Shown here: in pieces, positions 1-64,000 of the stretch
How positions within the stretch are numbered: position 1 is the first letter of the stretch
How the letters are laid out: every line of letters starts with the position of its first letter
From: Methanolobus sediminis
GTDB taxonomy: Archaea; Halobacteriota; Methanosarcinia; Methanosarcinales; Methanosarcinaceae
Assembly: GCF_031312595.1 (NCBI RefSeq)
Contig: NZ_CP133592.1
Location: forward strand, 1,798,001-1,862,000
DNA: 64,000 bases
Reading direction: 5' to 3'
Made by a program: the position numbers and the translations under genes
Notes under the pieces: generated by a model
Told to the model about the DNA's origin: nothing
The model's input: the letters and a program-made list of their open reading frames with translations, nothing else
Databases searched by the model: none

Positions 1-281
1 CTCACATAACAGGCAGTGGCCTGTTAAAGCTGAAGCGAGTTACAAGTCTCGGATTTGATTTCTACGACCCTATCGAGCCAAATGATATTTTCAAGTTCCT
101 TCAGGAAGAAGGTAATGTCGATGACTTTGAGATGTATAAGACCTTCAACATGGGTATGGGCTTTGTCATAATTCTGCCTCAGGATCAGGCAGAGAAAGCT
201 GCCAGTATGACTGGTGGTAAAATAGTTGGTCGTATTACAGAAAAAGGTATTAAAGTTGGCGACCTTGTAATGGTGGAGTAA
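1..281 (+). CDS. purM: Phosphoribosylformylglycinamidine cyclo-ligase, C-terminal part (cut by window edge)
   Basis: The window opens inside a plus-strand gene; the readable frame begins at base 3 and ends with TAA at 279-281, giving the last 92 residues. The fragment has ITGSGLLKLKR, then a stretch around FNMGMGFVIILP and a final glycine-rich strand GGKIVGRITEKG, which match the C-terminal (ATP-binding, AIRS-C) domain of archaeal PurM. This enzyme closes the imidazole ring of aminoimidazole ribonucleotide in purine biosynthesis. The N-terminal domain and promoter lie outside the window, so the assignment rests on the C-terminal half only; another AIR-synthase-superfamily protein is less likely. 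Confidence 0.75.
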   Translation, partial: HITGSGLLKLKRVTSLGFDFYDPIEPNDIFKFLQEEGNVDDFEMYKTFNMGMGFVIILPQDQAEKAASMTGGKIVGRITEKGIKVGDLVMVE

Positions 282-296
282 CCAGTAGGTATTATC

Positions 297-575
297 ATGG
301 CATGTATCAATGACATTCCCTTTGAGATTCTTCTTAAAGGAGCTACTCCTGCACAGTCTGAGAAGCTTATCAAGGAAAAGTCAGATACATTTTATAAGGT
401 TCCTGGTGGTTACAGGCTGCGTGGCGTGGCACTGATGGGGGATAATATTCCTGTAGGTGTAAAGGGTGATGAGGTTTTCTTCCAGTTCATCAAGCCATGC
501 TTTGGTATTTTCGTTCTCAGGGTTGCTGAAGCTGCAGATATTGCAGAGCAGCTAAAGAAGGATTTCAAAAAATAA
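297..575 (+). CDS. Small methanogen-conserved protein (possibly DUF1894 family)
   Basis: A 92-residue soluble protein beginning 15 bases after purM, so probably cotranscribed with it. It contains a GGYRLRGVALMGD strand-turn segment, a central acidic stretch and a KPCFGIFVLRV strand, and ends in a short charged helix. Length and the 'VPxGYxLxGVxxxG ... KPCxGxF' pattern resemble the DUF1894 family of methanogen-only proteins of unknown function. The family name is from memory of the pattern, not a search. No catalytic motif is visible. It converges on the gene at 611-1177, and both end at a shared hairpin. Confidence 0.6.
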   Translation: MACINDIPFEILLKGATPAQSEKLIKEKSDTFYKVPGGYRLRGVALMGDNIPVGVKGDEVFFQFIKPCFGIFVLRVAEAADIAEQLKKDFKK

Positions 576-586
576 GTAAATCGAAA

Positions 587-616
587 TTATAGTTATGATT
601 CTAATTATAACTATAA
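587..616. terminator. Hairpin between convergent genes
   Basis: TTATAGTTAT (587-596) is followed after 10 bases by its exact reverse complement ATAACTATAA (607-616). The stem lies between the convergent genes ending at 575 and 611 and includes the TAG stop codon of the minus-strand gene (611-613 on the plus strand). Flanking T-rich sequence on the plus strand begins at about 622. It probably serves both directions. Confidence 0.55.
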
Positions 617-1177
617 CTTGCTCTTTTTTGCAGTTTCATTAATCCATTTAAGGAATTTTCCAGAGGGGAATTCGTGGATAGTTGTGGCAATTATTCTTCC
701 TTCTCCCAGTTCTTTCACTACCATTAGGGGATTACCTTCATCGCTTCTGAATATAACTTCTCCGTCTGTTTTTGTGAAATAACCATCAAACTCGATTTCA
801 GAGCATGTGTCTTCAATAAGACATTGGGCTTCATGCTCTTTTTCTTTGCAGATATGGGTAACCTGGTATTCTTGTTTGTATTCAAGTTCCATTGGCAGCC
901 ACTTGAAGTCATATTCAGGAACTGCCGGGCTGAATACTACAAGATTTCCTCCTGCTTTTACAAATTTCTCAAAACTTTTGGCATTTCTCTCAATGCCAGG
1001 CAGTATGCTGGTATATGCTTTATTTGCGAATCCTGTAGGGATCACAACACATTTGCATGGAGGGGTAAAAGGTGTGCCAATAGAGTCGGATACAATTCTC
1101 TGGCATTTGATGCCGTGTTCAGTGAATAGTTTTTCAAACAACAAAGGATTATCCCATACAAGCATTACCTCAGTCAT
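611..1177 (-). CDS. Glutamine-amidotransferase-like fold protein next to mtr operon
   Basis: 188 residues. The N-terminus reads like a class I glutamine amidotransferase/ThuA-like flavodoxin fold: strand MTEVMLVWDN, then CVVIPTGFANKAY, a helix, and KAGGNLVVFSPAVPEYDFKWLP. The second half has Cys residues (HICKEKEHEAQC, EDTCSEIEF) and a terminal GEGRIIATTIHEFPS strand similar to the end of ThuA/GATase-like domains. No nucleophilic Cys in a GxCxG elbow is visible, so amidotransferase activity is doubtful. It lies just downstream of mtrH on the same strand but behind the mtr terminator. I recall similar genes beside mtr in Methanosarcina, so a link to methanogenesis is possible but unproven. Confidence 0.6.
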   Translation of the reverse strand: MTEVMLVWDNPLLFEKLFTEHGIKCQRIVSDSIGTPFTPPCKCVVIPTGFANKAYTSILPGIERNAKSFEKFVKAGGNLVVFSPAVPEYDFKWLPMELEYKQEYQVTHICKEKEHEAQCLIEDTCSEIEFDGYFTKTDGEVIFRSDEGNPLMVVKELGEGRIIATTIHEFPSGKFLKWINETAKKSKL

Positions 1178-1299
1178 GCTTGTTGATAGTATTTGTTTCT
1201 TTAATTATTTTCTGCTATTAATGTTGCATAGCAGATGCAGGTTTAGGGGAGATTTCAATAATGCCTGCGGCTCTTTTATTTCTGTATTTTGTGATAAAA

Positions 1300-1340
1300 A
1301 GAAAAGAAAATAAAAGAAAAAAGCTGGTTTAAACCAGCTT
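1300..1340 (-). terminator. mtr operon terminator containing the mtrH stop codon
   Basis: Positions 1321-1340 are a perfect 20-bp palindrome centred on TTTAAA: arm AAGCTGGTTT and its reverse complement. On the minus strand it is followed at once by a T-rich run (1320 down to about 1300). The mtrH stop codon TAA lies in the centre of the palindrome (1329-1331), so the last codons of mtrH form one arm of the hairpin. Confidence 0.75.
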
Positions 1341-2285
1341 GTTGATTGGGTGGTTCTCGTCCATGATCTCAAGGCCGAGTTCCTTTGCAGTCTCTGCAAG
1401 CATAATGTCAACCATTGCTGTTGCAGGGAATACCTTGTCAGTGTTCTCGATAGGACCGAAGAGCTGGAAGTTTGATCCGAGTACCTGTGGTACAAGGTTT
1501 GTTCCGATATCAGCTGGCATGTAGATTGCCTGCTTCTCTTCCTTTGTTTCGAACTGCTTTTTGTATGCCTTCATCCAGTCCCATGCGGATGCCATGTTGT
1601 GGTATCCACCACCAACAGGAAGTCCGAGGTGTCCCTTGATTGCAATGACTGCTCTCATGGATGCACCGGAACCTGCTCCGAGTGGGGTTGCTGCTACGTC
1701 GATGAGTGGCTTTGTGATTCCACATTCCTTTGCGATTTCGAGCATACCCTTCTCCTGACCGGTACCGCCGGATTCAAGGATCTCAAGCTTACCCTTTACG
1801 CTTGGGTCTGTTGCGTTGAATGCAAGTACAATAGATGCAGTGATATCACTGTCTCTGATTGCCTCGATCTCGTCAGCATGTACACTGGCGTTGATGGAGT
1901 TGTAGATAGCTCTGTCAGCTACACCGATCTCTGTTACATACTCTGCTGCTGCTGCACGAACGTCACCAGCGGATGAGTCGATAAGGAAAGGTGTTTTGTT
2001 GTCAACCTCTACGAACCAGTCGATGTACTTCTTGATTGCTTCTGGGGTTTCTCCGACAATCTGGTTTACGATTGGGTTACCTGTAACTTCGCCCATGTCA
2101 ACCATTGCCTGCCAGAGTTTGTTTGCAGCCTCTACATCGAAGACACCCTTGTCTTCATCAGTCACAATCTTGTGCCTGTTGTAGAACATTGTTCCTACAA
2201 GTACTGTGGGGTATTGTCCTGGCTGGCCACCAAACTTGACGCCACCGACATCAAATACTTCTTGTTTCTTGTCAAATTTGAACAT
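1329..2285 (-). CDS. mtrH: Tetrahydromethanopterin S-methyltransferase subunit H
   Basis: 318 residues, the usual MtrH length. MtrH is the catalytic subunit that transfers the methyl group from N5-methyl-tetrahydrosarcinapterin to the corrinoid of MtrA on the cytoplasmic face of the Mtr complex. The sequence starts MFKFDKKQEVFDVGGVKFGGQ and shows the TIM-barrel pterin-binding features of the family (FLIDSSAGDVR, YNSINASVHADEIEAI, DVAATPLGAGSGAS, LPVGGGYHNMASAWDW). It is the last gene of mtrEDCBAFGH, 17 bases after mtrG, and its stop codon lies in the operon terminator. The assignment is firm from sequence and context. Confidence 0.97.
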   Translation of the reverse strand: MFKFDKKQEVFDVGGVKFGGQPGQYPTVLVGTMFYNRHKIVTDEDKGVFDVEAANKLWQAMVDMGEVTGNPIVNQIVGETPEAIKKYIDWFVEVDNKTPFLIDSSAGDVRAAAAEYVTEIGVADRAIYNSINASVHADEIEAIRDSDITASIVLAFNATDPSVKGKLEILESGGTGQEKGMLEIAKECGITKPLIDVAATPLGAGSGASMRAVIAIKGHLGLPVGGGYHNMASAWDWMKAYKKQFETKEEKQAIYMPADIGTNLVPQVLGSNFQLFGPIENTDKVFPATAMVDIMLAETAKELGLEIMDENHPINKLV

Positions 2286-2302
2286 ATGAATAACCTCTTT
2301 TA

Positions 2303-2539
2303 TTAAATACCGAGCATAGGTGCAAGGAACAGTACATAAAGCAGGAACATGATTATTCCGGCAACAGCTCCGTAAAGTATTCCTATGTCTCTTCCAACTT
2401 TCTTACCAATACGCTGTGCAACTTCACTGTTTACGAACTCGATCTTCTCATCAATCTTGTTGAGTTTCTCAAGAACTGCCTGGAAATCTTCCGGGTTAGT
2501 GACTACACTTGGTACCCTGTCGCTTCTGTCATCGGCCAT
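2303..2539 (-). CDS. mtrG: Tetrahydromethanopterin S-methyltransferase subunit G
   Basis: 78 residues: a hydrophilic N-terminal helix (residues 1-50, with PEDFQAVLEKLNKIDEKIEF) followed by one transmembrane helix near the C-terminus (IGILYGAVAGIIMFLLYVLF). MtrG is one of the small single-span subunits of the membrane-bound Mtr complex. The start is one base after the mtrF stop, so translation is probably coupled. The coiled-coil-like N-terminus is typical of MtrG, MtrF and MtrB. Confidence 0.95.
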   Translation of the reverse strand: MADDRSDRVPSVVTNPEDFQAVLEKLNKIDEKIEFVNSEVAQRIGKKVGRDIGILYGAVAGIIMFLLYVLFLAPMLGI

Positions 2540-2540
2540 T

Positions 2541-2768
2541 TTACATCACCTTCCAAGCGAACATAGGGATGATAACTACCATTACAATTGCAAATATGAA
2601 TCCTGCAATGAATCCAGCGACACCTGTTGCGGAAACACCAGAATCAAGTTTCTGGTTCCTTGCAATAAGCTGGGCTCTGTAACGGATATCCTCGACTACG
2701 GTTTCAATGGGTCCCATCTGTGGGCTAATTACCATTGGTACGCCTTTTCCATATTCTTCATCTGCCAT
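2541..2768 (-). CDS. mtrF: Tetrahydromethanopterin S-methyltransferase subunit F
   Basis: 75 residues, from ATG at 2768 ([17 protein letters not shown]). A longer reading from 2798 would run into mtrA and adds residues not expected in MtrF. The chosen ATG has a strong GGAGGT Shine-Dalgarno seven bases upstream, embedded in the last codons of mtrA. The protein has the MtrF family segment [17 protein letters not shown] followed by a single C-terminal membrane helix ([20 protein letters not shown]). MtrF is homologous to the N-terminal region of MtrA and is a structural part of the Na+-pumping complex. Confidence 0.95.
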
Positions 2769-2769
2769 C

Positions 2770-3498
2770 TCAGTTACCTCCGAACAGTAGCATTCCAAGA
2801 AGTGACAATGTGATTGCCAGACCGATCATGATACCTTCTACCTTTCCTGCGTGCACACCGGAGTGGAATTTGTTGAGGTTACCGATAGCCATCATTTCCT
2901 TGTTGATGCTCAGTATCCTGCTTCTGACGGTTGCCATCTCGGCTGCCATTGGTTTAAGTCCGCCGGCTTCCTCAGCATCGTCTCCGCCGCCCTCTCCTAC
3001 TTCAAGTACCATTGGGTCAGCGTCGAAAGCTCCAGGGTCCCTTGATGCGTATTCCTTGATCTTTCCGGTAATTGCGCCCATGTCCTCGGTACCGATGAAA
3101 TCGATACATTCGACCTGTTCCTGGAATCTTGCAATTGCCTCAGCTGAAAGGTTCTCTACATAAGGGATTGCACCACTTGCACCGACGATCCTGTTGTCTT
3201 TGATACCATTCTTGTGGATCATGACAATAGCTTCACCGGTAATGTGTCCCTTTACTTCAGAACCTGTTACTAAGAGGAATCTGATGTTTGGGTTTGATAT
3301 TACGTGTGCAACTACTTTTTCAAGACCGAGGTTCTCTGTCTTACATGGACCTGCTATACAGGCACCTGCATCCAGCATTGGACCGGCTGAGAGGTGTGAA
3401 CCACATGTTACTACTGCAACACAGTTGTTGACATTGCCAACATCGTATTCTCCTTTAAGGATTGGCCATCCGACTGCTGGTTCTCTTTTATCTGCCAT
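2770..3498 (-). CDS. mtrA: Tetrahydromethanopterin S-methyltransferase subunit A (corrinoid protein)
   Basis: 242 residues. MtrA carries the 5-hydroxybenzimidazolyl-cobamide cofactor that accepts the methyl group from MtrH and hands it to coenzyme M. The cytoplasmic corrinoid domain (about residues 1-170) begins [15 protein letters not shown]. The family's cobalt-ligating histidine sits in the motif [10 protein letters not shown] at residue 85, as in characterised MtrA proteins (His84 there). A Pro/Gly/acidic linker (about 185-200) leads to a single C-terminal membrane anchor ([19 protein letters not shown]). It lies one base from mtrB and one from mtrF. Confidence 0.97.
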
Positions 3499-3499
3499 T

Positions 3500-3814
3500 T
3501 CACATCACTCCTAATGCGCTCATGACCAGGAGCATAAGTCCTGCAACAGCCAGACCTACTACTACTCCATAGAATGAGTTACCATAGAAACCTGCACTGT
3601 ATGAGGTGTTCTCACGACCAGGATATGAGTTCATGAGTGGTTTTGTTGGTGACAGGGAGTTGATGAGGTCATCAGCTATTTTGTCAAGTTCGTCGAGCTG
3701 TTCCATTATAGGATCCATTGAATACTGGATTATATCTTCTCTCTCTGCTGCGAGGAGTGAGGTAAGTGGGTCCAGTACAAGGTGTGCCTCTGGGGCTGCG
3801 TGTACCATGCTCAT
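3500..3814 (-). CDS. mtrB: Tetrahydromethanopterin S-methyltransferase subunit B
   Basis: 104 residues with a soluble N-terminal helix region ([34 protein letters not shown]) and one C-terminal transmembrane segment ([21 protein letters not shown]). MtrB is a small single-span subunit of Mtr. The ATG at 3814 overlaps the mtrC stop by four bases; a second in-frame ATG two codons later (3808) is also possible. Position and composition leave little doubt. Confidence 0.93.
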
Positions 3815-4620
3815 TCCAATTCCTCCTTAGAAGGCAGCATTCCAGCTCCTACAACATCGTATGCATCTCTCTTTGTACGCTCATAGAATCCATTGAATGC
3901 TACGTACCAGAGTGCAATTCCAATGAGGATTGTAAGAGCACCTGATGCATTTGGATTAGTGGTTGCGACAATTCCTGCAACGATCATTGCGATTGCACCT
4001 TTTTCAACTCCTAGCATGAGTGTCCTGTCCTGTTTCTCATCTGGGCCAAGGCATGCATTGAATGGGTGAAGGATTGCCAGACCACCTGCAATGAAAATCA
4101 CTGCAATGTATCCGGTAGTGATTACCTGGCTGAGTACAACCGGGAAGTCAAATGTTCCTGTCATTGCGACCGCAAGTCCAAGAATAGTGATTGTACCTGC
4201 TGTTGCGATCTCTGTCATGGATACTTCCATGATAGGGATGCCCATATTGAGGATCTTGTTAGCAATAACACCAATCATAAGTCCAATGATTGCTGCTACT
4301 ATCAGTGCAATTACTGGTCCTGCAACACCGCCTACTGCAAGGCCGAATGTTGCTGCGATGACTCCCATACCAAGTGCAAGCATACCGATTGAAGGTACAC
4401 CGGTACCAAGACCGTAACTTGCTACTCTTCTAACTGCTGCTGCGCCCCATACCATACCGCATATTGCGCCAAGGGCACCGATGAAGGACATATACTGTCC
4501 GACCATACCTACGAGGAAGTATGCTCCGTATATTCCTATAAGTCCGCCTAATACACCGAAGGCGATTATGTTATTCTGTGGAATTGCCTCTGCGGCTGCT
4601 CCACTTCCGCCTGCTGACAT
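3811..4620 (-). CDS. mtrC: Tetrahydromethanopterin S-methyltransferase subunit C
   Basis: 269 residues, almost wholly hydrophobic, with about seven to eight predicted membrane helices (for example [20 protein letters not shown] and [20 protein letters not shown]) and a short hydrophilic tail. MtrC, MtrD and MtrE form the integral membrane part of Mtr that is coupled to sodium translocation. The start abuts the mtrD stop directly, and the end overlaps mtrB by four bases. Confidence 0.95.
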
Positions 4621-5340
4621 TTACAGACCTCCTATTGACAGTACACTGATAAGTGCACAGAAGAAAGTTGCTATAAGTGATGCGAGAACTGCCTTTGGGA
4701 ATCTCTTGAACTTAGGGTCGTGGAAACCTTCGATAGTTCCTCCAATGTTATAGGATGGAATTACTGCGTTCACAAAGAAGATACCTACTGCGAAAACACT
4801 GGCAATACCTACAAGGTCTGCGAGTGGAAGTCCGTTCTCAACGCTCATAAGTGCGTAGTATACAAGTGAACCGCCGATACCACCAAGAGCACCACCGATC
4901 ACACCACTTACAAATGATACGGTTGGAAGTCCGTGACCTTCAGTACCCTGTGATACATAGAGATCCTGCCTGTCCTTTGTAATTGGGTCGTACTTTACCT
5001 TTGCTGATGCTGGAGGACATCCGACACCATATGCGTAAACCCATGTTCCTACGATCATTGTTACAGACATCATGATCATTGCACCGACTGCACCGGATGC
5101 AATTACAAGTGCTGCGTTGTTTGTTACCTGCATCATTGCACCAGCTGTAACCAGACCTGTAAGACCTGCACCAGCTGCGAGCTGTACGGTACCAGTTCCG
5201 ATACCAGTTGCCTGTGCCATAGCTGCTGGAGCACCACCTACTGGTACGAAGTGAACACTCCATGAAATTAATACTCCACCTAATGTGATCAAAATCACGT
5301 AGAGTATATTCTGCATTAAAATTCCTGCTACATCAATCAT
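4621..5340 (-). CDS. mtrD: Tetrahydromethanopterin S-methyltransferase subunit D
   Basis: 239 residues, polytopic membrane protein with about six helices, rich in Gly and Ala ([39 protein letters not shown]). The cytoplasmic loop [17 protein letters not shown] is a recognisable MtrD segment. It is one of the three large membrane subunits of the Na+-translocating methyltransferase. The ATG overlaps the mtrE stop codon (ATGA), indicating coupled translation. Confidence 0.95.
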
Positions 5341-6251
5341 GCAGCCACCTCTGCTTCTGCTTCGTCTTCTTTGTATGTTCCAAATGCAGCGCGGGCAGCA
5401 ACTTCAATGTTTCTGTTCCACAATATAAGAATAAGTACAATAATTACACCTGCAAGGACTGAAACCCAGCCAATTGCATCTCCTCTGCTTGGATCAAAAG
5501 TTGCTGTGACCCAGCCACTGAGGAATACGGTCATTCCAAAAGCAAGACCTGTTACAGGTCCACCGAATTTTGCACAGAACCATGAGTTGTCGATACCATT
5601 TCTAAGACCGGACTCTGCTTTTCTCACGATGTTACCGGAGTTTGCAGCGTTAAGACCGGATCCAAACTCGACAGCCTGGAATTCACGCTCTGCACCGTAG
5701 TGTACATCACCAGTTGATGAACCGATAGCACCGACAGTGATTCCCCAAATGAATGCCAGGAGTGGCAGTGGGAATGGGTGTGCCATTACGGCTACCATAA
5801 GATATGATACCACAAGGATACAGAATGTTGTGATAAATGAATATCCCATGATTACGGGTGTGTGGCTTCTAAGTATATCTAAATAAATTGGTTGTTTAAA
5901 ACGTTTCTGACTTGCTGATCTTCCGAAATATGATGATACTGAGTATGTACCGTGTATTGCTGCAGCGACAATTGACCCAATAGCCAATGCCAGAGCAGCA
6001 GATGCACCAGTGCTCATCAATACGGTTGCGGTTGTTCCACCGATTGCACACATAAGTGCGTTTGATGGTGGTTCACCAGAAACAGCTTTGTTATAGATCC
6101 TGTGTGGATACATCATCTGAGGCGCAAGTTGCACTTGAGAGTTAGGGTTACTCTGTGACCCAACATCTGATTCAAGGTCTTCAGAGGCACCTGCAATAGT
6201 TGCGGCTGCTCCCATAAGTGCCAGTACGCCCATACCTGTGAGCGGTTCCAT
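5337..6251 (-). CDS. mtrE: Tetrahydromethanopterin S-methyltransferase subunit E
   Basis: 304 residues, first gene of the operon. It has six to seven membrane helices and the family segments [41 protein letters not shown] and [21 protein letters not shown]. MtrE contributes to the membrane core of Mtr, which couples methyl transfer from methyl-tetrahydrosarcinapterin to coenzyme M to Na+ export. The ATG at 6251 has a strong GGAGGA site nine bases upstream, and the gene follows a leader of about 100 bases. Confidence 0.96.
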
Positions 6252-6506
6252 TCACATTTCCTCCTTTTTGTGTTGTATAATTAAGCGTAAATCGTGCCAA
6301 AATTACAATATTCTAACTTCGAATATTTTATCATAATTAATATGGCGTAGACTAACGTCAGGTGGTTTGCATTATATTAAATACTTCTTAAACCTTTCGA
6401 ATGGAACAAGCCAAAATACGGGTCTTTTCATTTTGGCAGCTCAAAAAATACCAGTAGCAACCAACGGTTAAAATATATATTTCAAAAAATATTGGAATGC
6501 AGGATT
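6252..6506 (-). promoter_or_regulatory. Promoter and leader of the mtr operon
   Basis: 255 bases without a gene between mtrE and the small Cys-rich protein. On the minus strand, TTTAATATA (6373-6381) with purine-rich sequence upstream is the best TATA box, which predicts a start near 6348 and a leader of about 97 bases. Positions 6410-6417 (GCCAAAAT) and 6430-6437 (ATTTTGGC) form an 8-bp hairpin upstream of that box. It could end the upstream U32 transcript or be a regulatory site. The low GC and strong ribosome site suit a highly expressed operon. Confidence 0.5.
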
Positions 6507-6893
6507 TTATTCCCTGCGTGAGAAGTTAAGTATATATATGTCCGGTCTTGGCTGCTTGCCAGTTCCCCGCGCAAAGTCCATGTAACACCTATTGCAAAGA
6601 ACTCTGCTATTTAATGATGCTACTTCTGCCGTACCAGGCACAAGTCTTGCAAAGAGGAATGAAGGCTCAACCTCTAAATTCTCGGAAGTCTTTTTCAGGT
6701 ACTCATTAATATGTTCCTCAAAGATCTCCAGATCATCAAACTGTAATCCTCTTGTATTAATAGTTAAACCCTTACATCCGCATGGAAGAGCAAAAGCATC
6801 CATCTCAATAAGGAAGACAGGCTTTGCAAGCAGGTTCCTTAATTTATTCTCAAGTTCACCACGGTTCTTTGCCAGTGTATCTGTAATTGTCAT
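6507..6893 (-). CDS. Small Cys-motif protein upstream of mtr, function unknown
   Basis: 128 residues from ATG at 6893 (MTITDTLAKNRGELENK), chosen because GGAGG lies eight bases upstream; a longer reading from 6953 would overlap the upstream gene. Two short Cys motifs, LPCGCKG near residue 39 and LCNRCYMDFARG near residue 100, suggest a metal site. No known domain is recognised. It lies 26 bases after the U32-family gene on the same strand and ends 255 bases before mtrE, so it is probably part of a U32-small protein operon. A role in maturation of a methanogenic enzyme is only a guess from position. Confidence 0.65.
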   Translation of the reverse strand: MTITDTLAKNRGELENKLRNLLAKPVFLIEMDAFALPCGCKGLTINTRGLQFDDLEIFEEHINEYLKKTSENLEVEPSFLFARLVPGTAEVASLNSRVLCNRCYMDFARGTGKQPRPDIYILNFSRRE

Positions 6894-6919
6894 AATTGCC
6901 CTCCTTCTAACTAAGGTGT

Positions 6920-7939
6920 TTAAGATTTCAGGGGTTTTAGTATATTCCCGCATCCTTCTGCAGTATATACTTTGATTATCTTTTCTGCAAGCTTTTTACA
7001 GTATCCGCATTTGTTGCAGACTTTACCGCACTGCTTCCACTGGTTAATGGCACCTTCCAGTTCCTTGTTTGATATGTAGAACAGGTCACGGATATCCCTT
7101 GGACAATCAAGCAGGTCCATAAGGTTACCATCATAAGATTCATTTGCATAGGCCTGGACATTGTTTAGTATCCAGTTAGGGAAGTGTGTCCTTCCTCCGA
7201 TCTTGAAGGTATCTGTAATGTGCCTGTACTCTTTCAGGTCCTCAGGCCTTATCCAGGGAGATTTGATTAGTTGCTGTGGGTCGCTGATCCTGAGTGAAAG
7301 GCACTTGTAGTAATAATAGTCATCCAGAACATTCAGTTTTGGTCCGGGGCCATTGGCATGTGAAAAGAAATTGAAGTGCGCATACCTGAAGGGACACTGG
7401 TAAAGGCACCCTTCGTTGACGAGAAGCTTAAGGTCACAGGATACTGAGTCTCTTATTGCTTCAAGTTTTTCAAAATCCCTGTTTATTACAGGATCTATTA
7501 CTATAGTGTCTGCACCAAGTTGTTCATAGAACTCAGCCTTTTGAGGCGAATCCACAAAGGACAGTACTGAGACGACAACTTCCATGTCGAAATCTTTTGA
7601 CAACATCTCTATAAAATAAGGTTCAGCAACAGTTACTGCATCAACGCCAATGTTATGGAGCTGTGTAAAATACCAGTTTACTCTGTTATATCCTTCAGGA
7701 GTTAAGTGCTGGCCACCCATGCATGAACTGTTCAGGACCACTTCCATCTTCACATCTTCTTCATGGGCACGTGCTGTCTGCTCGGCAATCTCTTCAAGTC
7801 CCGGTGAACTGAGGTTAGTTCTTCCAGTGCCTACATAGTCAGGTGTGCCTGCCATGTAGATACCATAAATATCTTTGGAACCGGTAAGCAGCTCCTCAAG
7901 TGCTTCAAGGTGTCCTACGTGTGGCGCATACAGTTTCAT
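6920..7939 (-). CDS. U32 peptidase-family protein (probable Fe-S enzyme)
   Basis: 339 residues. The family signature NEGCLYQCPFR (residues 175-185; Cys178 and Cys182) and Cys213 in YYYKCLSL match the U32 'collagenase-like' family. Its members UbiU/UbiV and TrhP/RlhA carry a four-Cys [4Fe-4S] site and act in hydroxylation of ubiquinone precursors, tRNA or rRNA without oxygen. A further C-terminal cluster CGKVCNKCGYC (304-314) is unusual and could hold a second metal centre. The N-terminal half has TIM-barrel-like strands (VEVVLNSSC, DAVTVAEPYFIEML). The target is unknown. It is cotranscribed with the small Cys protein and lies upstream of mtr. Confidence 0.75.
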   Translation of the reverse strand: MKLYAPHVGHLEALEELLTGSKDIYGIYMAGTPDYVGTGRTNLSSPGLEEIAEQTARAHEEDVKMEVVLNSSCMGGQHLTPEGYNRVNWYFTQLHNIGVDAVTVAEPYFIEMLSKDFDMEVVVSVLSFVDSPQKAEFYEQLGADTIVIDPVINRDFEKLEAIRDSVSCDLKLLVNEGCLYQCPFRYAHFNFFSHANGPGPKLNVLDDYYYYKCLSLRISDPQQLIKSPWIRPEDLKEYRHITDTFKIGGRTHFPNWILNNVQAYANESYDGNLMDLLDCPRDIRDLFYISNKELEGAINQWKQCGKVCNKCGYCKKLAEKIIKVYTAEGCGNILKPLKS

Positions 7940-8030
7940 TGCTTTGCTGGTACCCTTTAATTTAGATAAGTATTTTGGTTCCAGCTAGAAAAGCAAAAAC
8001 CTTATCAATTAGTACAATGACCAATAATCC

Positions 8031-8846
8031 ATGATTCTTGGTGCCTCTTCATTTGCAGGAAGTTTTTCCGATATAGCCTCTGAATTGCAATCAGTTGAAC
8101 TTTACATGCCTAAACTTGGCGTGTATAAAGATTCTATTTTGCAGAAAGATATTCTTGAATCATTGCTCGATGAGCTTTCGACAGTTGATCTAAAAACATC
8201 ACTTCATGCACCTTATTTTGCAGATGTCCCTACTTATCCGAAGGATGTTGTGGTTGACATGGCATCAATGGGTGAAAGGGAATTCCGCCTGATGCGTGAA
8301 TCAATTGAACTGGCATCCCGACTGGGTTCTGGTGCAATAGTATTGCATCCCGGTAGATTTAGCTGTGAGGATGACCGTGAATCATGTTTCAACAAAATGG
8401 TGTCTAATCTGAAAGTTCTGGCATCAGATGCGCAGGACTCTGGAGTGATGCTTGGTCTTGAGAACAAAGAAGGCACTTCTACTGGCAATTTATGTTGTGA
8501 TGCCGTAGAACTTGTGCGCGCAGTTGAGACGGTAAATTCTGATTTTCTTGGTGCAACCTTCGATATTGGTCATGCTAACCTTACATGTGGCGGCGACTGT
8601 AATAAGCTCAGGCAGTTTGCAAAGACCATGGCTCCACATGTAATTCATGTCCATGTGCACGATAATGGTGGAATATGGACAGATGAGTATGACGGTGACC
8701 AGCACCTTGCTCCGGGTGCAGGTACTATAGATTATACTGTCCTGAAGGAACTGAATAATTATAAGGGAATATTTAACATGGAGGTTTTCTCCATGGATGA
8801 TGTGCGTACAGGAAAGGCAACAATAAGAAAAGCCCTGAGTGATTAG
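8031..8846 (+). CDS. Sugar phosphate isomerase/epimerase-like TIM-barrel protein
   Basis: 271 residues of the xylose isomerase-like/AP endonuclease 2 TIM-barrel family. Metal-ligand strands are visible: TSLHAPYF, GAIVLHPGRFS, GVMLGLENKEG, GATFDIGHANL, HVIHVHVHDN and GIFNMEVFS. Such proteins isomerise or epimerise sugars or act as divalent-metal endonucleases; the exact substrate cannot be read. No Shine-Dalgarno precedes the ATG, and an AT-rich element lies about 25 bases upstream, so it is probably leaderless. A five-codon ATG...TGA mini-frame (8013-8030) overlaps the start region but may be chance. It is divergent from the U32 gene. Confidence 0.8.
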   Translation: MILGASSFAGSFSDIASELQSVELYMPKLGVYKDSILQKDILESLLDELSTVDLKTSLHAPYFADVPTYPKDVVVDMASMGEREFRLMRESIELASRLGSGAIVLHPGRFSCEDDRESCFNKMVSNLKVLASDAQDSGVMLGLENKEGTSTGNLCCDAVELVRAVETVNSDFLGATFDIGHANLTCGGDCNKLRQFAKTMAPHVIHVHVHDNGGIWTDEYDGDQHLAPGAGTIDYTVLKELNNYKGIFNMEVFSMDDVRTGKATIRKALSD

Positions 8847-8883
8847 TTTCTCAGCACAACTCACAAATCAAAAACGTTCAAAA

Positions 8884-9300
8884 TCACAGGCTCATGTTAT
8901 AGTTGGGTGGCACCACAAGTACAAGCACGTCAGATATCTGAAGCACTTTTTCGGTAACTGACCCAACTATTTTTTTAAGCCCATTCTTTCCCTGCGTGCC
9001 GATGACTATGCGGTCCACACCTTCATTTCTTGCGATTTCCACTATTTTTTCGGGTGCACTGCCGTCCTCTATTATAGTATCAATCCTATCTTCGTCGCAT
9101 CCGGCTTCAGTAAGGATGTCTGTGATGGTGGAAATAACACTGTCAGCTCCTTTCTTTTGCCAGGTCTTTCTGGAAAAACCCTTGTCAGGGACTACATGAA
9201 GAACTATAAGTCTGTAATCATGATTCAGGGCTATCTTTGCAGCCACCTTTGCGGCATTTGATGAATATATCGAACCATCGGTCGGGATGAGTAGTTTCAT
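8884..9300 (-). CDS. Universal stress protein, UspA family
   Basis: 138 residues. It begins MKLLIPTDGSIYSSNAAKVA and has the ATP-binding motif GTQGKNGLKKIVGSVTEKV near residues 108-126, matching the G-2x-G-9x-G(S/T) signature of ATP-binding Usp proteins. It is a cytoplasmic single-domain stress protein, usually dimeric. It is convergent with the TIM-barrel gene and divergent from the gene at 9411. The process it serves cannot be inferred. Confidence 0.9.
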   Translation of the reverse strand: MKLLIPTDGSIYSSNAAKVAAKIALNHDYRLIVLHVVPDKGFSRKTWQKKGADSVISTITDILTEAGCDEDRIDTIIEDGSAPEKIVEIARNEGVDRIVIGTQGKNGLKKIVGSVTEKVLQISDVLVLVVPPNYNMSL

Positions 9301-9410
9301 TCAAAAACTGAATTGTATAGGTTATAATTAAATATGTTGGAATCATTGTGTAATACACTGGCTGCAATACCGTGTATTTGTAGTCTGCAGATAAGTTCTT
9401 GTACGGGTGA

Positions 9411-9887
9411 ATGGTGATGAACAAGTATCAGAAATTCAAAAAAATGGATAACAAAAGTTACTCCGATGTAACTCGTTTTTTAAAAGAAACTACTCATCTG
9501 ACAGCACGTGAATGGGTAATCTCCAGGATGTGTGCAGACTTCAAGAATCTCTCCAATCACTCAGAAATGACCTGGATAGGCGAGAACCTCCCGGAACTCG
9601 TTCCATTTATGGATGAGCAATATTCCAGGCAGGAAGTCTCAAACGCACGTGCTTCGTTCAAGAAAAAAGTCCAGCGCAGCGGTACGACATTCTTTTACGC
9701 ATATTATGCAGGTCTTATCACTCAGGAAGAAATGCTGCAGATCATCCATCAGATGGTGAAGGATATCAAAAAACTAATGGATACCGAGGGCAGTGAAGTC
9801 CCGGAAGAGCATGCAACTGAGGTTCAGATGCTCGTTGCCGAGGTGCTTAGAAATATCAATGAATCTCTGGATGAGGCTTATTACTGA
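9411..9887 (+). CDS. Conserved archaeal protein (DUF5806-like)
   Basis: 158 residues, soluble and mostly helical. The segments LKETTHLTAREWVISRMCADF, MTWIGENLPELVPFMDEQY and the SFKKKVQRSGTTFFYAYYAG stretch resemble the DUF5806 family known to me from haloarchaea. That name is a pattern match, not a search. ATG codons at 9411 and 9417 are both possible behind the GGTGA at 9405-9409. No function is known. It is divergent from the universal stress protein gene. Confidence 0.7.
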   Translation: MVMNKYQKFKKMDNKSYSDVTRFLKETTHLTAREWVISRMCADFKNLSNHSEMTWIGENLPELVPFMDEQYSRQEVSNARASFKKKVQRSGTTFFYAYYAGLITQEEMLQIIHQMVKDIKKLMDTEGSEVPEEHATEVQMLVAEVLRNINESLDEAYY

Positions 9888-9929
9888 ACATACAAACAAG
9901 ATCAAAAAATAGTGATCAGAATCACGCAA

Positions 9930-10202
9930 TCAGGGTTCGATTCCATTCCTGTCACAGTAATTGAGATATCCAAGCAGCATTCTCATTTCAATCTGCCTGA
10001 TATACCTTGCCTGTACTTTGGATACATGCAGGGTATTCTCACCCATTTTGAGTTTTATGTCGGAATCTTTTGGCATGCTCATTTCAGCAGGAACAATAGC
10101 AGGCCCTCCACAGGTTGTGCAAAGTCTGTAGTCTTTCTTTGCCTTGCGGATAAAATCCTCAACTTCAGTTTCAACTTTTATTTCTCTTGGTACATCTATC
10201 AT
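9930..10202 (-). CDS. Small conserved protein with CxxC motif
   Basis: 90 residues. A single CTTCGGPAIVP motif (about residues 28-38) looks like half a zinc ribbon, and a C-terminal helix ends in YLNYCDRNGIEP. No Shine-Dalgarno is visible before the ATG. On the minus strand an AAGTATAC-like element near 10225 would place the transcript start at about the ATG, so it may be leaderless. The function is unknown. It is convergent with the gene ending at 9887 and divergent from srp19. Confidence 0.6.
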   Translation of the reverse strand: MIDVPREIKVETEVEDFIRKAKKDYRLCTTCGGPAIVPAEMSMPKDSDIKLKMGENTLHVSKVQARYIRQIEMRMLLGYLNYCDRNGIEP

Positions 10203-10270
10203 GGGTACAAGGCAGCATTCTGTATACTTAAGTCTTATCCATTTTGAGAATGTTGTGTTTTCTCAGGGCA

Positions 10271-10279
10271 AATTTAAAT
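10271..10279 (+). promoter_or_regulatory. TATA box of srp19 (leaderless start)
   Basis: AATTTAAAT centred about 29 bases upstream of the ATG at 10304, with no ribosome-binding site between. This spacing is what an archaeal TATA box gives when transcription starts at the start codon. Confidence 0.5.
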
Positions 10280-10303
10280 CGAATGAGTTGTATTCTAAAG
10301 TCC

Positions 10304-10594
10304 ATGATGATGAAAGACAGGGGTAAACTGGTCATCTGGCCGGCATACATCGATAAGACCAAATCAAGAAAAGATGGTCGCATTGTTTCCAGAAAGACCT
10401 CTGTACAGTCCCCTACAATTACTGAGATAAACCAGGCTGCAGCAAAGCTTGGGTTGAATCCTGAAGTTGAAGCAGACAAAGCCTATCCTAAAAGCTGGTG
10501 GGAAGCAAAGGGCAGAGTACTTATTGATAACACTGCACCCAAAACTCATCACTGCAGAAGGATATGCGCAGCTATCAAGGAAATGCGTTCCTGA
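10304..10594 (+). CDS. srp19: Signal recognition particle 19 kDa protein
   Basis: 96 residues from the first ATG of an ATGATGATG triplet (10304, 10307 and 10310 are all possible). SRP19 binds 7S RNA and prepares it for SRP54, in co-translational targeting. The sequence carries the family hallmarks WPAYIDKTKSRKDGRIVSRK near the N-terminus, PTITEINQAAAKLG, and PKSWWEAKGRVLI. The 20 extra codons upstream (from 10244) have no homologous look and lie across the probable TATA box, so they are excluded. It converges on the Sec61 beta gene, so two protein-export genes lie side by side. Confidence 0.92.
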   Translation: MMMKDRGKLVIWPAYIDKTKSRKDGRIVSRKTSVQSPTITEINQAAAKLGLNPEVEADKAYPKSWWEAKGRVLIDNTAPKTHHCRRICAAIKEMRS

Positions 10595-10678
10595 TAGCAT
10601 CCGCTATTTTTTAATTCCAATTTAATTTGCAAAAAAAGGATATAATATAGCTGTTGCGTTAGCAACAGCAGTTTATGC

Positions 10679-10858
10679 TTATGCTATTGGCCACATTCCA
10701 AAGTTCGCATCAAGTATAAGAATAGCAAGACCGATAACAATACCGACTGCAACCACTGTTTTAGGGTCTACATGTATTGCTTTCTTGTCAGCTTCGTAAT
10801 ATCTCATAAGACCGGCAGATGACATCAAGCCATTACCACTGGATTTCTTTTTTGCCAT
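10679..10858 (-). CDS. secG: Preprotein translocase subunit Sec61 beta (SecG)
   Basis: 59 residues, read directly from the minus strand: MAKKKSSGNGLMSSAGLMRY, then a short charged stretch EADKKAIHVDPK, then one C-terminal membrane helix (TVVAVGIVIGLAILILD) ending NFGMWPIA. This is the standard archaeal Sec61 beta layout: disordered N-terminus, conserved GLMSSAGLMRYYE segment and single tail anchor. It is the non-essential third subunit of the SecYE translocon. A GGAG site precedes the ATG. Confidence 0.95.
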   Translation of the reverse strand: MAKKKSSGNGLMSSAGLMRYYEADKKAIHVDPKTVVAVGIVIGLAILILDANFGMWPIA

Positions 10859-10895
10859 AATATCTCCATTTAGTGTTAATGATTATTTAGTGAGT

Positions 10896-10905
10896 AATAT
10901 ATAAA
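10896..10905 (-). promoter_or_regulatory. TATA box of the Sec61 beta gene
   Basis: TTTATATATT on the minus strand (plus-strand AATATATAAA), about 40 bases before the ATG at 10858. It predicts a short leader that carries the GGAG ribosome site. Confidence 0.55.
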
Positions 10906-10985
10906 CTTTATATTAACCATTTATGGTGGTTATTATTAATTTACCTGACCCTCTCATGTCATTAATGATTTAAAAGATTGCGCAT

Positions 10986-12005
10986 TCATGCCAGAAGTTC
11001 ATCCAGCAAAAATGGCGGGTAGAATACTCCCTTCTCTGTAATCACCGCAGTCACATTTTCCATAGGTGTTGCATCAAATGCCGGGTTGTAAACCTTCACA
11101 TCAGCAGGTGCTATCTGAACATCCTTAAAGAAACGCAGTTCATTTGCATCTCTCTGCTCGATGGTGACAGTGTCTTCCCAGTTGTTCGGGTCAAAGGTTG
11201 ATATTGGTGCTGCAACAAAGAATGGGATCTCATGTTCTCTTGCAAGGACTGAGTGTGTGTAAGTTCCTATTTTGTTGAACACTGCATCTCCTGTTATCCT
11301 GTCAGCTCCGACAATCACTTTGTCCACCATGCCTTTGCTCATTACATGTCCTGACATTGAGTCAGAAATGAGTGTAACATCAATATTGTCCTGCATGAGT
11401 TCCCATGTTGTAATTCTACCACCCTGATTCAGTGGCCTTGTCTCGCATGCGATTACTTTGATGTCTTTACCTGCCTCGACAGCAGAACGGATAACTCCAA
11501 GTGCAGTTCCCCAGTCAACACATGCCATCTTGCCTGCATTACAGTGTGTCATTACCGTGTCACCATCTTCAAGCAATTTCGCTCCGTGTTTTCCAAGTTT
11601 CTTGTTAGTCTCAACATCCTCGTCAGCGATGTTCTTAGCTTCAGCCAGCACTACATCCTTGATACCGCTGAGGTCGTATGCATCTGAGATTGCACCCATT
11701 GTCCTGTCAACTCCCCATGCAAGGTTAACTGCTGTGGGTCTTGTTGCTTTGATGGTTTTTGCAGCTACATTCAGATCTCTTATGAGTGCATCCATGTCAC
11801 TTGCACTGCTCAGGGTTGCGGCAAGTGCGATACCATAGGCACCGGCAGCTCCAAGTGCCGGAGCTCCCCGCACACGCAGGGACTTTATTGCTTCACAAAG
11901 GGAAGCAAGCGTTTTGCATTCAATGACCTTGTACTCCATTGGGAGAAGTGTCTGGTCTATCATTACAATTGAATTAGAGTCATCATTCCAGTCTATGGTT
12001 CTCAT
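10986..12005 (-). CDS. mtnA: S-methyl-5-thioribose-1-phosphate isomerase family protein
   Basis: 339 residues, typical for MtnA (eIF2B-like isomerases). Conserved family features are visible: LRVRGAPALGAAGAYGIA near residue 45, the catalytic-Cys region THCNAGKMACVDWGTALGVI near 155, and the catalytic-Asp region GADRITGDAVFNKIGTYTHS near 240. The enzyme isomerises 5-methylthioribose-1-phosphate to the ribulose form. In methanogens related enzymes have been tied to salvage of methylthioadenosine or 5-deoxyadenosine, so the true substrate may differ. Ribose-1,5-bisphosphate isomerase is a paralogous alternative. No other salvage gene is adjacent. Confidence 0.85.
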   Translation of the reverse strand: MRTIDWNDDSNSIVMIDQTLLPMEYKVIECKTLASLCEAIKSLRVRGAPALGAAGAYGIALAATLSSASDMDALIRDLNVAAKTIKATRPTAVNLAWGVDRTMGAISDAYDLSGIKDVVLAEAKNIADEDVETNKKLGKHGAKLLEDGDTVMTHCNAGKMACVDWGTALGVIRSAVEAGKDIKVIACETRPLNQGGRITTWELMQDNIDVTLISDSMSGHVMSKGMVDKVIVGADRITGDAVFNKIGTYTHSVLAREHEIPFFVAAPISTFDPNNWEDTVTIEQRDANELRFFKDVQIAPADVKVYNPAFDATPMENVTAVITEKGVFYPPFLLDELLA

Positions 12006-12126
12006 GGTATCTGTCTCTCTAAATGTCAGAACCGGGATAAAAATGTAAAGGTTAACTTCAGTTATCCATACCTATATAAATAAAAGTAGTTTACATCAGG
12101 TTAACCCATTAACGAGGTGAGTATAT

Positions 12127-12783
12127 ACGGGTCTTTCAAACTACATCGGCAGGTATTGGGCAGGCGCTGAAGCTATTTATGCAGTAATACTTGCAATGAC
12201 ATTTACAAGTGTACTGAGAACTTTTTCAGATGCCTCCGTTACCTCGTACATGCCCGTAGTGTACTCCGCACTTTTTTGCTGTATTGCCTGGGGACTGGCA
12301 GATGGACTTTTCTATGTATGGGAACGCAGGTATAATCTCAAAATGGAGAATGAGATAATTGACCTGTGCAAGTCCCGTCTTGACACTGAGGCTGCAATAT
12401 CGATGATACATGACCAGTTGTCCAATACGATACTCAGCAACATTGATGAAAGTAAAAGGCAGGATCTGTATCTTGACCTGATATCCTATCTGTCTGCTGC
12501 CGGAAGGAAAGAATTCGTGCGTCCAAGAGATGCATTCGATATTGTGGCAGGAACCCTACTTGTCTCCACTCTGGCCGGGCTAATGGTCCTCTCTCCTTTT
12601 TTTGTAGTGCCGGATATGTATCGTGCTCTTGCGATATCCAACTGGCTCGGAATAATCCTGCTTTTTGTGACCGGTTACTTCAGGACATATGAACAAAGCC
12701 CAAAGGACAGGTTAAGGTCAGGATTTATCACTGCTGTTGTTGGTATGACTATCGCTGTTGTAACTGTGGTAATCGGCGGGTAA
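12127..12783 (+). CDS. Membrane protein, VIT/DUF125-like, with apparent ACG start
   Basis: 218 residues if read from ACG at 12127; the first ATG in frame is 12196 (195 residues). Coding-like sequence continues upstream of that ATG (GLSNYIGRYWAGAEAIYAVI), and no ATG, GTG or TTG exists between it and the in-frame stop at 12118-12120. A strong GAGGTGA site (12114-12120) ends six bases before ACG, and a TATA-like TATATAAATA lies near 12073. The protein has helices at the N-terminus (MPVVYSALFCCIAWGLADGL) and three at the C-terminus, with a charged helical middle. This is the layout of small VIT-family proteins, but transport function is not established. A frameshift in GGG 12129-12131 is the alternative explanation. 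Confidence 0.7.
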   Translation, partial: TGLSNYIGRYWAGAEAIYAVILAMTFTSVLRTFSDASVTSYMPVVYSALFCCIAWGLADGLFYVWERRYNLKMENEIIDLCKSRLDTEAAISMIHDQLSNTILSNIDESKRQDLYLDLISYLSAAGRKEFVRPRDAFDIVAGTLLVSTLAGLMVLSPFFVVPDMYRALAISNWLGIILLFVTGYFRTYEQSPKDRLRSGFITAVVGMTIAVVTVVIGG

Positions 12784-12843
12784 TGTTCTCATTTTTTGTG
12801 GGTATTTTGTCCGATCTTCTCTTTCTCTTTGTTTTGCCTTTCA

Positions 12844-12852
12844 TTTATATAC
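12844..12852 (+). promoter_or_regulatory. TATA box of the HD-domain gene
   Basis: TTTATATAC begins 31 bases before the ATG at 12875 and no Shine-Dalgarno lies between, which suggests a leaderless transcript. Confidence 0.55.
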
Positions 12853-12874
12853 TCTCTATTCATATTATCAGCAA

Positions 12875-14719
12875 ATGCGAAAACCCCTGATAATCCACGA
12901 CCCGGTACACAAGACTATCATACTCGATGAGTTCGAGCAGATGGTGCTGAACACAAAGCATGTCCAGAGGCTCAGAAATATACAGCAGCTAGGTCTTGTG
13001 GATCACGTATATCCCGGTGCCAATCATACCCGTTTTGAGCATAGTATCGGTACTATGCACATGGCATCTGTCATAGGGCGTTCCCTTTCACTTGAAGATG
13101 AAGATATTCGCAAAATAAGACTTGCAGGACTTCTGCACGACGTAGGTCATTCTGCATTCTCACACGCTGTGGAGAATGTACTCAAACGTAACCCTCAGTT
13201 GCAGCCGGTGATCGAAGGAAAGAAGTTCATAAAACACGAAGCTTTTTCCAGAGATATTATTTCAAGGATATTGCCACAGGATAATTACCTTGCAGGCTAT
13301 GTGGAATCTGAATTTGGAATAGATGCGTTCGACTTTTTTGATGAGATCTCAAAGATAGCAACCGGAGATTCACGTTCCATATCAAAACCATATCTGGCAC
13401 AGGTAATTGCAGGTGATGTGGATGCTGACCGGATAGATTTCCTGCTGCGTGACTCCTATCATACTGGCGTGTCCTTCGGACTTATCGATGTAGACCAGAT
13501 AATCAGTAGTCTAATAATAAAGGATGAAAATATCGTCCTTGGAAGTACGGACGGTTCAAGCTATGGCAACGATATGGCATTGACTGCCGCAGAATCCATG
13601 CTCATATCCCGTGCACACCACTATACTGCAATCATTCACAATCCAAAAACCCAGGCTGCAAGGGTGATGCTTCTATATGCACTTGAGGATACCCTTGAAC
13701 AATTCAAAAACAAATCCGGGGCAGATGCGGCAAAGAATGAAATTATCCGCTTTTTCACAGAGTACAATGACAACGACCTGCTCAATTTCATAAGGTCAAA
13801 TGCATCTGAAAAATCCCTGTCTTTGCTTGATAATCTCCGTGAAGGCAGGTTGTATGAACCAGTTGCAAGGCTCAGCCAGAAGATACTCAGGCCATCCACA
13901 AGGATGTCACTTTCAACAATTGCCCGGCATGGTGTGGCTACAAAGAGACTTGAAACAAGGCTTGCAAAGGAACTTGGCGATGTACTTGTGGATCTGACTG
14001 TTGCATCAGGTGTTCCAAAAAGCATGCGTGTTGCAATGGATGATGAAGATGGCTTCTTCTATGATGAATCCGCACTCGCTAATGGTCTTGTCCGTGCAAT
14101 ATCACGCCAGCTCTCACTTACTGCATTTTCCCATCCTGATGTTGTCATGGATAAAGATTCACCTGATGTACTCTCAGAACTTCGCAGGGTTGTTGATGAC
14201 CTTTCACCAAGACTTCTGCATTATACAAGAGAAGATCATTATCTTCCAATTGAGGGTATAATCCTGTTATTCTATGCTGTGCACAGTATTTTTGTGGATG
14301 AAAAACCGGGATTTGTTTCAGTTCCTCGTCTGAGGCACATAACATGGCTCTACCGTACTATCCGTGAACTTGGTACTTTCGCTAGACTCAAGAATCTCTT
14401 TGATTATTCATTCCATGAAAGGTATGGTTTCCCGTATTCTGAAAAGGTCTTTGAGGATATTCAGGTCCTGGTTGCCATGGGTATAGTTGATGAGGATCTT
14501 CGTTATTATGAAAAAGATGGAAGGTTCCGGCAGAGTTATGAATATGTGCTTACATGGGAAGGGGTTGAATATGCAGGCACACTTGCAGATGCATATCGTC
14601 CGGAATTTGAAGAAATGATGTCTCATCTTTCAATGGTCAAACATTCTATCAAAAGGGATATAGTTACTATCCCTTCAAACAGGTATGTAGCTAAAAAACG
14701 TTCCATAGGTGTAAAATAA
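12875..14719 (+). CDS. HD-domain phosphohydrolase (SAMHD1/dGTPase-like)
   Basis: 614 residues. The N-terminal half is an HD domain: HVQRLRNIQQLGLVDHVYPG, TRFEHSIGTMHMA and LAGLLHDVGHSAFSHAVE (metal-binding H...HD near residues 75-95), followed by AGDVDADRIDFLLRDSYHTG with the distal Asp ligand. This matches the COG1078 group related to dNTP triphosphohydrolases. The C-terminal 250 residues are helical and archaeal-specific, ending in a basic tail. The likely role is hydrolysis of dNTPs or another nucleotide. The stop overlaps the ATG of the next gene (TAATG), so the two are translationally coupled. Confidence 0.88.
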   Translation: MRKPLIIHDPVHKTIILDEFEQMVLNTKHVQRLRNIQQLGLVDHVYPGANHTRFEHSIGTMHMASVIGRSLSLEDEDIRKIRLAGLLHDVGHSAFSHAVENVLKRNPQLQPVIEGKKFIKHEAFSRDIISRILPQDNYLAGYVESEFGIDAFDFFDEISKIATGDSRSISKPYLAQVIAGDVDADRIDFLLRDSYHTGVSFGLIDVDQIISSLIIKDENIVLGSTDGSSYGNDMALTAAESMLISRAHHYTAIIHNPKTQAARVMLLYALEDTLEQFKNKSGADAAKNEIIRFFTEYNDNDLLNFIRSNASEKSLSLLDNLREGRLYEPVARLSQKILRPSTRMSLSTIARHGVATKRLETRLAKELGDVLVDLTVASGVPKSMRVAMDDEDGFFYDESALANGLVRAISRQLSLTAFSHPDVVMDKDSPDVLSELRRVVDDLSPRLLHYTREDHYLPIEGIILLFYAVHSIFVDEKPGFVSVPRLRHITWLYRTIRELGTFARLKNLFDYSFHERYGFPYSEKVFEDIQVLVAMGIVDEDLRYYEKDGRFRQSYEYVLTWEGVEYAGTLADAYRPEFEEMMSHLSMVKHSIKRDIVTIPSNRYVAKKRSIGVK

Positions 14720-15471
14720 TGTTAACAGGCGAGTTGGTTTTGCTGAAGACTTCCCATAGGGATAGGGTCAAAGAGTTCATTGCGAAAGTTTCCGATGATC
14801 AGCTGCATACGAATTTTGGAATAATTGAGCTGTCATCTCTTGTTGATAAAGAACCAGGGGATACAGTTGTATCTCACATGGGTCAGGAATTCACAATTCA
14901 GCGTCCTAAGATGCCGGATTTCTTCAGGCATGCAAAAAGAACCGGCGCTCCTATGATGCCAAAGGATATTGGCATGATCATTGCTTACACCGGTCTTAAT
15001 AAAAATGATGTTGTTCTTGATGCAGGCACAGGCTCAGGAATTCTTACAATGTACCTTGGTTCGATTGCAAAAAGGGTTGTAACATATGAGGTGAATGAGG
15101 AATTCATGAAGGTTGCAGCTAAGAATGTGCAGAGTGCTGGCCTTGATAATGTAGAACTTCGCTGTGGCAATATTGTCGATGAGATTAAGAACATCGATGA
15201 AAAGTTCGACGTTATAACTCTTGATACGCAGAACACCAAGGACGTTATTCCCAATGTAAAGAAGGTACTCTATCCGGGTGGATTCATTGCAACTTATTCT
15301 CCGTTCTTCGAACAGACAAAGGAAATACGTGATGCACTTGACGCAGAGGGCTTTGACGAGGTTATGACTATGGAGTTCACTGAACGTGAGATCTCATTTT
15401 CTTCAAGAGGAACTCGCCCTTCAACATCAAAAGTAGGTCATACAGGCTTTATAACAATAGCAAGAGCCTGA
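14719..15471 (+). CDS. trmI: tRNA (adenine-N1)-methyltransferase, TrmI family
   Basis: 250 residues. An N-terminal small beta domain (residues 1-75) is followed by a Rossmann methyltransferase domain. The SAM-binding motif is DVVLDAGTGSGILTMYLG near residues 95-112, with the post-I acidic residue in VTYEVNEEF and a motif IV-like FDVITLDTQN. TrmI methylates A57/A58 in the T-loop of tRNA and works as a tetramer. The GxRP-type C-terminal region SSRGTRPSTSKVGHTGFI is characteristic. The start overlaps the HD gene stop. It converges on radB. Confidence 0.9.
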   Translation: MLTGELVLLKTSHRDRVKEFIAKVSDDQLHTNFGIIELSSLVDKEPGDTVVSHMGQEFTIQRPKMPDFFRHAKRTGAPMMPKDIGMIIAYTGLNKNDVVLDAGTGSGILTMYLGSIAKRVVTYEVNEEFMKVAAKNVQSAGLDNVELRCGNIVDEIKNIDEKFDVITLDTQNTKDVIPNVKKVLYPGGFIATYSPFFEQTKEIRDALDAEGFDEVMTMEFTEREISFSSRGTRPSTSKVGHTGFITIARA

Positions 15472-15514
15472 ATTCTTTTTTTAAAATATATTTTTTTCGA
15501 GCTTTTTTTTGAAA

Positions 15515-16180
15515 TTACCTCACACCTTCATTGGTGATGGTAAATTCACAGGTGCCACCTTCCGGGAGTGAGCGGTGTTTCCAGAGTTTTGCACGTCTTT
15601 TTCCATCTCCGGTTTTTTCAAGCTGGATGATGGTTTTAGATATATGCTCGATCCCGCTGCCGCCTATGGGTCTAACACCACCTGCCATGTCGCTGTAGAC
15701 CTGATTTGTCATAACGGCAACTATTCTGTGTTTGCGTGCGATAGCATGTATAAGTCCTATCTGGTTTGCAAGCTCTCTTCTTGTCCTTATGCCGGATTCT
15801 TCCTGGTCAAGTTCAAACCTGTAAAAAGCGGTTGCAGAGTCTATGAGTATCAGCCCTACTTTGTCTGATATGAGTTTCTCTATCTCTTTTACGGCTGCAT
15901 ATTGTTCTTCAAAATTGTGAGGTTCAAAGATAATTATCTGCTGAGCTATCTCTTTAGCATTCTCTCCGGCGATCTGCCTGAACCTGTCTGGCGAGATGGC
16001 TTCAGTATCTATGTAGATAGCTTTTTTTCCTTTTTTGACACATTCCACTGCAAGCTGAAGACACAGATTTGTCTTTCCACTTCCCGGTTCTCCGAATATC
16101 TGTGTGACTACGCCTGCTTCAAATCCTCCGCATAAAAGATTATCAATAGGCTTGCAGCCGGAACTTAGTTGCTCAGTTAT
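15515..16180 (-). CDS. radB: DNA repair and recombination protein RadB, with apparent ATA start
   Basis: 221 residues if read from ATA at 16180-16178. The N-terminus then reads (M)TEQLSSGCKPIDNLLCGGFE and Walker A is GEPGSGKT at residues 30-37; Walker B is GLILIDSA. This is full RadB length and layout (RadA paralogue lacking the N-terminal HhH domain). RadB modulates RadA recombinase. The first standard start in frame is GTG at 16048, which would remove Walker A, and none exists between the upstream in-frame stop and that GTG. A GAGGTG site lies five bases before ATA, and a TATA-like element lies at about 16222-16231. Either ATA is used or a single base has changed from ATG. Confidence 0.85.
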   Translation of the reverse strand: MTEQLSSGCKPIDNLLCGGFEAGVVTQIFGEPGSGKTNLCLQLAVECVKKGKKAIYIDTEAISPDRFRQIAGENAKEIAQQIIIFEPHNFEEQYAAVKEIEKLISDKVGLILIDSATAFYRFELDQEESGIRTRRELANQIGLIHAIARKHRIVAVMTNQVYSDMAGGVRPIGGSGIEHISKTIIQLEKTGDGKRRAKLWKHRSLPEGGTCEFTITNEGVR

Positions 16181-16595
16181 CTTTACACCTCTTTACCAGG
16201 ATTATCTGCTATAATGGGGTTTATAATATACATCTTTTGGCACTGGTAGTGCATTTTTCTTTTATGTCTTTTTCTTTTTTAACCTCTGTAGAACTCCGGT
16301 TGATATGGGTGCACAAACATTGATATTTTTGATTTCCATAAAACAATGAGGATTTAAAACCAAAGTTACCATCCGCCAAAGGCGGCACATTACAATAATG
16401 TGGTATGGGTATAATTCAAAATGTAATTATGGTAATGATTAGAATGCTACAAAGGCCTGCAAAGAAAATATCTTCGAGTATTATGCATATTGTTTTTCTT
16501 CTGATTGGAAAACGCCGGCTTCGCCGGAACCTTCGGTATGGCTCTCGTTATTCATGACTCTAGCAAATCTGTTTGCAAATGTTTCTTAAAATAGC

Positions 16596-16754
16596 TTATT
16601 TCTCCTTGGGTAGCTCTATGATAATCGTGTATGTTTCATTGTTATTATCATATCTGTCTAATCTATGATTCATATTTGATAACGAACATGGTGTGATATA
16701 CTTCAATGTATATTCAAATGCAGTTTGAAAAACCATTATTAAGCTAAAAGCCAT
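16596..16754 (-). CDS. Possible small protein or gene remnant
   Basis: A 52-codon frame on the minus strand, from ATG at 16754 with a weak GAAGGT site 13 bases upstream to TAA. The product has a hydrophobic N-terminus (MAFSLIMVFQTAFEYTLKYI) and ends in ETYTIIIELPKEK, a strand typical of the very end of histidine-kinase ATPase domains. It may therefore be a decayed kinase C-terminus, a genuine small protein, or chance. It would share the AT-rich region near 16865-16878 as a promoter with nrdH. Confidence 0.25.
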   Translation of the reverse strand: MAFSLIMVFQTAFEYTLKYITPCSLSNMNHRLDRYDNNNETYTIIIELPKEK

Positions 16755-16868
16755 TTGTATAATTTACCTTCTGGAAACAGGGGTTTTAACAACTGCAATG
16801 TCTGATGAATGCGTTTTTCAATCTGGCATTGTTGTTCCTCTCCAGAATGGGACTAATATAATAGTTTA

Positions 16869-16876
16869 TTTATATA
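16869..16876 (+). promoter_or_regulatory. TATA box of nrdH
   Basis: TTTATATA about 25 bases before the nrdH ATG at 16897. The spacing suggests transcription starts at or near the start codon. It is the only clear promoter for the nrdH-nrdD-nrdG genes. Confidence 0.5.
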
Positions 16877-16896
16877 CAATCTAGGGACGCGAGAAA

Positions 16897-17148
16897 ATGG
16901 TTGAAGTGGTTATATATACAACACAGACTTGCCCGAAATGCGAGCAATTAAAAAAGGTACTTAAATCTAAAGGAGTTGAATTCGCAACAGCAGATATGTC
17001 TACTCCTGAAGCTTTGACCGAACTAAAATTCAATGGTGTTTTCACCATGACTGCCCCGGTACTCCAGATCGGCGATGAGTTTTTAACTCATAAGGAACTG
17101 TTCAGTGGTCCTGACGTGAACCTGGAAGCATTGGGCAGCATACTCTAA
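16897..17148 (+). CDS. nrdH: Glutaredoxin-like redoxin (NrdH type)
   Basis: 83 residues with a thioredoxin fold and a CPKC active site at residues 11-14 (TTQTCPKCEQLKKVLKSKG), plus the cis-Pro loop TMTAPVLQIGD. It lies 24 bases before nrdD and two genes before nrdG. Some methanogen class III ribonucleotide reductases use a glutaredoxin-like protein instead of formate as the electron donor, as described for Methanosarcina barkeri. Its position here supports that role: dithiol reductant of the adjacent NrdD. Confidence 0.85.
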   Translation: MVEVVIYTTQTCPKCEQLKKVLKSKGVEFATADMSTPEALTELKFNGVFTMTAPVLQIGDEFLTHKELFSGPDVNLEALGSIL

Positions 17149-17172
17149 GTGCAATCAAAATAAAAGGTGGGA

Positions 17173-19575
17173 ATGATGGACGTATGTGCTACTAATATTA
17201 AGGACAAGGTCGAACTTGAAAATGCAGAGTTGGGAACTGACATGCAGGTTCGCGCAGAGGAAGATGAGAGGACAGATACCAGTATGACAACACTCACAAA
17301 ACAGCATGCTATACAGAAGACGCTCGATGGTCATGATATATCCATAATGCCAAAGGTACGTACTACCGCCGGGCATATGGTGGAATGGGATCGCAGTATA
17401 ATTGTGAACCAGTTGTTAAAGGAAACAAAGCTTGCTGAAAGATTCCACGGCAAGCCTGGCATCGAAAAGGATGAGGCACTTGAAATTGCAAAGGATGTAG
17501 AGCGCCGTATCAGAAGTCTTGATCTCAAATTCCTTTCAGGTCCGCTTATCAGAGAAATCGTCAACATGGAACTTCTCCAGAGGGGCCATGTTGAATGGAG
17601 GAACATCTCCACAAGGATAGGTACTCCTGTATACGATGCATGTGAGATAGACCTTGGAAGCGGTTTTGAGGCAAACGATAACGCAAACCTCCAGGAAAAC
17701 GCTGAAACATCTCACAAGAAGAAGGCAGACAAGATATCAAAGGAACAGTATCTGTTACTTTTGCCACCAAAGCTTGCTGACCTGCACCTTAACGGTGACA
17801 TTCACATTCATGATCTTGAATACCTTGGAACCCGTGCTTTCTGTCAGGACTGGGACCTCAGGTATTTCTTCTACTACGGTCTTATGCCGGATGGCTCAGG
17901 TGCCAAGGCAAGTGTAGCCGGTCCTGCAATGAAGGCAGAGGTTGCAATCCTCCATGCAGTGAAGGCCCTGGGAAGTGCCCAGACAAACTTCGCAGGTGGT
18001 CAGGGATTCTACAATTTCCTTACATTCCTTGCTCCCTACCTTGAGGGCAAGACTTACAGTGATGTAAAACAGCTCATGCAGATGTTCGTGTATGAGATGA
18101 CCCAGATGATGGTAGCCCGCGGTGGGCAGGTAGTATTCTCCTCAGTCCAGCTTTCCCCTGGTGTGCCAAAGCTCTGGAAGGACAAGCCTGCTGTTTACAA
18201 GGGACGTGTCCACAATGGTGAGAATGGTACTCAGGAACGCACCTATGGAGAGTTTGAGCGTGAGGTCCGTCTTGCATTCAAGGCACTTATGGACGTAATG
18301 ATCGAGGGTGATAACTGGGGCAAACCTTTCAACTTCCCTAAGCCTGAGATCTCAATTGAACCTGACTTTATGGAAGAGGATGAATTCTTCAACAAGGCAC
18401 ATCCTGAGCTGCCAACATACGAAGAACTCTATGACATGACCTTCGAACTTGCAGCAAAGTTCGGAACTCCATATTTCGATAATCAGTTACCAGAATACAG
18501 AGGTGCAGGTGAGGGCATATCCTGTTATCAGTGCTGTGCATACCAGTTCTCAGCAAATGCTGATGCAGATGACAGTTTTGACGATAAGCTCCTGTTCAAG
18601 GATGGAAAACATTTCTCAATGGGTTCCTGGCAGGTAGTATCTCTTAACTGTCCAAGAGCGGCATACAGGGCAGGCGGGGATGATTCTGCTCTGTTTGCTG
18701 ACCTCAAACTACTAATGGATCAGTGTATTCAGCTCTTTAAGACAAAGCGTAACTGGATGGAGAACATCATTGAGAACAACAGGATGCCATTTGCAACACA
18801 GAGGCCAAAGGACCCTGTAACAGGTGAGAAAGGATGCGTTGCAGTGGACATTGATTCACTTGTATGCACCATCGGTGTTGTAGGTATCAATGAAATGGTC
18901 CAGTACCACACCGGTTCACAGTTGCATGAATCCAGGGATGCATTCAAGTTTGCCATCAGGGTAATGACCGAGATGGAAATGTATGCACATGAGCTCAGCC
19001 AGAAATATGGTCTTGAGATCGCTCTTGCACGTACACCTGCTGAAACAACAGGTCAGAGATTCTCAGTATCCGACATGCTTCATGATGAGTACAGGGACTG
19101 TGTCCTTGAAGTTGTAAAGGGTGACAAGGAAGCTGCTCTTGCGAATCTAAGAAAAACAACAGATCTGCCTGTCTACTACACCAACGGTACACACGTACCA
19201 CCAGGTGCCAACATCTCACTTATTGACAGGATAAACCTTGAGCATGTGTTCTTCCCGATAGTCGATGGTGGAAACATCTGTCACATCTGGATGGGTGAAG
19301 GTTCACCTGATGCAAAGGGACTCAAGGAGTTTGCAATGAACATTGCAAAGAACACTCAGATTGGTTACTTTGCTTTCACCAAGGATATGACTGTGTGTCT
19401 TAATGACTTCCACATGATGTCCGGTCTTAAGTGCACATGTGAGAACTGTGGTTCCACCAATGTCGAGCAGATGTCCAGGGTAACCGGATATGTGCAGGCA
19501 GTAAGTGGCTGGAACAATGGTAAGAGGCAGGAACTTGTTGACAGGATGCGCTACAGCTCCTCAGACATGATTTGA
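17173..19575 (+). CDS. nrdD: Anaerobic ribonucleoside-triphosphate reductase with ATP-cone
   Basis: 800 residues from ATG at 17173, which follows an AAGGTGG site; a GTG at 17167 is inside that site. An ATP-cone lies at about residues 55-150 (MPKVRTTAGHMVEWDRSIIV... ISTRIGTPVYDA), followed by the NrdD catalytic barrel (LHLNGDIHIHDLEYLG; GISCYQCCAYQF; GGNICHIWMGE). The C-terminus has a Cys pair region CTCENCGS for the zinc site and the glycyl-radical loop RVTGYVQAVSGWNNGKRQE. The enzyme makes deoxyribonucleotides under anoxic conditions, and the ATP-cone gives allosteric control by ATP/dATP. It is flanked by its redoxin and its activase. Confidence 0.95.
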   Translation: MMDVCATNIKDKVELENAELGTDMQVRAEEDERTDTSMTTLTKQHAIQKTLDGHDISIMPKVRTTAGHMVEWDRSIIVNQLLKETKLAERFHGKPGIEKDEALEIAKDVERRIRSLDLKFLSGPLIREIVNMELLQRGHVEWRNISTRIGTPVYDACEIDLGSGFEANDNANLQENAETSHKKKADKISKEQYLLLLPPKLADLHLNGDIHIHDLEYLGTRAFCQDWDLRYFFYYGLMPDGSGAKASVAGPAMKAEVAILHAVKALGSAQTNFAGGQGFYNFLTFLAPYLEGKTYSDVKQLMQMFVYEMTQMMVARGGQVVFSSVQLSPGVPKLWKDKPAVYKGRVHNGENGTQERTYGEFEREVRLAFKALMDVMIEGDNWGKPFNFPKPEISIEPDFMEEDEFFNKAHPELPTYEELYDMTFELAAKFGTPYFDNQLPEYRGAGEGISCYQCCAYQFSANADADDSFDDKLLFKDGKHFSMGSWQVVSLNCPRAAYRAGGDDSALFADLKLLMDQCIQLFKTKRNWMENIIENNRMPFATQRPKDPVTGEKGCVAVDIDSLVCTIGVVGINEMVQYHTGSQLHESRDAFKFAIRVMTEMEMYAHELSQKYGLEIALARTPAETTGQRFSVSDMLHDEYRDCVLEVVKGDKEAALANLRKTTDLPVYYTNGTHVPPGANISLIDRINLEHVFFPIVDGGNICHIWMGEGSPDAKGLKEFAMNIAKNTQIGYFAFTKDMTVCLNDFHMMSGLKCTCENCGSTNVEQMSRVTGYVQAVSGWNNGKRQELVDRMRYSSSDMI

Positions 19576-19585
19576 AGCTAAGTAT

Positions 19586-20374
19586 ATGAAAGTAAATTAT
19601 GGGAACACTGTTCCCATATCTACTGTAGATTGGCACGGAAAGGTGTCAATCGTCTTCTTTTTACGTGGATGTCCTTACAGATGTCCTTATTGCCAGAACC
19701 ATGAGCTTCTTTTTGAAAGCAACATGGTGGAAGCTTCCATACTTGAAGCAGAGATGAAGAAGTCACGGCCTTTTGTCAGCAGTGTGGTTTTCTCAGGTGG
19801 AGAACCACTGATGCAGAAGGATGCTGTGATCCATCTTGCAAAATATGCAAAAAAGATTGGTCTGCTCGTCGGCATTCATACCAATGGCCATTATCCTCAC
19901 GTAATGGCCGAACTTATGGGTGAAGGGCTTGTGGACAAATTCTTCATCGATGTGAAAGCTCCGCTGGATAATGCTGAAAGTTATGCTAAAGCAATAGGGT
20001 GTAGGGATTTTACTGATATGCATATTGACCCAAAGGTAGCAGTAGATAAAGTATCCCGATCTATCAATCTGGTTCTGAATAATGGTATAGAACTTGAATT
20101 GAGGACGACCATTATCCGTGACTTCATGGGAAGTTCGGATGATGTGCACAACATTGCACGTTCCATCAATGAACTTACTGGCAGAAGAGATGTTGTCTAT
20201 GTGCTCCAGCAGGGATTTGCTGACAGGGCCCTGCTTGAATCTCTCAGGGACAGAAAGCCTCTAGTTCGTGATGAACTTCTTGACTTGGCTCATGTTGCCC
20301 ATGAATTTTTGGATAATATCTACATCAGGACAAAAGAGAAAGGCAATGAGAAGCTTAACTTCGAATCGATTTGA
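19586..20374 (+). CDS. nrdG: Anaerobic ribonucleotide reductase activating protein
   Basis: 262 residues, radical SAM enzyme with the CxxxCxxC cluster motif in FLRGCPYRCPYCQNHELL near residue 30 and the GGEP motif (VVFSGGEPLMQ). It generates the glycyl radical on NrdD using S-adenosylmethionine and a [4Fe-4S] cluster. The start is 10 bases after the nrdD stop. At 262 residues it is longer than E. coli NrdG and closer to the 'NrdG2'-type activases often found in archaea. It may also serve the second NrdD at 33.2-35.0 kb, which has no activase beside it. Confidence 0.92.
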   Translation: MKVNYGNTVPISTVDWHGKVSIVFFLRGCPYRCPYCQNHELLFESNMVEASILEAEMKKSRPFVSSVVFSGGEPLMQKDAVIHLAKYAKKIGLLVGIHTNGHYPHVMAELMGEGLVDKFFIDVKAPLDNAESYAKAIGCRDFTDMHIDPKVAVDKVSRSINLVLNNGIELELRTTIIRDFMGSSDDVHNIARSINELTGRRDVVYVLQQGFADRALLESLRDRKPLVRDELLDLAHVAHEFLDNIYIRTKEKGNEKLNFESI

Positions 20375-20440
20375 AGTTTAAACAATTTTTTAATACTTTC
20401 CTGTTAATCATTTAATTATACTTTAAAAAGGTGTGATTAA

Positions 20441-21304
20441 ATGAAAGCAAAATTTGTTAGCATTGCTGTACTAATCATTTTACTGGCAGCTACTTTTATA
20501 TCCGGCTGTGTGAGCAGCTATAAAGAATCCTCTATACAGTCTGCTGATTACATGACGGTTGAAGAGTATGATGATTCGTATGCAAGGAATGCCGTTCTGG
20601 ATGAATCCGGATACGCTGATTATGGCGGAACTTCAACTGCTTCTGTGGATCGAAAAACAATAGCCACTGTGGACATGACCATACAGGTCAGCGATGCTGC
20701 AAAAGGTGTTGATGATATCTCTGAAATGGTAGAAGCATCAGGTGGATATGTTTCCAGTTCCTCTATATATGATTCATATTATGATTCCAATGAAGGCAAG
20801 GAAGGCTATATTACTGTCAGGATCCCAGAATCTGAATCCTCCTCTTTCCTTGAGAATGTAGGTGAACTGGGTGAAGTAACAAGTAAAAGTGTAAGTGCAC
20901 AGGATGTTACGGAAGAGTATATTGATGTAAGTGCACGTCTGGATAATCTTCAAAGACAGGAAACCCGTCTTCAGGAGATTCTCAATATGACTGAAACTGT
21001 TGAGGATGTTCTGGCAGTTGAAAAGGAACTTGAAAGGGTTCGTGGTGATATTGAAAGCCTTACAGGAAGGCTGAATTATCTTGATGATCGTGTTGAGTTT
21101 TCAACCATCAATATCCGTGTAACAGAACCAAGGCCAATAACTCATTCATGGGGTATCAGGGATGCAATATCTGAATCTGTTAACGGTTTCATATCAATTG
21201 TCAATGCACTGATAATCCTTGTCGGTTATCTTCTGCCACTTGTAATCGTTTTGATTTTCTTTGGCGGAGCTGGTGTGTTAATCAGGAGAAGAATGAGAAG
21301 ATAG
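20441..21304 (+). CDS. DUF4349-domain membrane lipoprotein
   Basis: 287 residues. A signal peptide with lipobox (LLAATFISGC, Cys near residue 23) is followed by a DUF4349 domain: VDRKTIATVDMTIQVSDAAKG, EGYITVRIPES and a long coiled coil (RLDNLQRQETRLQEILNMTE through LTGRLNYLDDRVEFSTINI). A C-terminal membrane helix (ALIILVGYLLPLVIVLIFF) and an Arg-rich tail end the protein. It is anchored at both ends, with the coiled coil outside the cell. The function is unknown; bacterial relatives are often neighbours of envelope genes. A GGTGTGA site precedes the ATG. Confidence 0.85.
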   Translation: MKAKFVSIAVLIILLAATFISGCVSSYKESSIQSADYMTVEEYDDSYARNAVLDESGYADYGGTSTASVDRKTIATVDMTIQVSDAAKGVDDISEMVEASGGYVSSSSIYDSYYDSNEGKEGYITVRIPESESSSFLENVGELGEVTSKSVSAQDVTEEYIDVSARLDNLQRQETRLQEILNMTETVEDVLAVEKELERVRGDIESLTGRLNYLDDRVEFSTINIRVTEPRPITHSWGIRDAISESVNGFISIVNALIILVGYLLPLVIVLIFFGGAGVLIRRRMRR

Positions 21305-21437
21305 GTTTTTAGTTGGATTTTTTAAGCTGGCATTGAACTGCCAGCAAAATTAATTTTCAGCTTTTAGTATTAGGCTTTAGTTACCAATGCTTCTCTGTCA
21401 AGTAATTATATATAGCACATTAAAATAGCAGATAACT

Positions 21438-22430
21438 ATGAATGATCCTATTTCCGTATCCGAACTGGGTGAACGTCCTCTTATAAGTCGTTTATCCGGT
21501 ATTTTCGGTTCAGTCTATAACCCTGATGTTCCATTGGGTGCAGGGCCTGATGATTGTGCTGTTGTTGATATTTCTGAAAATGAGTATATGGTGATAACAA
21601 CAGATATGTTGCACCGCAAGACTGATTTTCCTCTTTGCATGACTCCGTGGCAGATTGGGTGGATGTCTGCTGCGGTTAATTTCAGTGATGTTGCGTCAAT
21701 GGGTGCCAGGCCAATAGGTTTTCTATCAGCCATGGGTTTTTCTAAGGATACTGAACTCTCATTTGTTGATGAAATTTCAAGGGGAATGAACGATTGTGCA
21801 AAGTTCTGTGGGACTTCAGTTATAGGTGGCGATATCGATACTCACGATGAACTTACGATCACCGGTACAGCCCTTGGAAAAGTAAGCAAATCGGAACTTC
21901 TGACCCGAAGAGGTGCAAAACCCGGCGATATTATATGTGTAACTGGTTTTGCAGGTTCAGCAGGAGCTGCGTTGCATGCCCTTGAAAATGATATTGATAT
22001 TCCGGATAGTCTTATGAATACTCTTCTTGAACCAGTTCCACGGGTTAATGAAGCTCAGGAACTCTCCCGTACAGGTGCCGTGACCAGTATGATGGATACC
22101 AGTGACGGACTGGCAATGTCGCTTCATGACCTCGCAGACCTTAATAAAGTGGGTTTCAAAATAGATGAGAAATCTCTTCCTATACAGCAGGAAATCGTAG
22201 ATTTTATAAGTTCAGAACGCTCTGTTATTACTGATTTTGCACTTTATACAGGTGGTGATTTTGAGCTACTTTGCACAGTTTCCCCTGATATGCTGGAAGC
22301 TGCTCAAAGCGCATGTTATTTAAATGTTATAGGAGAAGTAGTTGACCGGGAAGTTGGTACTACACTTAGGTGCCATAACGGAGAAAACCTGACGATAAAT
22401 CGAAAAGGTTATCTACAATTGGGGAATTAA
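21438..22430 (+). CDS. thiL: Thiamine-monophosphate kinase
   Basis: 330 residues of the PurM-like kinase superfamily. Conserved ThiL motifs are present: LGAGPDDCAVVD near residue 36, VITTDMLHRKTDF, NFSDVASMGARPIGFL, GGDIDTHDELTITGTALGK and MMDTSDGLAMSLHDLA, plus the C-terminal GGDFELLCTV. It phosphorylates thiamine monophosphate to the active diphosphate. A TATA-like ATTATATATAG lies at 21405-21415 and there is no Shine-Dalgarno, so a leaderless start at 21438 is likely. Confidence 0.93.
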   Translation: MNDPISVSELGERPLISRLSGIFGSVYNPDVPLGAGPDDCAVVDISENEYMVITTDMLHRKTDFPLCMTPWQIGWMSAAVNFSDVASMGARPIGFLSAMGFSKDTELSFVDEISRGMNDCAKFCGTSVIGGDIDTHDELTITGTALGKVSKSELLTRRGAKPGDIICVTGFAGSAGAALHALENDIDIPDSLMNTLLEPVPRVNEAQELSRTGAVTSMMDTSDGLAMSLHDLADLNKVGFKIDEKSLPIQQEIVDFISSERSVITDFALYTGGDFELLCTVSPDMLEAAQSACYLNVIGEVVDREVGTTLRCHNGENLTINRKGYLQLGN

Positions 22431-22497
22431 GATTAGGCAGGATTAGTTTACGATATTTAATAATACAGTTCAATTTACGATTTAAGGAAGGTTTAGA

Positions 22498-25400
22498 ATG
22501 CGAAATAAGCTTAAATTAATTTTATTTGGATTATCCCTAATAATATTCACAGGACTGGCATTAGGTTCTGCTCCTACTCTTTCTAATGTAGGTTCTAGTA
22601 GCATCTCTTTGGACAGTGCTGTAATCAGTTATGATGTGAACCAAAGTGATGCAGATACTCAAATCGAATATGGAACCACTCCCTCTTTAGGTTCTTCCAG
22701 TGCTATTTACAGTGGTCTATCTAGCTATAGTGAAACTCTTTCCGGTCTAAGTTCAGGCACTACTTATTATTATAGTGTTTTTGCTTACAATTCAAGTAAT
22801 CCAGGTGAATTTTCCAATTCCACGATAGACAGCTTTACTACTACTGCTGCCAGTACTGACAGTGCTCCTGCCCTCTCTAATGTAGGTTCTAGTAGCATCT
22901 CTTCGGACAGTGCAGTGATTAGTTATGATGTGAACCAAAGTGATGCAGATACTCAGATCGAATATGGAACCACTCCCTCTTTAGGTTCTTCCAGTGCTAT
23001 TTACAGTGGTTTATCTAGCTATAGTCAAACTCTTTCCAGTCTAAGTTCAGGCACTACTTATTATTATAGTGTTTTTGCTTATAATTCAAGTGACTCAAGT
23101 TTATTCTCCAATTCCACGATAGACAGCTTTACTACTACTGCTGCCAGTACTGACAGTGCTCCTGTCCTCTCTAATGTAGGTTCTAGTAGCATCTCTTCGG
23201 ACAGTGCAGTGATTAGTTATGATGTGAACCAAAGTGATGCAGATACTCAGATCGAATATGGAACCACTCCCTCTTTAGGTTCTTCCAGTGCTATTTTCAG
23301 CGGTTTATCTAGCTATAGTGAAACTCTTTCCGGTCTAAGTTCAGGCACTACTTATTATTATAGTGTTTTTGCTTATAATTCAAGTGACTCAAGTTTATTC
23401 TCCAATTCCACGATAGACAGCTTTACTACATCTGCTTCCTCTTCTGCTCCAGATGCTTCATTCACAACAAATGTAACAGATGATGAAGGTGAAGTTCCTC
23501 TTACAGTTCAGTTCAATGACACTTCAGATAATGATCCGACATCTTGGGAATGGGACTTTGATGATGGTAGCGCTAATTCAACAGTTCAGAATCCAGTCCA
23601 TACCTTTGATTCTGTAGGCACTTATGATGTCACTCTGACCGCAACCAACGCTGATGGTTCTGATTCTACAACTACGACAATTACTGTGTATTCCCAGACC
23701 TACTACACAGGTGACAGGATATGGGATGAGAATGCCAATCAATCAGCAGATAAATATATCTGGGATGCAAAGTCTTTCTCAGGTTTCTTCTATGACCTTG
23801 AATCAGGTTTCAGTTCTGAGAGCATGACCATCTATAACATAGACCGTTCACTTGGTGACGGTGACATTGTTTACCAGACAAGTCCGGTAGAAACCGACTT
23901 TGAAAACTCGGATTGGGGTTCATATCAGGTTATTGGATTTATGGCAGAGAAATACTTCGCAGGATACACTGATGATACAGATATCGATGGTGTCGATGAA
24001 GTAAGTCTTATGTCTGCAGGTCAGCTCTCAAAGGTTCTTCTTGATGATGATGACAAAGAGTCTGTTTATTCTGGTTCTTCACTTATACTTGAGGAAGGTT
24101 ATGAACTGAATGTCGTTGAAGTTGACGTCAATGGAGACAGTGTTTATGTAACCCTCACACAAGATGGCGATGAACTTGATAGTGCAGTAATTTCCAGTGG
24201 AGATGACTATGTATATGAGACCGATCTTGGCGATGCAGATGATGTAGCATTGATAATTGTTCACATCGATGATGTATTCAGTGGTACTGAATCAAATGCT
24301 GTCTTCATCCAAGGTGTCTTCCAAATATCAGATGATTATGTTGAACTTGAAGACGGTGAATCCTATGGCGAGATGGAAATCACATCCATAAGTGACGACC
24401 TCATTGAAATGGAAAACGATGGGACAGTTTCACTTTCAAAAGGCAAGACAATTAATCTTATGGGCAGTATCAATCTCATAGTTGCTGACAACGATGATCT
24501 CAGATTTGCTCCATATGTTGACATGTCTGACCCAGGTACATACGAACTCCGTGGTACAGTTGCAGAAGAAGATGAGCTTCTCACATGGACGCCTCTTAAC
24601 TTTGAAGGTTTCTACTATGATATTGATGAGGGTATACAAACTGAGAAACTTGAACTGACAGCTATATCCGGCAGAACAATTGACGATGGTGACCTTGTTT
24701 ACACTAGTGTGCCTAAGCCTGTTGAGTTTGAACACTCAGACTGGGGAGAATTCCAGGTAATCGGATTTATGGCCGAGAAATACTTCGCAGGTTATACAGA
24801 TGATACAGATGTCGATGGTGTTGATGACGTAAGCCTCATGTCCAACGGCCAGCTCTCGGAAGTTCTGCTTGACGACGATGATAAAGCATCAGTTTATTCC
24901 GGTTCCTCATTGATCCTTGAGGAAGGTTATACTCTGGATATAATTGAAGTCGACACTAGTGGTGACAGTGTACTTATTGAACTGTATCAGGACGGAGATG
25001 AAGTAGATACTGAAATCGTATCTGCGAACGATGATTATGTCTATGAGAAAGACCTTGGTGATGCAGATGATGTGCCTATCATAATAATACACTTCAACGA
25101 GGTATTTGCCGGTAGCGAATCAAACGCTGTCTTCGTAGAGGGTATTTTCCAGATATCAGAAGATTATATCAGTCTGGAAGATGGAGATACTTATGGCGAG
25201 ATGGAGGTTACCAGTTATAGTGAAGATTCCATTGTCATGAAGAATGAGGATTCAATCAGTCTTTCAAAAGACAAGGATATCACTCTCATGGGAGAAGTTG
25301 GTATAAGGGTAGCTGACTCAGGTACTCTAAGATACTATCCATATGTTGAAGTTACAACCGCTGCTTCCCAGGCACTGACCATTAGCCTTAGTGACTCTAC

Positions 25401-26301
25401 TGTGTCAGAAGGCGATGAGGTAACAATCACCGTAACTTCACGCGGTTCAAGAATAGCAGATGCCACTGTTAAGGTGGAAGGAACTACTATCGGAACCACT
25501 GATGATGAAGGTACAATTGATTATGACGCAGATGAGATTGGTACTCTAGAGATAACTGCCGAAAAGGATGGTTACACATCTGCTTCTGAAGATCTTGAGG
25601 TAATTGATCCTGATGATGAAACCAGGAAGATGAGCATCGAGGTCTCACCTGATAAGGTTTATGTGGGTAATTCTATTACCATCTATGTCTTGCAGGCAAT
25701 CGGCGGCGATGAAATTTCTGGAGTAACTGTCACATTTGACGGAAAATCCATTGGCACGACTGACAGCGATGGTACTGTAACTTACACAGCAACAGAAGCG
25801 GGTACTCACTCAATTGAAGCTACAAAGTCCGGTATGAATGATGCCGAACTTGATCTTAAGGTCAATGAACTTGCTGCAGAGTTTGAATTCAGCAATCTGG
25901 AAATAAGCCCTCTTGAGATCAAACAGGGACAGAAAGCAACAATTACCGCTGATGTCACCAACACAGGTACAGCAGAAGGTTCCTATAATGTTGAGCTCAA
26001 GGTTGATGACGTAATAGTAGATTCCCAGACAATAACACTTTCAGTTGGTAATTCTACAACAGTTGAGTTTACCCACGAAGAAGAAGAACCTGGTACTTAT
26101 GAAGTACAGCTTGGAGATCTTACAACAACATATGAGGTCTTTGAGAAATCAGGCACGATATGGTATGTTCTCGGAGCAATTGGTCTTGCAGCAATTGGTG
26201 GAGTTGCATATCTGTTCACAGCAGGTGGATGGACAGTAGAAATAGCACAGGCAAAGGCTGCAGAAGCAGTAGCAGCAATCAAAGAGTTGATCGGGAAATA
26301 A
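22498..26301 (+). CDS. Large mosaic S-layer-type surface protein
   Basis: 1267 residues. A signal peptide (to about residue 24, LALGSAP) is followed by three near-identical 98-residue fibronectin-III-like repeats (about 25-318), then a PKD domain (about 318-400, WEWDFDDGSANSTVQNPVHTF). Next come two copies of the roughly 280-residue Methanosarcina S-layer duplication domain (about 402-680 and 690-960, each with GFMAEKYFAGYTDDTD), then two Ig-like/PEGA-like beta domains and a CARDB-like domain. It ends in a membrane helix (WYVLGAIGLAAIGGVAYLF) and an Ala-rich amphipathic tail. Two tandem S-layer domains are the hallmark of the major S-layer protein in Methanosarcinales; the N-terminal extension suggests an adhesive or accessory version. 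The stop lies in a terminator hairpin. Confidence 0.88.
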   Translation: MRNKLKLILFGLSLIIFTGLALGSAPTLSNVGSSSISLDSAVISYDVNQSDADTQIEYGTTPSLGSSSAIYSGLSSYSETLSGLSSGTTYYYSVFAYNSSNPGEFSNSTIDSFTTTAASTDSAPALSNVGSSSISSDSAVISYDVNQSDADTQIEYGTTPSLGSSSAIYSGLSSYSQTLSSLSSGTTYYYSVFAYNSSDSSLFSNSTIDSFTTTAASTDSAPVLSNVGSSSISSDSAVISYDVNQSDADTQIEYGTTPSLGSSSAIFSGLSSYSETLSGLSSGTTYYYSVFAYNSSDSSLFSNSTIDSFTTSASSSAPDASFTTNVTDDEGEVPLTVQFNDTSDNDPTSWEWDFDDGSANSTVQNPVHTFDSVGTYDVTLTATNADGSDSTTTTITVYSQTYYTGDRIWDENANQSADKYIWDAKSFSGFFYDLESGFSSESMTIYNIDRSLGDGDIVYQTSPVETDFENSDWGSYQVIGFMAEKYFAGYTDDTDIDGVDEVSLMSAGQLSKVLLDDDDKESVYSGSSLILEEGYELNVVEVDVNGDSVYVTLTQDGDELDSAVISSGDDYVYETDLGDADDVALIIVHIDDVFSGTESNAVFIQGVFQISDDYVELEDGESYGEMEITSISDDLIEMENDGTVSLSKGKTINLMGSINLIVADNDDLRFAPYVDMSDPGTYELRGTVAEEDELLTWTPLNFEGFYYDIDEGIQTEKLELTAISGRTIDDGDLVYTSVPKPVEFEHSDWGEFQVIGFMAEKYFAGYTDDTDVDGVDDVSLMSNGQLSEVLLDDDDKASVYSGSSLILEEGYTLDIIEVDTSGDSVLIELYQDGDEVDTEIVSANDDYVYEKDLGDADDVPIIIIHFNEVFAGSESNAVFVEGIFQISEDYISLEDGDTYGEMEVTSYSEDSIVMKNEDSISLSKDKDITLMGEVGIRVADSGTLRYYPYVEVTTAASQALTISLSDSTVSEGDEVTITVTSRGSRIADATVKVEGTTIGTTDDEGTIDYDADEIGTLEITAEKDGYTSASEDLEVIDPDDETRKMSIEVSPDKVYVGNSITIYVLQAIGGDEISGVTVTFDGKSIGTTDSDGTVTYTATEAGTHSIEATKSGMNDAELDLKVNELAAEFEFSNLEISPLEIKQGQKATITADVTNTGTAEGSYNVELKVDDVIVDSQTITLSVGNSTTVEFTHEEEEPGTYEVQLGDLTTTYEVFEKSGTIWYVLGAIGLAAIGGVAYLFTAGGWTVEIAQAKAAEAVAAIKELIGK
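22570..23451 (+). repeat. Three 294-bp near-identical direct repeats within the surface-protein gene
   Basis: Units begin at 22570, 22864 and 23158 (exact 294-base period, 98 codons). Each contains the same core, for example NQSDADTQIEYGTTPSLG and SGTTYYYSVFAYNSS. Units 2 and 3 differ by very few bases, including synonymous sites; unit 1 is slightly more divergent. Such conservation at silent sites points to recent duplication or gene conversion. Confidence 0.9.
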
Positions 26302-26325
26302 CCGATAAACTCTTTTTACCTTTTT
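26281..26325 (+). terminator. Terminator hairpin containing the surface-protein stop codon
   Basis: AAAGAGTTGATCGG (26281-26294) pairs with CCGATAAACTCTTT (26302-26315) with one mismatch in 14 pairs. The seven-base loop contains the TAA stop codon (26299-26301), and a T-run follows. It ends the surface-protein transcript and faces the convergent regulator gene at 26354. Confidence 0.75.
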
Positions 26326-26353
26326 TTATTCTAATTTTTATTCTTTATCAAAA

Positions 26354-26875
26354 TCAACTTATCTTCTTGGCCACAAGCTCGATAGCCTCAAAAAGACTAT
26401 TCTTTGGCATGATGGTTGCAACAGGTATTCTCAGTATTTTTTCCACTGTAGGGCTGACTATGGGTGCACACACAAGTGCTTTTGCTCCATCTCTTTCTGC
26501 ACGTACGGCAGCAATAATGGCTTCTTCCATGGAAGTTGCAGAATACTCTCTGATAGTACAAAGGTTTCCGCATATCTTTCTTTTAGTTTCACTGATATTG
26601 TCCAGCACCGGTCTTGCAGCAATCACCGCAATGAATTCTCCCTTTTCAGAACCTTCCAGTCTTTTTACCGTTTTAATTATTTGTCTTAGTGTCTTGACAT
26701 TAGGTTCTCTTTTTCCGGACATGATCTTATAGAGAGTACTGGCAGGTACACCTGCCTGCTCTGCAAACTCTGCCATATTCATGTTCAGGTCTTCTTTTAT
26801 AGTAGTAGAAAGGATTCGTCTGAAATCTTCATCAGATTCAAAAACAGCATCTATTATTTTTTCTACAGTGCTCAT
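26354..26875 (-). CDS. HTH-type transcriptional regulator with C-terminal ligand-binding-like domain
   Basis: 173 residues. An XRE/Cro-type helix-turn-helix lies at about residues 30-70 (MNMAEFAEQAGVPASTLYKIMSGKREPN). It is followed by a domain of alternating strands and helices (FIAVIAARPVLDNI; DGAKALVCAPIVSPTVEKIL; VATIMPKNSLFEAI) that may sense a ligand. Regulators of this layout are common in methanogens. It is divergent from the ABC transporter genes beginning at 27025, which makes that operon its likely target. The ligand is unknown. Confidence 0.82.
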   Translation of the reverse strand: MSTVEKIIDAVFESDEDFRRILSTTIKEDLNMNMAEFAEQAGVPASTLYKIMSGKREPNVKTLRQIIKTVKRLEGSEKGEFIAVIAARPVLDNISETKRKICGNLCTIREYSATSMEEAIIAAVRAERDGAKALVCAPIVSPTVEKILRIPVATIMPKNSLFEAIELVAKKIS

Positions 26876-27024
26876 CTTTTATCTCCTCATACACAAATAG
26901 CCCCCAAAGGTTAATTTATAAATATAATTATCCTTATAAGGATATAAACTTTCTGGATTGTAGAAATATATATAATATATAGGATCATGCAAACAAATTA
27001 TCTAATATTATTACAGGTGGTAAT

Positions 27025-28050
27025 GTGAATCACACAAAGACAATTAAATTAGCTTCTACTTTATTTCTTGTGATTGCACTTGTTCTTGCTGTATTCGTAT
27101 CAGGATGCGCAGAGGACACAGCTGATCAGGAAGAAGAGCAGGCAGATAATATTACTGAATTAACATTTGGTTATCAGCCAAGTACTCATCAGATAGCCTA
27201 TCTTACTGCCAGGGAAAAAGGCTGGTGGCTTGAAGACCTTGAGCCTTATGGAATAGTTTCAATCAATGACAATGTTTTCCCAACTGGTGCACCTGAAATG
27301 CAGGCTATGCTTGCAGGTGAGATCGATGTTGCATATGTAGGTGCAGCTCCTGTTATCGCTGCTCTTGCAAACGGTCTTGATGCAAAGATCGTGGCTGCTG
27401 TTCAGATACAGGGTTCAGACCTGGTACTAAGAACAGACCTTCCATATGAGAGTCCGGAAGATCTCAGAGGACTTACTATAGCAACATTCCCTGCTGGAAC
27501 CATTCAGGATACTCTGTTAAGGAACTGGTTGAAAGAGAATGGAATTGACCCTGATACAGATGTTGAGATCAAGGGCATGGGTCCAGGGGATGCAATGACA
27601 GCTATCTCAGCAGGTCAGGTAGATGCAGTATTCCTTCCTCACCCCTCACCAACAATGATCGAAAGTGAAGGTACTGGCAGGTCAGTTGTATCATCAGGTG
27701 AAATGCTTCAGGATCATGCATGCTGTGTGGTTGCTGTAAGTGGCGACCTCATAAGAAATCATCCTGATATTGTGCAGCAGATAGTTGCAACCCATGTCCG
27801 TGCAACTGAATACAACTCAGAGAACCTTGGTGAAGCAGCACAGATATTTGCTGATGATCAGGACTGGGATGTTGAGCTGGTAAACAAATCAATTGCAGAT
27901 TGGGATGGTTCCTGGGTAGCTGATCCAAACCTTATAGTCAATTCAACAGTTGATTATGCACAGGTTCAGTATGAACTTGGATACATAAGCACACCACTCA
28001 CGCAGGATGACATATTTGATCTGAGCTTCTATGATGCTCTAGATCAATAA
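27025..28050 (+). CDS. ABC transporter substrate-binding lipoprotein (SsuA/TauA/NrtA family)
   Basis: 341 residues with a GTG start at 27025 behind AGGTGG. The signal peptide ends in a lipobox (AVFVSGC, Cys near 28). The mature part is a periplasmic-binding-protein fold of the NMT1/SsuA type: LTFGYQPSTHQIAYLTAREKGWW, MLAGEIDVAYVGAAPVIAAL and LRGLTIATFPAGTIQDTLLRNWL. Family members bind sulfonates, nitrate, taurine or thiamine precursors; the substrate here cannot be read. It is the first gene of a three-gene importer operon, divergent from the HTH regulator. Confidence 0.88.
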   Translation: MNHTKTIKLASTLFLVIALVLAVFVSGCAEDTADQEEEQADNITELTFGYQPSTHQIAYLTAREKGWWLEDLEPYGIVSINDNVFPTGAPEMQAMLAGEIDVAYVGAAPVIAALANGLDAKIVAAVQIQGSDLVLRTDLPYESPEDLRGLTIATFPAGTIQDTLLRNWLKENGIDPDTDVEIKGMGPGDAMTAISAGQVDAVFLPHPSPTMIESEGTGRSVVSSGEMLQDHACCVVAVSGDLIRNHPDIVQQIVATHVRATEYNSENLGEAAQIFADDQDWDVELVNKSIADWDGSWVADPNLIVNSTVDYAQVQYELGYISTPLTQDDIFDLSFYDALDQ

Positions 28051-28141
28051 TCTTTTTTTCTTTTTTGATACTAACTTAAATAATAAGTAGACATTTCTAT
28101 CTTTGTTCGGAGTCTTATTATCTCCAACTATCGGAGGACCC

Positions 28142-28969
28142 ATGGTGAAAAAACACATCCAAGTACTGAAAGAGAAAAGTGTAGAAATCATCTCTATATT
28201 TTCTGCGATAGTTCTCTGGCAAATTATAGCAGTCTATTTTGTAGGAAATAAGTTATATCTGCCAAGTTTCACGGATGTGGCTGGTGCATTGGTTGAAATT
28301 ATGTCCAGAGACTCAAGTCTGGCTATAATGGGTCTTAAATTGCAGCTTCCAATGTTAGTGGTTGATTTTCTGTTTAGTATGATGCACTTTAGTATAGGTC
28401 TTGTTTCAGCCCTTATTATAGGGATTCCAATAGGCATGATAATGGGCTGGTTCCGTACAATTGACCGTATGGTTGACCCTATTGTAGAGATAATACGTCC
28501 GATTCCGCCTCTGGCATGGATTCCTTTTGCCATAATATGGATTGGTCTGAATCCCTTTGCAGCAGGTTTTCTGATATTTATCGGTGCAGTTTTCCCTATT
28601 ATGATCAATACTTTTACAGGTTTTAAAAGCGTATCCAGAGTGTATGTGGAAGCAGCAAAAGTATTGGGTTGTAACACCAATCTTGAACTCATACGGTACG
28701 TAGCCCTTCCTTCAGCTCTTCCTTCCATTGCGGCTGGAATTAGAATAGCAATGGGTGTCGGATGGATGTGTCTTGTTGCTGCCGAGATGTTTGGAGTCAG
28801 CAGGAACGGCCTTGGTTATCAGATGTGGCATTTTTACGATCTTCACAGAATGGAATTTGTACTTGTTTATATGCTGATACTTGGTTTCCTTGGACTCTTC
28901 ATTGACAGGTTGCTGAGATACTATATCGATGGTAAGCTCCTTAAATGGCGCAAAGGTGTGGTGATCTGA
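28142..28969 (+). CDS. ABC transporter permease (SsuC/TauC family)
   Basis: 275 residues from ATG at 28142, which has CGGAGG just upstream; a frame start at 28103 precedes that site and is rejected. Six membrane helices and the BPD-permease EAA loop are visible (VEAAKVLGCNTNLELIRYVA, then LPSALPSIAAGIRIAMGVGW), as is PIVEIIRPIPPLAWIPFAI, typical of SsuC/TauC. It forms the membrane channel for the binding protein at 27025 and the ATPase at 28970. Confidence 0.9.
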   Translation: MVKKHIQVLKEKSVEIISIFSAIVLWQIIAVYFVGNKLYLPSFTDVAGALVEIMSRDSSLAIMGLKLQLPMLVVDFLFSMMHFSIGLVSALIIGIPIGMIMGWFRTIDRMVDPIVEIIRPIPPLAWIPFAIIWIGLNPFAAGFLIFIGAVFPIMINTFTGFKSVSRVYVEAAKVLGCNTNLELIRYVALPSALPSIAAGIRIAMGVGWMCLVAAEMFGVSRNGLGYQMWHFYDLHRMEFVLVYMLILGFLGLFIDRLLRYYIDGKLLKWRKGVVI

Positions 28970-29728
28970 ATGGGCGGTGTAAAAGTAACCAATGTATCCC
29001 GCAAGTTCACTAAGGACGAAGATAAATCTACACTGGCGCTGGATAATGTAAGCCTTGAAGTTGATGACAAGGATTTTGTATGTTTTATCGGTCCTTCCGG
29101 CTGTGGTAAAACCACATTGTTAAGGATAATTTCCGGTCTTGATAAGCCTGATAGTGGTGAAATTTATCTGGATGGTTCCAAGATAGATTCGCCTGGCCCT
29201 GACAGGGGCATGGTTTTCCAGGAATACTCACTTTTCCCGTGGAAAACTGTTATCGATAACATCATATTCGGTCCGCAGATGAGTGGCATAAAAAAGAAAG
29301 ATGCTATTGCCAAAGGTGAAATGTATCTCGATCTTGTTGGCCTTCAGCAGTTCAGGGATAGTTATCCATACGAACTTTCAGGTGGTATGAAACAGAGGGT
29401 TGCAATTGCAAGGGCACTTGCCAACGAACCTGCAGTACTTTTAATGGACGAACCTTTTGGTGCACTGGATGCCCAGACACGTAACATACTCCAGCAGGAA
29501 TTACTGGAAATATGGCAGAAAAAGAATATCACCATTCTTTTTGTCACACATAGTGTTGATGAAGCAGTTTTCCTTGCAGATAAAATAGTGATGATGAGTG
29601 CCCGTCCGGGAAAGATCAAGGAAATAATCAATGTTGACCTTCCAAGGCCAAGGGACAGGACAAGTCCCGAAGCAAACAGGCTTCGTGACCATATACTGAA
29701 ATCTCTTCTGAAAGAACAAGGGCATTGA
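28970..29728 (+). CDS. ABC transporter ATP-binding protein (SsuB/TauB/NrtD family)
   Basis: 252 residues starting immediately after the permease TGA. It has Walker A GPSGCGKTT near residue 41, Q-loop FQEYSLFPWKT, signature LSGGMKQRVAIARAL, Walker B VLLMDEPFGALD and H-loop FVTHSVDEAVFLAD. It energises the importer encoded just upstream. The LFPWKT and RPGKI segments are usual in nitrate/sulfonate/taurine ATPases. The GGTGATC at the end of the permease gene probably acts as its ribosome site. Confidence 0.92.
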   Translation: MGGVKVTNVSRKFTKDEDKSTLALDNVSLEVDDKDFVCFIGPSGCGKTTLLRIISGLDKPDSGEIYLDGSKIDSPGPDRGMVFQEYSLFPWKTVIDNIIFGPQMSGIKKKDAIAKGEMYLDLVGLQQFRDSYPYELSGGMKQRVAIARALANEPAVLLMDEPFGALDAQTRNILQQELLEIWQKKNITILFVTHSVDEAVFLADKIVMMSARPGKIKEIINVDLPRPRDRTSPEANRLRDHILKSLLKEQGH

Positions 29729-29736
29729 TGATGCGT

Positions 29737-30168
29737 TCACTCAGAACGCACAATTACCTTAGTTCCAGACTCAATTTCTTTGATGCTGACCTTACCTACG
29801 AGTTCTATTGTGCTGCTGGCTTTTGCAAATCCTATCTTTGATCCGGGGCGTACGTGCATATCATCTCCGGCAATCGCTGATCCCTCTATTTTTACAGAAT
29901 CAAATATCTTAAGATCGCCATCCACTTCAACGTTCCCGTTTATCTCAGACCTGGCACCTATAATAGCTTCATCTGCTCTGACATTGCCTTTAACAAAAGT
30001 ACCTTTTCCAAGTTTCAGTACTCCTTTTACATTGATGTCTTTCCAGAAATTGGAACCCTGTCCGACTATAAGGTTCCCGTCTACATTGATGTCCTTTTCA
30101 AAATAGCTGTTTTTTCGGGTAATGTAAGTGTTAGAGTCCTCATGATATTTTATTGGATTTTCACTCAT
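29737..30168 (-). CDS. Bactofilin-like polymer-forming protein
   Basis: 143 residues made of short repeated beta rungs with alternating V, I and G (NVDGNLIVGQGSNFWKDINV; KGNVRADEAIIGARSEINGN; VEVDGDLKIFDSVKIEG), which predict a right-handed beta helix. This is the bactofilin/polymer-forming cytoskeletal layout, with no signal peptide or membrane segment. It probably forms filaments in the cytoplasm. The ATG has GGTGA upstream. It converges tightly on the ABC ATPase gene (8 bases). Confidence 0.75.
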   Translation of the reverse strand: MSENPIKYHEDSNTYITRKNSYFEKDINVDGNLIVGQGSNFWKDINVKGVLKLGKGTFVKGNVRADEAIIGARSEINGNVEVDGDLKIFDSVKIEGSAIAGDDMHVRPGSKIGFAKASSTIELVGKVSIKEIESGTKVIVRSE

Positions 30169-30452
30169 CTAAGGTCACCATATATACTCCAATAGTTTTT
30201 TCAGATTATAAATGCTCTTCTGAATACAGGTATTCTTTATCCTGTCTGTTTTTTCTTTTCTTATAGTTTATCTGGTGTGAATATCTATGTATGCAATATA
30301 TGTGGAATGAGTTCCTATATTTTATTAGCACTTATATACAATAGACAATGGATACTAACTATTATATATTATATACTCAATACAATTATATGGTATCTGA
30401 AACCTGTTGATGTAGTTTCCACAGTTTGTTTGTCGGATACAAAGGTGTATAG

Positions 30453-32447
30453 ATGGTTGTAAACAAAGAAATGCTTGATTTCGAGAATGGCAATAATGGT
30501 CATTCATCCGACATAGAGACATCTTTGTTACGGGTAAGTGAAATCTCTTTTTCCGATATTGATCAATCACAGGCATTTTATGATATGGTCGACCAGCTAA
30601 TTATGATAGTTGATGAAAACAATTGCATCATCCTGGCAAATACAAAGGCTCAAGAACATTTTGGCCTTGAAAAGGGAACATCAAATGAAGACTTCATCGA
30701 ATTATGTATCCCCGATGAAGAAAAGGAATTTGCTACATCTTTCTTATCTTCTTTTTTCCTGAAAAATACAGATGAAGCGGAATTTCCATTTTCTACTGAA
30801 CTTCTGATTAAAGCTTCAAATAACATGATATCAACGTTTCTTATCAATGTCAGTCTTCTAAAGGATACGGATTCTTCTAAAAAAGCAGTGCTTCTTTCAT
30901 TTGCGAATATCCAGAATAAAAACGATTTTGAAAATGAAATGCTAAACGATATTGAAAAATTATTCAAACATCTTGATTCAATTCCCTATGCACTTGTTTT
31001 TTCTGATCAGTCCGGTGAGATCACTTTCTGGAATCGCAAGGCAACCCTTCTTTTTGGTTTTAGCAAAGATGAAATTATCGGGAAAAACATCAATACGGTT
31101 ATGCCAAAACGTTATCGTAAGGCACATGAAGGCTGGGATGAAATTATCTCCATAGGAAAATCTCCTGTCGTTGGTAAGATCATTGAAGTTACCGGTCTGC
31201 GCAAGGACAACACTGAATTCCCTCTTGAATTGGCCGTTACAACTACCCGATATAAAGGCGATATTTTCCATGGAGCTATCATCAATGATATTTCACAGAG
31301 GAAAATGAAAGAGAGGCTCACAAGTATTGCAAAGAACAAATATCGCCTGATGTTCGAAAAATCGCCTCTTGGTATTTTCCACTTCAATGAGAATGGAGTT
31401 ATCACTCAGTGTAATGAGATTCTTGTCCGAATTCTTGGAGTTCCTGAAGAGCAGGTGATATCAAAGGTCATCGGGTTTAATATAATTAATTCTTTTAGCG
31501 ATGAAAATGATATCAAGAAAGCTATAAAACAGGTCCTTGCAGGCATTCCTGCCAGATATGAGGATGACTTTAAGTCTCCTTTTTCAGACAAAGTGATTCC
31601 TATAAAAGCAGAGTTCAGTCCGGTAATATCTGATGAAGGTAAATTCATGGGTGGGGTCTGTGTTGTTGAGGATTTCACTGAGCGCAAGGCTGCAGAAAAA
31701 GCCCTTAATCAATATGCAGAAGATCTTGCAAGGGCAAATGTGGAATTGAAATCTCTTGATCGTATGAAGGATGAGTTCATTTCCAACCTAAGACATGAGT
31801 TAAAGACGCCACTTATTCCTATCAAAGGATACAGTGAGCTGATGTATGAAGGAGCTATGGGAGAACTTACTCAGAAGCAGAAAGATGCAGTCGAAAAGAT
31901 AATGTTCAGTTCAGAGAGGCTCAGAAGGCTGATCGATTCATTATTGTATGTCAGTATTACCGAGGGTGGCAATGTACAATATACATTCTTGCCTCTGAGG
32001 ATATGCGAGGTTATTGATTCTGCATTGTATAACAGGGATTCTGAGATCAAACGTAAGAAGCATGTTGTGGAAAAATCTATTCCCTGTGACGTTCCATTGA
32101 TAAATGGTGATCTTGATTATCTGGAAGAAGTATTTATTAACATTTTAGATAATTCTGTTAAATTCATGCATGATGGTGGTAAGATCAAAATAACAGGTAT
32201 ACTTCAGGATGATAACAAGATCCATATCAAAATAAATGATGAAGGTATAGGTATCTCCGAAGAGAAACTGCCTAATATCTTCAACAGATTTTATCAGGTT
32301 GATGGTTCGTCAACACGTAAATATGGTGGCAATGGGCTTGGACTGTACATATGTAAAAAGATTATAGAAGCTCACAATGGTTCCATATGGGCTGAGAGTA
32401 AGGAAAATTCAGGCACCACTATTCATGTACTTCTTCCAACCAAGTGA
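30453..32447 (+). CDS. Cytoplasmic PAS sensor histidine kinase
   Basis: 664 residues without membrane helices. There are three PAS domains: about 38-150 (MVDQLIMIVDENNCIILANT), 165-285 (PYALVFSDQSGEITFWNRKA) and 297-410 (KNKYRLMFEKSPLGIFHFNE). A HisKA dimerisation domain follows with the phospho-acceptor His in NLRHELKTPLIPIKGYSELM (about 447), then a HATPase domain with N box FINILDNSVKFM, G1 NDEGIGISEEKLP and G2 KYGGNGLGLYICKKI. It probably senses a cytosolic redox or ligand signal. No response regulator is adjacent. An AAGGTGTA site precedes the ATG. Its stop abuts the stop of the next, convergent gene. Confidence 0.93.
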   Translation: MVVNKEMLDFENGNNGHSSDIETSLLRVSEISFSDIDQSQAFYDMVDQLIMIVDENNCIILANTKAQEHFGLEKGTSNEDFIELCIPDEEKEFATSFLSSFFLKNTDEAEFPFSTELLIKASNNMISTFLINVSLLKDTDSSKKAVLLSFANIQNKNDFENEMLNDIEKLFKHLDSIPYALVFSDQSGEITFWNRKATLLFGFSKDEIIGKNINTVMPKRYRKAHEGWDEIISIGKSPVVGKIIEVTGLRKDNTEFPLELAVTTTRYKGDIFHGAIINDISQRKMKERLTSIAKNKYRLMFEKSPLGIFHFNENGVITQCNEILVRILGVPEEQVISKVIGFNIINSFSDENDIKKAIKQVLAGIPARYEDDFKSPFSDKVIPIKAEFSPVISDEGKFMGGVCVVEDFTERKAAEKALNQYAEDLARANVELKSLDRMKDEFISNLRHELKTPLIPIKGYSELMYEGAMGELTQKQKDAVEKIMFSSERLRRLIDSLLYVSITEGGNVQYTFLPLRICEVIDSALYNRDSEIKRKKHVVEKSIPCDVPLINGDLDYLEEVFINILDNSVKFMHDGGKIKITGILQDDNKIHIKINDEGIGISEEKLPNIFNRFYQVDGSSTRKYGGNGLGLYICKKIIEAHNGSIWAESKENSGTTIHVLLPTK

Positions 32448-33152
32448 TTACTGACTGTTCATGTATTCGTATAGTGAGATAAGCGACAGAGAAGTTGTAT
32501 TGATGTCTCCGACATCTTTTCCCCACCAACCATTGTCATTCATCTGGTCAAGTATCCATTCCACAGATTCACTGACTTCATCTTTATGTCCTGCAAGCAT
32601 CAGTGACTGGATAACAAGGTTGCTGGTTGCAGGTGTTTTCCAGGAATTGTTCTTTTCTTTCCGTGAGATAATCCACTTAGCTTTCTCTTCAATGAATATA
32701 TCATATTCGTTTGTGTTGCCAGTTTTTCCCTGTTTTATCAGGGCTGTGATTACAAGGGCTGTTGTTCCGGGATGTTCCCATTTTTCCCTATAATTCTCAA
32801 TAAGCCACCAGCATCCTTGAGGATTGAAGAAGCCAAGATCTGCGAGTGCTGCAAGAGCATATGTGCTGTCATAGACGTCCTCATTCCAGGAACCATTGTT
32901 TTGCTTTTCAAGGATCCATTTGCCAGTTTCAGGAAACATGGTTCCAGTCAGCGCAAGAACAGATGCAGCACGTGAAGTATCTCTCAAATCATTATTCCAG
33001 GAGTTTCCTGTGCGCAGGCCGATAAGCTGTTCTGTGAAATTATTAACCTCATTCCAGAGATAACTTGCCTGTGTCACGCGTGCAAGGTCTTTTACTTTCG
33101 TAATCTCCTGCGAATAAAGCCACTTGAACGATGCTTCACTCTTAAAAATCAT
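32448..33152 (-). CDS. Alpha/alpha-toroid protein (prenyltransferase/squalene-cyclase-like repeats)
   Basis: 234 residues with repeated Trp- and Gly-rich units: GKWILEKQNNGSWNEDVYDS, CWWLIENYREKWEHPGTTAL, AKWIISRKEKNNSWKTPATS and EWILDQMNDNGWWGKDVGDI, each followed by a helix (TYALAALADLG, VITALIKQG, VIQSLMLAG, SLSLISLYEY). This is the QW-like repeat of the terpenoid cyclase/prenyltransferase/alpha-2-macroglobulin toroid superfamily. At 234 residues it is too short for a full cyclase, no DxDD catalytic motif is present, and there is no signal peptide. The function is unknown; a small-molecule-binding or scaffold role is possible. Confidence 0.7.
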   Translation of the reverse strand: MIFKSEASFKWLYSQEITKVKDLARVTQASYLWNEVNNFTEQLIGLRTGNSWNNDLRDTSRAASVLALTGTMFPETGKWILEKQNNGSWNEDVYDSTYALAALADLGFFNPQGCWWLIENYREKWEHPGTTALVITALIKQGKTGNTNEYDIFIEEKAKWIISRKEKNNSWKTPATSNLVIQSLMLAGHKDEVSESVEWILDQMNDNGWWGKDVGDINTTSLSLISLYEYMNSQ

Positions 33153-33175
33153 AATCTTCCAGACGGCCTGCGGAT

Positions 33176-34990
33176 TTATTTATCTTTCTGCGTGCACTGC
33201 ATCCTGTACCTGCGGCGTTCTTTGTATTCCATGACCTTTCCGGGATTCCAGTTGTTCACATGTCCGTAGTAACCTGTGACTCTGGATATATGATCAATGA
33301 TTTCTGCATGGCAATATGGACACTTTTCCTGTAGTCCTCTGGAGTTGTGACCGTTTTCACATATGGAAAAATCCGGTGAGAAACAGAAGTATGCAAGTTC
33401 TGTCTCTGTTAGCCGGTTAATGAATTCTGAAAGCCCGTCAGTGTCAGGGAAACTTTCTCCCATCCAGATGTGGCATATTGTACCGCCTGTAAAATATGGA
33501 TGAAACTCTGCTTCCGTTGCTATGCGGTTGACAAGAGATGTCTCAGTTTTGTAAGGTACATGTGTAGAATTAGTGTAATACGGGATTTCATTGTTTCCCT
33601 GTACGTTTGCCCTTTCCCTGTACCGTTCTTTATCCATCAGTGCAAAACGGTAGGCAGTGCTCTCTGCAGGTGTCTGTTCCAGAGTGTATTCGATGTTGTC
33701 CTCAATGGCAAATTCCTGTATCCTGTCTGCCATGTAGCGTATTATTTCGATACCTTCTTTCTTTTTCTCAATGATCCCTTCGCCGGTAAGGTTCATGAGA
33801 CACTCGTTCAGTCCGACAACACCAAATGTCAGGTGTCTTTTCTCAAATTCATAATAAGGCATTCCGTCATCAGTTGATTTCAGAAGCCATGGAAGTATTT
33901 TCCATACATGGAGAGATTTATTGATAATCTCATTTCCTTCAACAAGCGCCAGCCTGCTTATTTCCAGGACTTTGTCCAGTTCTGTAAAGAAATCATCCGT
34001 CTCTTTAGCCTTAAGGGCGACACCGGGGAGGTTTATTGAAACAACTTTATTGGAACCATTTCCCATTCCTCCGGCACTCCATATCCCTCCGGTATGTCTG
34101 GCAAAGAGTCGGCAGCACATTGCGTGCACGGTCTCGTCGGAAAGATAGTTCGCTTTCAGATTCAGGAAATATGGGGCTCCGGTTGAGGCAGTTGCCTGCA
34201 TTGTAAGTTTCCAAAGAGGATCATCAGGATCAAGGTCTCTGGTAATTGCAGTTGTCATCAATGGGAAAGTGAATGGCAATCCCTGTCCATCACCTTCTGT
34301 GGCAACCTTCATAAATGCTCTATAGATTGTTCTTGCTTCTTCCTCAAATGAGGAATATGTATCATCAAGTTCCTTTCCATCGAAGATTACTTTCTGGTCT
34401 GCAATGAGGGAAGGGCATGTAATTCGCAGTCCAATGTTTGTGAAGGCACTCTGTGCTCCCGGGCGGTTGGACTGGTTCATCTGGAACATGAATCCCTGTA
34501 TCATTTGCCTGAGCTGTTCTTCAGTGATGTTATCGTGATGTAGATGTGGTGCAAGCATCCAGTTCAGCATGTCTATTGCCTGTGCTCCTGCGAAGAATTG
34601 TTGTGAGTGCAGCATAAAGGACATTGAATGATAGAGTGCAGACTGGAAACGCTTTGCAGGAAGGCTGGTTGTATCTGGAAATCTCAGTCCGTCCTTCAGG
34701 AATATCCTTGCATCGATTCCGTTACAATATGGTTTGAAAGGATTTTGCAGGTCATGGATATGAATAAGTCCTTCTCTGTGTGCCTTGGCACTTTCCGGTG
34801 AGTAGAGTTTCTCCAGAGCGTATTGTTTCTTAATCTGGGACGCAATGTGCAGGTCTACAACAGACGGACTCAGGCGTGTGTTTGAGTTTTCCTTTAGCAG
34901 CCAGCTTCTGTCCAGCAGGACATCTTCTACGAGTTCTATTGGGTTTATGAAGTCAAGCCTGTCAATATTCTCATGGCTCCCCGTTCCCAT
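33176..34990 (-). CDS. nrdD: Second anaerobic ribonucleoside-triphosphate reductase, no ATP-cone
   Basis: 604 residues. It has the NrdD catalytic barrel (AHREGLIHIHDL; AMCCRLFARHTGG; GGTICHIWMGE), the C-terminal zinc-type Cys set (CENGHNSRGLQEKCPYCH) and the glycyl-radical loop RVTGYYGHVNNWNPGKVME. Unlike the enzyme at 17.2 kb it lacks the N-terminal ATP-cone (about 150 residues shorter), so dATP control should differ. No nrdG or redoxin is adjacent; the activase at 19.6 kb may act on it. A TATA-like element (35011-35020) about 25 bases before the ATG suggests a leaderless transcript with its own control. A related glycyl-radical enzyme of other specificity cannot be excluded. Confidence 0.85.
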   Translation of the reverse strand: MGTGSHENIDRLDFINPIELVEDVLLDRSWLLKENSNTRLSPSVVDLHIASQIKKQYALEKLYSPESAKAHREGLIHIHDLQNPFKPYCNGIDARIFLKDGLRFPDTTSLPAKRFQSALYHSMSFMLHSQQFFAGAQAIDMLNWMLAPHLHHDNITEEQLRQMIQGFMFQMNQSNRPGAQSAFTNIGLRITCPSLIADQKVIFDGKELDDTYSSFEEEARTIYRAFMKVATEGDGQGLPFTFPLMTTAITRDLDPDDPLWKLTMQATASTGAPYFLNLKANYLSDETVHAMCCRLFARHTGGIWSAGGMGNGSNKVVSINLPGVALKAKETDDFFTELDKVLEISRLALVEGNEIINKSLHVWKILPWLLKSTDDGMPYYEFEKRHLTFGVVGLNECLMNLTGEGIIEKKKEGIEIIRYMADRIQEFAIEDNIEYTLEQTPAESTAYRFALMDKERYRERANVQGNNEIPYYTNSTHVPYKTETSLVNRIATEAEFHPYFTGGTICHIWMGESFPDTDGLSEFINRLTETELAYFCFSPDFSICENGHNSRGLQEKCPYCHAEIIDHISRVTGYYGHVNNWNPGKVMEYKERRRYRMQCTQKDK

Positions 34991-35101
34991 AAAGAAAAGT
35001 CTGTGTTTTTAGTATAAATACTGATTGAGGTATCAGATTCTGGATATATAACTAATTAACGAATAAAAAAGAATCAAAGGAAGAATAATCTTCCTGTGGT
35101 T

Positions 35102-35935
35102 TTATTTCTTGAAATTCTCGACAGAATCAACAATAGCAGCGAATTCCTTGCCCCAGAGCATTTCTTCGTTGATGTCGGTGTGGACTTTCCCGCTGTCCTC
35201 GATCTCTGCTATCTTTGGGTCCATTGGAAGTTCGCCAAGAATATTTACATTGAAATCTGTGGCTGCCTTCTCAACTCCACCTCTTCCGAAAATCTCTATC
35301 TTTTCGTCACAGTGTGGGCAGATTATTCCTGCCATGTTCTCTACGATACCGATTACAGGTACTTTAAGGATCTCTGCGAATTTGATGGATTTCCTGACAC
35401 TTACAAGAGCAACATCCTGTGGGGTTGTTACAACAACAGCACCTTCCATCTTCTCGATGAGCTGTGCGATACTCAGTGGTTCGTCACCGGTTCCAGGTGG
35501 CAGGTCAACGATAAGGTAATCGAGTTTGCCCCATGATACATCTTCAAGGAACTGTTTGATAGCTGCCATCTTTGCAGGTCCTCTCCATATGACAGGTGCA
35601 TCCTTATCCTCTAGAAGAAGTGCCACAGACATTACAACAAGGTTCTCTGTGACGCTGATAGGTACGATACCGTTCTCATCGACCTCAGGTCTTGTATCCT
35701 CGATACCGAACATCTTCGGGATGCTTGGTCCGTGGATGTCCGCGTCAAGAAGTCCGACCTTGTGTCCGCGTTCAGCAAGCCTTGCAGCCAGGTTTGCAGC
35801 AACAGTACTTTTTCCTACTCCGCCTTTGCCGCTCATGACCATTATCTTCTTTTTAATGGCTCTCATGTTCCTGACAAGCTTTGGAACCTCAGGCTTTTTT
35901 AAAAGGTCCTCTGTACTCTGGATATTCTGTGTCAT
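35102..35935 (-). CDS. Mrp/Nbp35-family iron-sulfur cluster carrier ATPase
   Basis: 277 residues. Deviant Walker A motif MSGKGGVGKSTVAANLA near residue 34, switch I/A' LDADIHGPSIPKMFG, Walker B LIVDLPPGTGDE and a C-terminal CPHC pair (GIICPHCDEKIEIFG, about 218-221) that binds a bridging [4Fe-4S] cluster in ApbC/Nbp35 proteins. It carries and transfers Fe-S clusters to apo-proteins. GGAG precedes the ATG. It lies upstream of the DUF134/NifX/MinD set, which fits a metallocluster-assembly neighbourhood. Confidence 0.92.
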   Translation of the reverse strand: MTQNIQSTEDLLKKPEVPKLVRNMRAIKKKIMVMSGKGGVGKSTVAANLAARLAERGHKVGLLDADIHGPSIPKMFGIEDTRPEVDENGIVPISVTENLVVMSVALLLEDKDAPVIWRGPAKMAAIKQFLEDVSWGKLDYLIVDLPPGTGDEPLSIAQLIEKMEGAVVVTTPQDVALVSVRKSIKFAEILKVPVIGIVENMAGIICPHCDEKIEIFGRGGVEKAATDFNVNILGELPMDPKIAEIEDSGKVHTDINEEMLWGKEFAAIVDSVENFKK

Positions 35936-35993
35936 ATGATCTCCTTCATGATTTAGATATGGTAATTGTGGACAACAAATAACGGTCTGGCAA

Positions 35994-36299
35994 CTATTCC
36001 GTGTCCGGGGAATCTTTGCCAGTTATTTCAATGGCTTTGCCTTCGATAAGTGCAGAAGCCACTTTTCTCCTTGCATTCTGAAGATCCTGCCAGAATGCCC
36101 GCCTTGAAATGCCCATGCTGATAGCTGCTTCTTCCTGCTGCAATCCTTCAAGATCTGCAAGACGCAGGGCTTCCAGCTCTTCAATGGCAAGAGTAACGGT
36201 TTCAAGTTCTTTTAGTGGCACTCCTCGTGGTTTAAAATATAATACATCAGGGGAGCACTCTATTCTTCTGGGTGATTTGGGTCTTCCTCTGCAAGTCAT
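35994..36299 (-). CDS. DUF134 (UPF0251) DNA-binding protein
   Basis: 101 residues with the DUF134 layout: [29 protein letters not shown], and a sigma-70 region 4-like helix-turn-helix ([40 protein letters not shown]). Family members are often found beside NifX/NifB-like and MinD-like genes in anaerobes and probably regulate them. Here those genes lie 1 kb away on the other strand. A TATA-like GATATAAATAAG lies about 35 bases upstream with no ribosome site. Confidence 0.88.
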
Positions 36300-36392
36300 T
36301 GTTATGCACTCAATACTTGATTTCTTATTTATATCTTGGCAGAAAAAGATATATATTTAATCTCTTTTGTGCGATATTCTGCTTATGTAAGT

Positions 36393-37193
36393 TTATCCTA
36401 CAAAATATGCCAGGATACTGAGAAGTCCCAATGCAATACAGAACTTTGAAAAATCTATCTTTTTGGCCGCTTTTATGAAGAGGTCAATAGTAAGTATTCC
36501 GGTAACAAAAGCAAAGATCAAAGCAACTATTGAATTTGCGGTGATGTCCAGCAGTCCCATGGCTTCCATTCCAACATTTGCAGCCAGTACTGCAGGTATG
36601 CTCATAAGGAAACTAAGTCTCAGTGCCTGTGCTGGTTCAATGTTTCGCAGAATCAGGGTTGAAACCGTGATCCCTGAACGGCTGACGCCCGGCAGAGCTG
36701 AAAATCCCTGTGTGATACCAACAATTACCGCATCCACGATACCTGTCGTTTCCCTGTGAATAGTCCTCTTTGCTGCAGACATCTGGAGCAGACCGGTGAA
36801 TATAAGCAATCCTCCAATGATCGCGGTTGCTAGCCTGCCGGAAAAATCATTACCATTTGTTGCAAAGAGTATTAATGGAAGTCCGATAATTCCGGTTATT
36901 GCAGTTGTTATTAATAAGAATGTGATGATGCTGCTTTTCTTCTCTTCGATATCCCTGCTTTTAACATATTGCGGGATATCTGCGATAATCCTGAGGATGT
37001 CTTTTCTGAAATATACGATTGCAGAGAGCAATGTCCCGGTGTGCAGCCATATAGCTATAGGGAGGGCGTCCGAAAGTGTCTTTCCAAAAAAGTTCAACAT
37101 TACAAGTGTGGTCATGCCTTCACTGCTAATGGGGAGCCATTCTGCTAACCCCTGCACAATTCCTAGTACGATTGCTTCTAAAATTGTTAACAT
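36393..37193 (-). CDS. Undecaprenyl-diphosphatase family membrane protein (UppP/BacA-like)
   Basis: 266 residues, about eight membrane helices. The two BacA signature regions are present: GIVQGLAEWLPISSEGM near the N-terminus (active-site Glu and Ser) and GFSALPGVSRSGIT in the middle (with Arg). In bacteria it dephosphorylates undecaprenyl diphosphate; in archaea the likely substrate is a dolichyl or other polyprenyl diphosphate used in S-layer glycosylation. A TATA box (plus-strand 37217-37226) lies about 25 bases before the ATG, so the transcript is probably leaderless. Confidence 0.88.
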   Translation of the reverse strand: MLTILEAIVLGIVQGLAEWLPISSEGMTTLVMLNFFGKTLSDALPIAIWLHTGTLLSAIVYFRKDILRIIADIPQYVKSRDIEEKKSSIITFLLITTAITGIIGLPLILFATNGNDFSGRLATAIIGGLLIFTGLLQMSAAKRTIHRETTGIVDAVIVGITQGFSALPGVSRSGITVSTLILRNIEPAQALRLSFLMSIPAVLAANVGMEAMGLLDITANSIVALIFAFVTGILTIDLFIKAAKKIDFSKFCIALGLLSILAYFVG

Positions 37194-37371
37194 CCAGTCC
37201 CAATTTTACTTTTTTTGTATATATAAGGGATGGTTATACTTGTGTTTTTTTTCTTTTAAATATTCTTTTATAGCTCATTTGTGAGTAAATATATAAACAA
37301 TTCCAGTAAAGCTTTTATATTTTGTCTCGTATGTGTGTAATAATCATCTATTTGTTTTCAGGAGTTCATCA

Positions 37372-37734
37372 ATGAAAATATGTGTTACAGCAAAAGGTTC
37401 TGATCTGGATGCCTCTGTTGATCATCATTTTGGCAGATGCAAAAACTTTCTGGTAGTAGACTCTGAGACCATGGAATTTCAGTCCATTGGAAATGATCAG
37501 GGCTCCGCATCAGGGGGTGCAGGTGTCCAGGCAGCCCAGCAAGTTATCGGTAAAGGTATCAACGTACTGATAACAGGTAGTGTAGGTCCGAACGCATTCT
37601 CATTACTGGAATCCGAGAACATTGAGATGAAGATAATCTCCGGTGGTTCTGTGAAAGAGGCAATTGAAGCTTACAAATCAGGATCATTGGAGAGTATCGA
37701 TGCTCCGAATTCCGGTGGGAAGCCTGGAAATTGA
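37372..37734 (+). CDS. NifX/NifB-like (dinitrogenase Fe-Mo cofactor domain) protein
   Basis: 120 residues from ATG at 37372 with AGGAG upstream; earlier codons from 37333 precede the ribosome site. It has the Nitro_FeMo-Co fold: MKICVTAKGSDLDASVDHHF, GRCKNFLVVDSET and VLITGSVGPNAFSLLESENI. Proteins of this family bind iron-sulfur or iron-molybdenum cluster precursors. No nif structural genes are in the window. With the neighbouring MinD ATPases it probably belongs to a metallocluster assembly or storage system. Confidence 0.9.
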   Translation: MKICVTAKGSDLDASVDHHFGRCKNFLVVDSETMEFQSIGNDQGSASGGAGVQAAQQVIGKGINVLITGSVGPNAFSLLESENIEMKIISGGSVKEAIEAYKSGSLESIDAPNSGGKPGN

Positions 37735-37794
37735 GCCATATGTTTACAATTTTAATTGATCGATGATCAAATAATCATATCAAAAGAGGTGTGA

Positions 37795-38193
37795 ATGATG
37801 AAATTATGTATACCTTCAATGGGACAAAACGGAATGGAAGACACTGTCGGTCAGCACTTTGGAAAAGTACCTTACTACACATTGTATGATACAGAAACCA
37901 GGGAATCTACAGTAATATCAAATACAAGCGAGCACAACGGTGGTACAGGACTTCCTCCTGAGATCATGGCAAACGAAAATGTCGATATAATGCTCTGCGG
38001 TGGACTTGGAAGAAAAGCTGTCATGATGTTCGAGCAGTATGGTATCGATGTATTTATCGGTGCAACAGGTAGCATTCAGGATGCTGTTGCTGCATGGGAA
38101 GCAAGCAAGCTTTCAAAGGCAACTCAGGATAACTCCTGTGCAGGTCACGGTCATGACCACGACCACAACCATGAGCACGGTCACTGCCACTAA
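37795..38193 (+). CDS. NifX/NifB-like protein with His-rich tail
   Basis: 132 residues of the same Nitro_FeMo-Co fold as the preceding gene (MKLCIPSMGQNGMEDTVGQH, VDIMLCGGLGRKAVMMFEQY). The C-terminus has a metal-binding tail with alternating His and Asp (CAGHGHDHDHNHEHGHCH). The tail suggests binding of Ni, Zn, Fe or Co. ATG at 37795 or 37798 follows AGAGGTGTG. It sits 21 bases before the first ferredoxin-MinD gene, so it is probably in one operon with it. Confidence 0.88.
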   Translation: MMKLCIPSMGQNGMEDTVGQHFGKVPYYTLYDTETRESTVISNTSEHNGGTGLPPEIMANENVDIMLCGGLGRKAVMMFEQYGIDVFIGATGSIQDAVAAWEASKLSKATQDNSCAGHGHDHDHNHEHGHCH

Positions 38194-38214
38194 ACTACAA
38201 TAGGTGTACAGTTC

Positions 38215-39093
38215 ATGAAAATAGCTATCGCAAGTGGCAAAGGTGGTACAGGGAAGACTACAGTTGCTGTGAACTTTGCTCTTGCGATCGGCAATACCCA
38301 GCTCTTTGACTGTGATGTTGAAGAGCCCAATTGCAATCTTTTTCTTGGTTTAGATCTTGATAAACAGGAAGATGTCAGTATTGCTATTCCAGAAATCGAT
38401 TCTGAAAAATGCAGTCTTTGCGGAAGCTGTGCAGAATTCTGTTGTTATAATGCAATAGCAAAACTTCCTCAACGTGTTATGATCTTTCCAAAACTCTGCC
38501 ACGGCTGCGGAGGATGTCAGATCGTCTGTCCTGAAAATGCTATATCAGAAATAAAAAGGCCAATTGGGATAATTGAAAAAGGGGTGCACGCCGGTTCAGG
38601 AATAAGTTTTTTCCAGGGAACCCTTGGAATTGGTGAACCAATGGCGACTCCTGTTATAAGGCGGTTACAGGCACACATCGATGAAAAGGCGGTTGTTGTC
38701 GTCGACTCTCCTCCCGGGACTGCATGTCCTGTAATAGCAACTGTCGGGGAAATGGATTACTGTGTGCTTGTAACTGAGCCCACGCCTTTCGGACTCAACG
38801 ATCTTGTACTTGCTGTAGAAGTTGTAAGGCAACTGAAAGTTCCATTCGGCGTTATCATTAATCGGCATGGCTCTGGATATAATGGCGTAGAGAAATATTG
38901 TTATTCTGAGAATATTCCAATCCTTATGAAAATTCCATATGATCGGAAAATAGCAGTTCTCTATTCGCAAGGAATTCCTTTTGTGCAGCGTATGCCGCAG
39001 TGGAAAGAAAATTTCAGGGCAATGTATCATGAGATTTGTTCCATTTCATCGGAAAACACATTACAAGACTCTTATTCCGGAGTGAGGAATTAA
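38215..39093 (+). CDS. MinD-like ATPase with inserted two-cluster ferredoxin domain (first copy)
   Basis: 292 residues. Deviant Walker A (IASGKGGTGKTTVAVNFALA) at residue 6, a ferredoxin insert at about residues 62-112 with two CxxCxxC...C sets (CSLCGSCAEFCCYNAI and CHGCGGCQIVCPENAI), and Walker B-like VVVVDSPPGTACP. Pairs of such Mrp-like ATPases are common beside NifX and DUF134 genes in methanogens and sulfate reducers; they are thought to insert or transfer metalloclusters. The stop overlaps the next gene's ATG (TAATG). Confidence 0.88.
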   Translation: MKIAIASGKGGTGKTTVAVNFALAIGNTQLFDCDVEEPNCNLFLGLDLDKQEDVSIAIPEIDSEKCSLCGSCAEFCCYNAIAKLPQRVMIFPKLCHGCGGCQIVCPENAISEIKRPIGIIEKGVHAGSGISFFQGTLGIGEPMATPVIRRLQAHIDEKAVVVVDSPPGTACPVIATVGEMDYCVLVTEPTPFGLNDLVLAVEVVRQLKVPFGVIINRHGSGYNGVEKYCYSENIPILMKIPYDRKIAVLYSQGIPFVQRMPQWKENFRAMYHEICSISSENTLQDSYSGVRN

Positions 39094-39986
39094 TGGTAAA
39101 GCAGTTGACCGTGATCAGTGGGAAAGGCGGAACCGGCAAGACTACTTTCACTTCATCGTTTGCCGCCCTTGCAGAAAATGCAGTGATTGCAGATTGTGAT
39201 GTGGATGCTGCCGACATGCATCTGATATTACAACCTGAAATATTTGAGATTCATGATTTCTATGGCCTGGATGTTGCCACTATTGACAAGGAATTGTGTA
39301 CAGATTGTGGAATTTGTGTTTCTTCCTGCAGGTTCGCTGCAATAGGCTCTGGCAAAGTGGTAGATGTATACAAATGTGAGGGATGTGGCGTATGTGAATA
39401 TGTCTGTCCTGCAAATGCTGTCAGCATGATCGCAAAGAAGGCAGGTGAATACTATTGTTCAAACACCAGATTTGGTCCGCTGGTTCATGCAAAACTTGGT
39501 GCTGGTGAAGAGGCCAGTGGCAAACTTGTCTCTGATGTGCGACGTCGTGCTTCTGAGCTCGCAGAACAAAGTGGAAAGGATCTGATAATAATCGATGGTC
39601 CGCCGGGAACAGGATGCGCTGTCATAGCTGCTATCACAGGTGCTGATATGGTACTTGTGGTCACAGAACCTACAAAATCAGGCATTCATGACCTTGAAAG
39701 GGTTGTGCAGGTGGCACGACATTTCAGAATACCTGTTGCAGTCTGCATAAACAAACGCGATATCAACGACAGGCTTTCAGTTTCTATCGGTGAATACTGT
39801 AAAATCAATTATATTCCTGTTATAGGAATGCTTCCGTATGACAATATTGTTATTGAAGCAATGGTGGAAGGAAGATCTGTAGTTGAATATTCTGGTGGGA
39901 AATTCTCAGAAGGGATCAGGTCAGTCTGGGGTAAACTTGAAAATCTTCTGGTTCAGGAAAAAGAAGGTCTTGTTGAATTATTGTGA
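39093..39986 (+). CDS. MinD-like ATPase with inserted two-cluster ferredoxin domain (second copy)
   Basis: 297 residues from ATG at 39093 (MVKQLTVISGKGGTGKTTFT); an earlier ATG at 39036 lies inside the previous gene and is not used. The layout equals that of its neighbour: deviant Walker A, ferredoxin insert (CTDCGICVSSCRFAAI; CEGCGVCEYVCPANAV) and LIIIDGPPGTGCA. The two proteins are diverged paralogues, clearly not a recent duplication, and probably form a heterodimer. A GGAGTGAGG stretch in the end of the first gene acts as its ribosome site. Confidence 0.88.
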   Translation: MVKQLTVISGKGGTGKTTFTSSFAALAENAVIADCDVDAADMHLILQPEIFEIHDFYGLDVATIDKELCTDCGICVSSCRFAAIGSGKVVDVYKCEGCGVCEYVCPANAVSMIAKKAGEYYCSNTRFGPLVHAKLGAGEEASGKLVSDVRRRASELAEQSGKDLIIIDGPPGTGCAVIAAITGADMVLVVTEPTKSGIHDLERVVQVARHFRIPVAVCINKRDINDRLSVSIGEYCKINYIPVIGMLPYDNIVIEAMVEGRSVVEYSGGKFSEGIRSVWGKLENLLVQEKEGLVELL

Positions 39987-40181
39987 TATCATAAGTCAGA
40001 AATAACGATTTTCATTAATCTGTATTGTGTGTTTTTCATCTTCTCATTGTTCTCCCTTTATTTTTCGGTATTTTGAGCAACTGTTCTATTTTTAGCCATG
40101 TATTTATTATCATAATAAACCATGATAAATTCTCGATATATTTTTATTCCATATTGTCACAGTTTTATTTAGGTGAAAATA

Positions 40182-40367
40182 ATGGCCCACTCTGCAAATG
40201 GAAACATGGGCTCCTTTGCCCATATTGTACAGTCTCTTCCTGATTACTCCGAGCTTATCATAGCTCTGCTGATCCTGATATTGCTATTGCTTTCAATGGA
40301 CGAAATTATGCATTTCGTGTATATGGTAAGGGAACTCTTCACTTACAACAGCATGCCTTTTAGCTGA
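40182..40367 (+). CDS. Small single-span membrane protein
   Basis: 61 residues from ATG at 40182 behind AGGTGA. A hydrophilic N-terminus (MAHSANGNMGSFAHIVQSLP) is followed by one very hydrophobic helix (ELIIALLILILLLLSMDEIM) and a short C-terminal tail. Nothing is recognised by family. It is flanked by its own TATA-like region (GATATATTTTTA near 40135) and a terminator hairpin that contains its stop, so it is a monocistronic small gene. It could be a regulatory or accessory subunit of a membrane complex. Confidence 0.65.
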   Translation: MAHSANGNMGSFAHIVQSLPDYSELIIALLILILLLLSMDEIMHFVYMVRELFTYNSMPFS

Positions 40368-40375
40368 AGCTAAAA
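40358..40375 (+). terminator. Hairpin over the stop codon of the small membrane protein gene
   Basis: TTTTAGC (40358-40364), loop TGAA, GCTAAAA (40369-40375). The TGA stop codon (40365-40367) is the loop. It lies between convergent genes. Confidence 0.5.
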
Positions 40376-40401
40376 TAAGATATGTCTTTCAGGAAAGGCA
40401 A

Positions 40402-41811
40402 TTATTTATTCTTAAAAGGTGCCCACGGAAGAACACACATGGGGCATTCCTGTCCAAATCCTGCTGCTGCATAGCCTCTCATTCCTCCTGCAGCATTCAT
40501 TACTTTTTGAAAACCATGTTGGAGTAGCAGGCTGCATCCCATTCCCGATCTCTGTCCGGAACCGCATATAAGGACAGTTTCAGCTTCAGGGTCAAGTTCA
40601 TTATATCTTCCTCTTAATTCATGAACGGGGATGTTCACCGCTCCTTCTATATGGTAATCTTCATATTCGGAAGCTTCCCTGACATCTACTATCGTTGTTT
40701 TCCTTCCTTTGTGTACTCTGTCATTAAGCTCTGGTGCTGATATCTGAGGAACATGCTTTGCAGCGAATCCTTCGGTAACCCATCCGTACAATCCTTCTTC
40801 AAGATACCCTTCTACCTTGTCAAGTCCTACGCGGTGCAGCTGCTGGCATGCATCGAAAGCCTGTGAATAGTTTTCTGAAACCAGCAGTATATTTTTATCA
40901 GGTGAAAGTAGCCATCCTGCATAGGTCGGGAAATTTGAATTAATATCTATATTATAGGAATCCGGGATATGTTGTCCTCCAAATGATTCAAAACTGCGGA
41001 CATCAAGAACTATTGCATCTTTCATTTTATTCTTGAAAGTGGCATTGTTCAGAGCTTCGGGAATGTGCAGTTCCTTTAGCAATTCAGGTCCTTTACGGTT
41101 TATCTCTGTGCACCTGCTAAAATGATCTGGTGCAGAAGGCATGTTATTTGTAAGTGATTCTATGAATTCTTTCCTATCATCTATTAAGAGTGCGTAGTTG
41201 TATTTTCTTTCGTATCCCATTGTGCTGCTTCTCTTTGATGCCATTGCTCTTCCGCAAAGTGAACCAGCACCGTGTGCGGGATATATTTCGCAGAATTCAG
41301 GTAGGTTCAGTAATTTTCCATTTAGTGTGTCATATAATTTTGAAGCAAGTTGTTCAGCTTTTCCGGGAAACAGGTCAGGTCTTCCTACATCTCCTACAAA
41401 CATCGTATCACCACAAAAAACAGCTATGGGCTTTTTTCCTCTGCTTGTATCCGTAACTACGTAGGATATATGTTCCGGTGTATGGCCCGGAGTTTCTATT
41501 ATGTTGAGTCTGATATCCTCTATATCAACAGAATCTCCTTCTGAAAGGGCAGTATGTTCAAAATCACAGTTTGCTTTTCCAGGCGCGTATATTGGCGCCC
41601 CTGTTCTCTTTGCGAGGTCTATGTGCCCTGAAATAAAATCTGCATGCAGGTGTGTTTCAAGGATATGTGTAATTTTCACTCCCAGTTCTCTTGTAATTTC
41701 CAGATAAATATTAATATCTCTTCTTGGATCAATTATCGCACAGGTTTTGTCACCTGCCAGTATGTAAGAGCTATGGGCTATTTTTTCGGTAAATATCTGT
41801 TGTATTAACAT
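40402..41811 (-). CDS. Metallo-beta-lactamase-fold hydrolase with two rhodanese domains
   Basis: 469 residues. The N-terminal MBL domain (about 1-215) has the di-metal motif THLHADFISGH near residue 56 and further His in ETPGHTPEH and YPAHGAG, as in ETHE1-like persulfide dioxygenases. Rhodanese domain 1 (about 265-345) has lost its catalytic Cys (LLVSENYSQAFD). Rhodanese domain 2 (about 365-455) keeps it in ICGSGQRSGMG. The protein probably handles persulfide or polysulfide sulfur; in an anaerobe the dioxygenase reaction itself is doubtful. GGGGAG precedes the ATG. Confidence 0.88.
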   Translation of the reverse strand: MLIQQIFTEKIAHSSYILAGDKTCAIIDPRRDINIYLEITRELGVKITHILETHLHADFISGHIDLAKRTGAPIYAPGKANCDFEHTALSEGDSVDIEDIRLNIIETPGHTPEHISYVVTDTSRGKKPIAVFCGDTMFVGDVGRPDLFPGKAEQLASKLYDTLNGKLLNLPEFCEIYPAHGAGSLCGRAMASKRSSTMGYERKYNYALLIDDRKEFIESLTNNMPSAPDHFSRCTEINRKGPELLKELHIPEALNNATFKNKMKDAIVLDVRSFESFGGQHIPDSYNIDINSNFPTYAGWLLSPDKNILLVSENYSQAFDACQQLHRVGLDKVEGYLEEGLYGWVTEGFAAKHVPQISAPELNDRVHKGRKTTIVDVREASEYEDYHIEGAVNIPVHELRGRYNELDPEAETVLICGSGQRSGMGCSLLLQHGFQKVMNAAGGMRGYAAAGFGQECPMCVLPWAPFKNK

Positions 41812-41952
41812 TTTTAACTCCCCTCTGTTTATCTGGCAGTTTTACTTTAGTATTTTATGCTGTGTTAATGTTTGGTATAAGTGCAAAAAGTATGAGTTAT
41901 TTTTGACTAATTTTCAAAAAGCATATATATCTCTTCGATATTATGGATAAGC

Positions 41953-42375
41953 ATGCAGGAAATTACAGGTCTGGAGCTATCTCCAAAAAAAGTGGAATAT
42001 CTGAAATTCCTCCTTAAAAAGGGTGATCTGGTAAAGACTACAGATATTTCTACAGAACTGAATGTTGATCCTTCTACGTCTACAAAGACAATCAATGATC
42101 TTTCGGAATCAGGGTATGTGGATCACGTTCCTTATAGGGGGGTTCGTCTTACCGAGGTGGGCAGGGAATTTGCAGAATTCTTTGTGAACCGGCACAATAT
42201 ACTGAGTCTGATGTTGAGTCATTATGGTCTTTCTTCGGAAGATGCATGTGCTGAAGTATCCCGCTTTGAGGCTTTTGTTTCAAAGGATGCTATCGACACT
42301 ATCTGTGGTGCAATGGGGCATCCTACTGTAAGCGTTTGTGGGAAGATCAAACATTCTTCATGTAATTTCCATTAA
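41953..42375 (+). CDS. DtxR/MntR-family metal-dependent transcriptional regulator
   Basis: 140 residues. A winged helix lies at about 9-65 (LSPKKVEYLKFLLKKGDLVK; TTDISTELNVDPSTSTKTINDL), followed by a short dimerisation and metal-binding helix domain (LSSEDACAEVSRFEAFVSKD; MGHPTVSVCG) with Cys, Glu and His at the usual ligand places. It lacks the SH3-like third domain of DtxR, as in MntR. It probably represses the znuABC-like genes that follow, in response to Zn or Mn. Confidence 0.85.
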   Translation: MQEITGLELSPKKVEYLKFLLKKGDLVKTTDISTELNVDPSTSTKTINDLSESGYVDHVPYRGVRLTEVGREFAEFFVNRHNILSLMLSHYGLSSEDACAEVSRFEAFVSKDAIDTICGAMGHPTVSVCGKIKHSSCNFH

Positions 42376-42507
42376 TTCGCTTGGTGTGGTTTTTATTCGA
42401 ATGGTTGAAGCAAGGTAATCTTTCTAATTTTTGGAGTATATGCAAACATTTTGGGGATACTTCAAAGATATGCGTAATTCAATATCATTGTAAGGTGGTT
42501 TATTAAA

Positions 42508-43431
42508 ATGAAAAAAATATCAATGTTAATAAGTGCATTTATTTTAATGGGTGTCGTCCTGACAGCCGGTTGTGTAGATGAACAAAGCTCTTCGAGTGCT
42601 AATTCAGGTACTGATTCAGGTACACTAATTGTAGGTGTGACCATTCTTCCTCAACAGGAATTTGTTGAAAAAATTGCAGGTGACAATGTTGAAGTTGTTG
42701 TAATGGTTCCTCCAGGTGCTGATCCTCACTCTTATGAGCCTACTCCAAGCCAGCTAACCGCTCTTAGCAAAGCAAAAATGTATGCAATGGTCGGTTCCGG
42801 TATCACAGTGGAAGATACTATGATGAGCAAGCTTGCAGACCTGAACCCTGATATGCAGATTATAAATTGTTCAGAAGGTATCACTCTCCTTGAAATGGAT
42901 GCCCATGAGCATGAAGGTGAAGAGCACGACGATGGGGAAGAAGGTGGTCTCGATCCGCACATATGGACCTCTCCTGCTAATGTGGAAATAATGGTGGAGA
43001 ACATTTATCAGGGGCTTGTGAAAATCGATCCTGATAATCAGGAAACTTATCTTGCAAACAAGAATGCATATCTTGCAGAGCTTAATGCACTTGATGAGCA
43101 GATACAGACCGCACTTGCAGGAAAAGAAGGAAGCAGTTTCATGGTCTACCATCCTGCATGGGGTTACTTTGCCAATCATTATGGATTAACTGAGGTATCT
43201 GTAGAGATAGAAGGTAAAGAACCAAGTGTAAAGGATATGCAGTCTGTGATCGACCTGGCAAATGAGAAAGGTATCAAGGTTATTTTCGTGCAGTCAGGTT
43301 TTAGTACAGTAAGTGCGGATGCTATAGCAAATGAGATTGGCGGAGAGGTAGTAGAGCTCGATCCGCTGGCAAAAGATTATATAGATAACCTTGCAAAAGT
43401 AGCAGAAGCGTTTGAAAAAGGACTGGCTTAA
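42508..43431 (+). CDS. znuA: Zinc/manganese ABC transporter substrate-binding lipoprotein
   Basis: 307 residues. A signal peptide with lipobox (GVVLTAGC, Cys near 22) precedes a cluster A-I binding protein: VGVTILPQQEFVEKIAGDNV, VPPGADPHSYEPTPSQLTAL (metal His), then an acidic His-rich loop (DAHEHEGEEHDDGEE), LDPHIWTSP (second His) and VYHPAWGYFANHYGL (third His). A Zn preference is likely from the His-rich loop, but Mn is possible. It is the first gene of a binding protein-ATPase-permease operon preceded by a DtxR-type regulator. Confidence 0.92.
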   Translation: MKKISMLISAFILMGVVLTAGCVDEQSSSSANSGTDSGTLIVGVTILPQQEFVEKIAGDNVEVVVMVPPGADPHSYEPTPSQLTALSKAKMYAMVGSGITVEDTMMSKLADLNPDMQIINCSEGITLLEMDAHEHEGEEHDDGEEGGLDPHIWTSPANVEIMVENIYQGLVKIDPDNQETYLANKNAYLAELNALDEQIQTALAGKEGSSFMVYHPAWGYFANHYGLTEVSVEIEGKEPSVKDMQSVIDLANEKGIKVIFVQSGFSTVSADAIANEIGGEVVELDPLAKDYIDNLAKVAEAFEKGLA

Positions 43432-44181
43432 ATGGAAAATGTGATCGATCTTAAGGATGTATGGGTAAGTTATGATGGTGTAAGGGTTCTTGAGTCAGTG
43501 AACCTGACCGTACAGGATAAAGATTTTCTGGCTATCATAGGTCCCAACGGTGGAGGAAAAAGCACTCTGCTGAAAGTCATTCTTGGATTGATCAAACCTG
43601 ATAAAGGTTCAGTTAGCTTATTGGGTGGCAAGCCTGCAAAAACCAGGAGGTATGTGGGTTATGTCCCCCAATATCATTCTTCCAATCTTGATTTTCCCGT
43701 AACTGTATGGGATGTTGTCCTGATGGGGCGTCTGAGTCATAAACGTCCTTTGCAACGATATAATGAAGAAGATCGTAATGCAGCTCTTGAAGCTCTTAAA
43801 ACGGTAGGTATGCTTGATTTTAAAGACAGGCAGATCGGTGAGCTATCAGGCGGTCAGAAACAGAGGGTTTTCATTGCCCGTTCCCTTGTTACGAAACCGA
43901 AACTGTTAATACTAGATGAACCGTCCACTGGTATAGATTCCAGAATGCAGAAGGAGTTCTATGAGCTTCTCAATAAACTGAAATCAGAGATTGCCATTGT
44001 AATGGTTACTCACGATATCAGTGCAGTTTCAGTTTATGTAGATAAGATTGGCTGTCTGAACAGGAAGTTCCATTATCACGATGATAAAGAAATAAGTCCG
44101 CATGATCTGGAAGTATCATATCAGTGTCCTGTAGAACTGATTGCACATGGTGTGCCACACAGGGTACTGAAAGAGCACTGA
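43432..44181 (+). CDS. znuC: Zinc/manganese ABC transporter ATP-binding protein
   Basis: 249 residues, starting directly after the znuA stop. Walker A GPNGGGKSTLLK near residue 36, Q-loop YVPQYHSSNLDFPVTVWDVV, signature LSGGQKQRVFIARSL, Walker B LLILDEPSTGID and H-loop MVTHDISAVSVYVD. The sequence pattern after the Q-loop (DFPVTVWDVVLMGR) is typical of Zn/Mn/Fe chelate transporters of this class. It powers the permease that follows. Confidence 0.92.
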   Translation: MENVIDLKDVWVSYDGVRVLESVNLTVQDKDFLAIIGPNGGGKSTLLKVILGLIKPDKGSVSLLGGKPAKTRRYVGYVPQYHSSNLDFPVTVWDVVLMGRLSHKRPLQRYNEEDRNAALEALKTVGMLDFKDRQIGELSGGQKQRVFIARSLVTKPKLLILDEPSTGIDSRMQKEFYELLNKLKSEIAIVMVTHDISAVSVYVDKIGCLNRKFHYHDDKEISPHDLEVSYQCPVELIAHGVPHRVLKEH

Positions 44182-44191
44182 GGTGAAAACT

Positions 44192-45007
44192 ATGCTTGAA
44201 ATACTCCAGTATGACTTCATGAGGAATGCAATTCTGGCCGCTATTCTTGCCAGCATCGCATGCGGTATAATCGGCGTTTATGTAGTCGTGAAAAAAATAG
44301 TTTTCATCAGCGGTGGTATCACACATGCATCATTCGGTGGAATAGGTATTGGATATTTCCTTGGAATTAATCCGCTATTCGGTCTGATACCGTTCAGTCT
44401 TTTTTCTGCAATAGTAATGGGTCTTGTAAGCAAACGTACAAAAGTGGCCGAAGATACTGCAATAGGAATTTTGTGGTCTCTTGGAATGGCCATTGGTATT
44501 ATTCTGATCTACTGGACCCCGGGCTATGCACCGGATCTAATGACCTATCTTTTTGGTAATATCCTTACAGTTCCAATGTCTGATATATATCTCATGCTGG
44601 GACTTGATGCCGTAATTATATTCGTGGTATATGCTTATTATAAACATTTCATGTCACTTTGTTTTGATGAGGAATTCACAAAGGTTTCAGGACTGTCAGC
44701 AGAGAAACTTTACCTGCTTCTTCTTTGTCTCATCGCACTCACAGTAGTACTTCTGATAAAAGTAGTTGGTATTATCCTGATAATCGCACTTCTGACAATG
44801 CCGGCATCACTTAGCAGGCACTATACCAATAACCTTGGAAAAATGATGTACCTTTCAATCATCTTCGGAGTAATCTTCAGTCTGGCAGGACTCTATCTGT
44901 CATATATTTTTGATGCTCCGTCCGGTGCAACGATAATCCTGGCAATGTCAACAGTCTATATACTCCATTTCCTTTATGACGGCCTTAAACCAAAAATAGC
45001 ATCATGA
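44192..45007 (+). CDS. znuB: Zinc/manganese ABC transporter permease
   Basis: 271 residues from ATG at 44192, behind GAGGTGA that overlaps the znuC stop; a GTG at 44183 lies inside that site. About eight membrane helices and the ABC-3 family pattern are visible (AILASIACGIIGVYVVVKKI, FISGGITHASFGGIGIGYFL, LLTMPASLSRHYTN). It is the channel of the ZnuABC-like importer. It converges on tfuA with a gap of eight bases. Confidence 0.92.
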   Translation: MLEILQYDFMRNAILAAILASIACGIIGVYVVVKKIVFISGGITHASFGGIGIGYFLGINPLFGLIPFSLFSAIVMGLVSKRTKVAEDTAIGILWSLGMAIGIILIYWTPGYAPDLMTYLFGNILTVPMSDIYLMLGLDAVIIFVVYAYYKHFMSLCFDEEFTKVSGLSAEKLYLLLLCLIALTVVLLIKVVGIILIIALLTMPASLSRHYTNNLGKMMYLSIIFGVIFSLAGLYLSYIFDAPSGATIILAMSTVYILHFLYDGLKPKIAS

Positions 45008-45015
45008 AAATATGA

Positions 45016-45678
45016 TCATTCTGAAATGATCTCTTTTATCTTTTCAAGGACAAGAATGGCATCTTCTCTTTTGATGTCACGTTCATTTTCTTTGCAGAAT
45101 TGAAAGAGGCTTTCAGCCTTTTCTTTTGATATAATTCCTTCTTTTTCTGCCGTTCTTGAAATTCCAAAATAGCTTCTTTCCGTGTAATGTGTATTTTTTG
45201 CAAGTTGGATTATGAGCCTGCACTGCTCATCATCAATTATGCCTGCTGAGTTCGCAGCTTTCAATGTTTCTCTGATATTGACCATGGGACTTGAAACCGC
45301 TTCGAATGTGTCCGGGTTTGTAGCAACAGCAACCTCGTCATCATCTTCGATAACTCCATCCCTGTACCACTCGTAAATCGTCCCGACACCCTCCATTCCA
45401 TGAACATCAAGTTCAGATGCCCTCAGAGCTCCCATGCTGCAGCCCCCGATAACAGTAACTCCCTCTTTCATTACGTTTATTATTTCTTTATGGGCTGCAG
45501 CTGCCCTGCTAAAAAAGATGCCGTCTATTATGCCTATAATTTTGTATCCTTCGCTGGCAGCTTTGCCGATGTCTCCTCTGGATATTGGTGGCCAGTATGT
45601 GGCATCAAGGATTTTTGATGCATCTTCATGGCTGATACTTGAACCTGCGAATATAAGGACTTTAGATTTCATACTCAT
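45016..45678 (-). CDS. tfuA: TfuA-like protein, McrA-glycine thioamidation
   Basis: 220 residues of the TfuA family: KVLIFAGSSISHEDASKIL at the N-terminus, YWPPISRGDIGKAASEGYKI, and VIGGCSMGALRASELDVHGM near residue 75, with a helical C-terminus. In Methanosarcina acetivorans TfuA and YcaO are both needed to make the thioglycine of methyl-coenzyme M reductase; TfuA is thought to deliver sulfide to YcaO. The ATG overlaps the ycaO stop (ATGA), so the two are coupled. Confidence 0.93.
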   Translation of the reverse strand: MSMKSKVLIFAGSSISHEDASKILDATYWPPISRGDIGKAASEGYKIIGIIDGIFFSRAAAAHKEIINVMKEGVTVIGGCSMGALRASELDVHGMEGVGTIYEWYRDGVIEDDDEVAVATNPDTFEAVSSPMVNIRETLKAANSAGIIDDEQCRLIIQLAKNTHYTERSYFGISRTAEKEGIISKEKAESLFQFCKENERDIKREDAILVLEKIKEIISE

Positions 45679-46973
45679 CTTCTGCGTCCTTTTCTCCAGG
45701 GTCTTTCCTGTGGAGCCATTTTCTTTCTGGGGCTGGATTTTGCTCTTTTTCCAACACGTTCCCTGTCAAGAGTGTACATCTCGAAGGTCGGGATCACTAC
45801 TCTTACAACCGGAACGGCGATACTTTCACGTGAGAGGTCTACGACAACTGTGGAATCGGTTACTTTTTTGAGCTGCTCGATAATAACATCAATGCTTTCA
45901 GCAGGTGTGGTTTTTGACAGGTCCTTCAGTTCGGACATGGATGTTTTTTCCCCGTCCTCGTACCAGTATATGTTCATGCGTTTTATCCTGTCGTATCCGA
46001 TTTCCCTGACAAACTTTTCACGCTCGGTATCTTCACGTGCACCGTGTATCTGCACTACTCTTGACTGTGCAGCTTCAGTTAACGCTCTCCTTACTGCAAT
46101 TTCAGGATTAAGGTGTGCACCGGCTCCCATTACAAGAAGTGCAGCATCTTTGAGTCTTATATCATCTGTAGTTGCAACCACTGTTGTAATCTCGGTGTCA
46201 TGAGGTAAAGCCCAGAGTTTGACGTCAACTTCATTATCTGTGAACTTACGAAGAATTTCATAGTTCTTTCCGTCTTCTTCTGTCAGGATGATTTCTTTTC
46301 CCGGGTTCCTGTTAAATTCTGCAATGCTGAGCGCGTCCCTTTCAATAACTTCAAGCAACCCATGGAATATTGCTTCTTCAACGGTATTGCCTGCAGCAAG
46401 TCCGTTGGTATTGCTTCTGAAAAGTTTTAATGTCCTTCCGGGTGCTTCATAAGGGTGATATATTGAATTAGCAGGAACAAAGGTCTCTTCATTTTTCAAA
46501 AGATCCCATCCCTGTACCCATTCGATCAATGCATTTGGGTTGTAGTTTTCGGCTATGAGCAGAGATGGTGGGTTTACTGCATGATTCTCTTTGGTGATGT
46601 TTTCGTAACTATCTACTATGTGAATTGATTGTATTTCGTCCTTCACGTTTTCGTTAATACCACTTTTTTCAGCAAGACAACGCTCAAAACCTTCCATCAT
46701 GGATGATATCCTTGCCTGTGTCTCAGTGCTTCCTTTGCCGGAATATACTGAGATAGCGCCTTCTGCTGCACTTGGTCTTATTGAGGAAAAAACAGGTATG
46801 CCAAGTCTGTCCAGATCAGTAATGCTGGCTATTCTGGTAACACCTATGCTTTTGAGGTTATCTTTTGTTTTCTCAAGGGTGCTGGTTTCATCAAGCACCC
46901 GCTGGGTACCTTCCATGAAGCTAAGTGATCTGTCGATGTTTATCTCTGGCATGATTATCGAGAGTCTCTGCAT
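45675..46973 (-). CDS. ycaO: YcaO-domain protein, McrA-glycine thioamidation (methanogenesis marker 1)
   Basis: 432 residues. The YcaO ATP-binding regions are visible: GKGSTETQARISSMMEGFERCLAE region near residue 80-100, NTNGLAAGNTVEEAIFHGLLEVIERDA near 205, and AVRRALTEAAQSRVVQ near 300. The end is Pro- and Arg-rich (APQERPWRKGRRR), where family members contribute to the active site. It activates the peptide amide with ATP for sulfur transfer to a glycine in McrA, near the MCR active site. ATG at 46973 or 46952 are both possible. The McrA target gene is not in the window. Confidence 0.93.
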   Translation of the reverse strand: MQRLSIIMPEINIDRSLSFMEGTQRVLDETSTLEKTKDNLKSIGVTRIASITDLDRLGIPVFSSIRPSAAEGAISVYSGKGSTETQARISSMMEGFERCLAEKSGINENVKDEIQSIHIVDSYENITKENHAVNPPSLLIAENYNPNALIEWVQGWDLLKNEETFVPANSIYHPYEAPGRTLKLFRSNTNGLAAGNTVEEAIFHGLLEVIERDALSIAEFNRNPGKEIILTEEDGKNYEILRKFTDNEVDVKLWALPHDTEITTVVATTDDIRLKDAALLVMGAGAHLNPEIAVRRALTEAAQSRVVQIHGAREDTEREKFVREIGYDRIKRMNIYWYEDGEKTSMSELKDLSKTTPAESIDVIIEQLKKVTDSTVVVDLSRESIAVPVVRVVIPTFEMYTLDRERVGKRAKSSPRKKMAPQERPWRKGRRR

Positions 46974-47284
46974 GTATTATATCTTTTACGACAAGATGAC
47001 TTTATTCTGTATGGTGTGTTCGTAGTAATACTGACTGATAATATCTAATGTGTGCAGTTTCCATCTATTAATTAGTACAAACTGTTCTCTTTTATATTGT
47101 ATACGATTGTTATTTTTTTAACCGCAGCTTCAAAATTCAATTTCAAAAGGTATTTATATTATGCGCAACAACAATAGTGTTTAACACGCAAAAAGTGTAT
47201 AAATATTGTTGGGATGTGTATACAAATTAGCAGTATGCCGAGTTCCAACAATGCAATATTAAAATGAGAGACAGGAGGTAAAAT
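46974..47284 (+). promoter_or_regulatory. Divergent ycaO/sufS intergenic region with a structured leader
   Basis: 311 bases. A TATA-like ATTTATATT lies at about 47153-47161. Downstream is the palindrome GTGTTTAACAC (47177-47187), enclosed by CAACAATA (47169-47176) and TATTGTTG (47204-47211). TATTGTTGGGA can instead pair with TTCCAACAATGCAATATT near 47236-47253. Two exclusive hairpins would be typical of a regulatory leader or operator. The left part (46974-47120) is AT-rich with no clear element besides possible ycaO promoter sequence. Confidence 0.4.
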
Positions 47285-47425
47285 ATGAGAGACACGAAAA
47301 AATATAGAAAGACTGATATTTCCAGAGACTGCCATGCAGTAATAGACGGAATATCAAAAGACAAACTCTCCGCTGAGGATATGGAGCTTTATCGCTTCAT
47401 GGTAGGCGGTGTGCAGGCAAAATAG
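47285..47425 (+). CDS. 46-residue small protein upstream of sufS
   Basis: Starts at ATG 47285 with a strong AGGAGGT eight bases upstream and ends with TAG. The product is basic at the N-terminus (MRDTKKYRKTDISRDCHAVI) and continues DGISKDKLSAEDMELYRF to MVGGVQAK, with a single Cys. No family is recognised. The strong ribosome site, a promoter-like upstream region and a terminator hairpin over its stop show it is a real unit. It lies 40 bases before sufS on the same strand and may be a leader peptide for sufS or an independent small protein. Confidence 0.65.
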   Translation: MRDTKKYRKTDISRDCHAVIDGISKDKLSAEDMELYRFMVGGVQAK

Positions 47426-47445
47426 CCTGCAAAACTATTTTTATT
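47413..47445 (+). terminator. Terminator hairpin over the small ORF stop, ahead of sufS
   Basis: GCAGGC (47413-47418), loop AAAATA, GCCTGC (47425-47430), then an A/T-rich tract with T-runs. The TAG stop codon straddles the loop and the right arm. It would separate the 46-codon ORF from sufS, or act as an attenuator. Confidence 0.6.
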
Positions 47446-47465
47446 TTCTCTGCATAGTGCTTGCT

Positions 47466-48644
47466 ATGTATGATGTTCTCAGTGTCAGGGAAGATTTTCC
47501 CGTATTGAAAGAAGTTATCTATCTTGACAACGCAGCCACTACCCAGACCCCGGTTCAGGCTGTTTATGCAATGCAGGACTATTTTTTCAAGTATGCTGCA
47601 AACCACGGTCGGGGGGCCCACAGGCTTGCAAGGGAAACAACCAATCATTATGAAGATGCAAGGGAATCTGTGGCATCCTTCCTTAACATTGATGCTGACA
47701 AAACGATCTTTACAAAGAATGCAACGGAAAGCATGAATACTGTTTCCCGTGGTTTCCCATGGAAAAAAGGGGACCATGTTATCGTTACACTTGTAGAACA
47801 TCATTCCAATCTGCTTCCATGGATGCGCCTGAAGGAAATCGGTGTTGAAGTGACAGTTGTCGATACTGATATCACAGGTGTCGTCGACCCGGAAGACATT
47901 CGCACTGCTATTAAAGACAATACCCGGCTTATAGCTGTGAATCATGTTTCAAATGTATTCGGTTCTATACAGGATGTTGAAAAGATAGCTAAAATGGCAA
48001 AACAGGCAGGTGTGAAGATACTTGTGGATGGTTCACAGTCCGCGGGGAATCTGTCAATTGATATGAAATCTCTGGACCCTGATTTCTTTGTATGTCCGGG
48101 ACATAAGGGTTTGCTTGGTCCGCAAGGAACAGGTGTTTTGTACATCAAAGAACCAGATGAAATTGAACCATTGTTCCTTGGTGGTGGAATGGTGAGCTCT
48201 GTTACAAGGGAAACCTTCAAGATGGAGCCAAGTCCCTCAAAGTTTGAGGCAGGAACTCCAAATATTCCCGGTGTAATTGGCCTTGGGCGTGCAGTAGAAT
48301 ATGTTGCGGAACTGGGTATCGATTCTATACAAAAACATGAATCTGAGCTTGCCAGAGAAGCAGCTTCACGCCTTAATGATATTGAAGGTGTTGATGTCTA
48401 TGGCCCGGAAAAGCGTGCAGGTGTTGTTCCATTCAATGTCATTGGTATGAATGCACACGATGTTGCAATGATACTTGACCAGACCAAAGGAATATGTGTC
48501 AGAAGCGGTTACCACTGCGCAATGCCGGGAGTGTCTAATCTTGGCGTCAATGGTACTGTGAGAGCATCATTTGGATTGTACAATACAGAAGATGAGCTTG
48601 AATCTCTTGTGAAGACTGTATCAGATATCACTGCACTTGTATGA
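47466..48644 (+). CDS. sufS: Cysteine desulfurase, SufS/CsdA type
   Basis: 392 residues from ATG at 47466 (MYDVLSVREDFPVLKEVIYL); an earlier reading from 47409 overlaps the small ORF and the terminator. PLP-enzyme motifs are clear: YLDNAATTQTP, LVEHHSNLLPW, the Schiff-base Lys in VCPGHKGLLGPQGTGV (near residue 220) and the active-site Cys in RSGYHCAMPG (near 358). It takes sulfur from cysteine as persulfide for Fe-S clusters or thioamides. No sufBCD is adjacent. A weak TATA-like ACTATTTTTATT lies about 30 bases upstream. Divergent ycaO-tfuA suggests it may feed MCR thioamidation (inference). Confidence 0.92.
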   Translation: MYDVLSVREDFPVLKEVIYLDNAATTQTPVQAVYAMQDYFFKYAANHGRGAHRLARETTNHYEDARESVASFLNIDADKTIFTKNATESMNTVSRGFPWKKGDHVIVTLVEHHSNLLPWMRLKEIGVEVTVVDTDITGVVDPEDIRTAIKDNTRLIAVNHVSNVFGSIQDVEKIAKMAKQAGVKILVDGSQSAGNLSIDMKSLDPDFFVCPGHKGLLGPQGTGVLYIKEPDEIEPLFLGGGMVSSVTRETFKMEPSPSKFEAGTPNIPGVIGLGRAVEYVAELGIDSIQKHESELAREAASRLNDIEGVDVYGPEKRAGVVPFNVIGMNAHDVAMILDQTKGICVRSGYHCAMPGVSNLGVNGTVRASFGLYNTEDELESLVKTVSDITALV

Positions 48645-48890
48645 TATATGTGCATTATCAATGCTGGTTTTGTCATACTTCTAATTCCTTGCTGTATCTG
48701 ATTTATAACAAGACAAAAGCAAAAGGTTATTATGCGCAAATAATTATATTAGTCTTGAAAAGTAGTATTCTTAAAACACATAATATTATCTTATTATGAA
48801 AAATGGCAGTTAATAATAGACAATTAATGACGGCAATTAATAATGGTTATGAGTAATGAGGACTAATTATCTGGCAAGAGGGGACTTCAA
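48645..48890 (+). promoter_or_regulatory. AT-rich region upstream of orc1/cdc6 with short direct repeats
   Basis: 246 AT-rich bases. Near the gene, GGCAGTTAATAAT (48805-48817) and GGCAATTAATAAT (48832-48844) are near-identical direct repeats 27 bases apart, with CAATTAATGAC between. They may be operator or origin-type sites for the Orc1/Cdc6 protein. No long ORB-like repeat with a G-string is seen, so a replication origin is not claimed. Confidence 0.35.
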
Positions 48891-50003
48891 TTGAGCAAAG
48901 ACATGCTTTTGTGGGATGAAACAATTTTCAGCAACGGTGAGGTTCTTGAATTTGATTACCTGCCGGAGCATTTTGCACACAGGGATTCCCAGATGCAGGC
49001 TCTTCGTTTTAGCCTTAAACCTGCTTTAAGAGGTATGCGTCCGGTAAATTGTCTCGTAAAAGGTCCACCTGGTACCGGAAAGACAACTGCTGTGATGAAA
49101 GTCTTCAACGAGGTGAAGGAATATACTGATAATGTTGCTTTTGTAAAAGTGAATTGTCAGATGGATTCTACCCGTTTTGCGGTTGTATCCAGAATATATG
49201 AGCAACTGGTTCATATCACTCCTCCATCATCAGGCATTTCATTCAGGAGACTTTTCGAGAAAGTAATTAAGTACCTGCTTGATTCAAATAAGACGCTTGT
49301 TGTAGCCTTGGATGATATCAACTACCTTTTTCCGGAAGGACATGCAGATGAGGTTATGTACTCACTTTTAAGAGCACATGAGCAGTATCCCGGAGCAAGA
49401 ATTTCTGTAATAGCCATCATCAGTGATGTTGGTATTCCTTACAGTTTCGATCCACGTGTGGGCTCAGTATTCCTGCCGGAAGAAATTGCATTCCCAAGAT
49501 ATGAAATATCTGAAATCGCTGACATTATATCCAGTCGTGTGAAACATGCCTTTTTCAAGGATGTTGTTTCTGATGAAGCACTGGATATGGTTGTCACTTA
49601 CGTGGACAGGACAGGGGATTTGAGGATTGGTATTGACCTTTTGAAACGTTCAGGTCTTAATGCAGAGAGAAGGGCAAGTAAGACTGTATCTGTTGAAGAT
49701 GTTGACAAAGCCTATGAAGCTTCAAGACTCCTGCATCTGTGTCGCAATATCAAGTCCCTTTCAGATCATGAGAAGATATTACTGGGTCTGATCGCAAAGG
49801 ACAGCAGTCTTCCAACAGGTGAGCTTTACAAATCATTCCATGAGATTACCGGTCTTGGTTACACTCGTTTTTATGAGCTAATCGAAAAAATGCACATCTC
49901 CAGGCTTATTGATGCTGATTTTTCAGGCAAGGGCATGCGTGGTAGAACCAGGTATGTAGCTCCTGCTTATGATTCGGAAGATATACTCAAATGTCTTGAG
50001 TAA
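48891..50003 (+). CDS. Orc1/Cdc6-family AAA+ replication initiator
   Basis: 370 residues from TTG at 48891 behind GAGGGGAC. AAA+ motifs: Walker A VKGPPGTGKTTAV near residue 60, Walker B TLVVALDDINYLF near 145, sensor 1 ISVIAIISD and sensor 2-type RTGDLRIGIDLLKR near 243. A C-terminal winged helix follows (YTRFYELIEKMHISRLIDAD). These proteins mark origins and load MCM; the Walker B has DD-IN rather than the usual DE, which is common in the diverged Cdc6-2 paralogues. It may therefore be a secondary or regulatory Orc1/Cdc6. Confidence 0.9.
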   Translation: MSKDMLLWDETIFSNGEVLEFDYLPEHFAHRDSQMQALRFSLKPALRGMRPVNCLVKGPPGTGKTTAVMKVFNEVKEYTDNVAFVKVNCQMDSTRFAVVSRIYEQLVHITPPSSGISFRRLFEKVIKYLLDSNKTLVVALDDINYLFPEGHADEVMYSLLRAHEQYPGARISVIAIISDVGIPYSFDPRVGSVFLPEEIAFPRYEISEIADIISSRVKHAFFKDVVSDEALDMVVTYVDRTGDLRIGIDLLKRSGLNAERRASKTVSVEDVDKAYEASRLLHLCRNIKSLSDHEKILLGLIAKDSSLPTGELYKSFHEITGLGYTRFYELIEKMHISRLIDADFSGKGMRGRTRYVAPAYDSEDILKCLE

Positions 50004-50040
50004 TTGATTTTTTAATTATTAATTATTTAAAAAAAGCGGT

Positions 50041-50071
50041 TTTGCGCAGAATTCATAAGAACCTGCGCAAA
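50041..50071 (-). terminator. Terminator of the thermosome gene
   Basis: TTTGCGCAG (50041-50049) and CTGCGCAAA (50063-50071) form a 9-bp stem. On the minus strand it is followed within a few bases by a run of seven T. It lies 35 bases after the thermosome stop and between convergent genes. Confidence 0.65.
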
Positions 50072-50105
50072 TGAGTTTGTTTGTTTATTCCTTTTCTCAG
50101 GATAT

Positions 50106-51749
50106 TTACATGTCCATTCCGCCCATTCCTGGTGGGAGGTTTGGAACCATGTCTTCTGCAGAAGGTCCTGATGGGCCCTGTCTGGATGCAATGATATCGT
50201 CGATCCTGAGGATCATGACTGCGGATTCTGCTGCTGCGTTGATTGCCTGAGTCTTTACTCTGAGTGGCTCTACTACGCCTGCTTCCCACATGTCGATTAC
50301 CTTTCCTTCGTAGACGTTGAGACCTGCTGTCTTTACACCCTTCTCGTGGTGTGCACGGAGCTCCATGAGCATGTCTATTGGGTCAAGACCTGCGTTCTCT
50401 GCAAGGGTTCTTGGAATTACTTCAAGAGCCTCTGCGAATGCCTTGACTGCAAGCTGCTCTCTGCCGCTGAGTGTTGCTGCGTATTCCTGGAGTCTGAGTG
50501 CGACCTCTACTTCAGGTGATCCGCCACCAGCTACAAGCTTCTCGTCTTCGATTGCTACACCAACTACTCTGAGGGAGTCGTTGAGTGCTCTCTCTATGTT
50601 GTCGATTACATGCTCTGTTCCGCCACGGAGGAGGATTGAAACTGCCTTTGGATTGTCACAGCCTGTTACGAAGGTCATTGGGTCGCCGCCAATCTTCTTC
50701 TCTTCTACAAGTTCTGCTGTACCCATGTCAGCTTCTGAGATCTCGTCAACGTTTGTGATGAGTTTTCCACCAGTTGCTCTTGCGAGTTTCTGCATGTCGC
50801 TCTTCTTTACACGTCTGATAGCGAATACGCCTGCCTTTGCAAGGTAGTGCTGTGCCATGTCATCGATTCCCTTCTGGCAGAATACGACGTTTGCGCCACT
50901 GCTGGTTACCTTCTCAACGAGGTCTTTGATCATCTTTTCTTCCTGGTCAAGGAAGGACTGGAGCATCTCAGGGGATGTGATTGAGATCTCAGCATCGACT
51001 TCTGTGTCTTTAAGTTCGATTGCTGTGTTGATGAGTGCGATCTTTGCGTTTACTACCTTCTTTGGCATGTTGGTGTGCACACGTTCCTTGTCGATGATCA
51101 TGCCCTTGATGAGCTCTGACTCTTCGATACGTGCACCGACCTTTTTCTCTACCTTGATATTGTCCATGTCGACCTTGTTGTCTTCATCAACAATGCTTGT
51201 GATAGCGTCAACAGTGATGTTTGTAAGGACTTCCTTTGTTGCTTCTGCACCCTTTCCGGTCATTGCTGTTCCGGAAATGTTGATGAGGATGTCCCTGTTC
51301 TCTCTGGTTACTGATTTTGCGAGTGCCCTGATGATCTCGCCTGCTTTCTCTGAAGCCATTCTGTAACCGGATGCGATGATTGTTGGGTGTACATCCTGCT
51401 CGATAAGCTCTTCTGCCTTCTTGAGGAGTTCGCCGGCAATTACAGCAGCTGTTGTTGTTCCGTCTCCGACCTCGTCGTCCTGGGTCTTGGATACTTCGAC
51501 GATCATCTTTGCTGCTGGGTGCTCGATGTCCATTTCCTTAAGGATGGTTGCACCGTCGTTTGTGATTACTACATCTCCGAGACTGTCTACAAGCATCTTG
51601 TCCATTCCTTTTGGACCAAGTGTTGTTCTGACAGCTTCAGCGACTGCCTTAGCAGCCATGATGTTGTTGCTCTGTGCTTCTCTGCCTCTGGTTCTCTGGC
51701 TTCCTTCTCTTAATATGAAAATTGGCTGTCCAGCCATCTGTCCTGCCAT
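50106..51749 (-). CDS. thsA: Thermosome subunit (group II chaperonin)
   Basis: 547 residues. Chaperonin motifs: [20 protein letters not shown] near residue 42, [20 protein letters not shown], and [19 protein letters not shown] (ATP hydrolysis Asp) near 92; the end is the flexible Gly-Met tail (GMGGMDM). It forms the double-ring archaeal chaperonin that folds proteins with a built-in lid. GGAGG precedes the ATG. Methanosarcinales carry several paralogues and the suffix cannot be set from sequence alone. A TATA box lies at 51822-51831 and a terminator follows, so it is monocistronic. Confidence 0.96.
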
Positions 51750-51821
51750 AATTGTCTATCCTCCTATGTTATGAAATTAGAATGACATTTACTTTCAAGT
51801 CGTTTTTTAATGTTTGTAGTT

Positions 51822-51831
51822 CTATATAAAC
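51822..51831 (-). promoter_or_regulatory. TATA box of the thermosome gene
   Basis: GTTTATATAG on the minus strand with a purine/BRE-like stretch just upstream (GATAC). It lies about 75 bases before the ATG at 51749 and predicts a leader of about 50 bases. No heat-shock operator is obvious. Confidence 0.55.
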
Positions 51832-51942
51832 GTATCGCATTGGATAAGTTCTTCACGAAGAAAGAATAAGCTACTTACAATTGAAAAAAAGATATCAGAT
51901 TAATGAAAAATAAAGAAAAAAAGATTGTTGTAAGTGAGAAAC

Positions 51943-52116
51943 TCATCTTACAATTGATTTTGGTGATCTGCTGAGGAATCTCCTCTTAGCACCAGATGAT
52001 GTGTATCTCTGTGCTGGTCCCGGATGAGCCTTTCCTTCCCTGCACTTTGGTACCTTAATTGTTCTTCCTTTACGTCCCTTTACTTTTGACCATTCAATGC
52101 TGCCTGTTTTACCCAT
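51943..52116 (-). CDS. Small basic protein (DUF5350-like)
   Basis: 57 residues read from the minus strand: [38 protein letters not shown], then [19 protein letters not shown]. It is very basic, with a single Cys and a [15 protein letters not shown] segment that resembles the DUF5350 family of small methanogen proteins (from memory, not a search). High charge suggests nucleic-acid or ribosome binding. AGGA precedes the ATG. An ATTATATATC TATA box lies near 52195-52205 on the minus strand. Confidence 0.75.
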
Positions 52117-52234
52117 GATAAAATCCTCTTGAATTATTATTTGTAAATTATTGGTAAATTAATTGTTAATTTTAAGTTATTTTTAGTTTAACCTAGATAT
52201 ATAATTCTAGTCGTTGAGTTTACTTCTAGACGTA

Positions 52235-52387
52235 ATGCTTGGTATTAAAGCTTACGGGAAAATCAGAGCAAAATTACTTGTAGACAGCAGAGATTATGCA
52301 TCCATATTAGCAGGAGTTGATCAAAATAATCCCGGCAATCGAGAAACAGCTGGAAGCAGTAAAAGACGAGCTTCAGGGCGTGCATGA
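52235..52387 (+). CDS. Possible small ORF overlapping the Cys-cluster gene
   Basis: A 50-codon frame from ATG 52235, which lies about 30 bases after a TATA-like GATATATAATTC, to TGA. It overlaps the start of the next gene by 70 bases in another frame. The first 30 residues (MLGIKAYGKIRAKLLVDSRD, YASILAGVDQ) look protein-like and faintly recall KEOPS subunit Pcc1, but the C-terminal part (GSSKRRASGRA) looks like out-of-frame reading. It could be a truncated gene remnant or a leader ORF. Confidence 0.25.
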   Translation: MLGIKAYGKIRAKLLVDSRDYASILAGVDQNNPGNRETAGSSKRRASGRA

Positions 52388-53027
52388 TTATCCCATTGGA
52401 GAGCTCATATCTATTATACAGGAAGTTGGTTTTGAATGTGATTTTTGTGCCCGCTGCTGTACAAGGCAGTTCAATGGCCATGTTTTCCTTCTAAATGAAG
52501 ATGCCATCAGAATGAAACAGATAGATAATAATTGCATGGAGCCTGCACCATATTTTGAACTATGTGACCAACAAGGTCGTTTTTATGTCTCCGGCTATGC
52601 GCTAAAAGCAAAAAAAGATGGTTCATGCATCTTCCTTAATGAAAATAAGCGATGCAAAATCTATGATCAGCGTCCCACGATTTGTAGTCTTTACCCTTAT
52701 ATGCTTCACCGCGAACCAGACGAGAACGGCAATGTAGACTGGAGGCAGATAAGCGGCCTTAACCAGCACGGCTGCTATCATACTGAGATTAGTGATGAAG
52801 AAGCCAGTGAGATTGCAGACCAGATAAAATCATACGAAGCCGGTTACCTTTCCCAGCTTATTGATTTCTTCAAAAAAGCAGAAGAACACTTCAACAAGAA
52901 CAAACTGAAACACGTTCAGGGTGTGTATGACCGGGAAATGAGGAAATTCAACAAAGGTGCGGAAATTACAGTATTTGTCTATTATAATGGTGAATTCATA
53001 GAGCACAAGTTCAAGGGCCCGGAATAA
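52317..53027 (+). CDS. YkgJ-family zinc/iron-chelating Cys-cluster protein
   Basis: 236 residues from TTG at 52317. The Cys cluster CDFCARCCTRQF (about residues 43-54) and later CIFLNENKRCKIYDQRPTIC match the CxxCxxCC...C...C pattern of the YkgJ (CxxCxxCC) family, thought to bind Fe or Zn. The C-terminal third is a charged helix. The start is uncertain: the TTG lies inside the apparent ribosome site (GGAGTTGATC, close to the consensus GGAGGTGATC). The next in-frame near-cognate codon, ATA at 52326, is better spaced. The function is unknown. Confidence 0.82.
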   Translation: MIKIIPAIEKQLEAVKDELQGVHDYPIGELISIIQEVGFECDFCARCCTRQFNGHVFLLNEDAIRMKQIDNNCMEPAPYFELCDQQGRFYVSGYALKAKKDGSCIFLNENKRCKIYDQRPTICSLYPYMLHREPDENGNVDWRQISGLNQHGCYHTEISDEEASEIADQIKSYEAGYLSQLIDFFKKAEEHFNKNKLKHVQGVYDREMRKFNKGAEITVFVYYNGEFIEHKFKGPE

Positions 53028-53047
53028 ATCAAATCAAAAATTAAAGA

Positions 53048-54154
53048 TTATTCCCATGTGCCGGTAGCCTGGCCTGTAAGTGCCAGCTTTCCCATCAGTT
53101 TTTTGTAACGCTTACTTACAGGTGATGTTTTCACATCCGCAAAAGGAGTTCCCGGAAGTGGTGTCAGGTAATGTGAATGCACATTTCCTCCCTTTTTGCA
53201 GATCCACTTAATAAGCTCAAGGCTCATATCCTGTTCTTCTTCCGTTTCATCAGGGAAACCCACCATGAAATCCACAACTGGTGTGATTCCATGTTCAAAA
53301 CAGAGTTCAAGACTATGAACAACATCGTCAACTGTATGCCCTCTGAGAATCTCTCTCAGGATGCGGTCACTTCCTGATTGTGCACCAAGGCTCACTTTTG
53401 TATTTGTGCAGTACTTTGTGATAAGCTCCAGTGACTCATCCGTGATGAATTCCGGGCGAACTTCTGATGGAAAAGTGCCGAAGAAGATATTCCTGTCGCC
53501 TGTTTCTTTCAGTGCTGTAAGGAGTTTTTCAACCTTGTCAAGACGTGGATGAATACCATCGCTTCCGTATGCCATGGCATTTGAAGACGTAAATCTCAGA
53601 TCACGATAGTATTTTGCATATTTTACTATGGTATCTATACTTCTATGTCTCATTTTGTTCCCGAAAAGACGTGGTGTCTGACAGTACCTGCACCTGAATG
53701 GGCATCCTCTGCTTATTTCAAGAGGTGCCATCACTACATCCGGATCAAAGCACGGATACATATCAAGGTCAACAGGCTCTCTTTTGTCAGTGATAATTAT
53801 TTTTCCGGAATCATTCCTATAGGCTATTCCTTTGACAGTGGAAACATCTCTTCCTGATTTGATTGCCTCGATAAGTTCTGGTAAAGTTTCCTCGCCCTCA
53901 CCCATAACAACATAATCAAAATGATCAAGTGTCTCCTCCGGTGCTCCTGAAGGGTGAGGGCCACCTGCAATAAAAATAGATTCAGTGTCTGCTTTTTTGA
54001 CTTCTTTAAATATATGGTCTTTCTGCCTGGTGGCAAAGCTGTATATCATTACTCCATCGTGAGGCTTTTTGACCTTCAAAGCCTCCGGCACAAGAGGTGC
54101 CAGTGCAGCAAGACTGTACGTATTCTTCTTATTCCAGCGAAAGCAGACATCCAT
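53048..54154 (-). CDS. B12-binding/radical SAM protein, MJ_1487-like
   Basis: 368 residues. An N-terminal cobalamin-binding-like Rossmann region (DGVMIYSFATRQKD; IFIAGGPHPSGAPEETLDHF; DYVVMGEGEETLPELIEAIK) is followed by a radical SAM domain with CxxxCxxC in LEISRGCPFRCRYCQTPRLF near residue 150 and a C-terminal barrel (VSLGAQSGSDRILREILRGH). The layout matches the archaeal B12-binding/radical SAM family typified by MJ_1487. The canonical DxHxxG cobalamin motif is not visible. The likely role is methylation or a related radical reaction on an unknown substrate. It is downstream of the mevalonate-branch genes on the same strand. Confidence 0.85.
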   Translation of the reverse strand: MDVCFRWNKKNTYSLAALAPLVPEALKVKKPHDGVMIYSFATRQKDHIFKEVKKADTESIFIAGGPHPSGAPEETLDHFDYVVMGEGEETLPELIEAIKSGRDVSTVKGIAYRNDSGKIIITDKREPVDLDMYPCFDPDVVMAPLEISRGCPFRCRYCQTPRLFGNKMRHRSIDTIVKYAKYYRDLRFTSSNAMAYGSDGIHPRLDKVEKLLTALKETGDRNIFFGTFPSEVRPEFITDESLELITKYCTNTKVSLGAQSGSDRILREILRGHTVDDVVHSLELCFEHGITPVVDFMVGFPDETEEEQDMSLELIKWICKKGGNVHSHYLTPLPGTPFADVKTSPVSKRYKKLMGKLALTGQATGTWE

Positions 54155-54175
54155 GAATTAATCTCTATATTTTGA

Positions 54176-54580
54176 TTATTCTTTTTTTAACTCAACAAAA
54201 GCTTCTGTGCTGTTGACAATAACCCTGTCACCATTTTTCAGAAACTCATAAGGGTCCTTCTCAAGCCTGTCAACAAGAGGTACTTCAGATATTATTGCAC
54301 CTACAGCTACGATAGGTTCTGATTCAAGGTTTATCATTGCAGCAGGGGCAACACCGTTCTTGAAAAGCTGGTAAATTACGTATGAACCAACGGTTGAACC
54401 TTTTCCATGAGGGAAAACAAGAACCTTTCCGGCAATAGACTGTCCGTAAAGCTCGTGTTGGGGTTCTACAATTTCTCCGGTCTCAGGGTCTACATTTCCA
54501 AGGAAAGATATCGCATCGTGTGTAAGAAGAACTTCACCTTCAGCAATGCCTCTGGATATTGTCCTGCATTTAATTTTCAT
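54176..54580 (-). CDS. Phosphomevalonate dehydratase small subunit (aconitase X swivel, DUF126)
   Basis: 134 residues from ATG at 54580, which overlaps the end of the large-subunit gene (GATGAAAATTAA). It is a DUF126 swivel domain: CRTISRGIAEGEVLLTHDAI, FPHGKGSTVGSYVIYQLFKN and a terminal GDRVIVNSTEAFVEL strand. With the adjacent large subunit it forms aconitase X-type phosphomevalonate dehydratase, which makes trans-anhydromevalonate phosphate in the archaeal mevalonate pathway shown in Aeropyrum pernix. Context with a UbiD-like decarboxylase makes this assignment strong. Confidence 0.9.
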   Translation of the reverse strand: MKIKCRTISRGIAEGEVLLTHDAISFLGNVDPETGEIVEPQHELYGQSIAGKVLVFPHGKGSTVGSYVIYQLFKNGVAPAAMINLESEPIVAVGAIISEVPLVDRLEKDPYEFLKNGDRVIVNSTEAFVELKKE

Positions 54581-55754
54581 CGACAACACCTGCCTCGTTT
54601 ATGCAGTCCTCAATGCTCGCATATTTTGCCGCTACCTTGCACATGCTTGGAACATAGGCAAGAGCCTTTCCTGAATTCACTGTCATGGAAGCGTACTTGT
54701 TCGTGGAGGGTGAAACCACCATGCAGGTGTCACATACGACCTTTGCACCGCTTTTCTCAATTCTCTGCACAAGATCAGGATTCCTTTCAGCAACTTCCCT
54801 TGCAGTGCATACCCACATCTCTTTTTGCAGTTTCTTCCCTTCAACCAGACCTGCGATCTCTTCCAGTTCCTCAACAGAACAGTGAGGGCATCCAACGGTG
54901 ATTATCTCGCTGGACTGTATGTCCTTATTAGTTTCATAGACCTCGTCTATCTGTGTTCTCTCAACAGGAATAATGTCATCAGGTCTTGTAAACTTGTTCC
55001 TGACAGCTTCAGGTGTGACACCTTCTATATGATAGAGTGCCACAGCCCCGGATGCTGCAAGTGCTGCACCAAGAGATTTCATCTCATTTTTTGAAGGCTC
55101 ATTCTTCATGTAGAATATTGGAACTCTGCTTCCAATAGTCTTACCAACAACGTAACCAAGAGCACCAAAGTCAGAGCCTGAAAGTTCGCAATCTACTTCC
55201 ACGGCTACCACAGGTTCTCTCATTTCGTCAAGGTGATATCCGTAGTTTGCAGTCTTACCAACAAGTGCAGCGGAGAGTGCAGAAGGACCTCCCTCTCGGT
55301 TTGTCCTTGCACCGATAACTGAATTAGCGTAAGATACGGCAGATGATTCACTCCATGCTATATGGTCGTCCAGTGTGACGTTGAATCCTTCAAGGTAATA
55401 TGGGGTGCATGTGCACTTTGTCTGGATGCCGAGTTTTGCGTAAGCCTCAATTATTTCCTGCTGCTTCTTTGCAAAAACAGGGTCAATACCCATTTCATCC
55501 CAGCGTACAATATCCATGCCGGCAGGGTTGAGAATTGATGGGATCTTCACTTTCCCTTCAAGGTCAGATATCCATTCAAGACCTGCATCTCCAATTGTCT
55601 TATAAGATACTCCGGCTATCTGTGCGCTCTTTACTGGAATAAGTTTGTCAGCACCGTAGATATCTCCCAGTGCTACAAGGATTTCGATGGCTTTCTGGAG
55701 GCTGCGACCGTATTCACCATCGAGTGTTTTTTCTTCTTCAGGTGTAAGATACAT
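54570..55754 (-). CDS. Phosphomevalonate dehydratase large subunit (aconitase X catalytic, DUF521)
   Basis: 394 residues of the AcnX catalytic family. It starts MYLTPEEEKTLDGEYGRSLQ and has IAGVSYKTIGDAGLEWISDL. Fe-S ligand candidates lie in TKCTCTPYYLEG (near 113), TVGCPHCSVEELEEI (near 295) and VVCDTCMVVSP (near 348). It dehydrates (R)-5-phosphomevalonate, with the small subunit encoded by the overlapping gene. The next gene upstream is the UbiD-like enzyme that decarboxylates the product. This branch leads to isopentenyl phosphate for archaeal lipids. Confidence 0.92.
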   Translation of the reverse strand: MYLTPEEEKTLDGEYGRSLQKAIEILVALGDIYGADKLIPVKSAQIAGVSYKTIGDAGLEWISDLEGKVKIPSILNPAGMDIVRWDEMGIDPVFAKKQQEIIEAYAKLGIQTKCTCTPYYLEGFNVTLDDHIAWSESSAVSYANSVIGARTNREGGPSALSAALVGKTANYGYHLDEMREPVVAVEVDCELSGSDFGALGYVVGKTIGSRVPIFYMKNEPSKNEMKSLGAALAASGAVALYHIEGVTPEAVRNKFTRPDDIIPVERTQIDEVYETNKDIQSSEIITVGCPHCSVEELEEIAGLVEGKKLQKEMWVCTAREVAERNPDLVQRIEKSGAKVVCDTCMVVSPSTNKYASMTVNSGKALAYVPSMCKVAAKYASIEDCINEAGVVDEN

Positions 55755-55785
55755 TCTTTTTCACCATGCTGTTATTTTCACTCTT

Positions 55786-57045
55786 TCACTCTGGCATTTT
55801 TGCACGTTCAAAGTTCTGTGCCTCTTTCAGAACCTTGGTTGCATCTATGCCCATTTTGGTTGTGGTTCCGTCAGGTGCACCACGTGGGTCAAGTGAACTT
55901 CCTCTCACGTTTGGTATTATCATAACGTCCATGTCACCTTTCACTCTGGTGGCAATGGCAAATTCAACATCATGTAGGTCAAAGATGTCAATGTCATCAT
56001 CAACTACAACCACATGCTTCAGGCTTGTGTGAGCTGCAAATGCTGCCATGATGGCGTTCTTTCCGTCACCCTCTGTCTGTTTCTCTATCTGAACCACTGC
56101 ATGCAGGTAGCAGCATCCGCCTTCGGTGAGCACTACGTTCTTGACGGTTGTGACCTCACTTACTGCGTTGAATATCCTTGGTTCGTATGGAACTCCCATC
56201 ATGAGCAGGTGTTCAGGGCCTGCAGGAAGGATTCCGTGATAGATCGGGTCTTTGCGATGTAGTATTCTTGTGATGTGTATGACAGGTTCCTTTCTCACAA
56301 GGTCATAGGTTCCTGTGATGTCCACGAATGGTCCTTCATCGACTCTCTCGACCGGGTCTATGTAACCTTCAAGAACTATCTCTGCATGAGGGACTTTGAT
56401 TCCGTTTGAGCATTCAAAGAGTTCCACAGGTCTGCCCCGAAGTGCAGCAGCGTAGTTGAATTCCTTGCCTGCAGGTACACGTGTGGTTGATGCGAAAGTA
56501 ACTGTAGGATCAGCACCAAGAACGATTGCAATAGGGAGTTTTTCTCCTTTGTCGGATGCTTTCTTGTGCATGACGTAGCTGTGTCTTGGAGCTACAAGAC
56601 GTGCTGCAAGTCTTGTTTTATCGACTACAAGGAGCCTGTGGATGGCTGCATTCATGACACCATCGTATTCAGTTACAACAACTCCTGCTGTAAGATATGG
56701 TCCTGCATCCTTCTCGAAGTGTGTCATTATGGGGAGTTTTGTGAGGTCAACTTCATCCTCGATGACTTCCATTGTTGGTGAGTCTTTTACAATAACGACC
56801 TCACCATCCGGTGATACCTCAGAGAGTTTCTTGATGATCTTATCCTTGTCCACACCGAACATTGTTGCAAGTTCATCCCTTGAACCGAGCACGTTCATGA
56901 TGGCCTTGTTGCCATCGATGTCATGGAATAGCACCGGTCCGGGTGTTTTCTTTGCAATACGCGGTGCATCAAACACCTTTGAAACAGGCTCTGTAATCTC
57001 AACAAGTTTCCCGTTCTTCCTGAGCTGGTCGATAAATTCCCTCAT
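55786..57045 (-). CDS. UbiD-family decarboxylase (trans-anhydromevalonate 5-phosphate decarboxylase)
   Basis: 419 residues of the UbiD family: MREFIDQLRKNGKLVEITEP, KTPGPVLFHDIDGNKAIMNV, AIHRLLVVDKTRLAARLVAP, FEKDAGPYLTAGVVVTEYDG and HAVVQIEKQTEGDGKNAIMA, with the prenylated-FMN-binding architecture of these enzymes. UbiD homologues next to aconitase X genes decarboxylate trans-anhydromevalonate phosphate to isopentenyl phosphate in the archaeal mevalonate pathway. A UbiX flavin prenyltransferase is needed but not in the window. It is 31 bases upstream of the large-subunit gene, forming an operon. Confidence 0.9.
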   Translation of the reverse strand: MREFIDQLRKNGKLVEITEPVSKVFDAPRIAKKTPGPVLFHDIDGNKAIMNVLGSRDELATMFGVDKDKIIKKLSEVSPDGEVVIVKDSPTMEVIEDEVDLTKLPIMTHFEKDAGPYLTAGVVVTEYDGVMNAAIHRLLVVDKTRLAARLVAPRHSYVMHKKASDKGEKLPIAIVLGADPTVTFASTTRVPAGKEFNYAAALRGRPVELFECSNGIKVPHAEIVLEGYIDPVERVDEGPFVDITGTYDLVRKEPVIHITRILHRKDPIYHGILPAGPEHLLMMGVPYEPRIFNAVSEVTTVKNVVLTEGGCCYLHAVVQIEKQTEGDGKNAIMAAFAAHTSLKHVVVVDDDIDIFDLHDVEFAIATRVKGDMDVMIIPNVRGSSLDPRGAPDGTTTKMGIDATKVLKEAQNFERAKMPE

Positions 57046-57207
57046 GGTATCATCCGTGTAAAAGTTGTAAGTAATATATTAGTGAGTTATCTCATTTTGG
57101 ACTAGCATATGAGCCAATTATATTTGAATGCATATACTAAAAGAGGATTGTGTGGATTTGCTGATTTGAAATTTATGTGATTAGGCGCGTTATTGTAAGC
57201 CTTATAT

Positions 57208-57753
57208 TTATTTGGTAACTTCATGTGAATTGTTTTTTTTAGTTTTTACCCACTTTATAGACTCTACAATCTCTTTTCTTATCAAACACCATTCTCCTTC
57301 AGTATTTATGTAATAAAAAAAGTCTTTGTCATCATCATATATCTCTCTGGCTTGAATCATCCTATCATTTTTTGTTGTTATTTTAATGTGATTTGTCCAA
57401 GCAGACTGTTTTTCATTCATAAAGTATCCAGCTATCATAGATATGGCAACTGCTGCCCACATGAATGTCATGACTACAGTAATTAATGATATGTAATTTG
57501 GTATAGCAATTTTAAGTGTTAAACCTAAAACAAGGAACATTATTATTAAAAAATAAGCAATTATGGAGGCAAAAATTATTCCCCATGCCATATGATTTAA
57601 AGAACGAATTAAACTTGTTTTATTTTCAGAAGGTGAGTATGCTTTTAAATGGTATGTAAAATCAAATGAACTTTTACATAAGTATCCTATCAAAGCTAAA
57701 ACCAAAAATATGCCAGTTATTGAAAAATCAAGGTTAGTAAATTCTAAACTCAT
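57208..57753 (-). CDS. AT-rich membrane protein, unknown
   Basis: 181 residues with four membrane helices (FSITGIFLVLALIGYLCKSS; AWGIIFASIIAYFLIIMFLV; YISLITVVMTFMWAAVAISM among them) and a hydrophilic C-terminal domain of about 70 residues (MIQAREIYDDDKDFFYYINT; EGEWCLIRKEIVESIKWVK). No family is recognised. The gene and its flanks are visibly more AT-rich than neighbours and use many Lys/Asn/Ile codons, which suggests recent acquisition. It is isolated between two operons, with AT-rich gaps on both sides. Confidence 0.7.
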   Translation of the reverse strand: MSLEFTNLDFSITGIFLVLALIGYLCKSSFDFTYHLKAYSPSENKTSLIRSLNHMAWGIIFASIIAYFLIIMFLVLGLTLKIAIPNYISLITVVMTFMWAAVAISMIAGYFMNEKQSAWTNHIKITTKNDRMIQAREIYDDDKDFFYYINTEGEWCLIRKEIVESIKWVKTKKNNSHEVTK

Positions 57754-57873
57754 TAGATGATATATTATCTTTCAAAATCTATTAGTAATTATCTAATATT
57801 TGATTTGTCCATTCTGTATTTTTTCGATATTTAGATAGTAACAATTGAATAATCTGTTTGAAATGGTTCTCTC

Positions 57874-58674
57874 TCAGCACCAGGCATGATAATATCCCTT
57901 ATCCTTACCAACCTCAACCGGAATGCCAAATAACTCCGTCAGTTTCTCGGCAGTAAGAATATCCTCAATATCTCCATCTGCAAAGATCCTGCCGTCTTTC
58001 AGAAGAACGGCACGGTTGATTTCAGGGACAATATCCTCAAGGTCGTGGGTTACAAGGATTATGCTCTTTCCGGCAGAGGCAATCTTGCTCACAGTTTCCC
58101 TGAACACATGTTTGCTTTTCAGGTCAAGGCTGTTTGTCGGTTCGTCCAGGACAAGTATCATGGGGTCGTGGACAAGTGCTCTTCCGATGAGAACTCTTCT
58201 TGCTTCACCGGTTGAAAGGTGTGATATGTTCTTGCTGGCAAGATGTCTTATCTCAAGGAAGTCAATGATATCTGCTGTTCTTTTCAGCATGTAAGGTTCG
58301 ATCTTCATGTTAGGATAGATACCAATGCTGCTGAAAAAACCGGAAAGCACCACTTCTACAACTGAGATATCCCTTGTATAGTCAAGTTGAAGGTCACCTG
58401 ATACGATTCCCATGAGATTTTTCAGGTCAGAGATTACCCACCTGTCCTTCTCCATGATCCTGAAAACCATGCCTTCAGTGTCTGCAATTGGGCGATAGTC
58501 TCCTATAATTGTTTTGATGATAGATGACTTGCCGGAACCATTCGGTCCGATGATAGCTATATTCTCGCCTTTTCTCATGTTGAAATTCATTGAGTCAAGA
58601 ATTATCCTGTCGTTTTTGCGAACTATGATATTTTCCATTTCAATAAGTGTTTCAGGGATATTTTTTTCAGGCAT
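57874..58674 (-). CDS. Orphan ABC ATPase, ModF/YlmA-like
   Basis: 266 residues. Walker A GPNGSGKSSIIKTI near residue 42, signature LSTGEARRVLIGRAL, Walker B ILVLDEPTNSLDLKSK and H-loop LVTHDLEDIVPEI. The order and the LSTGEARR signature match the COG1119 group (ModF/YlmA), ATPases without an adjacent permease whose transport role is unproven. No membrane partner is encoded next to it, so a regulatory or repair role is possible. Confidence 0.85.
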   Translation of the reverse strand: MPEKNIPETLIEMENIIVRKNDRIILDSMNFNMRKGENIAIIGPNGSGKSSIIKTIIGDYRPIADTEGMVFRIMEKDRWVISDLKNLMGIVSGDLQLDYTRDISVVEVVLSGFFSSIGIYPNMKIEPYMLKRTADIIDFLEIRHLASKNISHLSTGEARRVLIGRALVHDPMILVLDEPTNSLDLKSKHVFRETVSKIASAGKSIILVTHDLEDIVPEINRAVLLKDGRIFADGDIEDILTAEKLTELFGIPVEVGKDKGYYHAWC

Positions 58675-58805
58675 TTGAGCAACTTCCGGTATTGTGAAAA
58701 TCCAGGGATAATCGCTTCCTCTTAATGAACTAACACTAATAATCTTTTTGAGTATAGAGATCGAATCTTTTCCATGGACTTGATTTTCAGCAACCGGAAA
58801 GTGTT

Positions 58806-59621
58806 TTATCCGATCTTAAAGCCTCTCATTGAAATAGATGCATGCTGGAAGCCTTCATGTGTAAACTCAAGAGTTTCGCCTTCTTCCTGTAATGCGATTG
58901 CATAGATCATCGGCAAGTAGTGATCCAGTGTGGGAACACCCAGTTTGGCAACTTCACCCATGTTCAGGTATTCAATGAGATCTATGTGGTTACCGGATAG
59001 AAGATTTTCCTTGACCTTCTCGTCCAATTCAACGGCCCAGTCATAGGGTTCTGCATCTACATTCTGGAAATCAATAAGACCCAGATTATGGACGATGTTA
59101 CCGCTGCCAATAATAAGCACACCTTGATTCCGAAGTTCTTTGAGTTCTGATGCAAGGTCATAGTGATATTGCATCATTTTAGGGTGCCATTCATTGAAAG
59201 AGTAATCAATACTCATCTCAAATACTGGAATATCAGCTTCAGGATACATATGTTTGAGAACAGCCCAAGACGCATGGTCCAGTCCCCACTGGTTGCTGCA
59301 CTCAACAGGCACTTTTCTTACGGTTTTGCATGCAAGTTCAGCTTCTGATGGAGCTCCGGGAGCTGGATAATCAAGTTCATATAATCTCCGTGGAAAACCA
59401 TAGAAATCATAGATCGTCTTTGGCTTTTCATTGCAGGTAACAAAAGTCCCGTCGGTCATCCAGTGAGCCGATATTACCATAATAGCTTCAGGTCTTGGAA
59501 GTTCTTTGCCTAGTTTCACAAGGCTCCGGGTGTAACTATTGTCAAGGATGATGTTCATTGGAGAACCATGTCCAATAAAAAGTACAGGCATTTTCTCCGT
59601 TTCAGGTAATTTTCCACTCAT
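58806..59621 (-). CDS. DODA-type extradiol dioxygenase family protein
   Basis: 271 residues of the LigB/DODA (YgiD) family. The likely metal His are in VLFIGHGSPMNII (near residue 18), AIMVISAHWMTDG (near 52), IIGSGNIVHNLG (near 175) and THEGFQHASISMRG at the end. Family members act on DOPA or related catechols with oxygen, but many archaeal homologues have unknown, possibly oxygen-independent roles; in a strict anaerobe the reaction is uncertain. GGAG precedes the ATG. It lies upstream of the cupredoxin on the opposite side of a short gap, same strand. Confidence 0.85.
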   Translation of the reverse strand: MSGKLPETEKMPVLFIGHGSPMNIILDNSYTRSLVKLGKELPRPEAIMVISAHWMTDGTFVTCNEKPKTIYDFYGFPRRLYELDYPAPGAPSEAELACKTVRKVPVECSNQWGLDHASWAVLKHMYPEADIPVFEMSIDYSFNEWHPKMMQYHYDLASELKELRNQGVLIIGSGNIVHNLGLIDFQNVDAEPYDWAVELDEKVKENLLSGNHIDLIEYLNMGEVAKLGVPTLDHYLPMIYAIALQEEGETLEFTHEGFQHASISMRGFKIG

Positions 59622-59690
59622 TTCGTACTCCTTGTATGAGCTTGGTGGCTATCTTGTATATACCAGCTTATACAAACCTTATCTGTTGCT

Positions 59691-60086
59691 TTACTGCACT
59701 ATGACTTCCCCTGTCATTGAAGGGTGGATCGAGCATTTGTAGTCGTAGGTTCCGTTCTCGGTAAAGGTATGACTGAACGAATCGCCATTTTGGAGTGCAT
59801 CGGATGCGAAATCTGCTCCTTCTACTGTGTGAGGTACCGAATCAAAGTTTGTCCACTTTACCATATCACCCGGTGAGATAGTGACTGATTGCGGATTGAA
59901 AGCGAAGTTCTGGATGGATACTTCCACAGTCATACTTTCTGAGGTCATGGCAGGTGTCTCATTAGCCGGACTTATCGTAGTTTCATTGGCCAAATCTGCA
60001 GGCTGTTCTGTGTTGTCGTAACTGGTACATCCCATTGCCAGAGATGCAGCGACCAGAAGTATGAATATAATCAGTTTTCTTTTCAT
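59691..60086 (-). CDS. Plastocyanin-like cupredoxin lipoprotein
   Basis: 131 residues from ATG at 60086 (MKRKLIIFILLVAASLAMGC), with a lipobox Cys at residue 20 and a Thr/Glu/Pro linker; codons further upstream (from 60140) precede the GGGG ribosome site and are excluded. The cupredoxin domain has copper ligands in DSVPHTVEG (His) and YDYKCSIHPSMTGEV (Cys, His, Met). It is a surface-anchored blue-copper-type protein for electron transfer or copper binding. This is an uncommon gene for a strict methanogen. Confidence 0.9.
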   Translation of the reverse strand: MKRKLIIFILLVAASLAMGCTSYDNTEQPADLANETTISPANETPAMTSESMTVEVSIQNFAFNPQSVTISPGDMVKWTNFDSVPHTVEGADFASDALQNGDSFSHTFTENGTYDYKCSIHPSMTGEVIVQ

Positions 60087-60140
60087 ATTAACCCCATTTC
60101 CATTTAGGGTCTCACCTTGATATAATTTTTCACAAAGCAT

Positions 60141-60633
60141 TCTACTTTAATTATTTTCAGGGAGACTATCAAATCCATCTGGAGCAGTAATCAAATAGAA
60201 CTCCTGGTCCAACTGTTTTATCTGTTCTTTTTATTATGTGAGGTCAGTTTCTGAAAATAGGGAGTCATGATGGATTCATGTTCAATTGAGGATCGTGTTT
60301 TCTTTATTGCTACAACCTGTAATTGTCATAGAATTATGAATTTGCTTGAGTTGCAGTAAAGCATTTTTTTCAATCAGTCAAATTGATTGGAATCTTTCTA
60401 AATTGATAGCATCGGTTATTTATACCATAGGTGCCTACTAAAAGCTAGTTCGATTGCTCAACGATTTATAAAGGGTTACTCTATTTTTGCGTGCTTCTTT
60501 TAACAATTGCTGACAGTAAGAAGTAGCCGTATCGGAATGAGCGATTTGGTTTTAACAGATAGCCTGTTCATACAATAATTCTCAGTCTCGGTTCTGCTGT
60601 GCGAACTATGTACAAATTAAGGAGAAATATAAA
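60141..60633 (+). promoter_or_regulatory. Long gene-free region and leader of the CxxC zinc-finger gene
   Basis: About 490 bases. The left half (60141-60440) shows no gene; it contains CAATCA/TGATTG inverted repeats near 60381-60398 next to a T-run. A TATA-like GATTTATAAAG near 60462-60472 predicts a transcript start near 60495 and a leader of about 140 bases before the ATG at 60634, ending in AAGGAG. Long structured leaders are typical of cold-shock-type genes, which would fit the RGG-rich product, but no specific motif is recognised. Confidence 0.4.
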
Positions 60634-60831
60634 ATGGCATTCAATAACAGAGGCGGAAACAGTAGAGGCGGCAGTGGCGGATTTAGATCAAACAACGGTC
60701 CAAGAGAAATGCACAAGGCAATATGCTCTGACTGCAAACAGGAGACTGAAGTTCCTTTCAAGCCATCCGGTGACAGACCTGTATACTGCAGGGAATGTTT
60801 CCAGAACCACAGACCACCTAAAAGATACTAA
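60634..60831 (+). CDS. CxxC-x17-CxxC zinc-binding protein with RGG-type N-terminus
   Basis: 65 residues. The N-terminus is Gly/Arg/Asn-rich (NNRGGNSRGGSGGFRSNNG), like an RGG-box RNA-binding tail. The C-terminal part is a zinc finger, CSDC then exactly 17 residues then CREC, ending in RPPKRY. The CxxC-x17-CxxC family is known from Methanosarcinales and bacteria and is of unknown function. AAGGAG precedes the ATG. It is likely to bind nucleic acid; a cold-responsive role is a guess from the long leader and composition. Confidence 0.85.
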   Translation: MAFNNRGGNSRGGSGGFRSNNGPREMHKAICSDCKQETEVPFKPSGDRPVYCRECFQNHRPPKRY

Positions 60832-60975
60832 TTATTCTGTATAATTCAGTATATTCCAGACAGATACCTATGTTGTTATCGATCTGATACGATTTGTATC
60901 TGTCAACACAACTTTTTTTGATCCTTGTTTTTATACGATCACTTTCCGTAAGCAAAGCTAGGGAGGAATGTATGT

Positions 60976-61164
60976 ATGAAGTTAGAAAAGGTCCTATGTC
61001 CCGGATGTGGTTCTCATATTCTTGCAGGCGTGCCGCTGGGACAAATCATTGTATGTGTTTCAGTTACTTCCGGTAAACCGGGTGATTTTGGAGCAGCATA
61101 TAAATCCAGTTCAAGGTGTACGAGCTGCAATAAGATGTTTGCATGCTATACTAAGAACGAATGA
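60976..61164 (+). CDS. Small zinc-ribbon protein
   Basis: 62 residues from ATG at 60976, eight bases after GGGAGGA (60961-60967). Two Cys pairs, CPGCG at residue 8 and CTSCN near 48, frame a hydrophobic core (LAGVPLGQIIVCVSVTSGKP), giving a one-domain zinc ribbon. It is 145 bases downstream of the other zinc-finger gene but has its own AT-rich upstream region. It resembles transcription- or translation-associated zinc ribbons, with no precise assignment. Confidence 0.7.
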   Translation: MKLEKVLCPGCGSHILAGVPLGQIIVCVSVTSGKPGDFGAAYKSSSRCTSCNKMFACYTKNE

Positions 61165-61197
61165 TCACGGATGAAAATAAGACTAAATCATTTTAAG

Positions 61198-61401
61198 TTA
61201 TTCACCGGAATAAATCTCTTTTACTCTTCCAACACTACCATCTTCCAGCTGGACTTTTATTCCGTGTGGATGAGATGAGGAATTTGTCAGGATCCTTTTG
61301 ACAACACCTCTGGTTATCTTACCAGTTTTCTGATCATGTTTGAGAACGATTCCAACACCAAGTCCTATTTTGATGTTCTTTCGTGTACTTCCGGGATTCA
61401 T
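61198..61401 (-). CDS. YwbE-family protein (DUF2196)
   Basis: 67 residues: NIKIGLGVGIVLKHDQKTGK, ITRGVVKRILTNSSSHPHGI, KVQLEDGSVGRVKEIY. This is the full YwbE fold, a small beta-barrel often annotated as DUF2196, with the conserved SHPHGIKV segment. The family is widespread and of unknown function, possibly RNA-related. It converges on the zinc-ribbon gene. Confidence 0.9.
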   Translation of the reverse strand: MNPGSTRKNIKIGLGVGIVLKHDQKTGKITRGVVKRILTNSSSHPHGIKVQLEDGSVGRVKEIYSGE

Positions 61402-61482
61402 GGTGGCAGGAGAGTTTGAGATTATATAAGATTGTTTACCAAAGAAAATTCAGAATGTGTCCATTCCAGCTACGAATGCCTT

Positions 61483-61797
61483 TTATATTGGTATTATTTC
61501 ATTCAATATATCTTTTCCAACCTTTTGCTTCAGGACAGGTTTGAGCACAAGACCAACTTTAATTCCTAATGTGTCAGAAAGATAATCCTCAAGTTCAATA
61601 AAGCCAAGTAATCCCGGCATTTCAGTATACTCTACAAGCAATTCAAGGTCACTTTTTTTGTCTTGTTCATTTTTGACATAAGGCCTAAATACTGCAAGAG
61701 ATCTAACGTCGAATCTTTTTTCCAGTTCCGGCAGCAACTTGTGAAGTTGTTCTATGTACATATCAATTTCAATATTACTTGTATTTACCATAAGCAT
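61483..61797 (-). CDS. Nucleotidyltransferase-like (MNT) protein with degenerate active site
   Basis: 104 residues from ATG at 61797 (an ATG at 61791 is possible). The fold matches minimal nucleotidyltransferases (MNT/MntA antitoxin type): ELEKRFDVRSLAVFRPYVKN, then KKSDLELLVEY, then LEDYLSDTLGIKVGLVLKPV. The nucleotide-binding GSxxRG motif is replaced by AVFRPY, while the acidic SDLELLVE pair is partly kept, so activity is doubtful. No HEPN toxin partner is adjacent. It overlaps the end of the DUF3795 gene by about 20 bases. Confidence 0.7.
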   Translation of the reverse strand: MLMVNTSNIEIDMYIEQLHKLLPELEKRFDVRSLAVFRPYVKNEQDKKSDLELLVEYTEMPGLLGFIELEDYLSDTLGIKVGLVLKPVLKQKVGKDILNEIIPI

Positions 61798-62140
61798 TCG
61801 TCCAGTTATTCGCAATCTTCAAAAACTCCTCATATCCGTTTTCCCTGATAAACTCTATTGCCTGCCGATATTTTCCATATTTGTACCCGTTTTTACCGTA
61901 GAACTCATTAATCACAGAACAGTTTTCAATTTCAGGACAATCGGCACAGCTATCGTAACCTTTGCCGATACAACAGACTTTTATTTTGCATCTGGCTTTG
62001 TTAAGGTCTCTTTCACCGGTGTCATAACCTATTTTGCATCCCTTGCAGGTTCCGGTGTTGAATGGTTTACAGGTTTTGCAGTAGGCACCGCAACAGCCAA
62101 TCTCTTTAACAGACATGTTTTCTGAATCAATCTTTGACAT
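61775..62140 (-). CDS. DUF3795-type Cys-rich protein
   Basis: 121 residues (an internal ATG at 62116 may also be used). It has the DUF3795 layout: CCGAYCKTCKPFNTGTCKGC near residue 17, CKIKVCCIGKGYDSCADCPE and a C-terminal helix region YRQAIEFIRENGYEEFL. At least ten Cys suggest binding of Zn or an Fe-S cluster. The function of the family is unknown. Translation is probably coupled to the MNT-like gene, which overlaps its end. Confidence 0.85.
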   Translation of the reverse strand: MSKIDSENMSVKEIGCCGAYCKTCKPFNTGTCKGCKIGYDTGERDLNKARCKIKVCCIGKGYDSCADCPEIENCSVINEFYGKNGYKYGKYRQAIEFIRENGYEEFLKIANNWTNAYGKYK

Positions 62141-62178
62141 TTGATTTTCAAGTTTGTTCTGGTTTTATGTTTTCCAAT

Positions 62179-62202
62179 ATTAAATTAAATTAAATTAAAT
62201 TA
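62179..62202. repeat. AAATT pentanucleotide repeat
   Basis: Almost five tandem copies of the 5-bp unit TAAAT, 24 bases long, located about 40 bases upstream of the DUF3795 start and downstream of the HExxH gene on the same strand. It lies where a promoter would be expected, so copy-number change could alter spacing or TATA-like sequence. Confidence 0.85.
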
Positions 62203-62226
62203 CTGATAAGCTCAAAAAGAATATGT

Positions 62227-63459
62227 TTATTCGAATGCATTTAGTGGCAGTCCCAGAGAATGAGCTTTTTCTGCTGCCCGAAAACGCTTGATTCTAATTT
62301 CTAATTCGTTTGATTGTGATTCAAAAGTCACATGAGATTCACTCGCTTTATCTCCAGATTCCCACATGCTGGAAACTTTGTCGGATGAATATGTAAAATT
62401 CTTGAAGTTTATCATTGGCGGCGACAAGTAGTGACCTAATAAATGCCGGTAATGTGGCTGACCCGGCAGAGCAAAAATAATCCAGGGATTATTTGCAGCC
62501 ATTTCTGTTATTGCATGATTTTCGATCTGCTCCATGGAGTAATCAGTTCTATTATTTTTGTCTTCGTCCGATGCATCGAATATATTTGCCAGCTTCACAA
62601 ATTTCCACAATACCTGTGCTTTTTCAAGATATTGATGGTATATTGGATGAGTTCCTAATATTCCTCGCTGTATCACATCAAAACCGCTTGTAAAAATGGG
62701 TAAGTTTTTCTCCTCAAGTGTTGGTAACACGATCTGATACCAGGCGAATGTCCAGCTATTGATCCAGTCAAAATTAATATTGCCAGAGCGATGTTCCATT
62801 ATCTCCTTTGTTATATCTGCCTGTGTTGCCCGCTCAAAACAACCGGTAAAAAAACTAACCGGGTCAGGACTGCCAAAAGAAGCGTGGGTTATTATTGGAA
62901 ATAGAAGTGCAATAAGATAACTATTACCGGAAGATTTTTCCAAAAGCCATTGATAGGGCTGAGCATAGAGATGAGAATCTTCTCCTTTTTGCATTATTGT
63001 GTCATATTCGATCCATGAATATGTGCCGATCAACCTTTTATCAATAGGTTCTAACCTCTCAATTTCAATCTTCTCTTCCTGTATTATCCGGGCAGGACTG
63101 CGAGTATGAACATCCCAGTACCGGGCCCAGCATTCAGTAAGTTCATAAGGTGAAAATGGTTTATCGTCAGAATGAAGGGTGAAGTTCTTTAAAAAATCAC
63201 TTTTAGGAATTATCTCGTTCATTTGTTCAAAATGATTTAAACGTCTCCATTCTTCACTAACCAGGTTGGCTATATATCCAGAGGCAAGAAATTGCCAGAA
63301 ATGGATAGATTCATGATAGAGCACACGGCAGAGAACATCTCCCCATTGTGCATTGTTCGGATCTTCATAGAAGTGGTCCAATCCATTTTCCTGCAAAGTA
63401 TCCGGCAGTGGTGCTGAAATATTAATTGCTCCACTCAGGTATTCAAAATTATTGCTCAT
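62227..63459 (-). CDS. HExxH-containing protein, putative zinc metallopeptidase, unknown family
   Basis: 410 residues, no signal peptide or membrane helix. The motif YHESIHFWQFLASGY gives HExxH at residues 49-53, with Glu109 in ELTECWARYWDVH as a candidate third ligand, an arrangement seen in zincin peptidases. The rest is Trp- and aromatic-rich and helical, and no family is recognised. It begins 15 bases after the gene at 63474 and forms a two-gene unit with it. It could cleave a host or foreign protein in a conflict or quality-control system, but this is inference from the motif and pairing. Confidence 0.65.
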   Translation of the reverse strand: MSNNFEYLSGAINISAPLPDTLQENGLDHFYEDPNNAQWGDVLCRVLYHESIHFWQFLASGYIANLVSEEWRRLNHFEQMNEIIPKSDFLKNFTLHSDDKPFSPYELTECWARYWDVHTRSPARIIQEEKIEIERLEPIDKRLIGTYSWIEYDTIMQKGEDSHLYAQPYQWLLEKSSGNSYLIALLFPIITHASFGSPDPVSFFTGCFERATQADITKEIMEHRSGNINFDWINSWTFAWYQIVLPTLEEKNLPIFTSGFDVIQRGILGTHPIYHQYLEKAQVLWKFVKLANIFDASDEDKNNRTDYSMEQIENHAITEMAANNPWIIFALPGQPHYRHLLGHYLSPPMINFKNFTYSSDKVSSMWESGDKASESHVTFESQSNELEIRIKRFRAAEKAHSLGLPLNAFE

Positions 63460-63473
63460 TGAGCTTAGATCCT

Positions 63474-63896
63474 CTATTGGTTGAGTGCAAGGTTTAGTGT
63501 GGCCATCATGGATTTCAATGCCTCATCGTCGCCTTTATCATATTCTACTTTGTGAGTTGTGGCCTTTCCGCTCTTATCGATTATCACAAGAAAACCCATT
63601 GGTATACCGGCAATGCGGGATACGAGTGGTGGTACTTCCCTCAGATCCATCATAACCCCCTGTTCCTTTTGTTTAAACCAATGATCTATCATACGTTTTG
63701 CGAGGTAAAGGACAGTTGTACCAACTAGTGCGGTTATCGGCTCCACAAAACGTGCTTCTTCCAGTGGTTCCCCGGGTAGACTCGTAATAGGTTTGATAGT
63801 TTCGATACTAAATTCGTCTATATCTCCGGAAACTTCTTGCTCTGTTTTTAGGTCTTCTTTTGTCATATCCAGACGAAAATTAATGATATCACTCAT
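63474..63896 (-). CDS. Small partner protein of the HExxH gene, unknown
   Basis: 140 residues from ATG at 63896, which follows GGAGGAGG; a start at 63914 would lie before that site. An acidic N-terminal part (MTKEDLKTEQEVSGDIDEFS, residues 10-40) leads to a hydrophobic helix (VEPITALVGTTVLYLAKRMI) and a beta-rich end (MGFLVIIDKSGKATTHKVEY) followed by a helix. No family is recognised. Upstream, TATATATT-like sequence on the minus strand near 63950 may be the promoter. The tight pairing with the HExxH gene suggests that the two products act together. Confidence 0.65.
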   Translation of the reverse strand: MSDIINFRLDMTKEDLKTEQEVSGDIDEFSIETIKPITSLPGEPLEEARFVEPITALVGTTVLYLAKRMIDHWFKQKEQGVMMDLREVPPLVSRIAGIPMGFLVIIDKSGKATTHKVEYDKGDDEALKSMMATLNLALNQ

Positions 63897-64000
63897 TTTA
63901 CTCCCTCCTCCCACGTTAGATAATGAGCTATATGAAATTATATGGTCAGTAATATATAGTGCTTTGCTGAAGTCCCAACATCACTTAAACAACAACTTCG

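Follow-up and report, generated by a model that had tools for sequence, protein, structure and literature searches.

Introduction

The start codons described for archaea are AUG, GUG and UUG (review PMC7531240), and a Ribo-seq paper on small proteins of M. mazei reports, in its accessible part, ATG, TTG, GTG and CTG starts only. Closest to the start presented here are bacterial AUH starts (AUA, AUC or AUU). The infC gene, encoding IF3, begins with AUU or AUA, and IF3 represses its own AUU start; E. coli pcnB also starts at AUU (PMC9410913). In S. aureus, ccpN, infC and citZ combine AUA with a strong Shine-Dalgarno (SD) site, and conserved AUA and AUU starts with an extended SD give ~ 10% (up to 30%) of AUG expression in the tested contexts and can respond to the growth medium (PMC13009471). 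For archaea, an ATC start has been proposed for Staphylothermus marinus rpl12ae (PMC2678158). The factor aIF1 disfavours non-AUG starts in archaea, destabilising the complexes formed on non-AUG codons (PMC6237735; PMC8211752).

The radB gene found in a 64-kb stretch of Methanolobus DNA (the window) matches, at the sequence level, this conserved near-cognate AUH class of the infC/pcnB/ccpN type. Indeed, it has no standard in-frame start, an AUH codon stands at the expected start and is conserved against AUG (102 ATA and 6 ATC in 108 genes), and a GAGGTG or GGGTG SD lies at 5–7 nt in nearly all relatives. With infC it shares a conserved AUH start and a strong SD, but the infC product itself proofreads start codons in a direct loop whereas the radB machinery is archaeal (aIF1/aIF2). 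RadB, a DNA-repair protein and archaeal paralogue of RecA/Rad51, is a RecA-family ATPase, a recombination protein, and is not known to take part in initiation. As in E. coli pcnB, the non-AUG start belongs to a gene that does not encode a translation factor, pcnB being however a single bacterial gene (PMC9410913). The ccpN and cvfC1 genes of Staphylococcus and Bacillus resemble radB in their conserved AUA or AUU, strong or extended SD and suitable spacing (PMC13009471); they are bacterial and their starts were shown by retapamulin profiling and reporters, while radB is archaeal, is documented by genomic evidence and keeps its start across a whole family. The rpl12ae case likewise concerns an archaeal AUH start and was deduced by aligning relatives, but for a single gene of a single genome in a different phylum, with no conservation test alongside it in the passage that proposes it (PMC2678158).

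Reports of AUA starts in Methanosarcinaceae, or family-wide in archaea, were not found in the open-licence literature, and such starts may have been noticed earlier elsewhere or in curated databases. The genomic comparisons argue that the radB AUA start is real and selected, and would make it an archaeal counterpart of the bacterial AUH starts that is apparently new. A selected AUA start kept family-wide would mean that archaea use AUH starts stably and, by analogy with the bacterial cases, that the start codon probably keeps the output of a recombination gene low. Gene finders commonly use AUG, GUG and UUG, and start positions are likely misplaced in methanogen annotations.

Results and discussion

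The radB gene and its start region

On the minus strand of the window, radB reads ITEQLSSGCKPIDNLLCGGFEAGVVTQIFGEPGSGKTN... from ATA (16180-16178) to the TAA stop (15517-15515), i.e. a coding sequence of 221 residues at 15515..16180. The product passes the RadB family model TIGR02237 with 245 bits (cut-off 172.4) and scores 115.6 bits against Pfam Rad51. Residues 3-220 align to positions 3-227 of 235 in model NF006861 and, since residue 3 falls on position 3, the ATA stands at the place expected for the family N-terminus. Placement by named relatives puts the window in Methanolobus, with a RadB 98% identical to that of M. vulcani.

An earlier note on this DNA had read radB from this ATA on the grounds that no standard start lies between the upstream stop and Walker A, that the reading gives 221 residues with the expected RadB N-terminus and that GAGGTG lies five bases upstream, and all of these observations hold. 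The frame is closed by an in-frame TAA (16195-16193), and ATG, GTG and TTG are absent from it between this stop and the GTG at 16048 (16046..16048, minus strand), the first standard in-frame start, 44 codons downstream of ATA and past Walker A. The Walker A motif GEPGSGKT (residues 30-37; 16093-16070) is present in the product solely if reading begins upstream of it, as from ATA. The downstream GTG was rejected as the radB start, given that it would cost 44 codons and, as the note had stated, Walker A. The SD site GAGGTG occupies 16191-16186 on the same strand with a spacer of 5 nt. Further upstream, a TATA-box-like TATATTATA (16222..16230, minus strand) is centred 46 nt from ATA and, with the usual archaeal spacing between TATA box and transcript start, the transcript would begin ~ 20 nt upstream of ATA. 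Folding of the leader RNA is weak at the radB start (z-score 0.83), no structured switch being seen, and the start region has no Rfam match.

Conservation across Methanosarcinaceae

A search of 112 Methanosarcinaceae genomes for RadB was positive in 109, and the start regions of the 108 genes with an intact 5' end, from 13 GTDB genera, were compared. Of these genes, 102 have ATA at the aligned start codon and 6 have ATC; ATG, GTG or TTG occurs in none (0/108). ATA or ATC in every one of the 108 family members is more than chance would give. All six ATC genes come from one genus of small genomes (g15), where the SD is similar (AGAGGTGCAAAC ATC).

The earlier note had left two options, a true non-canonical start or an ATG-to-ATA change in the source genome, and the comparison supports the first but not the second. 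Indeed, all 26 Methanolobus species checked, together with 12 further genera, carry a non-AUG AUH codon, and the alignment of related Methanosarcinales that the note had suggested finds no ATG at this codon within Methanosarcinaceae, ATG being found in other families of the class. A sequencing error or a recent mutation draws on the rarity of AUA starts and nothing else, and identical ATA codons in 102 separately assembled species genomes leave it a negligible probability; we regard it as refuted by the conservation of AUH in 108 genomes.

The SD is kept in essentially all of the 108 genes, as GAGGTG in most and GGGTG in some. Its spacer to the start codon is 5 nt in the window clade and genus g20, 6 nt in most genera and 7 nt in Methanosarcina and g14, and owing to this single-base variation the frame of the GTG inside the SD is not constant. 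This bears on the reading in which that GTG is the real start and ATA an internal isoleucine codon. The arrangement GTG-NNN-NNN-ATA is in frame and open in g19, g23 and part of g16, and most members of an outgroup family (f5), which we take to be Methanoperedenaceae, have an in-frame GTG at the SD place. However, a spacer of 5 or 7 nt puts the GTG outside the radB frame in the window clade, g20 and Methanosarcina, and the GTG is followed by TAA, TAG or TGA in most other Methanolobus. Where it is in frame, a stop often comes next (GTG TAA AAG ATA; GTG TGA AAA ATA; GTG TAG AAA ATA), and many species have in-frame stops immediately upstream of the radB ATA. In the window itself (16188-16183, minus strand) this GTG is ruled out as the radB start by its frame and by the TAA that follows at once. 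Taken with the third-base behaviour of isoleucine codons given below, this makes the reading highly improbable.

The same GTG-stop pair, which overlaps the SD of the window gene as well as that of many Methanolobus and Methanococcoides species, could form a mini-ORF after which reinitiation brings the ribosome to ATA. The mini-ORF is nevertheless absent in Methanosarcina (GTGTCA), in g19 and g23 (mostly GTGTAC) and in part of g16 (GTGAAG), where ATA is kept, and we give this explanation hardly any credence.

Selection on the third base

Approximately the first 64 radB codons were aligned, a tree was built with FastTree and third-position changes were counted by parsimony; the tree is based on a short alignment, every column being compared on that same tree. 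The start codon shows a single third-position change (A to C), compared to 6 to 26 (mean 17) at the 33 remaining codons that at least 90% of genes share; two conserved isoleucine codons have 16 and 18. Neither an internal isoleucine codon nor a neutral start would show such constancy. Furthermore, A/G changes at the third position of conserved K/E/Q codons number 7, 7, 11, 14 and 16, compared to 0 at the start codon. This pattern indicates that the AUA start of radB is held by purifying selection across Methanosarcinaceae, and is neither an error nor a recent mutation.

An AUH codon that is merely tolerated, as a neutral relic of an ancestral change devoid of regulatory meaning, is a competing reading of radB, and an unlikely one. 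Several unrelated genes of Methanosarcinaceae genomes have AUH starts too, so that this class of codon is evidently workable, and ATG does occur, in three of the 21 radB genes of Methanoperedenaceae and in the PhoU-like genes of g15. Neutral drift should however have yielded ATG, a single transition away from ATA, yet ATG, GTG or TTG is found in 0 of 108 family radB genes against 7 to 16 A/G third-position changes at each of the conserved K/E/Q codons.

Outgroups

In 12 of the 21 species of Methanoperedenaceae the aligned codon is ATA; five have ATT, one has ATC and three have ATG, with GGAGTG or GGAGG upstream of the codon. Many of them have an in-frame GTG three codons upstream, where translation could possibly start, and are hence less clear. 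Among the individual loci, no GTG or ATG stands in frame between the stop and ATA of L196, a TGA closes the frame of L198 three codons upstream of ATA, and L201 has its nearest standard codon, a TTG, 11 codons upstream. Ca. Argoarchaeum and a GoM-Arc1 relative possibly have ATT at the radB start, and ATG or GTG stands there in family f7 and in most of the deeper relatives. Given ATA, ATT or ATC in Methanoperedenaceae and ATG or GTG deeper, AUH at the radB start is a feature of part of Methanosarcinales; the three ATG genes among 21 show that the weak codon is not required in Methanoperedenaceae.

Proposed mechanism of initiation

We consider it probable that radB translation starts at AUA with the ordinary initiator Met-tRNA on an SD-anchored start, and that selection keeps this start most likely because it holds RadB low. 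The comparative sequence data argue strongly for initiation at the AUA itself. The 30S subunit would be held by the strong SD, GAGGTG pairing with the 16S tail, while the initiator Met-tRNA (CAU) would pair with A1 and U2 of AUA and mismatch at position 3, so that RadB probably still begins with Met. All AUH codons would be serviceable for the ordinary initiator, hence AUA, AUC or AUU among relatives. By analogy with bacterial infC, pcnB and ccpN, the weak codon would cap RadB synthesis, and may also expose it to start-codon proofreading by aIF1.

A dedicated AUA decoder, whether an initiator tRNA carrying agmatidine or an A-to-I edit that turns the codon into AUI, would fit the predominance of ATA in radB and in the PhoU-like gene described below, and archaea do carry an agmatidine tRNA-Ile(CAU). 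Yet the ATC of g15, the ATT and ATC of Methanoperedenaceae and the mix of ATA, ATC and ATT in the Hps and PHP genes leave no need for an AUA-specific reader; indeed, that base 3 may be A, C or T points to tolerance of a third-base mismatch by the CAU initiator. The initiator-like tRNA(CAU) genes of the source genome (G000:C1:1070460-1070739) are two identical tandem copies, ordinary in sequence, with A1-U72 and three G-C pairs in the anticodon stem. The AUC and AUU codons of relatives thus make AUA-specific decoding very unlikely. The AUA start is open to direct testing in Methanosarcina, for which genetics and published ribosome profiling exist.

Other genes with AUH starts

Coding sequence lying ahead of the first standard start was searched for in 864 kb of the source genome G000 (the window and 40 stretches of 20 kb each; 576 coding-like ORFs) and, with the same criteria, in 400 kb of one Methanosarcina (227 ORFs). 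As a gene is detected by the scan only when 12 or more coding-like codons precede its standard start, the resulting frequency of ~ 0.7% is a lower bound. Besides radB, four genes were found in the source genome. A PHP-domain protein gene (L286:14165-15100) has GAAGGTGGAATT then ATA, its relatives having ATA, ATC or ATT. The gene of a MazE/AbrB-PhoU protein (L290:9215-10222) reads TGA GGG ATT TCA ATA GAA, with ATA as start, and among 22 Methanosarcinaceae genes this codon is ATA in 18, ATC in 2 and ATG in 2 (both g15). In the outgroups L344, L346, L347 and L348, the Met of METRKVQ aligns exactly to this ATA, and the AUH codon is thereby identified as the start; L331 and L339 are ambiguous, with an ATG two codons upstream. 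A ProV-like ATPase gene (L393:17019-18236) is without a standard start and has ATT after GAGGAATTACA, and a NOP5/aNOP56 gene (L292:14915-16000) has an apparent CTG start after GGAGGG, with TTG in most relatives.

The Methanosarcina scan yielded an Hps-RraA (hexulose-phosphate synthase) gene, with GAGGTGATACT ATA, and methanogenesis marker 11, with GGAGGTTTTCTGA ATT. In most of Methanosarcinaceae, Hps-RraA has ATA, ATC or ATT after GGTGAT. In the source genome and G001 (L430 and L432, compared to L438), the SD is degraded to GTTGAT, the AUH codon has become ACT or AAT, and an in-frame ATG lies upstream of the lost codon. This natural swap, in which SD and AUH are lost and an upstream ATG is present, marks the AUH codon as the former Hps-RraA start. 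The marker 11 gene, with TiaS-like domains (L405:9842-10837 in Methanosarcina G090), follows directly on an in-frame TGA and has ATT at the expected start, and its N-terminal extension is seen in Methanosarcina and the nearest genera only.

These genes raise the idea of a translational regulon of AUH starts in Methanosarcinaceae, comprising radB, the MazE/AbrB-PhoU regulator, Hps, the PHP phosphoesterase and others, whose output would be set jointly by start-codon proofreading through aIF1 or initiator-tRNA charging. We hold this to be doubtful; if true, it would couple regulators, and the capacity for recombination, to the state of translation initiation.

Two further genes have unusual starts. 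The 2-isopropylmalate synthase gene of the source genome (L393:5708-7249) is coding-like from the TGA stop onward, with 51 codons lacking a standard start. In the window, a VIT1-like membrane protein gene (12121-12783, plus strand) has a GAGGTGA overlapping the upstream TGA stop; its first standard start lies 25 codons in, the earlier codons are coding-like, and an ACG start is possible.
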